64,000 nt of DNA from Pseudomonadota bacterium (GTDB lineage Bacteria; Pseudomonadota; Gammaproteobacteria; UBA5335): positions 1 through 64,000 of the forward strand of contig PKDC01000028.1 of the NCBI GenBank assembly GCA_002862435.1, read 5' to 3'. Of this stretch, positions 1 to 64,000 are shown one piece after another; within the stretch, counting starts at the first letter, position 1; every line of letters begins with the position of its first letter. The notes beneath the pieces were generated by a model. That model saw only the letters and a list, made by a program, of their open reading frames with translations. It did not search any database and was not told the origin of the DNA. A program made the position numbers and the translations under genes.

Positions 1-1
1 C

Positions 2-496
2 TTGCGACTGCCCGGCGCCTTGGAAGCGGCTGCCGCCCTTGGGGTTCCGGTTTGCCTGATGCACATGCAGGCCGAGCCCGCCACCATGCAATGCAATGCC
101 CATTACAAATCGGATGTTGTGGGTGAGGTCATGGATTTCCTCGCGCAGCGGCTGGCGGCATGCAGGGCGGCGGGTCTTGATGAGCAAAAACTGATGATCG
201 ATCCCGGTTTCGGTTTTGGGAAGGAATTGCCGCATAATCTGTCGCTTTTGGCGGGCCTCGATCGGCTCAAAACGCTGAATCGACCGATACTGGTTGGGGT
301 TTCGCGTAAATCCATGCTGGGGCAGATTCTCGGGCAACGCCCCGCCGCGGGGCGACAAACAGCCAGCGTGGCGGCGGCGCTATGGGCTGCCGTCCACGGC
401 GCTGCGATGGTTCGGGTCCACGATGTGGGGCCGACGGTCGATGCGCTGCGAGTCTGGCAGGCGCTTGCTGCTGTCCGGGCGCGGGCTGAACCTTAA
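2..496 (+). CDS. folP: Dihydropteroate synthase, C-terminal part (cut by window edge)
   Basis: C-terminal 164 residues of dihydropteroate synthase; the N-terminal half lies outside the window. The enzyme joins hydroxymethyl-dihydropterin pyrophosphate to p-aminobenzoate in cytosolic folate synthesis. Visible are the DPGFGFGK loop (fragment residues 67-74), the SRKSMLG segment (101-107) with the conserved lysine, and the late RVHDV motif of the TIM barrel. The stop codon lies 25 bases before glmM on the same strand, the usual gammaproteobacterial folP-glmM order. The true start cannot be seen. Confidence 0.95.
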   Translation: MRLPGALEAAAALGVPVCLMHMQAEPATMQCNAHYKSDVVGEVMDFLAQRLAACRAAGLDEQKLMIDPGFGFGKELPHNLSLLAGLDRLKTLNRPILVGVSRKSMLGQILGQRPAAGRQTASVAAALWAAVHGAAMVRVHDVGPTVDALRVWQALAAVRARAEP

Positions 497-521
497 ATCA
501 AGAACGATGAGGGATAACACG

Positions 522-1865
522 ATGGGGCGACGTCGGTATTTCGGGACGGATGGCATCCGCGGCCGGGTGGGAGAGACTCCCATGGTCCCCGAATTCATTC
601 TTCGCCTTGGAATGGCTGCGGGCCGGGTGCTCGATCGAGAAGGTCGGGGCTGTGTATTGATTGGCAAGGACACGCGCATTTCGGGTTATATGTTTGAATC
701 CGCCTTGGAAGCTGGATTTTCAGCGGCCGGGGTGGGGGTGCGGCTACTGGGACCCATGCCAACCCCTGCCGTTGCGTATCTCACCAAAACCTTCCGAGCC
801 CATGCCGGCGTGGTCATCAGCGCATCCCATAACCCCTTTCACGACAACGGCATCAAGTTTTTTTCCCCCACCGGGGACAAATTGTCGGATGAGATCGAAT
901 GCTTGATTGAGGAGGCTTTGGAAGGCCCTTTGCCCATGGTCGATTCGGCGCGCCTGGGGAAGGTATCTCGCATTACCGATGCGACCGGCCGTTACATTGA
1001 ATTCTGCAAGTCCACGCTGAGCGCCGGGATCAGCCTCAAGGGCATGCGGATTGCCGTGGATTGTGCCCATGGCGCGACTTACCACATAGCGCCCGATGTC
1101 CTGTCCGAACTGGGCGCGACGGTGATCCCGATGGGGATCAGTCCCAACGGCCTGAATATAAATGACGGCTGTGGCAGCCTGCATCCCGAATCGCTGCAGC
1201 GCCTGGTGCGCGAGGTGGGGGCCGATGTTGGAATGGCGCTCGACGGGGATGGTGATCGGGTACTTCTGGTGGATGCCAGTGGAGAGCTGATTGATGGCGA
1301 TCAGATCCTGTACGTCCTCGCGCTCGAGTTTCTGCGCACGGGTCGTTTGCAGGGGGCAGTCGTCGGAACCGAGATGAGCAATCTGGGTCTGGAGCACGCG
1401 TTGACGGCCCAGGGGATCGGGTTTGAGCGGGCGCCCGTGGGGGATCGCCACGTCATGGATCTGCTGCGAAGGGGGAGCGGGGTTCTCGGCGGCGAGCCAT
1501 CTGGCCATATCATCTGTCTGGATCGAACCACCACCGGGGATGGGATCGTCGCGGCCCTGCAGGTTCTGGGGGTCATGGCTGCAACCGGTCGCCCTCTGCA
1601 GGATCTGGTCGCAGCCATGCCCCGCTATCCGCAGGAATTGATCAATGTGCCGGTATCGGATGCACGGGCGGTGGCACGTCATCCCAAGTTGCAACGCGCC
1701 ATTCAGGAGTCGCTACAGGCATTGGGGCGCGAAGGTCGGGTCGTATTGCGCCCCTCGGGCACGGAACCCTTGCTGCGGGTCATGGTGGAGGGCGCCGATC
1801 CGGAGGCCGTCCGTGTGCACGTGCGGCGTCTGGCGGGTATCGCGGACGATTGCGTCATGCCATGA
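522..1865 (+). CDS. glmM: Phosphoglucosamine mutase
   Basis: Converts glucosamine-6-phosphate to glucosamine-1-phosphate, the substrate of GlmU (encoded at 51 kb), for peptidoglycan and LPS precursors. The 447-residue product has the full family length. It has the active-site phosphoserine loop SASHNP with Ser102, the metal loop DGDGDR (241-246), a GGEPSGH sugar-binding loop, and a C-terminal RPSGTEP phosphate-binding loop. The reading frame is open far upstream inside folP, but ATG 522 follows a GAGGG ribosome site and gives the canonical N-terminus with FGTDGIRG. An ATG at 507 is a less likely alternative. Confidence 0.97.
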   Translation: MGRRRYFGTDGIRGRVGETPMVPEFILRLGMAAGRVLDREGRGCVLIGKDTRISGYMFESALEAGFSAAGVGVRLLGPMPTPAVAYLTKTFRAHAGVVISASHNPFHDNGIKFFSPTGDKLSDEIECLIEEALEGPLPMVDSARLGKVSRITDATGRYIEFCKSTLSAGISLKGMRIAVDCAHGATYHIAPDVLSELGATVIPMGISPNGLNINDGCGSLHPESLQRLVREVGADVGMALDGDGDRVLLVDASGELIDGDQILYVLALEFLRTGRLQGAVVGTEMSNLGLEHALTAQGIGFERAPVGDRHVMDLLRRGSGVLGGEPSGHIICLDRTTTGDGIVAALQVLGVMAATGRPLQDLVAAMPRYPQELINVPVSDARAVARHPKLQRAIQESLQALGREGRVVLRPSGTEPLLRVMVEGADPEAVRVHVRRLAGIADDCVMP

Positions 1866-1924
1866 TCGCGTTGCGGCGTTGCCGTTCTCTGGGCTGACAA
1901 ACTGAATTGCTGTGGGGGTGCGTC

Positions 1925-2686
1925 ATGCGTGGGAAGATGGTTGCAGGAAACTGGAAAATGTACGGGCGCCGAGCCAGCGCCCAGGCACTGGCCCGCGATG
2001 TTTTCGATGGGCTGCCCCCCGATTTTGCGGTGACTGTGGCGATTTGTCCGCCGGTGATTTACCTGGAAGCCGTTCGGGAAGCCCTGGCCGATCAGGACCG
2101 GGTCCTGCTTGCGGCGCAGGATGTGTGTGCCCAGACCGAAGATGGTGCCCGCACCGGAGAAATCAGCGGCGCCATGCTGCGCGAAATGGGGGCGCGTTAT
2201 GTCCTGGTGGGTCATTCCGAGCGGCGTCAATTATTGGGAGAGACCAACGAAGGCGTGGGCGCAAAGATGCTTGCTGCCCTTGATGCGGGATTGACTCCGA
2301 TCCTGTGTGTCGGGGAAACCCTGGCCGAACGGGACGGCCTGCGCACCGAAGCCGTCGTGGCGGCTCAGCTTCAGGCGGCAATTCATGGGGCAGGTGTGTC
2401 CGCGCTGGCACACAGCGTGGTGGCCTACGAGCCGGTCTGGGCAATCGGTACCGGGCGCAATGCCACGCCCGATCAGGCTCAGGCCGTCCACGCCTTTATT
2501 CGCAATTGGGCCACCGATCAGGCGGGCAAGGCGGTTGCGGATGGCCTGTGCATCCTTTACGGCGGCAGCGTCAAGCCGGATAATGCCGCCGCCCTGTTCG
2601 CCATGCCCGATGTGGATGGCGGTCTGGTTGGCGGCGCCTCCCTCAAGGCAGCCGATTTTCTTGCGATCTGCCGGGCAGCCGGCTGA
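1925..2686 (+). CDS. tpiA: Triosephosphate isomerase
   Basis: Interconverts dihydroxyacetone phosphate and glyceraldehyde-3-phosphate in glycolysis and gluconeogenesis. The 253-residue product matches family length. The catalytic residues are visible: Lys11 in NWKM, His97 in GHSERR and Glu169 in AYEPVWAIGTG, with the flexible loop just after. GGSVKPDN near the C-terminus binds phosphate. ATG 1925 is preceded by a GGGGG-type ribosome site; the frame is open a few codons further upstream without support. It sits 59 bases after glmM and just before secG, a pairing common in bacteria. Confidence 0.98.
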   Translation: MRGKMVAGNWKMYGRRASAQALARDVFDGLPPDFAVTVAICPPVIYLEAVREALADQDRVLLAAQDVCAQTEDGARTGEISGAMLREMGARYVLVGHSERRQLLGETNEGVGAKMLAALDAGLTPILCVGETLAERDGLRTEAVVAAQLQAAIHGAGVSALAHSVVAYEPVWAIGTGRNATPDQAQAVHAFIRNWATDQAGKAVADGLCILYGGSVKPDNAAALFAMPDVDGGLVGGASLKAADFLAICRAAG

Positions 2687-2712
2687 TTTTCCTGTCCAGG
2701 AATTGAATTGAC

Positions 2713-3102
2713 ATGCAGACGGCCGTTTTGATTGTTCATATTCTTTTGGCAATTGCGCTTATCGTGCTGGCCCTGTTGCAGCACGGCAAGGGGGCTGATG
2801 CGGGCGCCGCATTTGGATCCGGCGCCTCCAATACCATGTTCGGCGCGCGGGGATCGGCCAACTTCCTGAGCCGCTCCACGGCGGCTGTGGCGACACTCTT
2901 TTTTGTCACCAGCCTGACCTTGGGGTATTTCTTTGCTCGCCCCGAAAAGGCGCAGAGCGTGATGGATCGGGTGGGAGCTCCTGCTGCTGTTGCCCCCGAG
3001 GTCACGGATCTGCCGCCCAGCGCTACGCCTTCATCTCCAGAAGGCGCGGACAGCAAGGAACAAGAATCCGATCTTCCTGCGCCTCCCAAGGCTGGGAAAT
3101 AG
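2713..3102 (+). CDS. secG: Preprotein translocase subunit SecG
   Basis: Small inner-membrane partner of SecYE that assists protein export. The 129-residue product has two hydrophobic segments (about 3-22 and 53-72) separated by the conserved cytoplasmic loop with GADAGAAFGSGAS and the FG.RG motif. The last 45 or so residues are a Pro/Ser/Glu-rich, low-complexity tail, so the protein is a little longer than the E. coli form (about 110). It follows tpiA by 26 bases and lies just before tRNA-Leu. Confidence 0.95.
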   Translation: MQTAVLIVHILLAIALIVLALLQHGKGADAGAAFGSGASNTMFGARGSANFLSRSTAAVATLFFVTSLTLGYFFARPEKAQSVMDRVGAPAAVAPEVTDLPPSATPSSPEGADSKEQESDLPAPPKAGK

Positions 3103-3180
3103 GGCGGTCCACGTATACAATGGGCGCCCACTGGGCAGCCGGTGAAACAGCGGGTCTTTTCCCGATTGCCCAAAACACAG

Positions 3181-3265
3181 GCCGATGTGGTGGAATTGGT
3201 AGACACGCCATCTTGAGGGGGTGGTGACGCAAGTCGTGTCGGTTCGAGTCCGACCATCGGCACCA
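3181..3265 (+). tRNA. tRNA-Leu, anticodon GAG
   Basis: An 85-base class II tRNA with encoded CCA. The acceptor stem GCCGATG pairs with CATCGGC, followed by discriminator A and CCA (3263-3265). The anticodon stem is CCATC/GGTGG around loop TTGAGGG, with anticodon GAG at 3215-3217. It has the long variable arm of leucine tRNAs and a T arm GTCGG/CCGAC around TTCGAGT. It lies between secG and nuoA on the same strand, as in many Gammaproteobacteria. A TATACAAT box at 3114-3121 may be its -10, but no convincing -35 is seen. Confidence 0.97.
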
Positions 3266-3336
3266 AAAATCCAGGACTCATCCGAGCGGCATGTCCGAAT
3301 CCGGATTCGCCGAACCGAAAGGGAGCGGGAATCACC

Positions 3337-3693
3337 GTGCTGGAAAACTACTTTCCCATTCTCATTTTCTTTGCGCTGGCCACCGTGATCGGGATCGTTC
3401 CCCTGGCGGCGGGATTCGTTCTTGGGCCGCGCCGCCCGGACGCCGAGAAACTCTCCCCCTATGAGTGCGGGTTCGAGGCCTTCGAGGATGCCCGCATCAA
3501 ATTCGATGTGCGTTATTACCTGGTTGCCATCCTGTTCATTGTGTTTGATCTGGAAGTGGCCTTCCTGTTTCCCTGGGCAATCGCCTTGCGAGAAATTGGC
3601 CTGTTTGGTTTGCTCGCCATGGCGGTCTTTCTGGGCATCTTGGTGGTGGGTTTCATCTACGAGTGGAAAAAGGGGGCGCTGGAATGGGAATAG
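3337..3693 (+). CDS. nuoA: NADH-quinone oxidoreductase subunit A
   Basis: Membrane subunit of respiratory complex I at the junction between the peripheral and membrane arms. The 118-residue product has three transmembrane helices (about 7-28, 61-82 and 88-110) and the conserved segment [16 protein letters not shown] between helices 1 and 2. It starts with GTG at 3337 after a GGGAGCGGGAA ribosome site. It is the first gene of a complete nuoA-N operon on the plus strand, and its 3' end overlaps nuoB by 10 bases, so the two are probably translationally coupled. Confidence 0.97.
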
Positions 3694-4160
3694 AAGGCGT
3701 TCTCGAAAAGGGCTTTGTCACCACGACGGCGGACAAGCTCATCAATTGGGCACGCACCGGTTCGTTGTGGCCCATGACCTTTGGTCTGGCCTGCTGCGCG
3801 GTCGAAATGATGCATGTGGGTGCCGCGCGCTATGACCTGGATCGTTTCGGCATCATGTTTCGGCCGAGTCCGCGTCAGTCGGATGTCATGATCGTGGCCG
3901 GCACCCTGTGCAACAAGATGGCTCCGGCGCTGCGCAAGGTCTATGACCAGATGGCCGAGCCGCGTTGGGTGATTTCCATGGGGTCCTGTGCCAATGGGGG
4001 TGGGTACTACCACTATTCCTATTCGGTGGTGCGCGGTTGTGACCGCATAGTTCCTGTGGATATCTATGTGCCGGGATGCCCGCCGACGGCGGAAGCGCTC
4101 CTGTATGGCATCTTGCAGTTGCAGAACAAGATCCGCCGCACCAATACCATCGCGCGCTAG
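3684..4160 (+). CDS. nuoB: NADH-quinone oxidoreductase subunit B
   Basis: Peripheral-arm subunit carrying the terminal [4Fe-4S] cluster N2 that passes electrons to quinone. The 158-residue product shows all four ligands: the tandem pair Cys37-Cys38 in LACCAVEMM, Cys102 in GSCANGGG and Cys132 in [11 protein letters not shown]. The frame is open seven codons upstream, but ATG 3684 gives the standard N-terminus and sits inside the end of nuoA. It is followed 8 bases later by nuoC. Confidence 0.98.
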
Positions 4161-4168
4161 GAGGGTCG

Positions 4169-4870
4169 ATGTCTCAGTCGATGGTCGATCTGGCCGCCGA
4201 ATTGCGCCAGCGCTATCCGGATTATCCCGTCCGGCACGACAGTCGCACGGATGAGGTGACTCTGGAGGTTCCGGCCGACCGGATCCGGGCAGTTGCCGAG
4301 ACGCTCAAAACCGACTCTGGGCTGGGCTTTGCCCAACTGACTGACATTTGCGGTGTCGACTACCTGGCGCATGGCGACGCGGAGTGGGTGACCCGCGAGG
4401 CGACGGCGCGAGGTTACAGCCGCGGCGTGAAGCCCTATGACGGCCGCAACGATCCCGACCAAGGATCTCCGCGCCGCTTTGCCACGGTCTACCATCTGTT
4501 GTCCCTGAGTCGCAATCAGCGCTTGCGTGTCCGGGTCTGGCTGGCTGACACGATGTTTCCGGTCATCGATTCAGTGCAGGATATCTGGCCAGCGGCCAAC
4601 TGGTTCGAGCGCGAGGCGTTCGACCTCTACGGGATCCACTTCAGCGGCCATCCGGATCTGCGCCGCATCCTGACCGATTATGGCTTCATCGGTCATCCGT
4701 TCCGCAAGGATTTCCCGATTTCGGGCAATGTGGAAGTGCGCTATGACCCCGAGAAGGGCCGGGTGGTCTATGAGCCAGTGCAGATCCAACCGCGGGTGCT
4801 GGTGCCCAAGGTGATTCGGGCTGCCGATTCGTCCGTGGCCGCCGGAGAGGAGAAATCCGCCGATGCCTGA
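4169..4870 (+). CDS. nuoC: NADH-quinone oxidoreductase subunit C
   Basis: The 30-kDa peripheral-arm subunit that packs against NuoD; it carries no cofactor. The 233-residue product contains the family signature [12 protein letters not shown] and then [14 protein letters not shown]. The start is fixed by a perfect AGGAGG ribosome site at 4159-4164 ahead of ATG 4169; the open frame upstream overlaps nuoB. Unlike in E. coli, nuoC and nuoD are separate genes here, with nuoD starting 8 bases before the nuoC stop ends. Confidence 0.97.
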
Positions 4871-6116
4871 CATCCAGAACTACACGCTCAATTTCGGCCC
4901 GCAGCATCCCGCTGCCCACGGTGTGTTGCGCCTCGTGCTGGAGATGGATGGCGAGGTGATCCAGCGCGCCGATCCCCATGTGGGCCTGCTGCACCGGGCC
5001 ACGGAAAAGCTCGCCGAGACCAAGCCCTTCAACCAGAGCATCGGTTACATGGACCGGCTCGATTATGTCTCCATGATGTGCAACGAGCATGGCTATGTGC
5101 TGGCCATCGAAAAGCTCTTGGGCGTCACGCCGCCCTTGCGGGCCCAGTATATCCGGGTGATGTTCGATGAGATCACCCGCATTCTCAATCACTTGCTGTG
5201 GCTGGGTTCGCACGGCCTGGACATTGGCGCCATGACGGTCTTTCTCTATTGCTTCCGCGAGCGTGAGGCGCTCATGGATGTCTATGAGGCCGTCTCCGGT
5301 GCGCGCATGCACGCAACTTACTACCGTCCGGGTGGTGTGGCCCGCGATCTGCCGGACCGGATGCCGCAATACCAGCCCAGCCCGGTGCGCGGCAAGTCGT
5401 CCCTGGATGCCCTCAACAAGGATCGCCAGGGCTCATTGCTCGATTTCATCGCAAGCTTCACCGAGCGCTTCCCGGGGTGTGTGGATGAGTACGAGACCCT
5501 GCTCACCAACAATCGCATCTGGAAGCAGCGCACGGTCGGAATCGGAACAGTCTCCCCGGAGCGCGCCATTGCACTCGGCTTCACTGGCCCCATGCTGCGC
5601 GGTTCGGGCGTGGCGTGGGACCTGCGCAAGAAACAACCCTATGAAGTGTATGACCGGATGGATTTCGACATCCCGGTCGGCGTCGAGGGCGATTGCTACG
5701 ATCGATACCTGGTCCGGGTGGAGGAAATGCGCCAATCCAACCGCATCATCCGCCAGTGCGTGGATTGGCTGCGCCACAATCCCGGCCCGGTGATGTTGGA
5801 AAACCACAAGATCACGCCGCCACGCCGCGAAGAGATGAAGGAGGACATGGAGTCCTTGATCCATCACTTCAAGCTTTTCACCGAGGGCTATTGCGTTCCC
5901 GAGGGAGAGGTCTATGCCGCGGTCGAGGCGCCCAAGGGAGAGTTTGGCTGCTATCTCATTTCCGATGGCGCCAACAAGCCCTATCGGCTGAAAATCCGTG
6001 CCCCCGGCTTCCCCCATCTGGCCGCCATGGATGAAATGGTCAAGGGGCATATGCTGGCAGACGTGGTGGCGGTGATCAGCACCATGGATATCGTGTTCGG
6101 GGAGATTGACCGGTGA
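4863..6116 (+). CDS. nuoD: NADH-quinone oxidoreductase subunit D
   Basis: The 49-kDa subunit that forms much of the quinone-binding site with NuoB. The 417-residue product begins with the conserved [20 protein letters not shown] stretch and [12 protein letters not shown], regions that descend from the NiFe-hydrogenase large subunit. The C-terminus [17 protein letters not shown] matches the family end. It overlaps nuoC by 8 bases and nuoE by 4 bases (GTGA). Confidence 0.98.
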
Positions 6117-6622
6117 CAGCGGAAGGTGTCCAGCGCCCGGCGGCGCGTTTGTCCGCCCATGTTCGCGAAGAAATCGATCACTGGCTCATCCAGTATCCGC
6201 CGGAGCGCAAGCGTTCGGCAGTGCTCTATGCCCTGCACGCGGTTCAGCATGAGAACAACGGCTATCTGACACCGGAGCTGATGGATGCCGTGGCGGATTA
6301 TCTTGATCTGCCGGCCATGGCGGTCTACGAGGTGGCAAGCTTTTATTCCATGTTTGAGACCGGCCCGGTGGGGCGGCACAGCATTTCGGTCTGCACCAAC
6401 ATCAGCTGCATGCTGCGGGGCGGGGAGGAAATCCTGGCCCATCTGGAGCGCAAGCTGGGGATCAAATTGGGTGAAAGCACGTCCGATGGACGGATTTTTC
6501 TGAAGCCCGAGGAAGAATGTCTGGCGGCTTGTTGCGGCGCTCCGATGATGATGGTGGACCATGTCTACCATGAGCGCCTGACGCCCGATCAGGTCGATCG
6601 CATCATCGACACGCTGGAGTAA
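6113..6622 (+). CDS. nuoE: NADH-quinone oxidoreductase subunit E
   Basis: The 24-kDa thioredoxin-fold subunit that carries [2Fe-2S] cluster N1a beside the FMN site. In the 169-residue product the ligands are Cys94 and Cys99 (CTNISC), then Cys136 and Cys140. It starts with GTG at 6113, overlapping the nuoD stop in a GTGA junction, which suggests coupled translation. nuoF begins 4 bases after its stop. Confidence 0.97.
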
Positions 6623-6626
6623 ATCG

Positions 6627-7928
6627 ATGGAACAAAATGCGGTCTGCTACGTAACGCGCCAGTTCGAGGAGCCCTGGACCTGGGAAACCTATCTCAAGGT
6701 CGGGGGCTATCAGGCCTGGCGGCGGATCCTTGACGAGCGTATTCCGCCCGAAACCGTGATCGAAGAGATCAAGGCGTCGGGTTTGCGCGGGCGCGGGGGC
6801 GCCGGCTTCCCGACGGGCCTCAAGTGGAGCTTCATGCCGCGCAATGTCACGGGCCAGAAGTATGTGGTCTGCAATTCGGATGAAAGCGAGCCGGGCACCT
6901 GCAAGGATCGCGATATCCTGCGCTATAACCCCCATGCGCTGGTCGAGGGCATGGCCATCGCGGGTTATGCCATGGGCGCCACGGTGGGCTACAACTACCT
7001 GCGCGGCGAGTTCATGGACGAGCCTTTCAAGCGCTTTCGCCAGGCGCTCAAGGAGGCCTATGAGCAGGGGCTGCTGGGGCGCAACATCCTGGGATCCGGC
7101 GTGGATTTCGATCTATACGCCCACCTGGGCGCCGGCGCCTATATCTGCGGCGAGGAGACGGCCCTGCTCGAATCACTGGAGGGCAAGAAAGGCATGCCGC
7201 GCTTCAAGCCCCCATTTCCCGCCACTTATGGGCTGTATGGCCGTCCCACCACCATCAACAACACCGAAACCTTTGCCTCCGTGCCGATCATCCTGCGCCG
7301 GGGGCCGACCTGGTTCTCGGGCCTGGGCGTGGAGAAGGCAGGGGGCACCAAAATCTTTTCCGTCTCCGGCCATGTCAATCGGCCGGGGAATTTCGAGGTG
7401 CCCCTGGGGACGCCCTTTGCGAGCTTGCTGGAAATGGCGGGCGGTGTGCGTGATGGCCGCAAGCTCAAGGCGGTGATCCCCGGTGGATCGTCCGTGCCTG
7501 TGGTCCATGGGGCGGTCATGATGGACGTGAACATGGATTACGACTCGGTGGTGAAGGCCGGGTCCATGCTGGGCTCGGGTGCCATCATCGTGATGGATGA
7601 CACGACCTGCATGGTCAAGGTGCTGGAACGCATCTCGCGCTTCTATTTTTCGGAGTCCTGCGGTCAGTGCACGCCCTGCCGGGAAGGGACGGGATGGCTG
7701 CACCGGGTGGTGCGGCGCATCGAACACGGCCTGGGACGCCCTGAGGACTTGGCCTTGCTGGATCAGGTGGCTTCCCGCATGGAAGGGCGGACCATCTGCG
7801 CCCTTGGGGATGCGGCGGCAATGCCGGTCCGGAGCTTCGTCAAGCAGTTCCGCGATGAATTCCAGTATCACGTCGACCACAAGCGCTGCTTGGTCGGTGC
7901 GCCCGCGCCGACGTTGGCAGTGGCCTGA
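6627..7928 (+). CDS. nuoF: NADH-quinone oxidoreductase subunit F
   Basis: The 51-kDa subunit that binds NADH and FMN and carries cluster N3. The 433-residue product has the nucleotide-binding [10 protein letters not shown] loop, the FMN-site segment [19 protein letters not shown] and the cluster motif Cys345-x2-Cys348-x2-Cys351 with the fourth ligand Cys391 in RTICALGD. Length is typical. It lies between nuoE and nuoG in the dehydrogenase module of the operon. Confidence 0.98.
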
Positions 7929-7968
7929 TGGAATTTCCGGCGACAAACAGGGATTGGATAGACGCATT

Positions 7969-10344
7969 ATGAGCACTGATGAGGTCACAATCGAAGTCGA
8001 CGGCGTCCCTATCAAGGGGCGCAAGGGACAGATGCTGATCGAGCTGACCGATCAGGCGGGCGTCTATATCCCGCGGTTTTGCTACCACAAGAAGCTGTCC
8101 ATTGCCGCCAACTGCCGCATGTGTCTGGTGGAGATGGAGCGCGCGCCCAAGCCGGTGCCGGCCTGCGCCACCCCGGTTGCCGATGGGATGAAGATCTTCA
8201 CCCGCTCTCCCAAAGCCCTGGATGCCCAGCAGGGCACCATGGAATTCCTGTTGATCAACCACCCGCTTGACTGTCCCATCTGCGATCAGGGCGGGGAGTG
8301 CGAACTCCAGGATCTGGCGCTGGGTTTCGGGGGCGATGCCTCGCGCTACAGCGAACGCAAGCGCATTGTGGCCGATCCAAACCTGGGATCGCTGGTCTCC
8401 ACCGACATGACCCGCTGTATCCACTGCACCCGTTGTGTGCGTTTCGGCGAAGAGATCGCCGGTGTGCAGGAGCTCGGCGCCACCGGGCGCGGCGAATTCA
8501 TGGCGATCGGGACCTATGTCGAACACGCGCTGACTTCCGAAGTGGCAGCCAACGTCATCGATCTGTGCCCGGTGGGAGCACTCACGGCCAAGCCGTCGCG
8601 CTATACCGCGCGGCCTTGGGAACTGATTGAACGACCCACCCTCTCGCCCCATGACGGCTGGGGCACGCACTTGGCCGCTCATGTGCGCGGCGGCCGTGTG
8701 ATGCGCGTGGTGCCACGCGAGGCGGAGGCCTTCAATGAGACCTGGATCGCCGATCGTGACCGCTTCAGCTACACCGCCATCCACGCGCCGGATCGACTGC
8801 AAGCGCCCATGGTTCGGGAGAACGATCGCTGGCGAAGCACAGACTGGCCAACTGCTCTCGCCGCCGCAGCCGAGGGACTGCGCCACGTTTCTCCCGATGC
8901 ACTGGGTATCCTTGCGTCCCCCTCAGCGACGGTCGAGGAGTATTTCCTGCTGCGCCGTTTGGCGGAGCATCTGGGTTGCCCCAACCTGGATCATCGCTTG
9001 GGCACAACCGATGTCGCTGTCCAGGACGGGGCAGGCCTGTTCCCTGATCTCGGGATGTCGATTTCCGCCTGGGAACGGGTGGACGCGGCGCTGATCATCG
9101 GCAGCGACCTGCGCCGAGAGATTCCGCTGTTGCACCTGCGACTGCGCAAGGCAGGCCTGCGGGGCGCTCGGTTGAGTGTCATCAATCCGCTGGATGGAGA
9201 TTTTCGCTTTCCGGTTCAGGTCGGCCGGATCGCCAAGGACCTGGCGGAAGAGCTGGCGGCGGTGGCCTTGGCAGTGTCCGAACTCAGCGGCAACGCGATC
9301 CCTGCGGCACTGGGCGCTGCCGTGCAGGGCGTTGAGCCGCAACAGGCCCATGTGCAAATCGCAGAGGATTTGATGCGCGGCGCACAATCCGGCTTGCTCG
9401 TGGGTCAGCTGGCCCTGGATCAGGCGGGCGCTGGGACCCTGTTGGCGCTGGCTGCCTTCGTGGCCGAGGCGACCGGCTCGGCGCTGGGTACACTTCCGGT
9501 CGGGGGCAACACCGCAGGCGCCTGGTTGTGTGGTATCGTCCCGCACCGCGGCATGGGCGGGACCCCCCTGATGGCTCCCGGGCGCTCGGCGAGCGAGATG
9601 CTGAGTGGCCGATTGCAGGGGTTCCTGCTGCTGGGCGCCGAGCCGGAACGGGAAGCCGCCAATCCCGCCGCCGCCGTTGCAGCACTCTCCGGCGCAACCT
9701 TTGGGGTGGCGCTGACTCCCTACCTGACGGAGACGCTCAAGGCCACGGCTCATGTGTTGCTGCCCATCGGGACCTTCAGCGAAACAGCCGGCAGCCTGAT
9801 CAGTCGGGATGGCCAGTGGCTGTCCTTTGAAGGCTGCGCCGAGCCGATCGGCGAAGCTCGGCCGGGCTGGAAGGTATTGCGAGTCCTGGGTAACAGCCTG
9901 GGCGTCGCCGGATTCGATTATGCCGATTGCAGCGAGGTGACCGAGGCCGCGCGTCTGGCCATCGGTCCGGTGCAGGTCACTCCCGGACAGTGGCATCGAC
10001 AGGGAAGCTGGGAACGGCCGATGCTGCCTGCGCTGCAACGTCTTGGCCCACTGGCTTTGTATGGGACGGATGCCTTGGTGCGTCGGGCGCCATCCTTGCA
10101 GGACTCCCCGGAAGGCAGCCGGGCGCGGCAGTTGCGCATTCATCCGACGGATGCCGCGCGTGCGGGCCTCAAAACTGGCGAGCCCGTCCAGGTGAGCCAG
10201 GCGGGATCCCGCGTGGTGGCGTCCTGGACAGCGGACGCAACGCTGGCGCCGGGATGCGTCTGGTTCCCGGCGGGACTGCTGGATCTGCCCGTGGGTGGGG
10301 CCCGGTTCGGCGCCCTGGAAATCATGCCGGCCGCGGCCAACTGA
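7969..10344 (+). CDS. nuoG: NADH-quinone oxidoreductase subunit G
   Basis: Large iron-sulfur subunit of the peripheral arm. The 791-residue product has an N-terminal [2Fe-2S] ferredoxin domain (Cys38, 49, 52, 66), a His98/Cys102/105/111 cluster and a four-Cys cluster (150, 153, 156, 200), then a molybdopterin-oxidoreductase-like domain that is structural in complex I. It is shorter than E. coli NuoG (about 908), and the extra CxxCxxxC cluster N7 of that protein is not visible after residue 200. The start ATG 7969 is chosen because the open frame upstream overlaps nuoF. Confidence 0.97.
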
Positions 10345-10369
10345 ATCGTTTAAGACAAGCGAGTTCATC

Positions 10370-11428
10370 ATGCTGGAACAGGCTGTTGCGATCTGGTCGC
10401 AGATCCCTGAAGCGTTGCGGACGAGTGTGTGGATCGTCCTCAAGATCATGGCGATTATTCTGCCGCTGCTGGGGGTTGTGGCGTATCTCACCTATGCCGA
10501 GCGCAAGGTGATCGGCTACATGCAGTCGCGCATCGGGCCAAGCCGTGTGGGCTACGCCGGCCTGTTGCAGCCGATTGCCGATGCCGCCAAGCTCGCCTTC
10601 AAGGAAATCATCATTCCGGCCAGGGCGAACAAGGCCTTGTTCGTGCTGGCTCCCGTCCTGTCTTTCTTGCCGGCCTTGGTGGCCTGGGCGGTGGTGCCAT
10701 TTGCCGATGGCATGTTGCTGGCCGATGTCGATGCTGGATTGCTGTTTGTCCTGGCGCTGACGTCTTTCGGCGTCTACGGCATTATTCTGGCTGGCTGGGC
10801 CAGCAACTCCAAGTATGCCTTTCTCGGCGCCATGCGAGCGGCAGCCCAAATGGTGTCCTACGAACTGGCCATGGGATTTGCGTTGATTGGCGTGCTGATG
10901 GCGGCCAACAGCCTGAAACTGAACGATATTGTTCTGGCGCAGCAGGGCGGTTTCTGGCACTGGTATTTCATCCCGCTGTTCCCGCTGTTCATGGTGTACT
11001 GGATCTCCGGGGTGGCCGAAACCAATCGTCTGCCGTTCGATGTGGTGGAAGGGGAATCGGAAATCGTGGCGGGTTTTCATGTGGAATATGGCGGCATGGG
11101 ATTTGCGCTGTTCTTCTTGGCGGAATACGCCAACATGACCCTGATTTCCACCCTCATCGCGACGCTGTTTCTGGGGGGCTGGCTTTCACCTTTCGAACAT
11201 GTCCCGGTGTTGGAACAGATTCCGCTGCTGGGCCAGAACGGTTTTCATTGGCTGGCCCTGAAGACCGCCTTTTTCCTGTTTTGTTTTCTCTGGTTCCGGG
11301 CGACCTTCCCGCGCTACCGCTATGACCAGATTATGCGGCTGGGCTGGAAAGTATTCATTCCGGTAACCATTGTGTGGTTGGCTGTGGTGGGCGTGTTCGT
11401 CCACACCGGTTTTGGGCCATGGTTCTGA
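10370..11428 (+). CDS. nuoH: NADH-quinone oxidoreductase subunit H
   Basis: Membrane subunit that, with NuoB and NuoD, forms the quinone entry chamber and starts the proton path. The 352-residue product is strongly hydrophobic (eight helices expected) and contains [19 protein letters not shown] on the first cytoplasmic loop and the acidic [20 protein letters not shown] loop. ATG 10370 gives the usual N-terminus; upstream codons belong to nuoG. nuoI follows after 19 bases. Confidence 0.97.
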
Positions 11429-11447
11429 GGCTGGCAGGGGGAAAGAC

Positions 11448-11948
11448 ATGGCCGCAATGACGCGACAGATGGGTGATTTCTTCCGGACGTTCCTGCTCTG
11501 GGAATTGCTGGTGGGTTTGTCCGTGACGGCTCGCGAGCTGTTCACTCCCAAGATCACGGTGCTCTATCCGGAAGAAAAGACGCCGCAGAGTCCGCGTTTT
11601 CGGGGTTTGCATGCGCTGCGCCGCTACGCCAACGGGGAGGAACGCTGCATTGCCTGCAAACTCTGCGAGGCCGTTTGCCCGGCGCTGGCCATCACCATTG
11701 AATCGGAAATGCGTGCCGACGGCACGCGGCGCACCACGCGTTATGACATTGATTTGTTCAAATGCATTTATTGCGGTTTTTGCGAGGAAGCCTGTCCGGT
11801 GGACTCCATCGTCGAAACCCGCGTCTATGAATATCACTTCGAGCAGCGCGGCGAAAACATCATGACCAAGGACAAACTGCTCGCCATCGGTGACAAATAC
11901 GAGGAATCGATTGCCCGTGACCGGGCGATGGACGCCCCGTATCGCTGA
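11448..11948 (+). CDS. nuoI: NADH-quinone oxidoreductase subunit I
   Basis: Peripheral-arm subunit with two [4Fe-4S] clusters (N6a and N6b) linking NuoG to NuoB. The 166-residue product shows both ferredoxin motifs: Cys67/70/73/77 in [12 protein letters not shown] and Cys106/109/112/116 in [15 protein letters not shown] 11448 follows a CAGGGGGAAAG ribosome site; ATG 11457 is an in-frame alternative. The conserved C-terminus ending [16 protein letters not shown] matches gammaproteobacterial NuoI. Confidence 0.97.
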
Positions 11949-11989
11949 TCCAAGAACTAACCAGCAAGGACCAGGCGGAGCCGAATCCG

Positions 11990-12586
11990 ATGTTTCAACT
12001 TGTGTTGTTTTATGCGTTTTCAGTCGTGCTGATCGGCGCCGCGCTGGCCGTGATTACAGCCCGCAATCCCGTGCATTCGGTGCTGTTTCTGGTCCTGGCA
12101 TTTTTTACCAGTGCCGCCCTGTGGCTGCTGATCGAGGCGGAATTCCTCGCCATCGTGCTGGTGCTGGTCTATGTGGGCGCTGTGATGGTGTTGTTCCTGT
12201 TCGTGGTGATGATGATTGATGTGGATCTGGCCGCCTTGCGGGAGGGATTCAATCGCTCCCTGCCTTTAGGTATGGGGGTCGTGCTGCTGATCGTGCTTGA
12301 GCTTTCCGTGGTCTTGGGCGGGAGCGGCTTTGCCGGGAAAGGGGGTCCCGTTCCCTTGCCGGAAGGTGGGAGCAATATCCGCGCGTTGGGCGAGGTGATG
12401 TACACCCAGTATGTCTATCCCTTCGAGATTGCTTCCGTCATCCTGCTGCTGGCCATTGTGGCGGCCATTGCCTTGACCCTGCGGCGGCGGCCCGGTCGCC
12501 TGGTGCAGAATCCGGGGTTACAGGCCAAGGTGCGACCGGAAGATCGGCTTCGGATTCTTAAAATACCGAGCGAGACCCGGGATTAA
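11990..12586 (+). CDS. nuoJ: NADH-quinone oxidoreductase subunit J
   Basis: Membrane-arm subunit between NuoH and the antiporter-like subunits. The 198-residue product has about five hydrophobic helices, including the conserved LVYVGAVMVLFLFVVMMIDV helix that carries the pi-bulge region. The cytoplasmic C-terminal tail is basic. It begins 41 bases after nuoI and is followed by nuoK after 36 bases. Confidence 0.96.
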   Translation: MFQLVLFYAFSVVLIGAALAVITARNPVHSVLFLVLAFFTSAALWLLIEAEFLAIVLVLVYVGAVMVLFLFVVMMIDVDLAALREGFNRSLPLGMGVVLLIVLELSVVLGGSGFAGKGGPVPLPEGGSNIRALGEVMYTQYVYPFEIASVILLLAIVAAIALTLRRRPGRLVQNPGLQAKVRPEDRLRILKIPSETRD

Positions 12587-12622
12587 GGCAAGCGCCATGA
12601 GACGCGATTCAGAGGGGATGAA

Positions 12623-12928
12623 ATGATTACCTTGTCGCATTACCTGATGCTCAGTGGCGTGCTGTTCGTGCTCAGCGTGGCGGGCATTTTCATCAACCGC
12701 AAGAACGTCATTCTGCTGTTGATGTGCATCGAATTGATGTTGTTGGCCGTGAACATGAATTTCGTTGCCTTTTCCCGTTTCAGCGGGGATCTGGCAGGAC
12801 AGGTGTTTGTCTTCTTTATCCTCACCGTCGCCGCCGCAGAGGCCGCCATTGGTCTCGCGATCCTGGTGATTCTGTTCCGCGGCAAAGGCAGCATCAACGT
12901 CGAGGATCTCGACGTCATGAAGGGTTGA
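12623..12928 (+). CDS. nuoK: NADH-quinone oxidoreductase subunit K
   Basis: Small membrane subunit, related to MrpC antiporter subunits, that contributes acidic residues to the proton channel. The 101-residue product has three helices, with the conserved glutamates in [11 protein letters not shown] and in the [11 protein letters not shown] helix. Length and the C-terminal DLDVMKG are typical. nuoL starts 6 bases after its stop. Confidence 0.97.
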
Positions 12929-12934
12929 TCGAGC

Positions 12935-14950
12935 ATGCAGGGCATTTATCTGACGATTGTGCTGGCCCCGCTGGTGGCAGCGGTCATCGTGGGCTTGTTT
13001 GGCCGGCAGGTCGGCCGGACAGGCGCGCACACCCTGACCATCGCCGGAGTGGGTGGTGCCTTCTTGCTGTCGCTGTGGGTGCTCAAGATTCATGCGCTGG
13101 ATGGCGCGGCGCCTTTCAATGCAACGCTGTACACCTGGGGTGTGGTGGACGGACTGCGCCTGGAAGTGGGCTTCCTGGTGGACAACCTGACGGCGCTCAT
13201 GATGTGCGTCGTCACCTTCGTGTCGCTGATGGTGCACATCTACACCATCGGCTACATGCACGAGGATGACGGCTACCAGCGCTTCTTCAGCTATATCTCG
13301 CTCTTCACCTTCGCCATGCTCATGCTGGTGATGGCCAATAATTTCCTGCAATTGTTCTTCGGCTGGGAAGCCGTGGGCTTGGTGTCCTATCTGTTGATCG
13401 GATTCTGGTACACCCGTCCGAGCGCCGTGTTTGCCAACATGAAGGCCTTCCTGGTCAACCGGGTGGGTGACTTTGGCTTTCTTCTGGGGATCGCTGCCGT
13501 TTTGCAGTACACGGGGAGCCTCGATTATCGAGAGGTCTTCGCTGCGGCGCCCACTTTGCAGGGTCAGACCCTGAGCGTGCTACCGGGGGTGTCCTGGTCG
13601 GTATTGACCGTTATCTGCCTGCTGCTCTTCGTGGGCGCCATGGGGAAATCGGCTCAGATGCCGTTGCATGTCTGGCTGCCGGATTCCATGGAGGGCCCGA
13701 CGCCGATTTCCGCACTGATCCATGCGGCCACCATGGTTACAGCGGGCATTTTCATGGTGGCGCGCATGTCGCCGCTGTATGAACTGTCGGAAACTGCGCT
13801 GAATACCATTTTGCTGATCGGTTCCGCCACGGCGTTTTTCATGGGGCTGCTGGGCATCGTGCAGACCGACATCAAGCGGGTGGTGGCCTACTCCACCTTG
13901 TCCCAGCTCGGTTACATGACGGTTGCCTTGGGTGTGTCGGCGTATTCCGCAGCTGTGTTCCATCTGATGACGCATGCCTTTTTTAAGGCCTTGCTGTTCC
14001 TCGCCGCCGGCTCGGTCATCATTGCCATGCACCACGAGCAGGATATGCGTCGCATGGGTGGACTGTGGCGCTATCTGCCGATCACCTACATCACCTGCCT
14101 GATCGGCGCCTTGGCACTGATTGGTTTCCCGGGCTTCTCCGGATTCTTCTCCAAGGATGCCCTGATCGAGGCCGTGGCTGAATCCCATCTGCCGGGAGCG
14201 GGCATTGCGCATGCCGCCGTGCTGTCGGGCGTGTTCATTACCGCTTTTTATACCTTCCGACTGATTTTTCTGGTGTTTCATGGCCCTGAGCGGTTTCGGG
14301 AAGCGGCTGGCGACAGCCACGCGGTCCACGCTGATCATGACGCCCATGACCATCATGGCGTTCACGAACCCCATGAGTCCCCCTGGGTGGTGACATTGCC
14401 GCTCATTCTGCTGGCCATCCCTTCGATCATTATTGGGGCTTTAACGATAGAGCCCATGCTGTTCGGAGACTTTTTCCGGGGTGTGATCCAGGTCTCCCAT
14501 GCGCATGATGGACTGGGCGAAATGGCCGAGCATTTTCATGGGCCGTGGGCTTTCCTGCTGCATGGTTTCCAGGGGCCGGCTGTTTATCTCGCCTTCGCGG
14601 GGGTTGCCAGCGCCGCTTATGTCTACCTCATCAATCCGGCGGTAGCGGATTTCTTCGCGCACCGTTTTGCCCTGGGCCGGGTCATCAACTGGATCCTGGT
14701 GCACAAGTACGGCTTCGACGCGCTGTATATCCAGGGTTTCGCCGCATTCGGGCGCGGCCTGGGGCGGTACTTCTGGCAGCGCGGTGATGTGGACCTGATC
14801 GATGGCCGACTGGTCAACGGGACGGCGCAGCGCGTGGTTGCCTGGGCAGCCAAGGGCCGCACGCTGCAGTCGGGTTATCTGTATCACTATGCCTTTGCCA
14901 TGCTCATCGGCTTGACGGCCATGTTGGGCTGGATGCTGTTTATTCGCTGA
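12935..14950 (+). CDS. nuoL: NADH-quinone oxidoreductase subunit L
   Basis: Distal antiporter-like proton-pumping subunit with the long lateral helix at its C-terminus. The 671-residue product contains the proton_antipo core with GWEAVGLVSYLLIGFWY and KSAQMPLHVWLPDSMEGPTP. A histidine-rich loop lies at residues 460-481 (eight histidines), between late helices. The C-terminal part includes a long hydrophobic and amphipathic segment consistent with the lateral arm. It is followed after 37 bases by nuoM. Confidence 0.97.
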   Translation: MQGIYLTIVLAPLVAAVIVGLFGRQVGRTGAHTLTIAGVGGAFLLSLWVLKIHALDGAAPFNATLYTWGVVDGLRLEVGFLVDNLTALMMCVVTFVSLMVHIYTIGYMHEDDGYQRFFSYISLFTFAMLMLVMANNFLQLFFGWEAVGLVSYLLIGFWYTRPSAVFANMKAFLVNRVGDFGFLLGIAAVLQYTGSLDYREVFAAAPTLQGQTLSVLPGVSWSVLTVICLLLFVGAMGKSAQMPLHVWLPDSMEGPTPISALIHAATMVTAGIFMVARMSPLYELSETALNTILLIGSATAFFMGLLGIVQTDIKRVVAYSTLSQLGYMTVALGVSAYSAAVFHLMTHAFFKALLFLAAGSVIIAMHHEQDMRRMGGLWRYLPITYITCLIGALALIGFPGFSGFFSKDALIEAVAESHLPGAGIAHAAVLSGVFITAFYTFRLIFLVFHGPERFREAAGDSHAVHADHDAHDHHGVHEPHESPWVVTLPLILLAIPSIIIGALTIEPMLFGDFFRGVIQVSHAHDGLGEMAEHFHGPWAFLLHGFQGPAVYLAFAGVASAAYVYLINPAVADFFAHRFALGRVINWILVHKYGFDALYIQGFAAFGRGLGRYFWQRGDVDLIDGRLVNGTAQRVVAWAAKGRTLQSGYLYHYAFAMLIGLTAMLGWMLFIR

Positions 14951-14987
14951 TTGCCGCGATCCGTCGCAAGGGGAAAGGAACGTCCGC

Positions 14988-16505
14988 ATGTTTGCCGATC
15001 TACCGCTGCTGAGCCTCTTGATCTGGACGCCTGTTATTGGCGGGCTGGTGGTCCTCTGGTTGGGTGATCGGAGGCTTTCGGCTGCCCGTGGACTGGCACT
15101 GGGCGTTTCCCTGCTGACCTTCGTGCTCAGCCTGGGCCTCTGGACGGACTTTGATGTCGGCAGTGCCCAGATGCAGTTCCTGGAGCGGGCGCTGTGGATT
15201 CCCACCTTGGGGGCGGATTACGCCCTGGGAGTGGATGGCTTTTCCATGCCGCTCATTATCCTGACTGCCTTCATGACGGTGTTTGTCATCTTCGCGGCCA
15301 AGGAATCGGTCAGCCAGCGGCCGGCCGCTTACATGGGCGCTTTCCTGGTCATGGAAGGCCTGATGATTGGGGTGTTCGCGGCCCTGGATGCCTTGCTGTT
15401 CTACATATTCTGGGAAGCCATGCTGATCCCGATGTTCCTCATCATCGGCATCTGGGGCGGACCCCGACGCATTTATGCCACGGTTAAATTCTTTCTCTTC
15501 ACCTTCCTGGGCTCGGTGCTGATGCTGGTGGCCTTTATTTACCTATATCAGCAAGGCGGCAGTTTCGACGTCCTGGGTTTGCAGCGCCTGCCGCTGAGCG
15601 CCACCGAGCAGACCTGGATTTTCCTGGCATTTCTGGTGGCGTTTGCGGTCAAGGTGCCCATGTGGCCAGTCCATACCTGGTTGCCGGATGCCCACGTCGA
15701 GGCGCCCACCGGCGGTTCGGTCATCCTGGCAGCCATCACCCTCAAGATGGGTGCTTACGGCTTTCTGCGCTATGCCCTGCCCATCGCCCCCGATGCCGCC
15801 GGTGAAATGGCGAGCCTGATGGCGGTCTTAAGCTTGATTGCCGTGGTTTATGTTGGTCTGGTGGCGATGGTGCAGGAGGACATGAAGAAGCTCATTGCTT
15901 ATTCCTCCATCGCCCACATGGGTTTCGTCACGCTGGGATTTTTCCTGCCCTATTGGGGCGCCGGGCCTGCTGCTGGGGAGTCGGCAGGGCTGGCCATGGC
16001 GATGACCGGCGGCGTGGTTCAAATGATTTCCCATGGCTTCATTTCCGGCGCCATGTTTCTCAGTGTCGGTGTGCTGTATGACCGCATGCACACGCGCCGC
16101 ATCGCCGCTTATGGCGGCGTCGCCACCCGCATGCCGGTCTTTGCCGCCTTTTTTGTGCTTTTTGCCATGGCCAATTCGGGGCTGCCCGGAACTTCGGGTT
16201 TTGTGGGCGAGTTCCTGGTGATTCTGGCGAGCTTCCAGGCCAATCCCTGGATCGCGTTCCTCGCTGCCCTGACCCTGATTCTGGGCGCTTCATATTCCCT
16301 GTGGCTGGTGAAACGCGTCGCCTTCGGACCGGTAACGAATCCCGAAGTGGGCCAATTGAATGATGTCACGACACGCGAGTCTCTGATGCTTGGGTTGCTG
16401 GCCGTTGCCGTGCTCGCCCTGGGGGTCTGGCCGCAACCCTTGCTGGCCGTGATCGAACCCTCCGTTCAACATCTGCTGCTCCAGATCTTGCCGGGCAAGC
16501 TCTGA
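14988..16505 (+). CDS. nuoM: NADH-quinone oxidoreductase subunit M
   Basis: Antiporter-like proton-pumping subunit in the middle of the membrane arm. The 505-residue, 14-helix product contains FWEAMLIPMFLIIGIWGG with the essential glutamate and VKVPMWPVHTWLPDAHVEAP with the conserved lysine and proline of the broken helix. The start ATG 14988 is preceded by a GGGGAAAGGAA ribosome site. nuoN follows after 28 bases. Confidence 0.97.
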   Translation: MFADLPLLSLLIWTPVIGGLVVLWLGDRRLSAARGLALGVSLLTFVLSLGLWTDFDVGSAQMQFLERALWIPTLGADYALGVDGFSMPLIILTAFMTVFVIFAAKESVSQRPAAYMGAFLVMEGLMIGVFAALDALLFYIFWEAMLIPMFLIIGIWGGPRRIYATVKFFLFTFLGSVLMLVAFIYLYQQGGSFDVLGLQRLPLSATEQTWIFLAFLVAFAVKVPMWPVHTWLPDAHVEAPTGGSVILAAITLKMGAYGFLRYALPIAPDAAGEMASLMAVLSLIAVVYVGLVAMVQEDMKKLIAYSSIAHMGFVTLGFFLPYWGAGPAAGESAGLAMAMTGGVVQMISHGFISGAMFLSVGVLYDRMHTRRIAAYGGVATRMPVFAAFFVLFAMANSGLPGTSGFVGEFLVILASFQANPWIAFLAALTLILGASYSLWLVKRVAFGPVTNPEVGQLNDVTTRESLMLGLLAVAVLALGVWPQPLLAVIEPSVQHLLLQILPGKL

Positions 16506-16533
16506 TCGCCCCCAACCCCAGGATGACTCGGGA

Positions 16534-17979
16534 ATGGACATGACGTTTACTAGCCCATCCTTGTGGCCCGCGATGCCGGAAATTTTCCTGTTGGCGTCGG
16601 TGTGCACGATTTTAGTGATTGATTTGTTCCTGCCACCGCGCTGGCGTCACCTGACCCATGGCTTGAGCCTGATGACGCTGCTCGCGACGGCGGCCGCAGT
16701 ATTGTGGATCGGGCGGGGATTGGCGGAGCCATTGGTTACCTTCAGCGGGATGTTCGTGCTGGATCGTCTGTCCGTGGTGCTGAAGGTCTCAGCCCTGCTG
16801 GTGACTGGCGCGGTGCTGCTCTATGGCCGCGATTACCTGCGGGAACGGCAACTGGATCAGGGCGAGTTCTATCTGCTGACCCTGTTTTCCACCCTGGGCA
16901 TGCTGGTGCTCATTTCGGCCAGTCATTTCATTACCCTCTATCTGGGATTGGAGTTGATGTCACTGAGCCTGTATGCGCTGGTGGCCCTCAACCGGGAGCA
17001 GTCCGCCAGTTCCGAGGCGGCCATGAAGTATTTCGTGCTGGGCGCGATTGCCTCGGGCATGTTGCTGTATGGCATGTCGATCCTGTATGGCGTCACCGGT
17101 AGCCTGGAGATCGATGTTGTCGCGAGCCGGATTCTGGAACAACCGGTGGGTAGCCTGCCGTTGCTCCTGGGCATGACTTTCGTGGTGGCTGCGGTCGCCT
17201 TCAAGCTCGGCGCGGTGCCTTTCCATAACTGGCTGCCGGATGTCTATCAAGGCGCCAATACGCCGGTCACCATGCTCGTGGGCTCTGCGCCCAAGCTGGC
17301 CGCTTTTGCAATGGCAATTCGTCTTCTGGCCGACGGCATGGAAGGGCTGTCCGATGACTGGCGAGACTTGCTGATTGTGATGGCGGTGCTGTCCCTCGCG
17401 GTCGGCAGCGTTGTCGCCATTGCCCAGACCAATGTCAAGCGCCTGCTGGCCTATTCCACCATCGGACATATCGGTTTTCTGCTGCTCGGCATGTTGGCGG
17501 CCAATCCCATGGGCTATGCGGCGGCGCTGTTTTACATCCTGATTTATGTCCTGATGGCGCTGGGAGCGTTCGCCGTGCTGATCCTGCTGAGCCAGCGCGG
17601 CGTGGAAGCGGAAACCCTGGATGATCTCAAGGGGCTCAATGCCCGCAGCCCATGGCTCGCCGCGGTGATGGCGTTGTTCATGTTCTCCATGGCTGGGGTG
17701 CCGCCCACAGCCGGCTTCTATGCCAAGCTGCTGGTGTTGGATGCGGCGGTCGATCAAGGCATGGGCGCTTTGGCTATCGTGGCCGTCCTGTTTGCCGTGA
17801 TCAGCGCGTTTTATTACCTGCGCGTGGTGTGGCAACTGTATTTCGAGAGCCCCATCGAGTCCAGCGACGTAGTCGCCAGCGCCGATCTGCGCTGGCTGTT
17901 GATAGCCAACGGCGGATTGATTTTGCTGCTGGGGATTGTGCCGGATCAGCTGATTCGCGCCTGTCTTTCGGCGTTCTGA
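16534..17979 (+). CDS. nuoN: NADH-quinone oxidoreductase subunit N
   Basis: Third antiporter-like proton-pumping subunit of complex I, nearest the quinone site. The 481-residue product has the GLELMSLSLYALVALNR segment with the essential glutamate, and FKLGAVPFHNWLPDVYQGA. ATG 16534 has an AGGA ribosome site ten bases upstream; ATG 16540 is a close alternative. This is the last gene of the nuo operon; no strong terminator is visible, and the next element is a promoter for the initiator tRNA. Confidence 0.97.
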   Translation: MDMTFTSPSLWPAMPEIFLLASVCTILVIDLFLPPRWRHLTHGLSLMTLLATAAAVLWIGRGLAEPLVTFSGMFVLDRLSVVLKVSALLVTGAVLLYGRDYLRERQLDQGEFYLLTLFSTLGMLVLISASHFITLYLGLELMSLSLYALVALNREQSASSEAAMKYFVLGAIASGMLLYGMSILYGVTGSLEIDVVASRILEQPVGSLPLLLGMTFVVAAVAFKLGAVPFHNWLPDVYQGANTPVTMLVGSAPKLAAFAMAIRLLADGMEGLSDDWRDLLIVMAVLSLAVGSVVAIAQTNVKRLLAYSTIGHIGFLLLGMLAANPMGYAAALFYILIYVLMALGAFAVLILLSQRGVEAETLDDLKGLNARSPWLAAVMALFMFSMAGVPPTAGFYAKLLVLDAAVDQGMGALAIVAVLFAVISAFYYLRVVWQLYFESPIESSDVVASADLRWLLIANGGLILLLGIVPDQLIRACLSAF

Positions 17980-17991
17980 GCGCTATGCTTA

Positions 17992-18020
17992 TTGATTAAT
18001 GTTGCGAGCCGCCCTATAAT
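17992..18020 (+). promoter_or_regulatory. Sigma70-type promoter for initiator tRNA and rimP-nusA-infB operon
   Basis: TTGATT at 17992-17997 and a perfect TATAAT at 18015-18020 are separated by 17 bases, 14 bases upstream of the mature tRNA. The bases after the -10 are GC-rich (GCCTGC), as in discriminators of stable-RNA promoters. This is inferred from sequence only. Confidence 0.8.
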
Positions 18021-18034
18021 GCCTGCTTACCGGA

Positions 18035-18111
18035 TGCGGGGTGGAGCAGTCTGGCAGCTCGTCGGGCTCATAACCCGAAGGTCGCAGGTTCAAATCCTGC
18101 CCCCGCTACCA
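18035..18111 (+). tRNA. Initiator tRNA-Met (fMet), anticodon CAT
   Basis: A 77-base tRNA with encoded CCA. The hallmarks of an initiator are present: bases 1 and 72 (T and T) do not pair, and the anticodon stem holds three consecutive G-C pairs (TCGGG/CCCGA) around loop CTCATAA. The anticodon CAT is at 18069-18071. The T arm is GCAGG/CCTGC. It lies upstream of rimP-nusA-infB, matching the metY position of E. coli. Confidence 0.98.
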
Positions 18112-18132
18112 TAAGAAATGTCTTGAATGAGA

Positions 18133-18156
18133 AAGCCCCGGTCATGGGGCTTTTTT
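18133..18156 (+). terminator. Hairpin with T-tract between tRNA-fMet and rimP
   Basis: AAGCCCC and GGGGCTT form a 7-bp stem with a GGTCAT loop, followed by TTTTTT. It is a textbook intrinsic terminator, here placed about 20 bases after the tRNA and about 60 bases before rimP. It probably gives partial termination, so that rimP-pnp gets less transcription than the tRNA, as proposed for the metY-nusA leader in E. coli. Confidence 0.8.
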
Positions 18157-18214
18157 GTTCCTGGCGCATGCATGATTGGGTGATTTTTTGTCCGCTATTG
18201 TGGAGAAAGCGCTG

Positions 18215-18718
18215 TTGACTGAACCAGCCGCGTCAGGTCCGTTGTGCGAGCGCTTGGAAGGCCTCTTGTCGCCCGTGCTGGACGCCATGGGCTATGAATT
18301 GATCTGTGTCGAACACCGGCAGGGTGGGCGGCAGCGGGTGCGTCTCTACATCGATCGGCCCGAAGGGATTGGGCTTGAGGATTGCGAGCAGGTGAGTCAG
18401 CAAATCAGCGGGGTGTTGGACGTCAATGATCTGATTCCCGGGGAGTATGTATTGGAAGTCTCTTCTCCAGGGGATGATCGTCCGCTGGTGAAGCCGGATC
18501 ATTTCAGCCGATTTGTGGGGCAGCGGATTCGTATCCGAACCGCGGTTCCATTGGGAGGTCGACGCAATTTCACCGGCCTGCTCGTCGGGTCCGCGCTGGA
18601 ATCCATTGAAATGGAAGTGGATGGTCAGGCACTGGTGTTGCGATTGGATCAACTGGAAATGGCCCGATTGGCGCCGCATTTCGAAGAAAGTACCGGTCCA
18701 CGCCGAGGATCAAAGTGA
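18215..18718 (+). CDS. rimP: Ribosome maturation factor RimP
   Basis: Assists 30S subunit assembly. The 167-residue product (from the chosen start) has the conserved LDAMGYELICVEH segment, the N-terminal alpha/beta domain, and YVLEVSSPGDDRPL at the join to the C-terminal Sm-like domain. No ATG start is in a suitable place. TTG 18215 is chosen because a GGAGA ribosome site lies 8 bases upstream; TTG 18176 would add 13 residues without a clear site. The stop overlaps the nusA ATG by one base (TGATG). Confidence 0.9.
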   Translation: MTEPAASGPLCERLEGLLSPVLDAMGYELICVEHRQGGRQRVRLYIDRPEGIGLEDCEQVSQQISGVLDVNDLIPGEYVLEVSSPGDDRPLVKPDHFSRFVGQRIRIRTAVPLGGRRNFTGLLVGSALESIEMEVDGQALVLRLDQLEMARLAPHFEESTGPRRGSK

Positions 18719-20217
18719 TGAACAAAGAAATTCTACTGGTTGTCGAAGCCTTGTCGAACGAGAAGGGCGTGGAGGAAGAAATCATCTTCCAGGCCATCGA
18801 GGCGGCTTTGGAATCCGCAACGCGTAAGCGGTTGGCGCTGGATGAAGTCGATGTCCGGGTGCATATCGATCGGCGTACCGGCGCTTACAGCACCATCCGA
18901 CGCTGGGAAGTCGTGGCGGACGAGGCGGAAGAGTGCAATTCGGTTTTCCAGATGCGTCTGGCAGATGCGCGCGTCCACCATCCGGAAGTCGCCGTGGGTG
19001 AGTTTGTCCAGGAATCCCTGGAATCCTTGCCTTTTGGCCGTATTTCCGCCCAGGCGGCCAAACAGGTGATCGTCCAGAAGGTTCGCGAAGCTGAACGGGC
19101 CAAGATTGTTGATCAGTATCGCGCGCGGGTGGGCGAGCTCGTTATGGGCATGGTCAAGAAAGTTGAACGGGGCAATGTCGTTCTGGATCTCGGTGGCAAT
19201 GTGGAGGCGCTGATTCCGCGCGAGTGGATGATTTCCCGCGAGCCCGTGCATAGCGGCGATCGTCTGCGTGGCTATCTCAAGGAGGTCCGCAGCGAGCCGC
19301 GCGGGCCACAGCTCTTTTTGAGCCGAACTGCGCCCGAGTTTCTGATTGAATTGTTCAAGCTCGAGGTTCCCGAAGTCGGCCAGGGCTTGATCGAGATCAA
19401 GGGTGCGGCGCGCGATCCGGGGCTGCGGGCCAAGATTGCCGTGATGGCCCACGATCGGCGCATCGATCCGGTCGGCGCCTGCGTGGGAATGCGCGGCTCA
19501 CGCGTGCAGACGGTTTCCAATGAGCTGTCCGGGGAACGGGTGGACATCATCCCATGGGATGGCAATCCCGTTCAGTTCGTCATCAACGCCATGTCTCCGG
19601 CCGAGGTGGTTTCCATCGTGGTCGATGAGGAATCCCACAGCATGGATGTGGCCGTTGATACCGACAAGTTGTCGCTCGCCATCGGCCGGGGTGGCCAGAA
19701 CGTGCGTCTGGCCAGTGAATTGACCGGCTGGACCTTGAATGTCATGGATCAGGAACAGGCTAATGCCAAGAGCGAGGCAGAGGCGAATAATCTGATCGAC
19801 CTTTTCGTCCGCGAGATTGGGGTCGACGAGGAAATCGCCGCCATTCTGGTTCGGGAAGGCTTCTCCAGCGTGGAAGAGGTCGCTTATGTCCCCGCTGCCG
19901 AGCTGCTGGAAATTGAGGAATTTGATGAGGATGTCGTCAATGCCTTGCGTGAAGCAGCCAAGGACGCGCTGCTGACACGCGCGATCGCGAGTGAGGAGCA
20001 TGCCGGGGAGGGCGCGCCCGCGCAGGATTTGCTGGATCTCCGCGGAATGGACGCCAATCTGGCGCGGAAGCTGGCCCGCCAGGGTATTTGTACGCGTGAG
20101 GACCTGGCTGAGCAGGCGGTGGATGACTTGATGGAAATTGAAGGATTGGACCGCGAGCAGGCGGCGGTTTTGATTATGACGGCTCGTGAGCACTGGTTTG
20201 CGGATCAGCACGGATAA
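18718..20217 (+). CDS. nusA: Transcription termination/antitermination factor NusA
   Basis: Binds RNA polymerase and nascent RNA, controlling pausing, termination and antitermination. The 499-residue product begins MNKEILLVVEAL, like E. coli NusA. It has the N-terminal polymerase-binding domain (about 1-125), an S1 domain (about 135-200), two KH domains (about 230-345, including the GRGGQNVRLASEL turn) and two C-terminal helix-hairpin-helix acidic repeats typical of proteobacterial NusA. ATG 18718 is preferred over the GTG one codon earlier. It overlaps rimP by one base. Confidence 0.97.
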   Translation: MNKEILLVVEALSNEKGVEEEIIFQAIEAALESATRKRLALDEVDVRVHIDRRTGAYSTIRRWEVVADEAEECNSVFQMRLADARVHHPEVAVGEFVQESLESLPFGRISAQAAKQVIVQKVREAERAKIVDQYRARVGELVMGMVKKVERGNVVLDLGGNVEALIPREWMISREPVHSGDRLRGYLKEVRSEPRGPQLFLSRTAPEFLIELFKLEVPEVGQGLIEIKGAARDPGLRAKIAVMAHDRRIDPVGACVGMRGSRVQTVSNELSGERVDIIPWDGNPVQFVINAMSPAEVVSIVVDEESHSMDVAVDTDKLSLAIGRGGQNVRLASELTGWTLNVMDQEQANAKSEAEANNLIDLFVREIGVDEEIAAILVREGFSSVEEVAYVPAAELLEIEEFDEDVVNALREAAKDALLTRAIASEEHAGEGAPAQDLLDLRGMDANLARKLARQGICTREDLAEQAVDDLMEIEGLDREQAAVLIMTAREHWFADQHG

Positions 20218-20250
20218 TGGATGGAAAGGTTCGCAGGTGCGGGGGTGAGC

Positions 20251-22848
20251 ATGATTGAAGTGACGGTGAAACAATTCGCGGAAACGGTGGGGATCCCCGT
20301 TGAGCGGCTGCAGGAACAATTGACCGAGGCCGGGATTGCCACCAAGGGGCCGGAAGACTCCATCACGGATCACGAGAAAACCCAGCTGTTGGGCTATCTG
20401 CGTCGCAGTCGAGGCGAGTCGGCGGAACCCCAGCGCATCACCCTCAAGCGCAAGACGACCAGCGAGATACGCTTGGCTGGCACCCAGGGCCGCGGCAAGA
20501 CGGTGACCGTGGAGGTCCGCAAGAAACGCACTTACATCAAGCGCAGTACCGCGGGTGAAGAGATTCATGGCGAAGCCTCCGAGGCGGTCGCCGCCGAACT
20601 TGAAACGACGGGGGTGATTGAGGGGGAAATGCCGCAGGTCGAGACCCATCCTCAGATTGAGGCGGCGCCCGCTCAGGCAGCAGAAGAAATTGCGCGTCCA
20701 GTTGAGGAGTCGCCCCGCCTGCTCGAGGAATCGGCGCAACGCACCGAGGCGTCCGTGCGTCCGGCTGAGGCCCCACAGCGCCGGGCAGAGCCTGCATCTC
20801 GCCCAGCGGAAGCCCCACGCCAGGGCCATGCAGAGCCGGCTCGTGCGGCTGCGCCGTCGCGGCGGCCGCAAGATCAGCAACGTGCGCCCGCGCCGGCCGC
20901 GCCGGGAGCTCCGCGCTCGGATGCGCCCGCCAAAAGAGGCGATACCCGCAAGAAAGAACGGCCTTCTCCACAAGGGGACCGCCGTGATCGAAACGAGCGC
21001 GGACAGGACGGCGCCCGTCGATCCAAGCGCAAGGGCGCTCGGGTTGACACCAGCCCGGCCCGCCATCAGTTTGAAAAGCCCGTGCTTCCGGTTGTGAGGG
21101 ATGTGCTGATCCCTGAAACCATCACCGTTGGCGAGCTGGCGCAGCGCATGGCCGTTAAGGCCCCGGAGGTGATCAAGACCTTGATGGGCATGGGTGTCAT
21201 GGCCACCATCAATCAGGTGATTGACCAGGAAACCGCGTCCTTGCTGGTGGATGAAATGGGCCATGTGCCCAAGATGCTGAAGGAATCCGCGCTTGAGGAA
21301 GCCTTGGTCAGCGAAGGAGAGGCCCAGGATTCGCAGGCCGAGGTGATGCATCGCGCGCCGGTGGTCACCGTGATGGGTCATGTGGACCATGGCAAGACCA
21401 CCTTGCTGGACTACATTCGTCGCGCCAAGGTCGCGGACCGTGAGGCCGGGGGCATTACCCAGCATATCGGCGCCTATCACGTCAGCACCCCGCGCGGCAT
21501 GATTACCTTCCTCGATACCCCCGGCCATGCGGCCTTCACCTCCATGCGTGCCCGTGGCGCCAAGCTGACCGACATCGTGATTCTGGTGGTGGCGGCGGAT
21601 GATGGCGTCATGCCGCAAACCATCGAGGCGATCCAGCACGCCAAGGCAGCCAAGGTGCCGGTGGTGGTGGCGATCAACAAAGTCGACAAGTCTGGCGCCG
21701 ATCTGGAACGCATCAAGAACGAGCTGGTTCAGCAGGGTGTGGTTCCTGATGATTGGGGTGGCGATACGATGTTCGTGCCGGTTTCGGCCAAGATGGGCAC
21801 CAACGTGGATGCCTTGTTGGAAGCCGTCCTGTTGCAGGCCGAAGTGATGGAACTGACGTCCGTGGTCAAGGGACGTGGCGTCGGTGTGGTCATTGAATCC
21901 AGCCTTGAAAAAGGCCGGGGACCAGTGGCGACCGTGCTGGTGCAGCGGGGCACCCTGGAGCGCGGCGATATCCTGCTGTGCGGGCAGGAGTGGGGTCGGG
22001 TGCGGGCCATGTTCGATGAGGTCGGCAAGCCGATCACTCAGGCTGGTCCTTCCATACCGGTGCAGATCCTGGGGCTGTCCGGTACGCCCAATGCCGGTGA
22101 TGATTTCATGGTGGTGACCGATGAGCGCAAGGCGCGCGAAATTGCGCTGTATCGCCAAGGCAAATTCCGTGACGTGCGTCTCGCCAAGCAGGTCTCCACC
22201 AAGCTGGAGGATGTGTTCAACCGGATGGAGGAAGGCAATCTCCAGCAGGTGAACCTGATCGTCAAGGCCGATGTGCAGGGTTCGGTAGAAGCGCTCAGCG
22301 ATGCCTTGCTCGCCCTGTCCAATGAAGAAGTGAAGGTGAATGTCGTTGCCCGCGGGCTGGGCGGGATTACCGAATCGGATGTGAACCTGGCGGTGGCTTC
22401 ATCGGCCATCATCGTCGCGTTCAACGTCCGAGCCGATGCCGCAGCGCGCCGACTGATCTCCGAGACCGGTACCGATGTACGCTACTACAGCATCATCTAC
22501 CAGGCTCTGGATGAGGTTAAAAACGCCATCACTGGTCTCATGGCGCCGAAAGTCAGAGAAGAAGTGGTGGGCATGGCGCAGGTGCGCGATGTGTTCCGTT
22601 CTTCCACAATGGGCGCGGTTGCGGGCTGTCTGGTCATGGAAGGCTCGGTGCGCCGCAATTGCCCCATCCGGGTGCTGCGCAACAATGTGGTGGTCTTCGA
22701 GGGCGAGCTGGAATCCCTGCGGCGTTTCAAGGACGACGTCAGCGAAGTCCGGGCGGGCACCGAGTGCGGCATCGCGGTGCGCAACTACAATGATGTGCAA
22801 CCCGGCGACCAGATCGAGGTTTACCAGCGCATCGAGGTGCCGGCCTGA
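20251..22848 (+). CDS. infB: Translation initiation factor IF-2
   Basis: GTPase that brings fMet-tRNA to the 30S subunit and promotes subunit joining. The 865-residue product has an IF2_N domain at the N-terminus, an Ala/Pro/Glu/Arg-rich low-complexity linker (about 120-275), a second IF2_N-like domain, the G domain with GHVDHGKT at 376-383, DTPGH and NKVD, and two beta-barrels flanking domain III. ATG 20251 directly follows a GGGGGTGAG site and gives the standard start; ATG 20221 is in frame but adds ten atypical residues. Confidence 0.97.
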
Positions 22849-22849
22849 C

Positions 22850-23242
22850 ATGCCGCGCGATTTCCCCCGCACGGCCCGGGTGGCCGAGCAGTTGCGCCAG
22901 GAACTCAGCGAGCTCATCCGCGACGCGGTGAAGGATCCGCGCCTGGGTCCGGTTACGGTGACGGAAGTGCAGGTGGCGCGGGATTTTTCCCACGCCAAGG
23001 TGTTTGTTTCCTTCCTGGGCGTCACGCAAGGAATCGAGGAGAAAATCAGCATTCTCCAGAACGCGGCGCGCATGATCCAGGGCCAGTTGGGTCGCCGCCT
23101 GCGCTTGCGCATGATCCCCCAACTGCAATTCCAGTACGACGAGGTGCTGGATCACGGCCAGCGGATGGACGCACTGATTGCTAAGGCACGGGCCGAGGAT
23201 GAGCAGCGCGGCGATCATTCCGGCGAGTCGGCCACAGAGTAA
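22850..23242 (+). CDS. rbfA: Ribosome-binding factor A
   Basis: Small KH-fold protein that binds immature 30S subunits and helps 16S rRNA 5' end maturation. The 130-residue product has the conserved RVAEQLRQELSELI helix, DPRLGPVTVTEV, the DFSHAKVFVS strand, and LGRRLRLRMIPQLQF. It begins one base after the infB stop ends (TGACATG), so coupled translation is likely. The last 20 residues are an acidic, unconserved tail. Confidence 0.96.
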   Translation: MPRDFPRTARVAEQLRQELSELIRDAVKDPRLGPVTVTEVQVARDFSHAKVFVSFLGVTQGIEEKISILQNAARMIQGQLGRRLRLRMIPQLQFQYDEVLDHGQRMDALIAKARAEDEQRGDHSGESATE

Positions 23243-23253
23243 TCAGAATATCC

Positions 23254-24183
23254 ATGTCTTCCCCATCCCCCCGTCGAATGCGCCGCGCCGTGGACGGCAT
23301 CTTGCTATTGGACAAGCCCTTGGGACTTTCTAGCAACAAGGCCTTGCAGCAGGTGCGGCAGTTGTTTGGTGCGGCCAAGGGCGGGCACACGGGTAATCTG
23401 GATCCCTTGGCCACCGGCCTGCTGCCACTCTGTTTCGGCCATGCCACAAAGGTGTGCGGCTATCTGCTCGATGCGGACAAGTGCTATGAGGTGGTGTGTC
23501 GTTTCGGCGAGCGCACCTCCACCGGGGATCGGGAGGGGGAGGTCGTTGAGACCGGACCCGCCGATGCGGCTCGGCTGGCGGGATTGTCTGACATCCTCAG
23601 TCGTTTTGTGGGAGACATTGACCAGATTCCCCCGATGTACTCGGCGCTCAAACATCAAGGCGAGCGGCTCTATCGCTTGGCGCGCAAGGGCCTTGAGGTC
23701 GAGCGTCCAGCGCGTCGGGTGCGCATCCACAGCCTTCACTTGCTGAGTCAGCACGAGGAAGAGGCGACTTTGCGGGTGCATTGCAGCAAGGGCACCTATG
23801 TGCGCACCCTCGTCGAGGATTTGGCCGCGGCGCTTGGTACAGTCGCCCACGTGCACAGCCTGCGTCGGCTGGAGTTGGGGCCATTCACCATGCCGCAGGA
23901 CTGTTATGGCATGGATGCGCTGCAAGCGGTGGCTGATCAGGGGGGCGCGGCCGCCTTGGATCCCTTGCTGCTACCCCTTGACGCCGCCTTGCAGCACTAC
24001 CCGGCGCTCGCGGTGAACGAAGGACTTGCCTATTATTTGCGGCAGGGTAACCCGGTGTTCATTCCAAGCTCACCCGATGCGGGCGCAACCGTGCGGCTGT
24101 ATGGCCCAGCCGATCAGTTCCTGGGGATGGGCGAAATGCTCGACGATGGGCGCTGCGCACCGCGCCGGCTGATGCAGGGTTGA
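23254..24183 (+). CDS. truB: tRNA pseudouridine(55) synthase
   Basis: Makes the universal pseudouridine-55 in the T loop of tRNAs. The 309-residue product has the LLLDKPLGLSSN motif, the catalytic aspartate Asp50 in HTGNLDPLATG, and the KGTYVRTLVEDL motif. The C-terminal part, with LRQGNPVF near residue 260, matches the PUA-like domain. It is separated from rbfA by 11 bases. Confidence 0.96.
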   Translation: MSSPSPRRMRRAVDGILLLDKPLGLSSNKALQQVRQLFGAAKGGHTGNLDPLATGLLPLCFGHATKVCGYLLDADKCYEVVCRFGERTSTGDREGEVVETGPADAARLAGLSDILSRFVGDIDQIPPMYSALKHQGERLYRLARKGLEVERPARRVRIHSLHLLSQHEEEATLRVHCSKGTYVRTLVEDLAAALGTVAHVHSLRRLELGPFTMPQDCYGMDALQAVADQGGAAALDPLLLPLDAALQHYPALAVNEGLAYYLRQGNPVFIPSSPDAGATVRLYGPADQFLGMGEMLDDGRCAPRRLMQG

Positions 24184-24203
24184 CTGGATGCGGATCCGGC
24201 GGC

Positions 24204-24233
24204 TTGTTGTAAACCCTCCGGAAAGGCTAAAAT
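24204..24233 (+). promoter_or_regulatory. Candidate promoter for rpsO-pnp
   Basis: TTGTTG at 24204-24209 and TAAAAT at 24228-24233 with an 18-base spacer, in the AT-rich gap between truB and rpsO. An internal promoter here is known in E. coli. The assignment rests on the hexamers and position only. Confidence 0.5.
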
Positions 24234-24279
24234 TAAACGTTTGTAGCGAAAAGAATCGCATATTTAGGAGTTTCTTCAC

Positions 24280-24549
24280 ATGTCTCTGTCAGGCCAGACC
24301 AAATCCGAAATCGTGACCAGTTTTCAGCGCGATCCCAGCGATACCGGTTCCTCCGAGGTTCAGGTGGCGCTGCTGACGCAGCGGATTGAACATTTGACAG
24401 GTCATTTCGCAGTCCACAAACAAGACCACCATTCCCGCCGTGGCCTGCTGAAAATGGTCAGCCAGCGTCGCAAGTTGCTCGACTATCTGAAGAAAACCGA
24501 CGCGGCTCGTTATCAGGAATTGATCGGCCGTCTGGGTCTGCGCCGCTAA
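24280..24549 (+). CDS. rpsO: 30S ribosomal protein S15
   Basis: Primary 16S rRNA-binding protein needed for assembly of the 30S platform. The 89-residue product has the exact family length with the signature [22 protein letters not shown] and the C-terminal [12 protein letters not shown]. The start is preceded by TTAGGAG at 24265-24271. It lies between truB and pnp, where S15 often represses its own translation by binding its leader; I did not model that leader here. Confidence 0.98.
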
Positions 24550-24605
24550 AACGGATTGCGGCTGGGTCGGAATTTCGGACAAGAACGGGTCGGTAGGGAA
24601 GCATT

Positions 24606-26699
24606 GTGACAATTACAGTAAAGCGATTTCAGTACGGCGAGCATCAGGTCACCCTGGAAACCGGGCGCATTGCCCGGCAAGCCACCGGGGCCGTGCTGGT
24701 CAGCATGAGTGATACCGTGGTCCTGGTGACCGTGGTGGGCCGCAAGGAACCCTCTCCCGGTGTGGATTTCCTGCCGCTGACCGTCAACTACCAGGAGCGC
24801 ACCTATGCCGCTGGTCGCATCCCTGGCGGTTTCTTCAAACGCGAGGGGCGTCCCTCCGAGAAGGAAGTGCTCACCTCCCGCTTGATCGATCGTCCGTTGC
24901 GTCCTTTGTTTCCCAAGGGCTTCCATCATGAAGTCCAGATCATCGCCACGGTGAATTCACTCAATCCCGACGTGGACCCGGACATCCCGGCACTGTTGGG
25001 CGCTTCCGCTGCCTTGGCCATTTCGGGCATTCCCTTCCAGGGTCCCTTGGGCGCGGCCCGCGTGGGCTACATCGACGGCGCTTACGTGCTCAATCCCACC
25101 TACAGCCAGTTGGAACGCTCCGACCTGGATCTGGTGGTGGCCGGAACCGAGCAGGCGGTCCTGATGGTCGAGTCCGGCGCCCGGGAATTGTCCGAGTCCG
25201 TGATGCTGGGCGCGGTCCTGTTCGGTCATGAGCAGATGCAGTCTGCCGTACGTGCCATCAATGAGTTCGCCGCCGAAGCCGCCAAGCCGGCTTGGACCTG
25301 GCAGCCCCACACGGCCGATGAGTCGGTCATTGCAGCCGTGTCCAGTCTTGTTGAGCAGGAACTGAGTCAGGCCTACAGCGTGTCGGAAAAGCAGGCGCGC
25401 CAAAATGCCGTCGCCGAGCTGCGGCAGCGTGCGGTGACGGAGCTGGTCGTGACGGAAGGTGTCTTCACCGAAACCGCGGTCAAGAAAGCCTTTGCCGATC
25501 TCGAAAAACGCATTGTCCGTGAACGGATCCTGAACGGCGCGCCGCGTATCGACGGCCGCGATCTCAAGACCATTCGTCCGATCAGCATCGAGGTGGGGAT
25601 TCTTCCCCGCACCCACGGTTCGGCGCTGTTTACGCGCGGGGAAACCCAGGCCATCGTCGTGACCACTCTGGGCACGGCCCGGGATGCGCAGGTCATCGAT
25701 GCCATCGAGGGGGAACGCAAGGATCCCTTCATGCTCCATTACAACTTTCCTCCCTACAGCGTCGGCGAAACCGGCTTCATCGGCTCGCCCAAGCGCCGTG
25801 AGATCGGCCATGGCCGTCTGGCCCGGCGGGCTGTCGAAGCCCTGTTGCCCGACATGGACGCGTTTCCCTACACCATCCGGGTGGTCTCGGAAATCACGGA
25901 GTCCAATGGCTCCAGCTCCATGGCGACGGTGTGTGGGGCCAGCCTGTCGCTGATGTCCGCCGGCGTGCCCGTCAAGGCGCCGGCGGCCGGTATCGCGATG
26001 GGTCTGATCAAAGATGGCGATCGCTTCGCGGTGATTTCCGACATCCTTGGAGATGAGGATCATCTGGGCGACATGGACTTCAAGGTGGCCGGCAGCGAGC
26101 GCGGTGTCACCGCCCTGCAGATGGACATCAAGATCAACGGTATCACCCGCGAGATCATGTCCGCCGCCCTGGAACAGGCCCGCAGCGGGCGCCAGCATAT
26201 CCTTGGGGAAATGGCCAAGGTCATCGACCGTCCCCGCGAGGAGATGTCGGAATGGGCGCCGCGCATCCTGACCATCCACATCAACCCGGAGAAGATCCGC
26301 GATGTGATCGGCAAGGGCGGCGCCACGATTCGCCAGATCACCGAGGAAACCCGCACCACCATCGACATCACCGACGATGGCACGGTGAAGATCGCCTCTG
26401 TCGATCGGGCAGACGGCGAAGCAGCCCGTCGGCGCATTGAACTGATTACGGCCGATGTGGAAGTGGGGACGGTGTATCAGGGGCGCGTCAGCAAATTGAT
26501 GGACTTCGGCGCGTTTGTCACCATTCTTCCCGGCCGCGACGGACTGGTCCATATCTCCCAGATCTCCGATGAGCGGGTTGAGCGGGTCAGCGACAAGCTG
26601 AAAGAGGGCGATATCGTCGATGTGAAGGTGCTCGAAGTCGACCGCCAGGGTCGCATCCGGCTCAGCATGAAAGCGGTGAATGCCCCGACGGACGACTGA
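24606..26699 (+). CDS. pnp: Polyribonucleotide nucleotidyltransferase (PNPase)
   Basis: 3'-5' phosphorolytic exoribonuclease, trimeric and often part of the RNA degradosome. The 697-residue product has two RNase PH domains separated by a helical linker ([20 protein letters not shown] in the second), a KH domain with [13 protein letters not shown], and an S1 domain ending at the C-terminus. GTG 24606 is the start, with an AGGGAAG ribosome site upstream. It ends the rimP-pnp operon just before a strong hairpin. Confidence 0.97.
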
Positions 26700-26720
26700 T
26701 GCCGTTTGCGCTTCAGTTCA

Positions 26721-26752
26721 ACAGCAACGCCGCTTTTCAGCGGCGTTGCTGT
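26721..26752. terminator. Terminator between convergent pnp and ppc
   Basis: A perfect 13-bp inverted repeat (ACAGCAACGCCGC and its complement) around a 6-base TTTTCA loop, 22 bases after pnp and 52 bases from the ppc stop. The plus-strand tail is only TTTCC, so the T-tract is short. As it is symmetric it may serve both convergent transcripts. Confidence 0.75.
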
Positions 26753-26803
26753 TTCCATCGAGCAGAAGCTTGGCAGGACACGGCGCAGGCCCATGGAAGG
26801 CGA

Positions 26804-29512
26804 TCAGCCGGTGTTCTGCAAGCCCAGTGAGATGGCATTGACGGTGATTACCAAGGCGCGGAACAGCGCTTCGTCCTGGCGGTCCCCGGCGCGCCAACGG
26901 GCCAACAGGTCCACTTGCAACAGGCTCACCGGATCGAGAAACGGATTGCGGGTGCGGATGGAACGTTGCAGGATGCGGTCCTGCTCCAGCAGGGCGTGCG
27001 TGCCCTTGAGCTTGAAGACTGTGGCGACAGTGCGCTCATAGGCCTCGCGGATCTGGCCGGTCAGGTGACTTGCCGATTCAGGCACCAATTGGGCGTAACG
27101 CTCGGCGATGCCCAGATCGGCCTTGATCAGCACCATTTCGGCATCATCCAGCAAGTTGCCGAAGAACAGCCAGTCGCGTGCGAGCTGGGACAAGGTCTCC
27201 GCGCCGAATTCCGCGATGGCGGCTTCCAGGCCGTGACCGAGCCCATACCAGCCCGTGAACAGGTAGCGATTCTGGGACCAGGAAAAGACCCAGGGGATGG
27301 CGCGCAGGTCCTTGACGCCGGCCATCTGACGACGTGAGGCGGGCCGTGAGCCGATCTGCATGCGCTCAATAACGTCGATCGGCGTGGCGTGACGGAAAAA
27401 GGTCATGAAATCCGGATGATCGACCAGCTCTCGATAACGCACCCGGCTTTCCGCCGACACACGCTCCATCACGGCCCGGCGCAGGTCGTCATCCGCTGGA
27501 CCCGGATGGGCAGTGGCCAAGGCGACGGCGCTGACAGTCTGTTCCAGGGTGCGAATGGCAATGCCTCGCAGCCCAAACTTCTCATTGATGATCTCACCCT
27601 GTTCGGTCACGCGCAGGTGGCCTGCGACCGCACCCGGTGGCGATGACAATACCGCTTTGTGGGTCTTGCCGCCGCCGCGACTGATGGTGCCACCGCGACC
27701 ATGGAATAGGGTCAATTCCGCGCCGGCATCCGCTGCAACGGAGACAAAAGCCCCCTGGGCCCGTTGCACACTCCAACGTGAACAAGCGAATCCCCCATCC
27801 TTATTGCTGTCTGAATAGCCCAGCATGATGACCTGACGCTGGGCGCGCTGGCTGAGGTGGGCTTGATAGACGGGATCCTTGAACACGTCGGCCATGACGC
27901 CGGGCCCGTGCTCCAAATCTTCGATGGTTTCAAACAGGGGCGCCACATCCAGCGGTACCTCGCCGCTCTTGCCCAGTCCCGCCCAACGCGCCAGCAACAA
28001 CACCGATAGAATGTCGTCCACCCCTTGCGCCATGCTGATGATGTACGGGCCGATGGCAGCTTGGCCATGTCGACTGCGGACATCGCGAATGGCCTGGAAT
28101 ACGGCCAGGGTTTGTTCCACTTCGGGATCGGCGGGGATACGCGGTGGATCGGCGCTGATCAGGGCCCGGCGCAGAACAAGCAGGCGTTCCTCCACGGAAC
28201 GATCCAGCCAATCCTCAAGGCCCAGGCACATCCCGATGACGCGCCGGTGAACCAGACTATCCTGGCGCACATCCAGGGTCATGGCATGGAATCCAAAGGT
28301 TTCAACGCGGCGTAACAGGCGCTGGACCAAAAACAGGCCCGCATGCCGCCCCTTGTGGGCCAGCAAGCTGTCGGCCATCAGGCGGATATCGTTCAGGAAC
28401 ACCGTTGCGTCGGGATATCCGCCTTCGGTATCGCGAATGGTGGCTGCCAGACGCGCATCCATGAGTCGCAACATGAGCCGATAAGGCATGCTGCGGTGGC
28501 GGGGTGCGATGCTGGCGAGGCGTTCGGGAAAGCGCTGGCTGTATTCGTTGATGCGCTGTTGGAGTGCATCGCTGACACCGACCCGGCTGCCCGATTGACT
28601 GAGTTCGCGATACAGATCGTTCAATTCACTCCGGTAACGCGCCAGAATTTCCCCACGCTGTTTTTCCAGCACGCGCCGGATGCTGGCGGCCGAGACATTG
28701 GGGTTGCCGTCCATGTCGCCGCCCACCCAGGAGGCAAAGCGCAGCAGGGGGTGGGAGACAAAAAGCTCGGCTTCCGGGCCATACACCTGTCGTACGGCCG
28801 CCTCCAGTTCCTCATAAAAGGAAGGCACGACGCGATAGATGACCTGGAGCAGGAAAAACAGCACATGCTCGTGTTCATCGTCGACCGTCGGGCGGACATC
28901 GGGGTCGCTGTCGGTTTGCCAGGCGGTGGCGAGGTGCATGTGGATGTTTTCGAGAATACCGGCGGATTCCTGGGGCGTGAGATTTGGATTGAGCCGCTCC
29001 ACCAAGCGTTGGGCAATCCACTGTTGTTTTTGCAATAAGGTTCGGCGACGCGCCTCGGTGGGATGGGCGGTGAACACCGGTTCCACCCAGAGATTCTGTA
29101 ACAGCGCATCAAATCCGGCCAGCGACATGCCGCCGTCCCGAAGCCGGGTGACCATGTCCAGCAGGCTTTCGGGTTGGGGCGTGGTCAATTCGCGCGCGTA
29201 ATGGCGCCGGCGGCGCAGGCGATGCACCTTTTCGGCGATATTGACCGATTGAAAATAGGACGAGAAGGCGTAGGTGAATTCAACCGCCTCTTTGGTCGTC
29301 AGGGCGGCGAGGCGGGCACACAGGTCCTGTTCGCCTTCCAGTGAACCATCCCGGCGCGCTTCGGCCAGCCGATGCACCTCCTGAAACAGTTCAACCAGTG
29401 GCCAGTCCGTTTGTTCCCGAAGGGTTTCTTCCAACAGTTGCCGCAGGGTTTCCATGTCGGCCAGCAGAGCCTGGATGGGATCGGCGGGCGATGCGATGGA
29501 GACGTCTGTCAT
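26804..29512 (-). CDS. ppc: Phosphoenolpyruvate carboxylase
   Basis: Fixes bicarbonate onto phosphoenolpyruvate to form oxaloacetate, refilling the TCA cycle. The 902-residue product has the catalytic His150 in FTAHPTE, the signature MLGYSDSNKDGG, the glycine-rich FHGRGGTISRGGG loop, and the C-terminal NTG tail that closes the active site. The open frame extends to 29680, but ATG 29512 follows a GGGAGG ribosome site. It lies 61 bases downstream of mlaB and may be co-transcribed with the mla genes. Confidence 0.97.
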   Translation of the reverse strand: MTDVSIASPADPIQALLADMETLRQLLEETLREQTDWPLVELFQEVHRLAEARRDGSLEGEQDLCARLAALTTKEAVEFTYAFSSYFQSVNIAEKVHRLRRRRHYARELTTPQPESLLDMVTRLRDGGMSLAGFDALLQNLWVEPVFTAHPTEARRRTLLQKQQWIAQRLVERLNPNLTPQESAGILENIHMHLATAWQTDSDPDVRPTVDDEHEHVLFFLLQVIYRVVPSFYEELEAAVRQVYGPEAELFVSHPLLRFASWVGGDMDGNPNVSAASIRRVLEKQRGEILARYRSELNDLYRELSQSGSRVGVSDALQQRINEYSQRFPERLASIAPRHRSMPYRLMLRLMDARLAATIRDTEGGYPDATVFLNDIRLMADSLLAHKGRHAGLFLVQRLLRRVETFGFHAMTLDVRQDSLVHRRVIGMCLGLEDWLDRSVEERLLVLRRALISADPPRIPADPEVEQTLAVFQAIRDVRSRHGQAAIGPYIISMAQGVDDILSVLLLARWAGLGKSGEVPLDVAPLFETIEDLEHGPGVMADVFKDPVYQAHLSQRAQRQVIMLGYSDSNKDGGFACSRWSVQRAQGAFVSVAADAGAELTLFHGRGGTISRGGGKTHKAVLSSPPGAVAGHLRVTEQGEIINEKFGLRGIAIRTLEQTVSAVALATAHPGPADDDLRRAVMERVSAESRVRYRELVDHPDFMTFFRHATPIDVIERMQIGSRPASRRQMAGVKDLRAIPWVFSWSQNRYLFTGWYGLGHGLEAAIAEFGAETLSQLARDWLFFGNLLDDAEMVLIKADLGIAERYAQLVPESASHLTGQIREAYERTVATVFKLKGTHALLEQDRILQRSIRTRNPFLDPVSLLQVDLLARWRAGDRQDEALFRALVITVNAISLGLQNTG

Positions 29513-29573
29513 GAAACCTCCCGGGGCGACGGTGGCGGAATCGCGTGTCCGCTCGGAAGGGTTCCGGGGCGGA

Positions 29574-29912
29574 TCAGCTTGTGCTGACAGGATCGAGCAG
29601 GTTGGCAAGGCCGAATACGGCGGCCAGATTGCGAGTCTGATCGGGCAGCGAGTGAAACTGGATGGAACGGCCCACGGCATGGGCCATCCGTTTCCACTGC
29701 AATAGCAGTGCCAGCCCAGCGCTATCCATGTGCGTGGTCTGGGTGAAATCCATGGTCAGGGGGGTCCCCTGTCCAGGGGTGCAAAACGGCTTGAAGGCGT
29801 CTATGCCTGCAACGACGGATGCAAACGTCAGGGTGCCGGCAACCCGAATGAGGGTGCCATTCGGGTCGGCGGTGAGCATCAGCGGATCGGATTGTTCAGC
29901 TTTTCTGGACAT
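29574..29912 (-). CDS. mlaB: STAS-domain subunit MlaB of the phospholipid transporter
   Basis: Small cytoplasmic STAS protein that binds the MlaF ATPase and stabilises the MlaFEDB inner-membrane complex. The 112-residue product carries the STAS signature HMDSAGLALLLQWKRMA around residues 65-80, with the serine equivalent to the regulatory STAS site. Sequence conservation is low, as usual for MlaB, so the call leans on position as the last gene of mlaFEDCB. It overlaps the mlaC 3' end by 17 bases. Confidence 0.88.
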   Translation of the reverse strand: MSRKAEQSDPLMLTADPNGTLIRVAGTLTFASVVAGIDAFKPFCTPGQGTPLTMDFTQTTHMDSAGLALLLQWKRMAHAVGRSIQFHSLPDQTRNLAAVFGLANLLDPVSTS

Positions 29913-30528
29913 TTGGCTTTGCGATCGGAATGGTTTGGGTGCGCATTTTTTCGATCAGTCCGTCTAGGCCCAGGCGGCGGGCATCCTCCTGCAATACATT
30001 GCGATAACTCATGATGAAGCTGATGTTTTCCACCACCACGTCGTAGACCTTCCACTCGCCCTGTGGGTTGCGGTAGAGATAATATTTCGCTTGGATGGGC
30101 TTGCCATCCTTGAGCACGATTTCGGTGGGGACGGCTTTGTCCCAGTCGAAATAGCCGCCGGTGGGGCGCATGACCCGGATTGGTTGATCCTCGTAGGAAA
30201 GCAGTCCCTCGGCATAAGTGCGCATCAGCATGTTCTCGAATTCATTGAGAAACGCGGTTTTCTGGGCCTCGGACGCCTGGTTCCAGAATGGACCCATGAC
30301 CAGTTTGGAGGTGGTGCGGAAATCCGCATGAGGCAGAATGTTGTCACTGACCAGCTGGCGCAGCGCTTGCCGATCCTGCTGCAGGCGCGGGCGTTCTGCT
30401 TTGACCTTTGCCAAGACTTGATCCATGAGGGACTGGATGAACTGGGACGGATTGTCCGTTTTCAGCGGGTCTTGTGCCATGGCGGGCAGTGCAAGACAGA
30501 ATAACAAGAGGGCAAGAATGGCGCGCAT
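29896..30528 (-). CDS. mlaC: Periplasmic phospholipid-binding protein MlaC
   Basis: Periplasmic carrier that shuttles phospholipids between the outer membrane and the MlaFEDB complex. The 210-residue product has a cleavable signal peptide (1-18, ending PAMA), then the family pattern with LVMGPFWNQASEAQKTAFLNEF, the LLRTY-like LMRTYAEGL helix, and VYDVVVENISFIMSYRNVL. It follows mlaD by 25 bases and overlaps mlaB by 17. MlaA, the outer-membrane partner, is not in the window. Confidence 0.95.
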   Translation of the reverse strand: MRAILALLLFCLALPAMAQDPLKTDNPSQFIQSLMDQVLAKVKAERPRLQQDRQALRQLVSDNILPHADFRTTSKLVMGPFWNQASEAQKTAFLNEFENMLMRTYAEGLLSYEDQPIRVMRPTGGYFDWDKAVPTEIVLKDGKPIQAKYYLYRNPQGEWKVYDVVVENISFIMSYRNVLQEDARRLGLDGLIEKMRTQTIPIAKPNVQKS

Positions 30529-30553
30529 GAAGGATCTCCGCTAGATTCCAGGA

Positions 30554-31024
30554 TTATTTATTCGGCTCATTGCCTGTCTGGGCGAGGAATCGGCCAATCA
30601 GATTCTCCAACACCACCGCGGATTGGGTAAAGCTGATTCGATCGCCTCCTTTCAGGTTTTCCATCGCGCCGCCCGGTTGCAGGGCAATGTACTGCTCTCC
30701 CAGGATGCCGGCGGTCTGGATCGCGGCACTGCTGTCGCTGGGCAGTTTGTCGTAACGCTGTTCGATGGCTAGCTTTACTTCGGCCTGAAAGGTCTCCGGG
30801 TTGACGTCGACTGCCGTGACCCGGCCGATGCGCACGCCGGCCAGGGTGATGGGAGCCCGTACCCGCAAACTGCCGACATTGTCGAAACGCGCCGTTATCT
30901 CGTAAGACGCATCGCGCTTGAGATCGTTCTGGGTGCTCACCTGCAGGGTCAGCAGGAACATGGCGGCCAGCCCCAGGCAGATAAATAGCCCGACCACCAG
31001 TTCCATCAGGCGGGTCTGGTTCAT
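30554..31024 (-). CDS. mlaD: MCE-domain subunit MlaD of the phospholipid transporter
   Basis: Membrane-anchored periplasmic subunit that forms a hexameric ring over MlaE. The 156-residue product has one N-terminal transmembrane helix (about 8-28) and a single MCE domain with ARFDNVGSLRVRAPITLAGV and the ILGEQYIALQPGG segment, then a hydrophobic VVLENLIGRFL helix lining the pore. Length is near the family norm (about 150-180). mlaE ends 1 base before it begins. Confidence 0.96.
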   Translation of the reverse strand: MNQTRLMELVVGLFICLGLAAMFLLTLQVSTQNDLKRDASYEITARFDNVGSLRVRAPITLAGVRIGRVTAVDVNPETFQAEVKLAIEQRYDKLPSDSSAAIQTAGILGEQYIALQPGGAMENLKGGDRISFTQSAVVLENLIGRFLAQTGNEPNK

Positions 31025-31025
31025 G

Positions 31026-31805
31026 TCATTCTCCCGTAAACATCAAGCCGGTTAAGATGAAGTCGAGTCCCAGGATCGCCAGGGAGGAAATCACCACGGT
31101 GCTGGTGGTCGCGCGACTGACCCCTTCGGAAGTGGGCTGGCTATGGTAGCCTTGGTAGACAGCGATCCAGCTCACCACCACGCCGAACACCAGGCTCTTG
31201 AGGATGCCGTTGAGGACGTCATCCTGAAAGGTGGCGGCATTCTGGATCTGTCCCCAGTAGGCGCCCGCGTCCACGTTGAGCATCTCCACGCCGACCAGAT
31301 AGCCACCGAAGATCCCCAGGGCCGTGAAAATGGCGGAGAGCAGCGGCATGGACAGGGCGCCAGCCAGGAAGCGCGGCGCCACGACGCGCCGCACCGGGTC
31401 GACCGCCATCATCTCCATCGCCGAAAGCTGTTCGGTGGCCCGCATCAGACCGATTTCAGCGGCCAGGGCCGATCCGGCCCGGCCGGCAAACAACAGGCCG
31501 GTGACCACCGGCCCCAGTTCCCGCAGCAGAGAGAGGGCAACGATCACCCCCAAGGACTCGGCCGCACCAAAATTGCGCAGGGTATTGTAACCCTGCAGCC
31601 CCAGCACCATGCCGACAAAGGTGCCGGAGACGATGATGATGATGAGAGACAACACCCCAACGGCATAGATCTGTTGAATCACCAGGCCCGGACGCACCAG
31701 CACGGAAGGCAGTCCCCCCAGGATGCGCAGCAGAAACAAGGCGCTGCGACCCAGTCCGGCAAGCATGTCGGACAATACGGTGAAGCTGATCGGGCGTTGA
31801 GCCAT
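31026..31805 (-). CDS. mlaE: Permease subunit MlaE of the phospholipid transporter
   Basis: Inner-membrane permease of the Mla ABC transporter. The 259-residue product has the interfacial N-terminal helix, about five transmembrane helices and the family motif region [20 protein letters not shown] followed by [10 protein letters not shown], which contacts the ATPase. Its ATG overlaps the mlaF stop by one base (TGATG). Confidence 0.96.
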
Positions 31806-32608
31806 CAGGCCGCGTCTCCCAGAAGGTCTCGGGCGTAATCTGGCGCCGGGTAGTGGAAGGGGACCGGGCCATCATCCAGGCCATTCATGAATTGGCGCAC
31901 CCATTCGGAAGCCGAGTCCGCCAGGGACTGGGGCGATCCCGCGCCCATGACCTTGCCTGCGGAAAGCAGGTAGCAGAAATCGGCGATGGCGGTCACTTCA
32001 TGCACATCGTGCGTCACGATGACCGAGGTCAGGCCCAGGGTGTCATTGAGACGCCGGATCAGCCGCACGACCACACCCATGGAAATGGGATCCAGTCCCA
32101 CGAAGGGCTCATCGTACAGAATCATCAAGGGGTCCAGTGCAATCGCCCGCGCCAGCGCCACGCGCCGGGCCATGCCGCCGGACAGCTCCTCCGGCATCAA
32201 TCGGTGCGCGCCCCGCAGGCCCACCAGTTCGAGCTTCATCAGGACCACATCGCGGACGAGCGCCTCAGGCAGCTTGGTATGTTCGCGCACCGGGAAGGCC
32301 ACGTTTTCGAAGACATCGAGGTCGGTCAGCAAGGCGCCGCTCTGGAACAGCATGCCCATGCGCCGACGCAGGGCATAGAGCCCAGATCGGCCCAGATCGG
32401 GAACATTCGTGCCGTCTACCCGAAGGGTGCCGGCGTCGGGACGCAATTGGCCGCCGATCAGGCGCAACAGGGTGGTTTTTCCGGTGCCGCTGGGGCCCAT
32501 GATGGCAGTGATCTTTCCGCGCGGGATGGATAGATCCACGCCATCGAAAATCACCTGACGGCCGCGCCGAAAGTGCAGACCCTGAATTTCGACCAGGTTG
32601 TCATCCAT
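31805..32608 (-). CDS. mlaF: ATPase subunit MlaF of the phospholipid transporter
   Basis: ABC ATPase that drives phospholipid movement through MlaED. The 267-residue product has Walker [11 protein letters not shown], signature [11 protein letters not shown], Walker B LMILYDEP and switch His in VTHDVHE. ATG 32608 is chosen because AGGAGA lies 7 bases upstream; ATG 32626 would add six residues and place that site inside the gene. It follows argF by about 60 bases on the same strand. Confidence 0.96.
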
Positions 32609-32668
32609 GCCAGTCTCCTGGTTCATGCGTCCACAAAGCCTCTGGGAGCACGCGACATAAGGGCAATC

Positions 32669-33583
32669 CTAAGCGTGGGATGGTGTGATCAGAAACTCCA
32701 GCAGTGCTTTTTGCGCATGCAGCCGGTTTTCTGCTTCGTCCCAGACCACACTCTGGAGCCCATCGATCACCTCGGCGGTCACTTCCTCGCCGCGGTGAGC
32801 GGGCAGGCAGTGCATGAAGAGGGCATCGGGCTTGGCCAGCGCCATCAGGCAAGCGTCCACCTGGTACGGCGTGAAGCGTGCATTGCGCTCAGCCTGTTCG
32901 GCTTCCTGCCCCATGCTGGCCCATACGTCGGTCACCACCAGATCGGCGCCTGCCACGGCAGCTCGGGGATCGCGCAGAATTTCCACTCGGCTGCCTGCTT
33001 CCGCGAGAATCGCAGGGGCGGGTGCGTCCCCTTCGGGGCAGGCGATGCGCAGTGTGAAGTCAAACCGTTCGGCGGCATGCACGTAGGATTGGCAGACATT
33101 GTTGCCGTCCCCCAGCCAGGCCACGGTTCGGCCGACAATCGACCCACGATGCTCCTCGTAGGTCTGCATGTCCGCAAGCAACTGGCAGGGGTGGTGTAGG
33201 TCAGTGAGGGCATTGATGACCGGAACCCGGGAATGGGCGGCAAAGGTTTCTACCATGTCATGGCGGTGAGCGCGGATCATCACCGCATCCACCATGGCGG
33301 AAATCACCCGGGCGGTGTCCGCGACAGGTTCGCCGCGTCCAAGCTGGCTGTCGCGCGGCGACAGGAACAAGGCGTGACCGCCGAGCTGGGTCATGCCCGT
33401 CTCGAAGGAAACCCGCGTGCGGGTGGAGGCCTTTTCGAAAATCATGGCCAGGGTCTTGTGCTGCAGGGGCAGGTGGGTTTCGCCCCGACGGTGCATGGCC
33501 TTGAGCGCGTGGGCGCGGCTCAGCAGCACTTTGAGTTCGTCGGTGGAAAAGTCCAGCAGGGTCAGAAAATGGCGAACCGTCAC
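32669..33583 (-). CDS. argF: Ornithine carbamoyltransferase
   Basis: Forms citrulline from ornithine and carbamoyl phosphate in arginine synthesis. The 304-residue product has the carbamoyl-phosphate loop STRT at 53-56, HPCQ at 131-134 and the ornithine-site HCLPA near residue 258. The start is GTG 33583 with AAGGA nine bases upstream. It begins 6 bases after the argD stop, forming an argD-argF pair. Confidence 0.97.
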
Positions 33584-33589
33584 GAAAAG

Positions 33590-34768
33590 TCATCCTTGAC
33601 TGGGCAAGCGGTCCAGAGCACGCCGCAGGCGCGGGACCAGATGGTGAGTGTGGGTTTCTTCCCAGATCAGCGGTGGCAACAGCCGGATCACCCGTTCGGC
33701 AGTGACATTGATCAGGATCCCTTCTTCCAGCGCCAAGGCGGGAAGCGTGGGAATGGGCCGATCCAACTCGATGCCGATCATGAGGCCCTGGTGGCGAATC
33801 TCGCGCACCATGGGCAGGTCCTGCAGGGCCTCACGCAATGCGGCGACCAAACGCTCGGCTGTTCCTGCGACGGCTTCCACCCGTCCCTCGGCGGTTAGCG
33901 TTTCGATGACCGCCAGGGCAGCGCGGCAGGCCAGCGGATTGCCGCCAAAGGTGGTGCCGTGGCTGCCGGGCTGGAGCGCTTGGGCGGCGGGTCCCCGTGC
34001 CAGGCAGGCGCCGATGGGCACGCCGTTGCCCAGGGCTTTCGCCAGCGTCATGACATCGGGTTGGATGCTGGCGGCCTGATGGGCGAACCAGGTGCCGCAG
34101 CGCCCCATGCCGGACTGGATCTCATCGACCATCATCAGCCAGCCTTGCCGGTCACAGAGGGCGCGCACCCCGGCCAGATACGATGCAGACGCGATGCGGA
34201 TGCCGCCTTCGCCCTGGACCGGTTCCAGCAGGACCGCAACGATGCCGGCTTGCTCCTTGGCGAGCTGTTCCAGGGCCGCCAAGTCCCCAAAGGGAATGCG
34301 GATGAAGCCGTCCACCAGGGGGCCGAAACCTTCCTGGGCCTTGGCGTTGGCGGTGGCGGTCAGGGTGGCCAGGGTGCGGCCGTGAAAGGCGCCTTCCATG
34401 ACCACGATGCGCGGCAGTGTGAGCCCCCGCGCGTGGCCCAGGCGACGAGCCAGTTTGATGGCGGCCTCGTTGGCCTCGGCGCCGGAATTGCAGAAAAACA
34501 CCCGGTCCATGCCAGCGAGCTGGCACAGTCGATCTCCCAGTTTTTCCTGCAAGGGAATGCGATACAGGTTGGAGGTGTGCAGCAAGGTGGCCGCCTGATC
34601 AGCCACGGCGGCGGCCACGGCGGGGTGGGCATGGCCCAGGCCACAGACCGCGATTCCGCTCAAGGCATCAAGATAGCGCTGACCGTCCTCGTCCCACAGC
34701 CAGGCCCCTTCCCCGCGGACGAACGCAACCGGCAAACGGGCATAGGTCGACATCAGATGTTCCGGCAT
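33590..34768 (-). CDS. argD: Acetylornithine aminotransferase
   Basis: PLP-dependent class III aminotransferase that makes N-acetylornithine from the semialdehyde in arginine synthesis. The product (392 residues from ATG 34768) has YARLPVAFVRGEGAWLWD at the start, the glycine-rich NSGAEANEAAIKLAR loop, the VDEIQSGMGRCGT segment and the PLP lysine in LAKALGNGVPIGA. The frame is open to 34825, but the upstream residues are atypical; ATG 34753 is another candidate start. It is followed directly by argF. Confidence 0.94.
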   Translation of the reverse strand: MPEHLMSTYARLPVAFVRGEGAWLWDEDGQRYLDALSGIAVCGLGHAHPAVAAAVADQAATLLHTSNLYRIPLQEKLGDRLCQLAGMDRVFFCNSGAEANEAAIKLARRLGHARGLTLPRIVVMEGAFHGRTLATLTATANAKAQEGFGPLVDGFIRIPFGDLAALEQLAKEQAGIVAVLLEPVQGEGGIRIASASYLAGVRALCDRQGWLMMVDEIQSGMGRCGTWFAHQAASIQPDVMTLAKALGNGVPIGACLARGPAAQALQPGSHGTTFGGNPLACRAALAVIETLTAEGRVEAVAGTAERLVAALREALQDLPMVREIRHQGLMIGIELDRPIPTLPALALEEGILINVTAERVIRLLPPLIWEETHTHHLVPRLRRALDRLPSQG

Positions 34769-34837
34769 GGTGGTTGGCGTCCACGGGTTGTTCTTGGTGT
34801 TCCAGGGCGGATTGGCGCCGTCCATTCCCTGAGACGT

Positions 34838-34874
34838 AAAACAAAGGCGGGGCCGCCCGCGCCGGGCAGCCCCG
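34838..34874 (-). terminator. Intrinsic terminator downstream of sodB
   Basis: On the minus strand, a GC-rich stem of about 12 pairs with one mismatch and a 3-base loop (34848-34874) is followed by CCTTTGTTTT. It lies just after the sodB stop and ends within the open region ahead of argD, so it should separate the two transcripts. Confidence 0.75.
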
Positions 34875-34896
34875 AGATCTTGATCGCCTGGTTCGG

Positions 34897-35481
34897 TTAG
34901 GCAGCGAAGTTCTTCGCCACGAAGTCCCAGTTTACCAGATTCCAGAACGCTTCCATGTACTTGGGGCGGGCATTGCGGTAGTCAATGTAATACGCATGCT
35001 CCCAGATGTCACAGGTGAGCAGGGGCACCAGGGTGGTATCGGTGAGGGGCGTGGCGGCGTTGGAGGTTTCCACGATCGCCAGACTGCCGTCGGCCTTCTT
35101 CACCAGCCAGCCCCAGCCGGAGCCAAAGTTGGCAATGGTCTGTTCCGTGAAGGATTTCTTGAATTCCTCAAAGGAGCCGAAGCTTTTGTCGATGGCGGTG
35201 GCCAGGGCGCCAGTGGGTGTGCCGCCGCCCTGGGGGCTCAGGCAGTTCCAGTAGAAAGTATGGTTCCAGACCTGCGCGGCTTGGTTGAACAACTTGCCGG
35301 TGGCCTTGCGGATGATCTCTTCCAGGCTGAGATCCGCGTATTCGGTGTTGGGGATCAGGCCGTTGAGGGTATCGATATAGGTCTTGTGGTGCTTGCCGTA
35401 GTGGTATTCCAGGGTTTCCTTGGAAAAATGCGGTTCCAGGCCATCCAGGGCATAGGGCAATTCGGGAAGGGTATGGACCAT
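34897..35481 (-). CDS. sodB: Superoxide dismutase, iron type
   Basis: Cytosolic enzyme that converts superoxide to hydrogen peroxide and oxygen. The 194-residue product has the metal ligands His27, His74, Asp158 and His162 ([13 protein letters not shown]). Gln70 in [10 protein letters not shown], placed before His74, favours iron over manganese. Residue [10 protein letters not shown] and overall length fit FeSOD. It is monocistronic by appearance, with a downstream terminator. Confidence 0.96.
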
Positions 35482-35687
35482 CGGAGGACTCTCCTGTGCG
35501 GAATGTAGGGGGAAGAAATCAGGCGTTCAAGCGATACCGGTTACCTGCACGGGGAGCAGCGCCACCCCGGTCGGGCCGACAGTTTGAAGTGAAGTTTTCA
35601 CCATAGGCGATCCTGCGGGTTGAATGCAATGCATGGGGTTCTGGACGATATTGGCGGCAGACCTTAACGGCCTGAAACACGGGCGAT

Positions 35688-36074
35688 TCACGCTCGCGAT
35701 TGGATCAGTTCAATGGCATAGCCGTCCGGGTCCCGGATGAAGGCAATTTGCGTCGTGCCATGTTTCATGGGGCCGGGCTCCCGGGTGATCACCCCGCCGC
35801 GCTGGCGCAGCGTCTCGCAAGCGCCATAAAGATCTTCCACGCCGATGGCGACATGGCCAAAGCCATTGCCCAGTTCGTAATGATCGGTGTCCCAGTTATG
35901 GGTCAGCTCGACCACCGCCGTGGTGGACTCCTCTCCGTAGCCGACGAAAGCCAGTGTAAATCGGCCTTCCGGATAATCCTGGCGGCGCAGCAGACGCATG
36001 CCCAGTACTTCGGTGTAGAAGGCCAGGGATCGCTCCAGATCGGTCACGCGCAGCATGGTGTGAAGGATTCGCAT
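35688..36074 (-). CDS. gloA: Lactoylglutathione lyase (glyoxalase I)
   Basis: Converts the methylglyoxal-glutathione adduct to S-lactoylglutathione, removing toxic methylglyoxal. The 128-residue product has the metal ligands at the E. coli positions: His5, Glu56, His74 and Glu122. The frame extends to 36119, but ATG 36074 gives the usual [12 protein letters not shown] start. It stands alone on the minus strand between sodB and pxpC. Confidence 0.96.
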
Positions 36075-36395
36075 GAGATGGCTCCAGAAGAGATGTCGAC
36101 CCGGAGTTTTCCCGATCACGGCATCGGCAAGAAGAACGGAACGACGGCAGTTGGGGGCGGCTTTGCTGTGAGCGGCGACCCATCATTGATCACGGTGCCG
36201 TTCAATCGCCCTCGCCATGGGACTGGCCTGTTTCAAGTGCCGGTTCTCTAACATGACTTTCCTTCATGACAATCGTTCCATTGATTTCGCCCATTTCCGT
36301 CATTCGGCACCCAAGCCTTCATGCCAGCAAGGTTTTTGGCATCGCACTCGTCGAGGTACTGGATCGGGCGTGGCGCCATGGGCGAGATGTGAACC
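36075..36395. other. Intergenic gap between gloA and pxpC, nothing recognised
   Basis: About 320 bases upstream of gloA and downstream of pxpC, both on the minus strand. It should hold the gloA promoter, but no clear -35/-10 pair, terminator, RNA or convincing small gene is seen. Confidence 0.4.
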
Positions 36396-37394
36396 TTACG
36401 CCGTGAAAGTGCGAGCATTCAACGGCCAGCGCAGGCTCAGACCCGTCGCCAGCCGGGCAATGTCCCGTTCCCGGTCGCGCATCAGGGCGTGGGCGGCATC
36501 CACTGTGATCGGTGTGAAGCCCACCGCGTCGCCAGGGCGCAATTGTCCCAGTCGTGGCCAATCGATGCGGGCGACGGTGCCCAGCACCGGGTAGCCGCCC
36601 GTAGTCTGACGCTCGGGACCCAAGACAATGGGCTGGCCATCCGGGGGAAGCTGGATGGTGCCGAAAGTCACGCCGGCCGACAGACGTTCCGGGCCGTCCG
36701 GCAGCGACAACGCGGGGCCTGACAGCCGCAATCCCATGCGGTCACACTGGCTGCTGATGCGATAACGGTTTCCCGCCAGTCCCTGCTGTTCGTGTTCCGG
36801 CAGGGCGGCCCAGTCCGTATCGGGGATAAAGCGCAGGTGTACCGGGTGATTGATCGGGATATCTGCCATGTGTGTCACCCACCAGCGGGACCATGCCGGG
36901 CGGTCGGGGTGCTGCGGCGGCGGCCGGTGGGCAGTTCCCAGGGGCAGGCAGTCGCCAGCATGCAACGGGCGTCCCGCCAGTCCGCCCAGTGCGGACCTTG
37001 AGTCGGTGCTGCGGCTGCCCAATACCTGCGGCACGTCAAGCCCCCCATCCACGGCCAGAAAGGCACGGCAACCCCGGCGCGGCCCGCCAAAGCCGATGCG
37101 CGCGCCGGCTGGTGCCCACAGCGGCCGCCAGGTGGGCAGGGGCGCGCCGTCCAGCGTCGCGGTCAGATCGGCGCCGGTCAGGGCGATCCAGGCACCCGTC
37201 TCCAAAATGAGGCGGGGCCCCAGCAAGGTGATTTCCAGCAGCGCCGCGTCGGGGGCATTGCCCACCAAGAGATTGGCGATGCGCGCCGCATCGGGATCCA
37301 TGGCGCCGCCAGGAGACAGGCCCAGATGCTGGAATCCCGTTCGGCCAAGATCCTGGATGGTTGTGAGCAGACCGGGGTGCTCGACGTGGATCAT
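36396..37394 (-). CDS. pxpC: 5-oxoprolinase subunit C (biotin-dependent carboxylase-like)
   Basis: KipA/PxpC family subunit, with PxpB and PxpA forming an ATP-dependent 5-oxoprolinase that opens the toxic damage product 5-oxoproline to glutamate. The 332-residue product starts with VEHPGLLTTIQDLGRTGFQHLGL and the SPGGAMDP motif, then RISSQCDRMGLRLSGPAL and PDGQPIVLGPERQTTGGYPVLG, all family hallmarks. Its ATG overlaps the pxpB stop by 4 bases. PxpA is not beside it. Confidence 0.92.
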   Translation of the reverse strand: MIHVEHPGLLTTIQDLGRTGFQHLGLSPGGAMDPDAARIANLLVGNAPDAALLEITLLGPRLILETGAWIALTGADLTATLDGAPLPTWRPLWAPAGARIGFGGPRRGCRAFLAVDGGLDVPQVLGSRSTDSRSALGGLAGRPLHAGDCLPLGTAHRPPPQHPDRPAWSRWWVTHMADIPINHPVHLRFIPDTDWAALPEHEQQGLAGNRYRISSQCDRMGLRLSGPALSLPDGPERLSAGVTFGTIQLPPDGQPIVLGPERQTTGGYPVLGTVARIDWPRLGQLRPGDAVGFTPITVDAAHALMRDRERDIARLATGLSLRWPLNARTFTA

Positions 37395-38110
37395 GACGGG
37401 TGCGCCAGAGCGTCGAAGGCCACCGCGTCAATGGCGCTGAAGCGCAGCGTATCCCCTGGCGCCAGCAGGCAGGGCGGTGTGCGGTCCGGATCGAAAAGCC
37501 TGAGTGGGGTGCGCCCGATGAGCTGCCAGCCCCCTGGCGTGGCGTGGGGGTAGACGCCGGTCTGGAGGCCGGCGATACCGACCGAGCCGGCCGCCACCGC
37601 AGGTCGCGGGGTCGATCGTCGGGCCATGGCGAGCGCGGGATCGAGTCCGCCGAGATAAGCAAAGCCGGGCGTGAAGCCTAAGAAATACACCCGATAGACC
37701 GCCGCGCTGTGGCGCTGGATGACCGCCTCCGGCGAGAGGCCGGCATGGGCCGCAACGACTTCCAGATCGGGGCCGAAGCCTCCGCCATAGCAAACCGGCA
37801 GCACCACTTCGGTGCCATGGCGTGTTTCAAGGCGGTCCCCGGTGTCGATCAGCGCGGCCAGCGTCCGGGCCAGCGCATCGAAGCGCCAGCGCAGCGGATG
37901 GTAATGCACGGTCAGCGTGGCATAGGCCGGGACCAGGTCGGTGAGATCCGGCACCTCGGCCGCCCGGATACGCCCGACGAGGCGATGAACCCGGGCGTTG
38001 ATCAAAGGATCCAGCCGATCGCCCAGGGTAATCTGCAGCGCGCTGTCTCCGAGGGGAGCGATCACGGGCGCCCGGGGTTCCGCATACGGGGGGTGTTCAA
38101 ACGATCGCAT
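37391..38110 (-). CDS. pxpB: 5-oxoprolinase subunit B
   Basis: KipI/PxpB family subunit with a cyclophilin-like fold. The 239-residue product has the N-terminal GDSALQITLGD strand, the GFTPGFAYLGGL motif, and PRPAVAAGSVGIAGLQTGVY then PHATPGGWQLIGRTP. It overlaps pxpC by 4 bases (ATGA). The usual third gene pxpA (LamB/YcsF family) is missing from both flanks, so it must be elsewhere or lost. Confidence 0.92.
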   Translation of the reverse strand: MRSFEHPPYAEPRAPVIAPLGDSALQITLGDRLDPLINARVHRLVGRIRAAEVPDLTDLVPAYATLTVHYHPLRWRFDALARTLAALIDTGDRLETRHGTEVVLPVCYGGGFGPDLEVVAAHAGLSPEAVIQRHSAAVYRVYFLGFTPGFAYLGGLDPALAMARRSTPRPAVAAGSVGIAGLQTGVYPHATPGGWQLIGRTPLRLFDPDRTPPCLLAPGDTLRFSAIDAVAFDALAHPS

Positions 38111-38295
38111 GGCGTCAGCTTAAGGGCGCGTGGTTTGCGGTTTCAATGGCGCCTAGCGGTCAGGCACGGACAGGCGTGGAAAACCTGTCCTCGCGGGATG
38201 TGGCCGGATGGCGGCGACATAACGGCAGGCGCGTGTTTGGTAACGGATCTGTTGTCGTCCGCGCAAGAAGCCGTCTGATCAGTGCGTGCCCGGCG

Positions 38296-39204
38296 TTAGC
38301 CGAGGAAGTCCAGCACGCGCCGATTGAAACCTGTGGGCTGCTCCAGGTGCAGGAAATGCCCCACGCCGGGCCACACCTCCTGGCGGCTGTCCGGATGGGG
38401 AAAGGCCTGCTCCCCGCCGCGATACATCTCCGGCCCGATGCACTCATCCTCGCTGCCCACCAGAATCAGCGCCGGCCAGGGCTTGGCAGAAAACATCAGC
38501 CGCAGTTGGGTCAATGGTTCGGGCGCGCCCAGCAGTTGCGCCGGATTGATCAGGGCGCGGTAATAGGCGGTAGCCTGTTCCAGCCCGCGGGGACGGCGCA
38601 GGCAAGCAATGACCCGCTCAAGTTGCGGGTGATTGGGTTCCAGCCCCGGCGACCAACGCCGCCACAGGGTACGGATATAGGCGAAATCTTCGCGCCGGAT
38701 CTGTGCGCAAGCGCCGGGAAGCTGGAAATAATACATGTACCGCGACCGCATCAACTGGCGCGAATTGATCTGCCGCAGGAAGGTGCGCAACGGTGGCACG
38801 GCTGCCAAAACGACCCGCTCAATGCAGTAGGCCATCGGGCGACCCTCTTGGTGCAGGCCGCAGAGCATCTGGGCCAGGATCGATCCCCAGTCATGGCCGA
38901 CGACGCGCACTGCCTGGTGGGTCGCCACATGGCCCAGGAAATCGTTGAGCATGCGAGCGACGGCCAGGATGGAGGCGCCGCCCGGATGGGGCAGGTCGGA
39001 ATCTCCGTAGCCAGGCAGCAAGGGCGCGAGACAGCGATAGCCTTCATGACAGGCGGCCTCGACGAGGCTTTCGAAGGTCTGGGGCGTGTCCGGAAAGCCG
39101 TGCAGAAGCAGCAATGGACGATTCCCACTGCCGAATTCGTGATAGGCCATCGTCCCGTAGCGGGTTGGCAGGTGTTTCAAAGCCGCATTCCATTGCTCGG
39201 GCAT
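38296..39204 (-). CDS. Alpha/beta hydrolase, epoxide hydrolase-like
   Basis: Alpha/beta-fold hydrolase of unknown substrate. The 302-residue product has the oxyanion motif HGFPDT near residue 36, the nucleophile elbow VVGHDWGS with aspartate 105 (as in epoxide hydrolases and haloalkane dehalogenases rather than Ser esterases), and a catalytic histidine in GVGHFLHLEQP near 283. ATG 39204 follows TGAGGG; ATG 39216 is in frame but without a ribosome site. It lies downstream of the broken alkB-like gene on the same strand, so it may have belonged to the same hydrocarbon-oxidation unit. Confidence 0.85.
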   Translation of the reverse strand: MPEQWNAALKHLPTRYGTMAYHEFGSGNRPLLLLHGFPDTPQTFESLVEAACHEGYRCLAPLLPGYGDSDLPHPGGASILAVARMLNDFLGHVATHQAVRVVGHDWGSILAQMLCGLHQEGRPMAYCIERVVLAAVPPLRTFLRQINSRQLMRSRYMYYFQLPGACAQIRREDFAYIRTLWRRWSPGLEPNHPQLERVIACLRRPRGLEQATAYYRALINPAQLLGAPEPLTQLRLMFSAKPWPALILVGSEDECIGPEMYRGGEQAFPHPDSRQEVWPGVGHFLHLEQPTGFNRRVLDFLG

Positions 39205-39350
39205 TGCATCCCTCATGACGGGTCGTCAGTCGCTTTTAGGTCAGGATTTGGCTCATGCCCACAGTTTGGCGCATTGGAAGCACGACACGGCGTAGATCGC
39301 CGGGCATGTGGTGAAGACCGATCCCCATCAGCCGTGGCAAGTCACATCCC

Positions 39351-39384
39351 CGACACCCGGCGTTTCCGGGTGCCAGGGGTGTCG
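39351..39384. repeat. Nested inverted repeats after the alkB-like gene
   Basis: CACCCGG (39354-39360) can pair with CCGGGTG (39366-39372) around CGTTT, or CGACACCC (39351-39358) with GGGTGTCG (39377-39384). The two pairings share bases and exclude each other. It sits right after the stop of the alkB-like gene on the minus strand, without a T-tract. Confidence 0.5.
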
Positions 39385-39390
39385 CTTCGC

Positions 39391-39720
39391 TCAAGTGTGG
39401 GCGGTGACCAATCCTGCGGGTGCATCGGGCGGCAGATAGCTGTCCAGCGCATCGCCGGGACGAATGAACGGCACCGGCCGGCCCTGTTTCTCATAGTAGC
39501 GTCGGCCGGCGATGATCAGTTCGGGAATACCGCTGCGCAGATTTTCCCGCGCGGCCAGCTCGCGTTCCGCCGGTGTGGCAAATTTCTCATCCCATTCGAG
39601 CAGGCGCGGGGTGATCACCCGATTCCACCAGGCCGGAAACAAGGCCACGAAACCGGAGCCCAGATAGCCCCACGAGGTGGTCATCGCCCGCCCCATACGG
39701 GCCATGGGTTGCAACTCGTA
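39391..39720 (-). pseudogene. C-terminal fragment of AlkB-like membrane hydroxylase
   Basis: About 109 codons that look like the end of an alkane monooxygenase/fatty-acid-desaturase-like protein: a membrane-flanking segment SWGYLGSGFVALFPAWWNRV followed by TPRLLEWDEKFATPAEREL, a layout seen after the last histidine motif of AlkB proteins. It has no start of its own with a ribosome site. It becomes contiguous, in frame, with the upstream fragment (40319 onward) if the insert 39721-40318 is removed: ...EEAV joins YELQPM.... The call as one broken gene is inference from this join. Confidence 0.75.
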
Positions 39721-39815
39721 TTAAAGTTCTATCTCGGAACGGTTCTTAAAACATATCGAATCCGGATTGACAGGGGCATCTTACACTTGGGCGACCGAAA
39801 GTGCCGATTCTGGCT

Positions 39816-39868
39816 CCCTGACGGAACCTATAATTCCGCGGTTAAAGTCACCTTAGAATCCGTCAGGG
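39816..39868. repeat. Inverted repeat inside the insert
   Basis: CCCTGACGGA at 39816-39825 and its exact complement TCCGTCAGGG at 39859-39868, with a 33-base AT-rich spacer that contains TATAAT (39829-39834). It lies just downstream of the insert's gene on the minus strand. It may be a terminator stem, a recombination site or a protein-binding site. Confidence 0.55.
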
Positions 39869-39904
39869 ATGGAATCAATTCATTCCAGAAGTATGATTTT
39901 AACG

Positions 39905-40288
39905 TTACTCGATCACCCTGACACGGATGGGGAGATTGTGAAGATTATCGAGATACTTGTACCATTCCTTCTTTTCTTTAGAAGGCGCGGTATTATAACA
40001 AATCTCGGGGTCCTTGTTGACGGAAGAACTGATCTGCAGTTCATAAGTACAACGATGGACATCTTCACGAGTCCCGTCATACCGAGAAGGATCAAACGTG
40101 AATCCTTTTGGCGGGAGTTCATACGGCTCAAGCAGACCCATTTCCCGTTTGTCCTGTTCGGTCATTCCCGAATAGTCGGGAAGAATCAGTTCCCGCTCTA
40201 TGTAAGGTTTAACTGGCGGAAATTGGTTCATCCTCTCGACACAACCCGAGAGCAGGATCATTGCAGCAATAATTGGTTCAGCACGCAT
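39905..40288 (-). CDS. Putative lipoprotein encoded in the insert, unknown function
   Basis: A 127-residue product that I do not recognise. The N-terminus has a short hydrophobic run IIAAMILLSGC with a lipobox (LSGC, Cys16), suggesting a lipid-anchored envelope protein. The rest is polar, with acidic and basic segments (MTEQDKREMGLLEPYELPPK) and three further cysteines candidates for disulfides. A GGGGA lies nine bases before ATG 40288. Base use differs from neighbours, consistent with recent acquisition. An opposite-strand frame (39869-40294) is also open but has no such features. Confidence 0.5.
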   Translation of the reverse strand: MRAEPIIAAMILLSGCVERMNQFPPVKPYIERELILPDYSGMTEQDKREMGLLEPYELPPKGFTFDPSRYDGTREDVHRCTYELQISSSVNKDPEICYNTAPSKEKKEWYKYLDNLHNLPIRVRVIE

Positions 40289-40318
40289 CTTTGAAAATCC
40301 CCTTGTAATCAGGATGGA

Positions 40319-41306
40319 TACCGCTTCTTCCACCTGGGCATTGGAATGTTGGTGCAAGTGGCGCGAGATGGCCGAGATCAGCCAGTAGGTCATGCGGTGG
40401 GCATCGTCCCAGGCATGGCGCGGCTGGAACGGCTGGGTCGGCATCCGCACCAGCCCCGTGCTCGATGTAGTTGGCGGCCTCCAGCCCGGTATGGGCCAGG
40501 ATGCCGATCGCGAGGAAGGCCAGCAGGTCCCATGCACCGGCGGCATGAAAGAACATGGTGGCAATCAGCACTTCGATGCCCCAGCCTTGCAGGGTCCCGT
40601 TGCGCCAGCTCCAAAGGGGCTCGCCGAGCTTTTCCAGCCGTTGCTTTTCCAGCGCCCAGGTCATGCGGTATTGCCCAATCACCGAGCGCAACCGGAACCG
40701 CCAGAAGCTTTCGCCGCGGCGGGCCCAGGACGGATCGGCCGCCGGGCCGACCGGATTGTGGTGGCCGTAGGGATGGCGGATGGTGAAGTAGCTGAACATG
40801 CCAAACGCCGAACCGATCCGGGCCGCGACCACCGACTTGAGGTCGTAGGTGCGATGGCCCAGGTTGTGCCCGATCGCCACGCCGGCGATTGCGCCCGCAC
40901 CCGCGGCCAATCCCAGCCCGCCCAGCAGGGTGCCGATGTGGTCATGGGCCGCGTGTGCCGCCACCGGGTCGAAACCCGTCAGTGATTGGACTGCCGCGCC
41001 GATGCCGAACAGGTCGATGCCGTTGGGGAGACCGAGCATCCAGGCAAACAGGATGACCACGGCCGCCATCAGGGGCTGACTGAGGATTTCCATCCAGATC
41101 AGCAGATTGGGGTGGCGCCACGTGCCTTCGTAGTGGTGGGTGTCCTCGCCGAAAAACAGATCGCCCACGATGACGTAGGCGCCCAGCAGCAGGGTATAGA
41201 TCAGCAAGCCCGAACCGCCGATGATGAAAAGTGGAATTGAAAGCCCCAGCAACAGGGGAAACTGGAAAAACTTGACGTAGTCCGAGACGGAACGAATGGC
41301 ATCCAT
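40319..41306 (-). pseudogene. N-terminal part of AlkB-like membrane hydroxylase, frameshifted
   Basis: Reads from ATG 41306 (GAGGAGG ribosome site) as a multi-helix membrane protein of the alkane 1-monooxygenase/fatty-acid desaturase superfamily. The di-iron histidine motifs are present: GHNLGHR, HPYGHH and NYIEH. Just after NYIEH (about 40455-40460) the frame is lost; the protein resumes one frame over as GLVRMPTQPF..RHAWDDAHRM and RHLHQHSN, the fourth histidine region. The frame is then cut at 40318 by the AT-rich insert. In the original frame translation runs on to a meaningless C-terminus ending at 40278. A one-base insertion in the GGGG run, or a two-base loss, explains the shift. Confidence 0.8.
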
Positions 41307-41769
41307 GGTGTTGCCTCCTCAAAGGCTCTGATTCCATCAGCCCTCTGCGGGGCTGTATGGATTCATGGTGGCACGGCCATACCGCCCGTTCAAGTTCCTG
41401 CGGCAAAAGGTTGCAGGGCACTTGAGCGCCCACTTGGCAAGGACTGCGGTGGGATTTTCGCGCACCAAATTCAGGCAACCCGGCCAAGTTGCCGGGGCGC
41501 AAGGGTATTGGGGACTTCGGCCTTGCAATGGCTTTGAGGTCGGGATTCGGCCCCTGTGATCTCTTGCGGGATCAAGGGTTTTCGAAGCCGATCCCTTGAA
41601 CCGCTCTGGCACCGCTCCGCAAGCGAAAATTCTGGTCGACCCGTGCTGCAAGACATGACGCTGGTCATGCCGACCGACAGCGGTCACATGACGATGGATG
41701 CCCGGCGCTCAACCGAGATCTTGGCCTTGCGTGGTGTCCTGTTTTCGATTGCTATTGCGTCGGAGCGGA
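41307..41769. other. Intergenic gap upstream of the alkB-like gene, nothing recognised
   Basis: About 460 bases between the start of the alkB-like gene and the end of lysS. An inverted repeat (ATCAAGGG at 41571-41578 and TCCCTTGA at 41592-41599) is visible but lacks a T-tract. A 116-codon minus-strand open frame crosses it without recognisable domains, ribosome site or homologous motifs. Confidence 0.4.
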
Positions 41770-43344
41770 TCACCGCGCGCGCAGATGAGGAAACAGCAAT
41801 ACGTCGCGGATGGAGGGCGCGTCGGTCAGCAGCATCACCAGCCGGTCGATGCCGATGCCCTCGCCTGCCGTGGGGGGCAGCCCATGCTCCAGCGCGACGA
41901 CATAATCGGCATCAAAGAACATGGCCTCGTTGTCGCCGGCGTCCTTTTGCGTGACCTGGGCCTGGAAGCGGCGCGCCTGATCCTCGGCGTCGTTCAGTTC
42001 TGAGAAGCCGTTGGCGATCTCCCGGCCACCCACGAAAAACTCGAAGCGGTCGGTGATTTCGGGATCGGCATCGTTTGCGCGGGCCAGGGGTGAGACTTCG
42101 GTGGGATAGGCGGTGATGAAGGTGGGCTGTAGGAGCCGCGCCTCCGCCGTCTTCTCGAATAGTTCGATCAGCAGCTTGCCCCAGCCGGCATCCGCTTTCG
42201 CATCAATGCCCTGGGCGTGGCAGGCGGTGGCCAGATAATCCCGCTCGCGCAATCGATTGGGGTCGAGCTCCGGATTGTGACGCGCGACCGCCTCGACGAC
42301 GCTGAGGCGCTCGAAGGGCAGGCCCAAATCGAGGGCAAGTCCCTGATAGCTGAATTGCAGCCCGCCGGTGATGTCCTGCGCCAAACTGCGCAGCAGTTCC
42401 TCGGTCGTGTCCATCAGGTCGCGGTAATCGGCGTAGGCCTGATAGAACTCCAGCATGGTGAACTCGGGATTGTGCCGGGTGGACACGCCTTCGTTGCGGA
42501 AATTGCGGTTGATTTCATAGACCCGCTCGAAGCCGCCCACCACCAGGCGCTTGAGATACAGCTCCGGGGCGATGCGCAGGTACAACGGCATGTCCAGGGC
42601 ATGGTGGTGGGTGACGAAGGGCCGGGCGGTGGCGCCGCCCGGAATCGGCTGCATCATGGGCGTTTCCACTTCCAGGAAGCCGCGTTCGTCGAAGAAACGC
42701 CGGATGTGCTGGACGATGCGGCTGCGCGTGCGGAAGCGCCGCGCGGCCTCGGGATTGGCGATCAGGTCCAGATAGCGCTGGCGGTAACGCGTCTCCTGGT
42801 CCTGCAGGCCATGCCATTTCTCCGGCAGCGGGCGCAGGGACTTGGTGAGCAAATGCAGTTCACGCACGCGCACCGACAGCTCGCCGGTGCGGGTCTTGAA
42901 GAGCGTGCCTGTGGCCCCGACGATGTCGCCCACATCCCAGGTCTTGAACGCCGCGTAGAGCGCCTCGCCTACGGCCTCGCGCTGCACGAAGAGCTGGATA
43001 GGCCCGCTCATGTCCTGCAGCGTGGCAAAACTGGCCTTGCCCATGACGCGCTGGGCCAGCATGCGTCCGGCCACGCTCACCTCGACGGGCCTCGCCTCCA
43101 GAGCTTCGTTGTCCAGGGCGCCATAGCGGCCCTGTAGTTCCGCGGCCAGCGCGTTGCGACGAAAATCGTTGGGAAACGCGGGCCCCGCTTGACGCAGTAG
43201 TTCCAGCTTCGCGCGCCGCAGGGCGATGAGGGCATGTTCTTCCGCGTCGGCGATATCCGTCGGCGGCCATGACGGTGCAGCGATTCCGGAGGTATTGATC
43301 CCCTGGGTCTGTGGCTTGGCCGGCTGGTCATCATCGGGCGTCAT
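41770..43344 (-). CDS. lysS: Lysyl-tRNA synthetase, class II
   Basis: Charges tRNA-Lys. The 524-residue product has an OB-fold anticodon-binding domain (about 80-190) after an N-terminal extension, class II motif 2 [20 protein letters not shown], and motif 3 [15 protein letters not shown] followed by the typical DVLLFPHLR end. The frame is open to 43446; ATG 43344 has CCAGGA eight bases upstream. It lies 105 bases after prfB, the prfB-lysS order of many Proteobacteria. Confidence 0.97.
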
Positions 43345-43449
43345 GGCATCGTCCTGGGGTGAAGTGGCGGCGGCTGCCATCCGGCACCGCTGCGCAGAAA
43401 TCGAGTAAAACCGATGCGTGCCTCGCTGTATGCCAGGCGCCCGCAATCC

Positions 43450-44557
43450 TCACAGGCCACTCTTCAGGCTGGCCTCGATGAAAGGGTCGAGATCGCCATC
43501 CAGCACCACCTGGGTATTGGCGATTTCCACGCCGGTGCGCAAATCCTTGATGCGCGACTGGTCCAGCACGTAGGAGCGGATCTGGTGACCCCAGCCGATG
43601 TCGGACTTGCTGTCCTCCAGCGTCTGCTTCTCGGCGTTGCGTTTTTGCAATTCCATCTCATAAAGCTTGGCCTTGAGCATGGCCATGGCCCGATCCCGGT
43701 TCTGATGCTGGGAACGTTCGGTTTGGCAGGCCGCCACTGCGCCGGTTGGTACATGGGTGATGCGCACGGCCGATTCGGTCTTGTTGACGTGCTGACCGCC
43801 GGCACCGCTGGCGCGGTAGACATCGGTGCGCAGGTCAGCCGGATTGATGTCGATCTCGATGTTGTCGTCCACCTCCGGCGAGACGAACACGGCCGAGAAC
43901 GAGGTATGGCGGCGGTTGCCCGAGTCGAACGGTGACTTGCGTACCAGCCGGTGTACGCCGGTCTCGGTGCGCAGCCAGCCATAGGCGTAAGGCGCTTCCA
44001 CCCGGAAGGTTGCGCTCTTGATGCCCGCCACTTCCCCCGCTGAGACTTCCAGCAGTTCAGCCTTGAAACCGCGTTTTTCCGCCCAGCGCAGATACATGCG
44101 GAGCAACATCTCCGCCCAGTCCTGCGCCTCGGTGCCACCCGAGCCGGCCTGGATGTCGACGAAGCAGTTGGCGCTGTCCAACTCCCCCGCGAACATGCGG
44201 CGGAATTCCAATTGCTCCACCTCGCGGCGATAGCGCGCCTCGTCCTGGGTGATGCCTTCCAGCGCCGCCTCGTCCTGTTCCTCGCGCGCCAGCTCCAGCA
44301 ACTCCAGCGCATCGTCAATGCCGGCTGTCAGCCGGTCCAGGCCGTCCACCACCGCGAACAGATCGGCCCGTTCGCGTCCCAGCTTGCGTGCCCGCTCCGG
44401 GTCATTCCAGACCTCCGGGACCTCCAGTTCCCGCTCGACCTCGGTCAATCGGTCCTTTTTTTCAGCGTAGTCAAAGATACCCCCGAAGGTCATTCAGGCG
44501 GGACTTGAGATCCAGCAGACTCTGGCGGGGCAGGTTGAAATCGGTCAGATCGGCCAT
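43450..44557 (-). CDS. prfB: Peptide chain release factor 2, with programmed +1 frameshift
   Basis: Releases peptides at UGA and UAA stop codons. The gene begins at ATG 44557 with 28 codons ending ...RGYLCTT-type leucine, then an in-frame TGA at 44471-44473. A +1 shift on CTT TGA C continues as [13 protein letters not shown] to 43450, giving 368 residues (E. coli 365). The body has the stop-recognition SPF tripeptide (KSPFDSG) and the GGQ motif in [15 protein letters not shown]2 shortage makes ribosomes pause at the UGA and shift, an autoregulation well established for prfB. Confidence 0.96.
44470..44485 (-). promoter_or_regulatory. RF2 programmed frameshift site
   Basis: Minus-strand CGGGGGTATCTTTGAC: an internal Shine-Dalgarno-like GGGGG three bases before the slippery CTT-TGA-C, spaced as in the E. 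coli prfB signal (AGGGGGTATCTTTGAC). The in-frame stop is TGA at 44473-44471. Confidence 0.95.
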
Positions 44558-44752
44558 GACATCCTCGACGCGGCATCCCCGGCACGCGGGGCTTTTGGAA
44601 AAAGACGGCTATTATAACCAGCACCGTTCAGGCGCGGCTGCCACCGCCAGGTCCGAACCATGATCGTTCAATTGAATCCAAATCCACAGCCGATTCAGAC
44701 ACTGGCAGGAATCCATCAATCGGCGGTTCACCAACTGTTGAGGAATATTCCC

Positions 44753-45079
44753 ATGTTCACCGTCCGTTCTCCCGTGATAGCGACCCTGCTGCTGATCCTG
44801 GGCGCCAGCCCGGCGTGGGCAGGCTCGGATGACACCTACCGCGCCGATCGCCGCGAATCCCAGCAGATGGACCGCATCGAACAAGGCGCTCGTCAGGGGG
44901 ACCTCACGAAACGCGAGGCCGAGGAACTCCTGACCCAGCAGCGCCACATCAAGAACTACGAAGAACATATCAAGGAAGACGGCAAGATCACGCTGCGTGA
45001 ACGCATGCAACTGGAACAGAAGCAGGACAAGGCCAATCGCCGCATCGCCGAGGAAAAGAGCGACGCCCAGCGCCGCTGA
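44753..45079 (+). CDS. Small exported coiled-coil protein, unknown function
   Basis: A 108-residue product with a signal peptide (1-23, ending PAWA). The mature part is highly charged and helical, with a repeated pattern: GDLTKREAEELLTQQ then DGKITLRERMQLEQKQDKAN. This resembles a widespread family of uncharacterised periplasmic proteins with two such repeats; I cannot name a function. ATG 44753 follows GAGGA by eight bases; the frame is open 31 codons upstream without a site. It is divergent from prfB. Confidence 0.8.
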   Translation: MFTVRSPVIATLLLILGASPAWAGSDDTYRADRRESQQMDRIEQGARQGDLTKREAEELLTQQRHIKNYEEHIKEDGKITLRERMQLEQKQDKANRRIAEEKSDAQRR

Positions 45080-45579
45080 GCACGCTTGCTGTAGCCCGCA
45101 TTTTTTCCCAACAGCCCAGCACGATGCATGTCGGCCCAACTGTCGCTGGATCGGCGCTCCATGCCAGTGGGGCGCGTTCTGTGTGGCCTATCGCGAGCAG
45201 GGTTTCCCCGCTTCCAGTGCCGGGGTTGGGAGTGTCAGAAATTCAGGGTGCGGGGCATAATGCAGCGATGCCAGAAGGTCTGAATGCCAGGCACGAACGG
45301 TGAAACTGTGCCGTTGCCGGGAAGGGCTTCCCTGAACGGCTTGCGTGGCGGGTCGGTGACAGCGGAGGGTGTCCCGGTCCATCCCCGCTGCCCCATGCTT
45401 GGCATGGGCGGGCCATTGAGGATATCGGCCATGCCCAAGGCCAAGGTGCGTTCTGGCGGCGATTCGGTTCAGTTGCCGCAACAAGTCTGCAGAGATCACA
45501 TCGGTGTTGACCTCAGGCGGAAGCATGCATCGGGATGAGGTTGCGGCGATTGCGTTTTGATTCATTGAAGGATATGCCC
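45080..45579. other. 500-base gap before moxR containing several hairpins
   Basis: No convincing protein gene, although several GC-rich frames are open on both strands. From about 45296 to 45440 there are successive potential stems: AACGG/CCGTT (alternative partners at 45296, 45311 and 45335), GGGAA/TTCCC at 45319-45332, CAGCGG/CCGCTG at 45360-45390, and the perfect CCCATGC-TTG-GCATGGG at 45392-45408. A GTGTCA (45232-45237) to CATAAT (45256-45261) pair with 18-base spacing could be a promoter. TGCGTTTTGA repeats at 45551 and 45581, across the moxR start. Confidence 0.5.
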
Positions 45580-46428
45580 ATGCGTTTTGAAGGCACTGAT
45601 TCCTACATCGCTCCGCGCGAATTGACTCTGGCCGTGAATGCGGCGATCACGCTGGAGCGTCCCTTGCTGATCAAGGGTGAACCCGGCACCGGCAAGACCT
45701 TGCTGGCCGAGGAAGTGGCCCGCGCGCTCGGCCGGCCATTGTTCCAGTGGCACGTGAAATCCACCAGCAAGGCCCAGCAGGGGCTATATGAATACGATGC
45801 CGTCTCGCGGTTGCGCGATTCCCAGTTGGGCGACCCGCGGGTACATGACATCGCCCACTACATCAAGAAAGGTCCGGTGTGGGAGGCGTTCGAGAGCCCG
45901 GAGCGCCCGGTGCTCCTGATCGATGAAATCGACAAGGCGGATATCGAATTCCCCAACGACCTGCTGCGCGAGCTGGACCGGATGGAGTTCTATGTCTACG
46001 AGACCCAGACCCTGATAAGCGCCCGGCATCGCCCCATCATCATCATCACCAGTAACAACGAGAAGGAATTGCCGGACGCCTTCCTGCGCCGCTGTTTCTT
46101 CCACTACATCCGTTTTCCGGACCGGGAGACCATGTGCCGCATCGTCGATGTGCATTTCCCAGGGATCAAGCAGGAACTGGTGCGCGAGGCCATGGAAGTA
46201 TTTTTCGACCTGCGCGACGTACCGGGGCTCAAGAAAAAGCCGTCCACCTCCGAGTTGCTGGACTGGCTCAAGCTGCTCATGGCCGAGGACATTCCCGCCG
46301 ATTCCATCCGCAGCAAGGACCCCAATCACCTGATCCCGCCCTTGTACGGTGCCCTGCTGAAGAACGAACAGGACATCCACCTGTTCGAGCGCCTGGCGTT
46401 CATTGCGCGTCGGCAGGGCCACCTGTAA
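45580..46428 (+). CDS. MoxR-family AAA+ ATPase
   Basis: A 282-residue MoxR-type ATPase, probably a chaperone-like remodeller that works with the VWA protein encoded next. It has Walker A GEPGTGKT near residue 32, Walker B VLLIDEIDKAD, sensor 1 ITSNNEKELPDAFLRRC, and an arginine-finger region. ATG 45580 follows GAAGGA by seven bases; ATG 45574 is too close to the site. The gene starts a tight run of seven co-oriented genes ending at glmU. Confidence 0.92.
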   Translation: MRFEGTDSYIAPRELTLAVNAAITLERPLLIKGEPGTGKTLLAEEVARALGRPLFQWHVKSTSKAQQGLYEYDAVSRLRDSQLGDPRVHDIAHYIKKGPVWEAFESPERPVLLIDEIDKADIEFPNDLLRELDRMEFYVYETQTLISARHRPIIIITSNNEKELPDAFLRRCFFHYIRFPDRETMCRIVDVHFPGIKQELVREAMEVFFDLRDVPGLKKKPSTSELLDWLKLLMAEDIPADSIRSKDPNHLIPPLYGALLKNEQDIHLFERLAFIARRQGHL

Positions 46429-46455
46429 GCGGCCCGGTTGCGGGGAGGCGCGGTC

Positions 46456-47694
46456 ATGCTGATCGATTTCTTTTTTGCGCTGCGCAAGGGCGGCGTGCCG
46501 GTCACGATCACCGAATTCCTGAGCCTGCTGGAAGGGCTCAAGCGGCGGGTGGTGGTGGCGAGCCTGGATGATTTCTATTTCCTGGCACGCACCTGCCTGG
46601 TGAAGGACGAGCGTCATTACGACCGCTTCGACCAGGTCTTCGGCGTCTATTTCAAGGGCGCCGAGGATCTCGCCGGGCAGTTGGCCCAAGCCGTGGCAGA
46701 GGGGCATATTCCGCCGGAATGGCTGGCGCGGCGCCATGAATTGAACCTTACTCCCGAGGAACAGGCCCTGGTGGAGGCCATGGGGGGGTGGGAGAAACTG
46801 ATGGAGGCCTTGCGTGAACGTCTGGAAAACCAAAAGGAACGTCACGAAGGCGGAAATCGCAACATCGGCACCGCCGGGCGTTCACCGTTTGGCGCCCATG
46901 GCTATAATCCCGAGGGCATCCGCATCGGCCAGGGCGGGGCACGCAACCGCAGCGCGGTGAAGGTCTGGGATCAGCGCGAGTTCCGCAATTATGACGATCA
47001 GGTCGAGCTGGGGACCCGCAACATCAAGGTGGCCCTCAAGCGCCTGCGCCAGTTTGTGCGCGAGGGCAATGAACTTGAGCTTGATCTGGACGACACCATC
47101 CGCGCCACCGCCCGCAATGCCGGCTATCTCGACCTCAAGCTCGTGCCGGAACGGCGCAACAAGGTCAAAGTGCTGCTGTTCATGGATGTGGGCGGGTCCA
47201 TGGACGATCATGTGCGGATCGCCCAGGAGCTGTTTTCCGCAGCGCGCAGCGAATTCAAGCACCTGGAATATTTCTACTTCCACAATTTCATTTATGAATG
47301 GCTGTGGAAGGACAACCACCGCCGGCGCGCCGAACGCCAGTCCACGGCGGAGATGCTGGCCACCTTCGGCTCCGACTACAAGGTCATCTTCGTGGGCGAT
47401 GCGACCATGAGCCCCTACGAAATCCTGAATGAAGGCGGCAGCATCGAGCACCACAACCCGGAGGCGGGAGCGGTGTGGATGCAGCGCATTCGAAATCATT
47501 TCCGGCGAGTCATCTGGCTCAATCCCGAGCCGGAAAGCCGCTGGGAGAGCACACCGTCCATCGGCATCGTGCGTCAACTGATGGAGCGGCAGATGTATCC
47601 CCTGACCCTGGACGGACTGACCCAGGGATTGCGCGCGCTCAATACCGGCCGTGTCCAGGCGCTTGGACCCCGGATGCATGAACCGATCCTCTGA
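46456..47694 (+). CDS. VWA domain-containing protein, CoxE-like
   Basis: A 412-residue partner of the MoxR ATPase; MoxR-VWA pairs act in cofactor insertion or complex maturation in several systems (CoxD/CoxE in CO dehydrogenase). The VWA fold is in the C-terminal half with LLFMDVGGSMDDH; the MIDAS motif is DxGxS rather than DxSxS. A FVGDATMSPYE strand follows. ATG 46456 is preceded by GGGGAGG; the frame opens six codons earlier. No molybdenum enzyme genes are nearby, so the client is unknown. It overlaps the next gene by 17 bases. Confidence 0.88.
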   Translation: MLIDFFFALRKGGVPVTITEFLSLLEGLKRRVVVASLDDFYFLARTCLVKDERHYDRFDQVFGVYFKGAEDLAGQLAQAVAEGHIPPEWLARRHELNLTPEEQALVEAMGGWEKLMEALRERLENQKERHEGGNRNIGTAGRSPFGAHGYNPEGIRIGQGGARNRSAVKVWDQREFRNYDDQVELGTRNIKVALKRLRQFVREGNELELDLDDTIRATARNAGYLDLKLVPERRNKVKVLLFMDVGGSMDDHVRIAQELFSAARSEFKHLEYFYFHNFIYEWLWKDNHRRRAERQSTAEMLATFGSDYKVIFVGDATMSPYEILNEGGSIEHHNPEAGAVWMQRIRNHFRRVIWLNPEPESRWESTPSIGIVRQLMERQMYPLTLDGLTQGLRALNTGRVQALGPRMHEPIL

Positions 47695-48553
47695 CACCCC
47701 GGAATCGCCTGGCGAAGGGGGAGGATGGCGCGAGCCCTTCGCCGGCCTGATCGGTGCGCGGCGGGTGCGAACGGCAGCTTTCGGGACGCATCCCCGGCAA
47801 CTGTTGGACGTCTACCGGCCGGCATCCGGAAGCGGGCTGCCAGTCATCGTGTTTTTCTACGGCGGTCGCTGGAAACAGGGCAGTCGCCGCCAGTATGGGC
47901 TGCTGGCGCGTCGCTTGGCGGCTTTGGGCGCGGTGGTGGTTGTGCCGGACTACCGGCTGTATCCGCTGGTGCGCTTTCCGGTCTTCGTCGAGGATGGGGC
48001 GGCAGCGGTGGACTGGACCCTGCGCCATGCGGCGGCGCTGGGGGGTGATCCGGACCGGATCTATCTCATGGGTCATTCGGCGGGCGCGCACATCGGCGCC
48101 TTGCTGGCGCTGGACGGGCGTTATCTGGCGGCCCATGGACGCACGCCTGCGGAACTGGCGGGTTTCATCGGCCTGGCCGGACCTTATGATTTCATGCCCT
48201 TCCAGAGTGACGAGCTGGCCGATACCTTTGGTCCGGCCGAGCGCCACGAGGCGTCCCAGCCGATCCATTTTGTCGATGGGCGCAATCCGCCATTCCTGCT
48301 CCTGCACGGCTCGCGGGATCGGGTGGTCGGTCCCGGCAACAGCAAGCGCCTGTGGCGGCGCATCGAGGCCAGCGGTGGCCGGGCACGCATGGTCTTTCTG
48401 GAACGGGCCGATCACTTCAACATTCTGCTGGCCGCGGCCTTTCCGTTCCGATCGGCCTTGGCGGCGGTGCGGCGCGAAATCGGCGCATTCGTGGTGAACG
48501 GTGGCGCCCAGCGCTTGCCTGACCCGCCCACCGACTTCATGTCCCTGGGCTGA
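47678..48553 (+). CDS. Alpha/beta hydrolase, probable esterase
   Basis: A 291-residue serine hydrolase of the alpha/beta fold, BD-FAE/HSL type. It has the oxyanion segment FFYGGRWKQGSRRQY, YRLYP, the nucleophile elbow MGHSAGAHIG with catalytic serine, an acid region LLLHGSRDRVV and a catalytic histidine in ADHFN. Substrate is unknown. ATG 47678 overlaps the upstream VWA gene by 17 bases, so it is probably in the same operon. No signal peptide. Confidence 0.88.
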   Translation: MNRSSDTPESPGEGGGWREPFAGLIGARRVRTAAFGTHPRQLLDVYRPASGSGLPVIVFFYGGRWKQGSRRQYGLLARRLAALGAVVVVPDYRLYPLVRFPVFVEDGAAAVDWTLRHAAALGGDPDRIYLMGHSAGAHIGALLALDGRYLAAHGRTPAELAGFIGLAGPYDFMPFQSDELADTFGPAERHEASQPIHFVDGRNPPFLLLHGSRDRVVGPGNSKRLWRRIEASGGRARMVFLERADHFNILLAAAFPFRSALAAVRREIGAFVVNGGAQRLPDPPTDFMSLG

Positions 48554-48598
48554 GGTCCGCCAGACAGTCGCATTCAAGTCCATCGACGGAGTGATCTC

Positions 48599-49420
48599 TT
48601 GCGCATCATGACGCTCAATCTCAATGGCATCCGTTCGGCGGCGAGCAAGGGCTTTCTGGACTGGCTGCCGACCATGAATGCGGATTGGATCTGCTTGCAG
48701 GAGCTCAAGGCGCAGGATGCGGACCTCACCGCCCTGATGCGCCATCCGCTGGGTTATCAGGGCTATTTCCACTGCGCCGAAAAAAAAGGCTACAGCGGCG
48801 TCGGCGTCTATGCCCGCTGCCCGCCCGAGCGCGTTGTGGCGGGTCTGGGGGTTGCTGAAATCGACGCCGAAGGGCGCTATCTGGAGCTGGTTTACCCGGG
48901 CCTGTCGGTGATTTCGCTGTACTTGCCTTCCGGCTCCAGCGGCGAGCACCGCCAGGCGGCCAAGTTCCATTTCATGGAGCGCTTCTTCGGTCACCTGGCG
49001 GACCTGTCCCGGGCGGGCCGACAGGTGCTCCTGTGCGGGGACTGGAACATCGCCCATCGCGAGATCGATCTCAAGAACTGGCGTTCCAACCAGAAAAACT
49101 CAGGCTTCCTGCCGGAGGAGCGGGCCTGGTTGAGCCAGGTGTTCGATGAACTGGGCTGGGTGGATGTGTTTCGACAGCTTTACCCCGCAGCCACCGGGGA
49201 GGGCTACACGTGGTGGAGCAATCGCGGTCAGGCCTGGGCACGCAACGTCGGCTGGCGCATCGACTACCAGATCGCCACGCCGGCGCTTGCGGCCACGGCG
49301 CGTGCAGCGGACATCTATAAGGCCCAGCGCTTCAGCGATCATGCGGCGCTCACCATCGATTACGACTGGCCGCTACCGCCTGCTGCGAGCGCAAGCCGGA
49401 TCCAGGCCGCGACGGCATGA
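48599..49420 (+). CDS. xthA: Exodeoxyribonuclease III-type AP endonuclease
   Basis: Repairs abasic sites and 3' blocked ends in DNA. The 273-residue product has the metal-binding Glu35 in LQELKAQD, the Asp148 and Asn150 in GDWNIAHREIDLKNW, and the C-terminal SDHAAL with catalytic Asp-His. TTG 48599 is the likely start, with GGAG seven to eight bases upstream, giving the usual MRIMTLNLNGIRSA; ATG 48608 would trim three residues. Its end overlaps the permease gene by 4 bases. Confidence 0.94.
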   Translation: MRIMTLNLNGIRSAASKGFLDWLPTMNADWICLQELKAQDADLTALMRHPLGYQGYFHCAEKKGYSGVGVYARCPPERVVAGLGVAEIDAEGRYLELVYPGLSVISLYLPSGSSGEHRQAAKFHFMERFFGHLADLSRAGRQVLLCGDWNIAHREIDLKNWRSNQKNSGFLPEERAWLSQVFDELGWVDVFRQLYPAATGEGYTWWSNRGQAWARNVGWRIDYQIATPALAATARAADIYKAQRFSDHAALTIDYDWPLPPAASASRIQAATA

Positions 49421-50703
49421 GCGAGCGCGCCGCCGACACCACGACACCGGCATCCACCGGGCAGGCGCTGCGCCGCCATCCGGAGCTGTGGCGCATCACC
49501 GTGCTGGCGTTCGCCTCCGGACTGCCGCTGGCGCTGTCCGGGGGAACCCTGCAGGCCTGGCTTGCCGATGTGCGCATCGATATTCGCACCATCGGCATCT
49601 TCAGCCTGGTCGGCTTGCCCTACACCCTGAAGTTTCTGTGGGCACCGCTGTTCGACCGCTACGCCCTGCTGGGACTGGGACGCCGCCGCGGCGGCCTGGT
49701 GGTCACCCAGGTGATGTTGGTGCTCGCGCTGCTGATCATGTCGATGCAGGATCCGAGTGCGGGCGTTGTCGTCCTGGGATTGCTGGCTCTGGGGCTGGCG
49801 TTCGCCTCGGCTTCGCAGGATATCGTGTTCGACGCTTATCGCACCGAGGTCCTGGAACCGCCCTTGCGGGGACTGGGGGCTGGCCTGACCAACACCGGCT
49901 ACCGCCTGGCCATGCTCACCTCGGGCGCGCTGGCGTTGGTGCTGGCGGGCTCGGTGGGTTGGGCGACCACCTACCGCATCATGGCGGTCTTGATGGCTGT
50001 GGGAATTCTGGTCACCCTGTTCAGTCCCGAGCCGGTGGCGCCGGCTACAGCGCCCCATCGCTTGGTGGATGCCCTATGGGAACCGTTGCAGGCTTTCTTC
50101 AGTCGCCCCGCCGCAGGGGCCTTTCTGGCCTTGATCATTCTCTACAAGTTCGGCGATGCCTTTGCGGCCACCTTGAGTACCGCGTTCCTGGTCCAGGGGG
50201 TGGGGTTCAGCGTTGCCGAGGTGGGCGTGGTGAACAAGGGCGTCGGCATTGCGGCGGCCTTGTTCGGCGCCGTGGTTGGCGGGGCGCTGATGATGCGCTG
50301 GGGCTTGTGGCGCGCACTCTTGGTGTTCGGGCTCATGCAGGCGTTGACCAACCTGTTGTTTGCCGCACTGGCTCTGGTGGGGAAGAGTCATGGCATGCTG
50401 GTCGTGGCCGTGGTGGGTGAGCAATTGTTCGGGGGAATGGGGTCGGCGGCCTTCGTCGCGCTGCTGATGGCGCTGTGCGACGTGCGTTACACCGCGACCC
50501 AGTACGCCCTGTTTTCGGCAGTTGCGGCGCTGGCGCGGGTATTCATCGGACCGCCGGCGGGTTACCTGGTGGCCGCATGGGGCTGGCCGGTGTTCTTCAC
50601 CATCACCTTCCTGGCCTCCCTGCCAGCCTTGGCGCTGATTGCCCACCTCGGGAAATCGATCCGTCTTCTGGATCTGCCGGCTCAAGCTGGCGTGTCGCAG
50701 TGA
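49417..50703 (+). CDS. AmpG-like major facilitator permease
   Basis: A 428-residue inner-membrane transporter with about 12 hydrophobic helices. The FASGLPLALSGGTLQAWL start, the KFLWAPLFDRY loop and the ASASQDIVFDAYRTEVL segment are characteristic of AmpG, which imports anhydro-muropeptides from the periplasm for cell-wall recycling. It is shorter than E. coli AmpG (491, 14 helices). Placement upstream of glmU supports a cell-wall role by inference. It overlaps xthA (ATGA) and the Rieske gene (GTGA) by 4 bases each. Confidence 0.88.
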   Translation: MSERAADTTTPASTGQALRRHPELWRITVLAFASGLPLALSGGTLQAWLADVRIDIRTIGIFSLVGLPYTLKFLWAPLFDRYALLGLGRRRGGLVVTQVMLVLALLIMSMQDPSAGVVVLGLLALGLAFASASQDIVFDAYRTEVLEPPLRGLGAGLTNTGYRLAMLTSGALALVLAGSVGWATTYRIMAVLMAVGILVTLFSPEPVAPATAPHRLVDALWEPLQAFFSRPAAGAFLALIILYKFGDAFAATLSTAFLVQGVGFSVAEVGVVNKGVGIAAALFGAVVGGALMMRWGLWRALLVFGLMQALTNLLFAALALVGKSHGMLVVAVVGEQLFGGMGSAAFVALLMALCDVRYTATQYALFSAVAALARVFIGPPAGYLVAAWGWPVFFTITFLASLPALALIAHLGKSIRLLDLPAQAGVSQ

Positions 50704-51035
50704 GCGGTGCGCGTCTGTGCCGATGGACGGATTTGCCCGACCCGGGAAGCCGGGCTTTTGATCTTATGGATGGCGACACGCATCGGGCTTGTGTGCTGGT
50801 GCGCCGGGGGGAACAGGTCTGGGCCTATGAGAACCGCTGTCCACACACCGGCGCATCGCTCGATTGGCGGCCGGGCCAGGTGCTCAACCCCGAGGGGACA
50901 CATATCCAATGTGCCTTGCATCTGGCCCAGTTTCGGATGGAGGACGGGTTGTGTGTCCATGGCCCCTGTGTGGGACAGGCGCTGGCGGCGGTGGCGGTGC
51001 ACCGGCAAGGCGATTGGGTGGTGATGGACGCGTAA
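50700..51035 (+). CDS. Small Rieske [2Fe-2S] protein
   Basis: A 111-residue stand-alone Rieske ferredoxin. It has the two cluster boxes [10 protein letters not shown] (C-x-H) and QCALHLAQF (C-x2-H), with 17 residues between. It could be an electron carrier for an oxygenase or another redox enzyme; none is adjacent. GTG 50700 overlaps the permease stop in a GTGA junction. glmU starts 40 bases later. No signal peptide, so it is likely cytosolic. Confidence 0.9.
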
Positions 51036-51075
51036 TGGCAAGCCATTGGCCGTGACTTCGAAGGGTGGAACAAAA

Positions 51076-52443
51076 ATGACAATGGACGTGATCGTGTTGG
51101 CGGCGGGCAAGGGGACGCGCATGAACAGTGCGCTGCCCAAGGTGTTGCAACCCTTGGCCGGCCGGCCGCTGCTGGCCCACGTGCTGGAAACCGCGCGCGC
51201 ACTGGGACCAGCCGCGCTTCATGTGGTGGTGGGGCACGGCATGGAGGCGGTTCGGACGCGCTTTGACGATCCTGATCTGCACTGGGTTGAACAGACCGAG
51301 CAACGCGGGACGGGTCATGCGGTGGCCCAGGCGCTGCCTCATCTTGCCGGTGGATTGGCCCTGATCCTCTACGGGGATGTGCCCTTGGTGCGCCCTCAAA
51401 CCTTGGCCGGCTTGCAGGCAGCGGCCGGTGATGGCTTGTCCCTGTTGGTGGCCGAGTGGGCCGATCCAGGCGGATACGGGCGGATCCTGCGGAATGCTGC
51501 GGGTCAGGTTTGCGGCATCGTGGAAGAGCGTGATGCCACGCAGGCCCAACGGGCCATCCGGGAGGTGAACACGGGCCTGATGGCCGTCTCAGCGGCTTTG
51601 CTGCGGCGCTACCTGCCGCGCCTGCAGCCGCATAACGCGCAGGGCGAATACTATCTGACCGATCTGGTCGCACTGGCCGTTGCCGATGGTGTGGCGGTGC
51701 ACGCGGTACGGACCGAGGAACATGAGGAAGTGCTCGGGGTCAACGACCGGTTGCAGCTTGCCCAGGTCGAGCGGGTGCTGCAGCGCCGTCAGGCCGAGGC
51801 CCTGTTGCGTGCGGGGGTGACCCTGGCCGATCCGGCGCGGCTGGACGTGCGCGGCACCTTGGTCTGTGGACGGGACGTGTTCATCGATGTGGGCTGCGTG
51901 TTCGAGGGCCGTGTCCATCTGGGCGACGGGGTGCGGATCGGTGCCCATGGTGTGTTGCGCGACTGCGAACTGGCGGCGGGGGTGGACGTGTTGCCGTTCT
52001 GCCATCTGGATGGTGCACAAGTGGGCTCCGGTGCCCGCATCGGCCCTTACGCGCGGCTGCGGCCCGGTGCCGATCTGGGACCGCGGACCCATATCGGTAA
52101 TTTCGTGGAGATCAAGCAGGCCACGGTGGGCGAGGACAGCAAGATCAACCACCTCAGCTATGTGGGCGATGCCCAGGTTGGGCGCGGGGTCAACGTGGGC
52201 GCAGGCACCATCACCTGCAACTACGACGGGGTGAACAAGCATCGCACCGTCATCGGGGACGGGGCGTTCATCGGCTCCGGAACCGAACTGGTGGCGCCCG
52301 TAACCGTGGGAGAGGGAGCGACCTTGGGCGCGGGAACCACGCTGCGCAAGGACGCGCCTGCCGGCCAGCTTACGCTGGGCGCCGAACGCCAGCTCACGCT
52401 TCCCCATTGGCGGCGGCCGCAACCGAAGCCCAAGCCTGGATGA
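51076..52443 (+). CDS. glmU: Bifunctional UDP-N-acetylglucosamine pyrophosphorylase / glucosamine-1-phosphate acetyltransferase
   Basis: Acetylates glucosamine-1-phosphate (made by GlmM, encoded at 522) and adds UMP to form UDP-GlcNAc. The 455-residue product has the N-terminal nucleotidyltransferase loop LAAGKGTRM (8-16) and a C-terminal left-handed beta-helix of hexapeptide repeats (about 250-435) with [23 protein letters not shown] 51076 follows AAGGGTGGA; upstream codons are unsupported. It closes the seven-gene run from moxR. Confidence 0.97.
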
Positions 52444-52492
52444 GCCGATTGCCGGCTGCGGTCAAGCCGGGGGTCGGTTGAAGCCGATGGAT

Positions 52493-53107
52493 TCAGTCGT
52501 TGCGAGCGTGGATCATTGACCAGTAACCGAAGAGATTGACCGGTTCGATGTCGAAATGCTTGATCTGGGCGTCGGCCAGGAAGCGATCCAGGGGAAAGTC
52601 CGAGGTAAACCCGATCAGCGGCGTGATGACCGCAATGCCGCGTTCGAACCAGCGCACCATGGAATGGGGGTGGCTGAAATGGTTGACGATGAACAGATCC
52701 CCGCCGGGGCGGCAGACGCGCTTCATTTCCGACACCATGCGCCGGGGATCGGGAACCACCGAGGCCACATACATGGCGGTAACCTTGTCGAAGCTGTTGT
52801 CGGCGAATTCCAGTTGCTGCGCGTCCATGATGCGCAGGTCCACATGGTTGAGCTGCTGTTTTCTGACCCGACGGTGACCCCGTTCCAGCATCTTGGGGGA
52901 AACATCGATGCCGGTGATCCGCGTGGATCGGGGGTAGCATGACAAGGACATGCCGGTGCCGACACCCACCTCGAGAACGCGATCGCCGGGCTGGCAATCC
53001 ATCTTGTCGATGATGCGTTGGCGACCGGGTTGGAAGATCGGGCTGAATACCAGATCGTAGGCGGCGGCCATGCGATCATAGGTTTTGATGACGGCGGTTT
53101 GTTCCAC
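52493..53107 (-). CDS. SAM-dependent methyltransferase, PmtA-like
   Basis: A 204-residue class I methyltransferase. The SAM-binding motif is LEVGVGTGMSL near residue 46, then GIDVSPKMLERG and a D..MDAQQLEF segment. The start VIKTYDRMAAAYDLVFSPIF and the VNHFSHPHSMVRWFER region resemble Rhodobacter-type phosphatidylethanolamine N-methyltransferases, which make phosphatidylcholine. That substrate is inferred; a quinone or other small-molecule target is possible. It is convergent with glmU, with 49 bases between. Confidence 0.8.
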   Translation of the reverse strand: MEQTAVIKTYDRMAAAYDLVFSPIFQPGRQRIIDKMDCQPGDRVLEVGVGTGMSLSCYPRSTRITGIDVSPKMLERGHRRVRKQQLNHVDLRIMDAQQLEFADNSFDKVTAMYVASVVPDPRRMVSEMKRVCRPGGDLFIVNHFSHPHSMVRWFERGIAVITPLIGFTSDFPLDRFLADAQIKHFDIEPVNLFGYWSMIHARND

Positions 53108-53264
53108 AACTCAGTCCTTGGTTGGGCGGATGGGCAATGGGTGACAAGACACCCAGTCGATGGGTTGCATTCTAGCCCAAAAATCTAAGGGTCACGGCGT
53201 GTCGAAGTGCGAGATCAGTTACGATGGCCCCCCTTTTTGTCCCAAATCAGCAGGAAAGTTCAAC

Positions 53265-54674
53265 GTGTCCTCCTTGGATCTGACCCGCGACGCGCATCGG
53301 TCCGGAAAACCTGAAGGGATCGATGCCCTCATTACCCCGGAAGGCAGCCTGGAGGTGCTCTCCCAGATGGAAGTGGCGCGCCTGCGCGACACCAGCCTGG
53401 GCGGCTTGCACGAATTGCTGCGGCGCTGCGCCCTCGCGGTGCTCAACAGCGGCAACATGGAGGACGACAGCCGCCAAGTGATGGCGCGCTATCACGACTT
53501 CGACATCCAGGTGGTGCAACAGGAACGGGGCATCAAGCTGGAACTGCGCAATGCGCCGGCCGGCGCCTTCGTCGATGGGCAAATGATCCGCGGGATTCGG
53601 GAGCACTTGTTCGCTGTGCTGCGTGACATCGTCTATGTCCACAACGAGATTCGCCTGCATCCGCGCTTTGATCTGGAGGCCCCCGGCGGGGTGACCGACG
53701 CGGTGTTCCACACGCTGCGCAATGCCCGTGCCCTGTTTCCCGGCCAGCCGCCCAACCTGGTGGTGTGTTGGGGCGGCCACTCCATCAGCCGTCCCGAATA
53801 CGATTACGCCAAGCACGTCGGCTATGAACTCGGCTTGCGGGGCATGGACATCTGTACCGGCTGCGGGCCGGGCGCCATGAAAGGTCCCATGAAGGGCGCC
53901 GCCGTGGGCCATGCCAAGCAGCATCGCAGTGGCGGGCGCTACGTGGGCATTTCCGAGCCCGGCATCATCGCCGCCGAGCCCCCCAATCCGATTGTGAACC
54001 ACCTGGTCATCATGCCCGATATGGAAAAGCGCCTGGAAGCCTTCGTGCGCATCGGGCATGGTTTCGTGGTGTTTCCCGGCGGGGTGGGCACCATGGAAGA
54101 GCTGCTCTACTTGTTCAGTATTCTCTTGCACGCGGAAAATGCCGAGGTTCCCTTTCCGCTGGTCCTGACGGGACCGGCTGCCTCGGCGGATTATTTCAGG
54201 CGGCTGGAGGATTTTCTGGTGAGCACCCTGGGGCCATCGGTCACGGCGCGTTACCAGGTGATTCTCGATGATCCGGTGGCCGTGGCGCGGGCCATGCGCC
54301 GGGGCATGGAGGAGGTGCGCCGCTTCCGTATTGCCCGCAGCGATGCGTTCTATTTCAACTGGGTGCTGCGCATCGATTCCGAGCTGCAACAGCCCTTTGT
54401 CCCTTCCCATCCCAACATGGCGGGGTTGTCCTTGCATCGCGAGCAGCCCTTGCATGCCTTGGCGGCGAATCTGCGCGCCGCGTTTTCCGGGATCGTCGCT
54501 GGCAATGTGAAGGAAACGGGGATTCTGGCCATCGAACTGCATGGGCCATTCCAGATCAGGGGGGCGCCGGATTTGATGCGGTCGCTGGATCAATTGCTGG
54601 ACGGCTTCGTGCGGGAACAGCGCATGAAGCTTCCCGGTAGCCAGTACACGCCGTGTTATGAAATTGTGGTGTGA
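53265..54674 (+). CDS. ppnN: Nucleotide 5'-monophosphate nucleosidase PpnN (LOG family)
   Basis: Cleaves purine and pyrimidine monophosphates to base and ribose-5-phosphate; in E. coli it is controlled by (p)ppGpp. The 469-residue product aligns by eye along its whole length with E. coli PpnN/YgdH: MEVARLRD start region, VVCWGGHSIS, ICTGCGPGAMKGPMKGAAVG, the LOG motif PGGVGTMEE, and C-terminal MKLPGSQYTPCYEI. GTG 53265 follows AGGAAAG; the frame is open 35 codons upstream with atypical residues. Its end overlaps msrQ tail to tail by 19 bases. Confidence 0.95.
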   Translation: MSSLDLTRDAHRSGKPEGIDALITPEGSLEVLSQMEVARLRDTSLGGLHELLRRCALAVLNSGNMEDDSRQVMARYHDFDIQVVQQERGIKLELRNAPAGAFVDGQMIRGIREHLFAVLRDIVYVHNEIRLHPRFDLEAPGGVTDAVFHTLRNARALFPGQPPNLVVCWGGHSISRPEYDYAKHVGYELGLRGMDICTGCGPGAMKGPMKGAAVGHAKQHRSGGRYVGISEPGIIAAEPPNPIVNHLVIMPDMEKRLEAFVRIGHGFVVFPGGVGTMEELLYLFSILLHAENAEVPFPLVLTGPAASADYFRRLEDFLVSTLGPSVTARYQVILDDPVAVARAMRRGMEEVRRFRIARSDAFYFNWVLRIDSELQQPFVPSHPNMAGLSLHREQPLHALAANLRAAFSGIVAGNVKETGILAIELHGPFQIRGAPDLMRSLDQLLDGFVREQRMKLPGSQYTPCYEIVV

Positions 54675-55264
54675 CGTGGCGTCCGGCTGCCGCGCTGCCA
54701 TCCACGGGGCAAGCGCACAACGAGCAAAACCGTCAGGATGGCGCCATAAATCAGCGGTTCCCGTAAATCGGCCTTGACCTGGAAACCGAAGTGAATCGCC
54801 GCCAGGATCGCGGCGGGATAGATCAGCCGGTGCAGACGTTTCCAGTTCGGGCCCAGGCGGCGGATCCAGCCGCGGGTGGATGTGATCGCCAGGGGCAACA
54901 GCAGGGCCAGAGCCAACATCCCGAGCCAGACTGCCTTGTGCTCAACAATTTCGTGCCAGGCTGCCGCAGGGTCCAGATTCTGGTCAAACACCGCGAAGAC
55001 CAACAGATGACCCAGGGCGTAGAAGAACGCCGCCAAACCCAATTGGCGACGGATTGTCAGCGGCCAAACCCAGCCACTCAAGCCTTGCAGTGGCGTCATG
55101 GCGAGTGTCAGCAGCAGCAGGCGCAGGGCCCAGATGCCGCTGGCAATCATCAAGTCCTCGACCGGATCCGGCCCCAGGCTTCCGCGTTGCAGTCCGATGA
55201 TGGTCCACAGGGCGGGAAGGGTCAGCAACCCCCAAACGCCGATACGCCACAAGCTTGCCGGCAT
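54656..55264 (-). CDS. msrQ: Heme-binding membrane subunit MsrQ
   Basis: Inner-membrane b-type cytochrome that passes electrons from the quinone pool to periplasmic MsrP. The 202-residue product has about six hydrophobic helices of the ferric-reductase-like fold, histidines in ALGHLLVF and WKRLHRLIY as candidate heme ligands, and the conserved TSTRGWIRRLGPNWKRLH loop. ATG 55264 lies 2 bases after the msrP stop. The 3' end overlaps ppnN by 19 bases on the other strand. Confidence 0.94.
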   Translation of the reverse strand: MPASLWRIGVWGLLTLPALWTIIGLQRGSLGPDPVEDLMIASGIWALRLLLLTLAMTPLQGLSGWVWPLTIRRQLGLAAFFYALGHLLVFAVFDQNLDPAAAWHEIVEHKAVWLGMLALALLLPLAITSTRGWIRRLGPNWKRLHRLIYPAAILAAIHFGFQVKADLREPLIYGAILTVLLVVRLPRGWQRGSRTPRHTTIS

Positions 55265-55266
55265 GT

Positions 55267-56211
<945 letters not shown>

Positions 56212-56269
56212 GATGAAGCGTCCTTCAGGGAGACAATCCCCGCGTTTGGCCCTGTCGCAGACAAAAGGT

Positions 56270-59029
56270 TCAATGGTTTGGGGTGTTTCGCAACAACTGG
56301 CCCAGCGCTTCCCCCGACAAGGGACGACTCAGCCAGAAACCCTGTAATTCCTGGCAGCCACGCTCAGTCAGGAAGGTCCATTGATCTTCGGTTTCCACGC
56401 CCTCTGCAATGACGTTGAGGTTCAGACGCTGACTCATGCTCAGGATGGCCTCCACAATGGCGGCATCCTGGGTTGAGGCGGGCAGCGCCATGGTGAAGGA
56501 TCGATCGATCTTGAGGACATCGAATGGGTACTGCTTGAGGTAGTTGAACGAGGAATACCCCATGCCGAAATCGTCAATAGCCACCTGAACGCCGATCTGT
56601 CGCAAAGCGCGCAAGGATTCCAGCGCGCGCTCCGGATGAGCCATCAAGGCATTCTCGGTGATCTCCAGCGTGAGCGCGTCGGCAGGAACGGCGTTACTCT
56701 GGAGTGCGGCAATAATTTGAGCGGGCAATTGCGGATTGACGAGCTGGGCCGGGGCCAGATTGACGGCCATGCGCAGTTGCACGGCATCACTTCGGCGCCA
56801 CAAGGCAAGCTGGCGCAGCGCCAGATCCAAAACGCGTTGTCCGAGGCTTGGCAATAACCCAATGCGCTCTGCCAGAGGGAGAAAACTGTCAGGCGCCAGG
56901 ATGCCACGGATGGGATGAGCCCAGCGGACCAATGCCTCGACCCCGGAAATTTGGTCCCGATTGCCTCCAAGGCTGTCATAGATGGGCTGATAGACCAGAA
57001 ACAGCTCGTCGTTCTGAAGCGCTTGACGCAGTTCATGGGCGCCCATGGGGGAGGGTTGGGTGAGTTGCCGGGAGCGTGTAGCGAGCCGGTAACAGTGCCG
57101 GTGGCGTTTGGCCTGATACATGGCTGTTTCGGCCTGGCGCACCAAGTCGGCAGCATCGGCTTGTTCGCCGCTGGTGAGCGAAGCAATCCCAATGCTGGCG
57201 GAGAGCCCCAACAGCATGCCGGCCACCGGCAAGGGTCGATTGAGCCCCTCCAGCAGAGATTCCGCAAGCGCGGTGGCGCGGGCAGTCGCTGCCGATCCTT
57301 CCAGCAGAACGGCAAATACGTCTCCCCCCATGTGAAATAGCGTCGATTGCTCCCCTAAAAGGCTCTGGAAAAGTTGCGCCACCTCTTGAAGGATTTCGTC
57401 GCCAACCGCTGGATCCAGCGATTCATTGATGGATCGGAAATGGTCCAAATCCAGCCACAACAGGGCCAGATGATCGTCCTGTCGCGCCGCGACGGGGACA
57501 GACAGGGTCAGTTGTCGCATGAGGCTCGAGCGGTTAAGCAGGGCCGTGACGGCATCGCGATCCTGGGGATGATCAGTGCTCTCGGCGACCAGTAAGGGGA
57601 GTGCGGGCGATTCTCGGCACAAACCGATGTAATGAGTGATGCGACCTCGGGCATCGCGTGCAAGGCTCAGGCTCAGATGCAGTGTCAACGGACTGCCATC
57701 CATGCGGCGCCCCGGCAGAAGACCCTGCCAGGTGCCAATGGTCTTCAGGTGTTGCCATAGACTGTCGAGCGCGGCGATATCCTGGCCTGGAGGGAGCAGG
57801 AAATCCGGCGCTTGATCCTGGATGGCGCTGCGAGCGCACCCGACCAAGCGGCAAAATGCGGCATTGGCGGAGAGCACCTGACGTTTCGCATCCAGGATGA
57901 ACAGACTCTCGCCCATTCGTGCCAGGGCGTCCCGGGCCAGATGGAGTTCTTCCTCAGCCCGTTTGCATTCCGTGATGTCTTGCAGGGTGCCTTCGATGCG
58001 CAATAGTCGGCCGCGGCTGTCCCGGCTGATTTCGCCCCGTTCGTGAATCCAGCGTACCGAACCATCGGGGCGCACGATCCGGCATTCCAGATCCAAAGCG
58101 CGTCGATCCCGCACCACGTTCCGATGATGCTGAGTCACTCGCTCCATATCATCGGGGTGGATGAGGCGTCTGAAACCCGCGTAGTCATTGGAGAAATCTC
58201 GTGGATTCATTTCCAGCAGGGCAAACAATTCGGGTGACCAGTGTGCTTTGCGGCTCTTGAAGTCAAAGGCCCATCGACCCAGCCCCGCGATGCGCTGCGC
58301 TTGTTCCAGGCGCTCTTGGGCATCACTCAAGGCAGTCGACCACATGCGTTCGGCCGTCACGTCGCTGCCAATGCCAACCACGCCAACGATCTGTTCTTTG
58401 TCCCATAGAGGCGCATTGGTGAAGTGAATATGTTGTTGCCGGTGGTCTTTGGTGAAAATGCGAATCTCTGCTTGCTGGCCACTGCCTCCCAGGGCACCGA
58501 GGAAGATCGACTGTGCCAGCAGGCGATCATCGGGATGAACCAGTTCGGCAAAATTCAGCGATTCGAGTTCACAGCGGCTATATCCGCTGATCCGCGTGAG
58601 GGAAGGGTTGAGGTTGATGAAATGACCCAGCGGATCGCAAAAGAACACCACGTGATTGGCTCGGTCCAGCACTTTGGCCAGAGCCGGCGGCAAGTCATAG
58701 GGCGAGTGTTCCGGTGGCGGCGCACTGACCACACACCAGATCCGACCTTCCCCGGCGGGCGCCAGTGTCCACAAGGCGCTGCACAGATCGCCGTTGGGGC
58801 TGGCCAGTCTGAAGCGGCCGATACGCGGTTGATCCAAGGCCATGTTCAGCAGATTGCGCAACGCCAGCCGGCTTCGCGGCGCGACCAGCTCCACGCAATC
58901 GCGGTGGAATAGCGCAGGGGGTGAAACCCCAAACAGGGCGTGAGTATCGCCGAATGCCTCCTGAATCATGCCATCGACATCGAGTCTCAAGTGGACCCAT
59001 TCATCGCGTCGCGGCAATTCACTGCTCAT
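56270..59029 (-). CDS. PAS-GGDEF-EAL protein, predicted c-di-GMP phosphodiesterase
   Basis: A 919-residue cytosolic sensor-regulator with no transmembrane segment. About four PAS/PAC modules fill residues 10-485 (clear PAC ends at 230-240 and 350-360), followed by a GGDEF domain (about 495-650) and an EAL domain (about 665-910). The GGDEF site reads GGDVF (568-572), losing the catalytic glutamate, so cyclase activity is unlikely. The EAL site is intact: EAL at 698-700, [24 protein letters not shown] and QGFW. Net activity is therefore predicted to be c-di-GMP hydrolysis. A GGGGAG site precedes the ATG. Confidence 0.93.
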
Positions 59030-59228
59030 GAAACACTCCCCTGTGCGCTATTTTTATGTAGATGGCTCTGGTGGTCATCGTTCAACTAAGATTGCGTCCG
59101 AAATCGACCTGCCTTGAGCGGGCATGACATTTTCCGGACAGCCATGTAGAGATCTTTAGAAGTGATAGCAGGCCTTGTCAAGCAGCGTTGGCGACATGGG
59201 CTATCGCGAGCATCGAGGAGTAACACGG

Positions 59229-60215
59229 ATGTCAAGAATCACCCACCAGCCGGGCCGTCACTGCGCCAGCACTGCCATCGCCGATGTGAGTCATTTTCAT
59301 GGGCTGAACTGGTCGGAAGCATTCTGCTTCGGCCTGGGAGGCGGATTGGGGCTGTTTTACTTGGAGATGCCACGAGCTTCTCCCAGCCGTTTATTGCATG
59401 TGCGCTCGGCGGATTATGAAAGCAACTTCTTTGCGCGCTTGGGACATCGTTTCCAGTGGCGCCAGTCCACGGATCCGGCAGCCGGGGAAAGCGCCTTGTG
59501 GGAAGCATTGGCCACGGGTCATCCTGCTTTGGTGCAGACGGATCTGTTTTATCTGCCCTACTACGGTTCGCATACCCATTTCCCCGGCCACTTGATCGTG
59601 GTCTGGGATTATGACGCGGCGCGGCAGGTGTATCGGGTGACGGATACGGAGCGCCCTCAGATGCTGGAGCTGTCTCGGGAAGCGCTGGCGGCGGCTCGAT
59701 TTTCCCGTGAAGGTCCTTTCCCCTTGTCTGGCCAGTTCTACGCGCCGGAGTCCATGACGACTCCGGAAGACCTGCCCGCCCGGTTGCATGCGGCCATTCT
59801 GGCCAATAGCGCGAGCCTGTTGTCAGGTCGCGCATCGTTTCAGGGTCTGGCCGCGTTGGCGCGCTGGCAAGCGGATCTATCACGTTGGCCTAGGCTTGCG
59901 GATTGGCAGTGGACGGCCCGCTTTGCCTACCAGATCATCGAGAAGCGGGGTACTGGCGGCGGGGCGTTTCGCTTGCTGTACGCTGACTTTCTGGCCGAGG
60001 CCGCGGCCTGGCTGCCGACGATCCGCGATCTCCAGCTGGAATCCCGCATGCGCGAGGTGGCAAGCCTTTGGACCGATCTGGCCAACGCCCTCAAAAGTGG
60101 CTCCGAGTCCGAAAGTCCATCCTTTGGGGGTGTCGCCGCGCTGCTCGCTGAACTTGAGGCGAACGAACGCGCGTGGCATGAGACGGCGATCCGACTACCG
60201 CTTTCGGCAAAATAG
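59229..60215 (+). CDS. BtrH N-terminal domain / DUF4872-type protein
   Basis: A 328-residue protein with a cysteine-peptidase-like fold, as in BtrH, an acyltransferase of butirosin synthesis. The HCASTA motif gives Cys12, followed by FGLGGGLGLFYLE; His121 in HFPGHLIVVWDYD and a nearby aspartate complete a plausible triad. The C-terminal half (about 180-320) is helical, fitting DUF4872. ATG 59229 is chosen after GAGGAG; the frame opens 18 codons earlier. Its substrate is unknown. It precedes a TolC-HlyD-ABC exporter by 153 bases and is divergent from the GGDEF-EAL gene. Confidence 0.8.
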   Translation: MSRITHQPGRHCASTAIADVSHFHGLNWSEAFCFGLGGGLGLFYLEMPRASPSRLLHVRSADYESNFFARLGHRFQWRQSTDPAAGESALWEALATGHPALVQTDLFYLPYYGSHTHFPGHLIVVWDYDAARQVYRVTDTERPQMLELSREALAAARFSREGPFPLSGQFYAPESMTTPEDLPARLHAAILANSASLLSGRASFQGLAALARWQADLSRWPRLADWQWTARFAYQIIEKRGTGGGAFRLLYADFLAEAAAWLPTIRDLQLESRMREVASLWTDLANALKSGSESESPSFGGVAALLAELEANERAWHETAIRLPLSAK

Positions 60216-60368
60216 CCGTCTCATTGGTCTTGACCCTGGGTAGGTGTTTGGCATGGAAAACGCATCGCGGAAGTAGGGCGATTGGCTGACTTGCAGGGGC
60301 TAAGCTGTGAGCGTATAACCTAGCATCCATATTTGGCTCAGCCTCTGAATCGTACAGGGATTGTGATT

Positions 60369-61730
60369 ATGCGATTGCCCCAAAGGAAGGCGGCGGTGCT
60401 GTTTTGTGCAGCCGTGTCGATGCCCGCCGTTGTTACTGCGGAAACACTTGATCAGGCTTGGGAAACAGCCCGGGCCACCGATTTTGGCCTCCGGTCCTCC
60501 CAGTTTTTGGCCCAGTCGGCCGAAGCCGCGCGCAGCGCGGCCGCTCGAGGGCGTTTTCCTTCGGTGTCGGCGAATGGCGTCATGGTGCAACTGGACAACG
60601 CGCCCACTATCGAGTCGCCGATTCAGGATAACCTGACTATTCCATCGCCGATCCGCCTTCCTTTGCTGCCATCCAGCTTTTCGTTTCCTGTTCCTGCGGA
60701 TCTTCAGCAATTTGACCTCGGCGAGGACAAGCTTACCCAGGCAACCATTACGGCAACTTTGCCGATCTATACCGGCGGGCGCCTGACCAATATTACCAAG
60801 GCAGCCGAATCTCAGGTTGATGCGGCGGGTTGGAGTGTGCGTCAGACGGAGCAGGAACTGAAGATTCGCGTGGCGGAAGCCTATGTGAACGTGCTGCGGG
60901 CCCAGGGCGGCGCCGGGATTTCCGATCGCGAAGTGGAAGCTGTTTCCGGCTATGTGAAAGATGTCCAGAATCTCTATGGCCAGGAGATGGTGGCCAAGAA
61001 CGACTTGTTGTCCGTGCAGGTCTATCTCGCCGAATCGCAACAACGTAACCTGCAGATCAAGAACGCCGTCCAGCTCGCCCAATCTTTTTATAACAACATG
61101 CTGGGTCGCCCGCTCGACGCGCCGGTTGATCTTGAGCCGTTGGAGCCCGCCCCCGAAACCCCCGGGGCGACGCTGGAAAGTCTGACCGAAAAGGCGATCG
61201 GCAACCGCCCTGAATTGAATAACCTCAGCGCACAGACCGAGAGCCTACGTTATGCAGCCAAGGCCATCAAAGGCGGTCTGCTGCCCCAGGTTGCCTTGTT
61301 GGGTGGCATGATTTATGTCGATCTCGATACGCTGGAGGACAATACCATCGGCTATGCCGGGGTCGGCGCCTCCTGGACCTTGTTTGACGCAGGTGTGACC
61401 CGCAAGCAGGCGGAAGCCTTGTCCAAGCGCAGGATTTCAAGCGAGGAACTCCTCTCTCAGGCGCGCACATTGATCAGCCTGCAGGTCAGGCAGACCTGGT
61501 TGGCACGTGATGAAGCCTTGAATCGCCTCAAGCTTGCACAGACCTCTCTGGACAGCGCGGATGAAAACCAGCGCGTCACCCGTGATCGCTACCGGGAAGG
61601 CATGGGCACCAATACCGAAGTGCTCGAGGCGGAAACACGCCGCACCGCCGCTTTCACGAACTACACCAACGCCAAATACGATGCGGTTTATGCCGATCTG
61701 CGGCTCAAGTATGTGGTGGGCGGAATCTGA
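60369..61730 (+). CDS. TolC-family outer-membrane efflux protein
   Basis: Outer-membrane channel subunit of a tripartite exporter. The 453-residue product has a signal peptide (about 1-24, ending VVTA), two OEP repeats of coiled-coil plus beta strands (for example LTQATITATLPIYTGGRLTN and GYAGVGASWTLFDAG), and the EVLEAETRRTAAFTNYTNAKYD helix typical of the family end. ATG 60369 follows AGGGA; TTG 60333 is an unlikely alternative. HlyD follows after 50 bases. Confidence 0.92.
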   Translation: MRLPQRKAAVLFCAAVSMPAVVTAETLDQAWETARATDFGLRSSQFLAQSAEAARSAAARGRFPSVSANGVMVQLDNAPTIESPIQDNLTIPSPIRLPLLPSSFSFPVPADLQQFDLGEDKLTQATITATLPIYTGGRLTNITKAAESQVDAAGWSVRQTEQELKIRVAEAYVNVLRAQGGAGISDREVEAVSGYVKDVQNLYGQEMVAKNDLLSVQVYLAESQQRNLQIKNAVQLAQSFYNNMLGRPLDAPVDLEPLEPAPETPGATLESLTEKAIGNRPELNNLSAQTESLRYAAKAIKGGLLPQVALLGGMIYVDLDTLEDNTIGYAGVGASWTLFDAGVTRKQAEALSKRRISSEELLSQARTLISLQVRQTWLARDEALNRLKLAQTSLDSADENQRVTRDRYREGMGTNTEVLEAETRRTAAFTNYTNAKYDAVYADLRLKYVVGGI

Positions 61731-61780
61731 TTCCGTAAAGCTCGCTTTGGATCCGTCAGTACACATATAGGATGACATCA

Positions 61781-62896
61781 ATGGCCACGGACAAGGGACG
61801 TCGACCGATCGGATGGTTGCTGCTGGGGCTGGGGGCGGTTGCGCTCGTGGCCTTGCTGGTGATGTATCGCATCTCCAGTGCGCCACTTCCGGAAGGATTG
61901 TTGCAGGTCAACGGGCGCATCGAGGGGGACACCACCACGGTCGCGGCCAAATATCCAGGCAAGGTCAGGGAAATTCTGGCCAAGGAAGGCGATCTGGTTG
62001 AAGTGGGGCAAGTGCTCACCCAGATGGAAGACGAGGAGATCCAGGCCAAACTGCGTCAGGCGGATGCCGGTATCGCCAGCCTTGAAGCCCGCAGGGATGC
62101 GGCGAATGAGACCCTGGCAGTCGCCAAGAAAGAGCTGCCACTTGGAATCGCGGCAGCTCAGGCTCAAGTGAATCATATGCAGGCAACCGTCGAGAAGGCC
62201 CAGGCAGCGGAAGGCCAGTTCAGCCGGGATCTTGAGCGAGTCAAGGTGTTGGCGGAAGCAGGCACGGTCAACAAGCAACGTCTCGAACAAGCCCAACTGC
62301 AATACACGGTCATGACCAAGGACATCCGGTCTGCCCAGGCCGGGTTGATGGGATCTCAAAAACAACTTGAGCGAGCCAATCTGGGGAAAGAGCAGATTGC
62401 GGCCAAGGAAACCGAACTGAAGGCGCTGGATTCAGAGTTGGATCGGGTGCGTGCGATGCGAGAGGAGGCCGCCATCGCCTTGGGGAATTTGACGGTCAAG
62501 GCGCCGACCAAAGGCATCGTCACCGCACGTTTGGTCGAAGCAGGCGAAGTGGGGGCAGCTGGCCGTCCCATGTATGAATTGGTGAATCTGGATCGTCTCT
62601 ACCTCAAGGTCTATGTCCCAGGCGATGAGATTGGCAAGATTCGACGTGGCCTGAAGGCGCAAGTCTATGTGGACTCTTATCCCGATCGGCCGTTCCCGGC
62701 GATGGTGGACTACATTGCATCGCGTGCCGAGTTTACGCCCAAGGAAGTACAGACGCCTGATGAGCGCGTCAAACAGGTGTATGCCGTAAAACTTTACTTT
62801 GCGGAAAACCCCGACTACCTGTTGACCCCTGGCATGCCAGCGGACGCGGTCATCCGTTGGGACGAAAATGTGGAGTGGGCACCACCTAAATGGTGA
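61781..62896 (+). CDS. HlyD-family membrane fusion protein (YbhG/YhiI type)
   Basis: Periplasmic adaptor that links the inner-membrane ABC transporter to TolC. The 371-residue product has one N-terminal transmembrane helix (about 10-31), a lipoyl-like half (GRIEGDTTTVAAKYPGKV and LAKEGDLVEVGQVL), a long coiled coil (about 85-225), the second lipoyl half (APTKGIVTARLVEAGEVG) and a beta-barrel. ATG 61781 has AGGA nine bases upstream; ATG 61772 is too close. The next gene begins 50 bases later. Confidence 0.93.
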   Translation: MATDKGRRPIGWLLLGLGAVALVALLVMYRISSAPLPEGLLQVNGRIEGDTTTVAAKYPGKVREILAKEGDLVEVGQVLTQMEDEEIQAKLRQADAGIASLEARRDAANETLAVAKKELPLGIAAAQAQVNHMQATVEKAQAAEGQFSRDLERVKVLAEAGTVNKQRLEQAQLQYTVMTKDIRSAQAGLMGSQKQLERANLGKEQIAAKETELKALDSELDRVRAMREEAAIALGNLTVKAPTKGIVTARLVEAGEVGAAGRPMYELVNLDRLYLKVYVPGDEIGKIRRGLKAQVYVDSYPDRPFPAMVDYIASRAEFTPKEVQTPDERVKQVYAVKLYFAENPDYLLTPGMPADAVIRWDENVEWAPPKW

Positions 62897-62946
62897 GTTG
62901 AAGCACTCTGATTCAACGTTTCCGTCGCCAAGGGACTGAATAAAAA

Positions 62947-64000
62947 ATGGATGAGACACCGGTTGTTCGTATTCGCGGACTGGTCAAGAACTATAAAGAT
63001 GTCCACGCAGTTCGGGGAATCGATCTGGATGTTCCCAAAGGCAGTCTGTTTGGTCTGATTGGATCTGATGGCGCGGGCAAAAGCAGCACGATGAAAACCG
63101 TTGCCGGTGTCATGAGCTATGAAGCTGGCACAGTGGATGTTTTTGGTGAACGCCTGGATTCGGAATCTGCGGCAGAGCGCATCAAGTTGCGCGTGGGATT
63201 CATGCCTCAGGGATTGGGACAGAACCTGTATCCGGATCTGTCGATCGACGAAAACATTAATTTCTTTGCTCGCCTGCGCCTGGTTAAGGCGGAGGATTTG
63301 GCGCAGCGCAAGGAAAAACTGCTGCGCATGACCCGGTTGGACAAGTTTCGCGATCGGGCCATGAAAAATCTTTCCGGAGGCATGAAACAAAAGTTGGGCT
63401 TGGTGTGTACGCTGATTCATGAGCCTGAACTGATCATCTTGGATGAGCCAACCACAGGCGTGGATCCTGTTTCCCGTCGCGATTTCTGGTCCATTCTGGC
63501 CGAGTTGCTGGCAGAAAAAGGAATCTCTGCCCTGGTATCCACGGCCTACATGGATGAAGCCTCGAGGTTCCACCATGCAGCGCTCATGCATCATGGACGC
63601 ATCCTCGCTGAAGGCGAGATTGCAGAATTGCTGCGCCTGACACCGGGAACAGTGGTGTCCATGGCGGTTCAACCCCAATTGGAAGCCTTGAATCGACTCA
63701 GAGAGCGTTTTGATCAAGTGGTTGCTCTGGGAAATTATTTGCGTGTTTTTGTTCCGGAGCAGACAGCGGATGCTGAGCAGGTGATCAGAAACGTTCTTCA
63801 GGGGCTTGAGGTCACCGAGGTGCAGACCGATACCCCAGAACTTGAAGATGTCTATGTGAGTCTCCTTGAACTGAACGGGGAAGGTCAGGCCGTCCGCGAA
63901 CTGCCCTCTCCTCCAGAGGGCACCGTAATTCATCTTGATCCCAATGCGCCAGTGATCGAGGCCATCAATCTCGTGCGCGACTTCGGCGCCTTTCGTGCCG
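62947..64000 (+). CDS. Tandem-ATPase ABC transporter protein (YbhF/RbbA type), cut by window end
   Basis: The frame is open from ATG 62947 to the window end (351 codons seen). It holds one full ABC ATPase domain: Walker A GSDGAGKS (39-46), Q-loop Gln88, signature LSGGMKQ (142-148), Walker B LIILDEPTTGVDP (162-174). The switch histidine is replaced by Ala200 in STAYMDEA. A linker (about 205-330) leads into a second ATPase domain starting VIEAINLVRDFGAF. Such tandem ATPases work with HlyD and ABC-2 permeases in YbhGFSR and YhiI-RbbA-YhhJ systems, so permease genes are expected just beyond the window. Confidence 0.9.
   Translation, partial: MDETPVVRIRGLVKNYKDVHAVRGIDLDVPKGSLFGLIGSDGAGKSSTMKTVAGVMSYEAGTVDVFGERLDSESAAERIKLRVGFMPQGLGQNLYPDLSIDENINFFARLRLVKAEDLAQRKEKLLRMTRLDKFRDRAMKNLSGGMKQKLGLVCTLIHEPELIILDEPTTGVDPVSRRDFWSILAELLAEKGISALVSTAYMDEASRFHHAALMHHGRILAEGEIAELLRLTPGTVVSMAVQPQLEALNRLRERFDQVVALGNYLRVFVPEQTADAEQVIRNVLQGLEVTEVQTDTPELEDVYVSLLELNGEGQAVRELPSPPEGTVIHLDPNAPVIEAINLVRDFGAFRA

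Follow-up and report, generated by a model that had tools for sequence, protein, structure and literature searches.

A probable AlkB-family pseudogene carrying a phage-like DNA fragment in a gammaproteobacterial draft genome

Introduction

Members of the AlkB family of membrane di-iron hydroxylases, such as FtAlkB (PDB 8F6T) and the P. putida GPo1 type (8SBB), fall within Pfam FA_desaturase, are about 430 aa long, and display the motifs GHxxxH, HxxGHH and NYxEH in colinear order. The nine iron ligands of AlkB have been described as invariant (PMC10110569). One of them, His314 of FtAlkB, ligates Fe1 (PMC10113152).

The gene described here shares length, colinearity and these three motifs with the family, but it lies in three pieces, and its third histidine box reads HxxQH where AlkB has HxxHH. 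It is located on the minus strand of contig PKDC01000028.1 (assembly GCA_002862435.1, Gammaproteobacteria, UBA5335), whose first 64,000 nt constitute the window of this analysis. The gene, of about 436 codons, is probably a pseudogene interrupted by a phage-derived insert, with both the decay and the insertion being real.

Table 1. Positions in the window of the probable alkB pseudogene, its insert and the neighbouring genes
Feature	Position	Strand	Basis
Intact alpha/beta hydrolase gene, neighbour of alkB	38296..39216	-	Context
alkB C-terminal piece, 109 codons + stop (YELQPM..., last membrane segment, EWDEKFATPAERELA)	39391..39720	-	tblastn
Foreign insert, 604 nt	39721..40324	.	Homologue junction, composition, repeat and copy search
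Phage tail-protein gene, 3' end only (~65 codons + stop), truncated at the left edge of the insert	39721..39921	+	Phage matches, HMM, PHROG
Lipoprotein-like ORF, 127 aa, lipobox LSGC, convergent with the tail fragment	39905..40288	-	Translation
alkB middle piece, 44 codons (GLVRMPTQPF...RHLHQHSNAQVEE), second frame	40325..40456	-	tblastn, alignment
alkB frame break, GGGG in gene orientation	40454..40457	-	One-codon gap in tblastn and codon alignment
alkB N-terminal piece, 283 codons (M to NYIEH)	40458..41306	-	tblastn to homologues, residues 1-283
Intact lysS, neighbour of alkB	41770..43446	-	Context
prfB, paired with lysS	43450-44493		Conserved pair in relatives

The broken hydroxylase gene

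When the three minus-strand pieces (Table 1) are joined, they encode one AlkB-family di-iron hydroxylase of 436 aa. Each was translated by itself and compared by tblastn with loci of this genome, of related genomes and of public ones; all three match an identical set of homologous genes, colinearly and without overlap. This agrees with the sequence-only reading, which had found the histidine motifs split between two frames and the C-terminal membrane segment 0.6 kb off. The N-terminal piece, with the boxes GHNLGHR, RHPYGHH and NYIEH, matches Pfam FA_desaturase (1e-17) and has a codon-model score of 102.9. The middle piece (GLVRMPTQ...NAQVEE) reaches at most 77% identity over 44 aa and the C-terminal piece at most 56% over 79 aa, the latter match picking up at the very next residue after the middle piece. 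Besides Pfam, the alkane monooxygenase structures 8F6T (4e-31) and 8SBB support the family assignment.

Twenty intact homologues span both joins in full-length alignments (32-55% identity), which upholds the earlier view that an AlkB-family gene is broken here; the best is from a Pseudomonadales MAG (L021; 54.6% over 405 aa). The rejoined protein thus has the full-length colinear similarity of a family member, but neither the complete set of nine iron-ligand histidines nor a single uninterrupted frame. The contrary case named by the sequence-only reading, in which relatives share the arrangement but make intact shorter proteins, was not encountered: none of the homologues is split, and all are uninterrupted genes of about 400-450 aa.

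Several features of the relatives deserve mention in their own right. The first box reads HNxxH instead of the usual HExxH (GHNLGHR, AHNMIHR, GHNTTHR) not only in the window but also in its closest relatives (L002, L005, L011, L017 and L021), and so looks like a subclade feature and not damage. A genome of the same family (G004, contig C16) carries a tandem pair of AlkB-family genes (L007/L011/L017) that ranks with the nearest relatives of the broken gene. Another AlkB-family ORF (L006; G005, contig C166) sits in an open frame that counts 688 codons and exceeds its homologues by about 250 on the N-terminal side.

Between NYxEH and GL, every homologue inspected has a full codon (Tyr, Gln or His), the window a single base. 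The window thus falls two bases short of the homologues here, and a 2-nt deletion is the best reading of the frame break; one surplus G in the GGGG run would not account for the missing codon. The earlier suggestion of a sequencing error is likewise disfavoured, since a one-base correction leaves the protein one residue short inside NYxEHxGL relative to all homologues, a metal-ligand histidine is also gone, and the window has no other obvious frame break. By a codon model trained on the window, coding sequence there falls into about 57 stretches, closely packed and each in a single frame, and only alkB is visibly broken; this argues against a general indel error, although it does not prove the individual bases.

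The third histidine box, whose damage the sequence-only reading had not remarked on, is RHLHQHSN in the middle piece and RHSHHHxD in the homologues (substitutions H319Q, S317L and D322N). His319 is invariant in 20 of the 20 aligned homologues and corresponds, within the HSDHH box, to His314 of FtAlkB (alignment to PDB 8f6t). Relative to the nearest homologues, the codons TTG, CAA and AAT can each be explained by one GC-to-AT change, a pattern that would be expected in decay. Overall, the substitution load at otherwise conserved sites is only mildly elevated, with three private changes at invariant columns and seven at columns conserved at 90% or more, and some homologues have more; this counts against a pseudogene. 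The longest product of the broken gene, 342 aa without the third box and the C-terminus, should be inactive.

Genomic context and paralogues

The gene lies between an alpha/beta hydrolase gene and the lysS-prfB pair. A relative of the hydrolase, 74% identical, occurs at a different place in one genome of the same genus. In the comparison of the locus with relatives, which had been proposed earlier, the prfB-lysS pair proved to be conserved, with no alkB downstream of it in the stretches examined; the alkB genes that relatives do carry are all uninterrupted. The genome encodes four AlkB-family genes, and because three intact paralogues remain in single open frames (contigs C13, C28 and C3), loss of the present copy would probably be tolerable. 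Elsewhere, contig C14 of the same genome carries a degenerate integron-integrase remnant (about 39207-39741; L054/L064), with IntI-like N- and C-terminal segments in short broken frames, adjoining a heavy-metal ATPase-like gene.

The insert and its contents

The sequence-only reading had recognised a clean insertion, of 598 bases at 39721-40318, with GCG GTA joined in frame to TAC GAG. The insertion stands; its size and the join do not. In homologues, YEL follows VEE or VEH without a gap, or WxL follows VEF, and none of them contains the codons GCG GTA (A-V), which are therefore assigned to the insert, giving a length of 604 nt. Its edges have three equivalent placements, since flank and insert both end in AA. 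At 46% GC, compared with 61% for the window, the insert is the lowest of all 604-nt bins.

Beyond what was noticed earlier, the left end of the insert codes for the C-terminal end of a tail protein of phages. The plus strand is open from the first base of the insert to a stop codon at 39921. The encoded peptide matches 70 phage records, including D3112 orf53, Ab18 gp71 and RHph_X2_30, as well as the tail protein of the Marinobacter phage-plasmid phiTHAF39 and an IMG/VR contig (L068; 58% over 31 aa). In the cases inspected, the genes concerned encode 724-775 aa, and the match falls at the stop codon or close to it. A profile of six phage C-termini, built from sequences found with the tested peptide itself, gives the peptide 36.6 bits, against 7.4 for the best of 2000 shuffles, and phrog_1101 (tail protein) of PHROG matches with E = 0.003. 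Several of the single BLAST matches are weak (E 0.01-1), and what carries the identification is that independent collections agree on both the family and the position. By this homology, the left end of the insert is shown to be the truncated 3' end of a tail-protein gene of the phrog_1101 type, and the insert as a whole is best read as a phage-like DNA fragment cut inside that gene. One further match (L069) was set aside, as it depended on its exact search seed and falls in the N-terminal region of another phage protein. The source phage was not found, nor are there relatives that would tie the lipoprotein-like ORF to a phage; both points weigh against the preferred account of the locus.

Inside the tail-gene fragment, downstream of the lipoprotein-like ORF, lies a 16-nt inverted repeat (TCCCTGACGGAACCTA / TAGAATCCGTCAGGGA; 39815-39869). 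This hairpin is possibly a terminator, although without a T run. It occurs only once in the genome and is thus no repeated element.

The second feature of the insert is the ORF of 127 aa, preceded by AAGGGG, a run resembling a ribosome-binding site. No convincing relatives of it were found in Pfam, PHROGs, PADLOC, NCBIfam, plasmids, phages, IMG/VR or several hundred genomes; weak matches in other genomes (the best, L029, 40% over 57 aa, E 9e-4) were not convincing. An ORF of 141 aa on the opposite strand has no phage match. It is conceivable, if doubtful, that the 127-aa ORF is an intact orphan phage lipoprotein gene, delivered into a dead hydroxylase gene by capture at a break and not by a transposase or integrase. 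If so, it would possibly serve in superinfection exclusion.

Origin of the interruption

The lesions themselves are shown: the frame of this alkB is broken by the loss of 2 nt after NYIEH, an iron ligand of the third box is changed from His to Gln, and foreign DNA of 604 nt lies between that box and the last membrane segment. The following course of events may account for them. With three intact paralogues present, the gene would have been dispensable, and a random fragment of phage DNA would have been captured at a double-strand break. The favoured guess for the route is end joining with 2-nt microhomology and essentially no loss of target sequence, a transposase, integrase or intron not being involved.

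The first alternative is that misassembly of metagenome reads placed the phage piece of 604 nt in an intact alkB and perhaps also produced the frame break. The draft assembly has 70 contigs and an estimated contamination of 6.2%, and the insert is compositionally foreign, has no second copy and ends inside a phage gene, all of which would suit an artefact. However, misassembly normally joins two contigs, whereas here both host flanks are exactly in register with the homologues. The frame break and the His-to-Gln change are separate from the insert and do not fall within it, and elsewhere the window is free of comparable errors. An artefact is unlikely.

A prophage, for instance D3112- or Mu-like, might instead have integrated in alkB and since been almost entirely deleted. 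The tail-gene 3' end would fit, as the corresponding gene of D3112 lies near the right end of the phage genome, and the lipoprotein might represent an adjacent lysogeny gene. On the other side, both host junctions are exact by comparison with homologues, so that the deletion must have stopped precisely at the host boundary; there is no 5-bp target duplication, and in D3112 two further genes follow the tail gene. Decay of a prophage is accordingly regarded as distinctly improbable.

Less probable still is a small mobile element, whether a non-autonomous IS or MITE, an integron cassette or a self-splicing intron. Hints of one could be seen in the lone short ORF near an end of the insert, in the 16-nt hairpin and in the integron-integrase remnant of the genome, but one end of the insert lies inside a phage gene. 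The insert has no terminal inverted repeats (the best TIR-like match is equalled by 257 of 500 shuffles), no target duplication beyond the 2-nt AA repeat and no second copy on the contigs of its own genome, which sets aside transposons, insertion sequences and MITEs. A weak 30-bp match on contig C22 (E 0.13) is taken as chance, as it falls in an ordinary gene-dense locus with ORFs that look, by eye, like ksgA, apaG and apaH. A TA duplication of the Tc1/IS630 type would require GCGGTA to be host sequence and is rejected, since homologues lack these bases. By inspection, neither edge has the GTTRRRY/RYYYAAC boxes of an attC site, nor is the hairpin in the tail fragment attC-like, and no Rfam match to a group I or II intron was obtained at E<=5.

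A functional split or frameshifted alkB, expressed by programmed frameshifting or as two cooperating half-proteins, is scarcely credible: strong codon bias is kept in the N-terminal frame, but no homologue is split, the iron ligand is gone, and the break offers only a GGGG run and no long slippery site.

Comparison with known systems

Decay with capture of a phage fragment remains the preferred reading, and the locus looks like a genuine instance of ordinary gene decay in a known family, with an insert that is unusual without being categorically new. As a correction to the annotation, this alkB should be left out of any count of the organism's hydrocarbon-oxidation genes; three other copies exist in the genome. 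In our judgement, such captures are hard to recognise, the inserted piece being usually unidentifiable; the present locus offers a small example that can be read, with part of a phage gene lying inside a chromosomal gene and no mobile-element signature. Literature searches for pseudogenes of alkB and for the capture of phage DNA returned nothing directly relevant.

The tail fragment shares the motif LxSVRDGIxSxQxxDxxxxR near the stop codon with the tail proteins of the Pseudomonas phages D3112 (orf53) and Ab18 (gp71), the Rhizobium phage RHph_X2_30 and the Marinobacter phage-plasmid phiTHAF39. In contrast to these, only the last 65 or so codons of the gene are present here, and the next gene is convergent and unrelated to theirs. 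With ordinary bacterial pseudogenes, which arise through indels and foreign DNA, the locus has in common a frame break, the loss of a ligand and an insertion in a redundant gene. It differs from them in the nature of the inserted piece, which is a fragment of a phage gene and not an insertion sequence.
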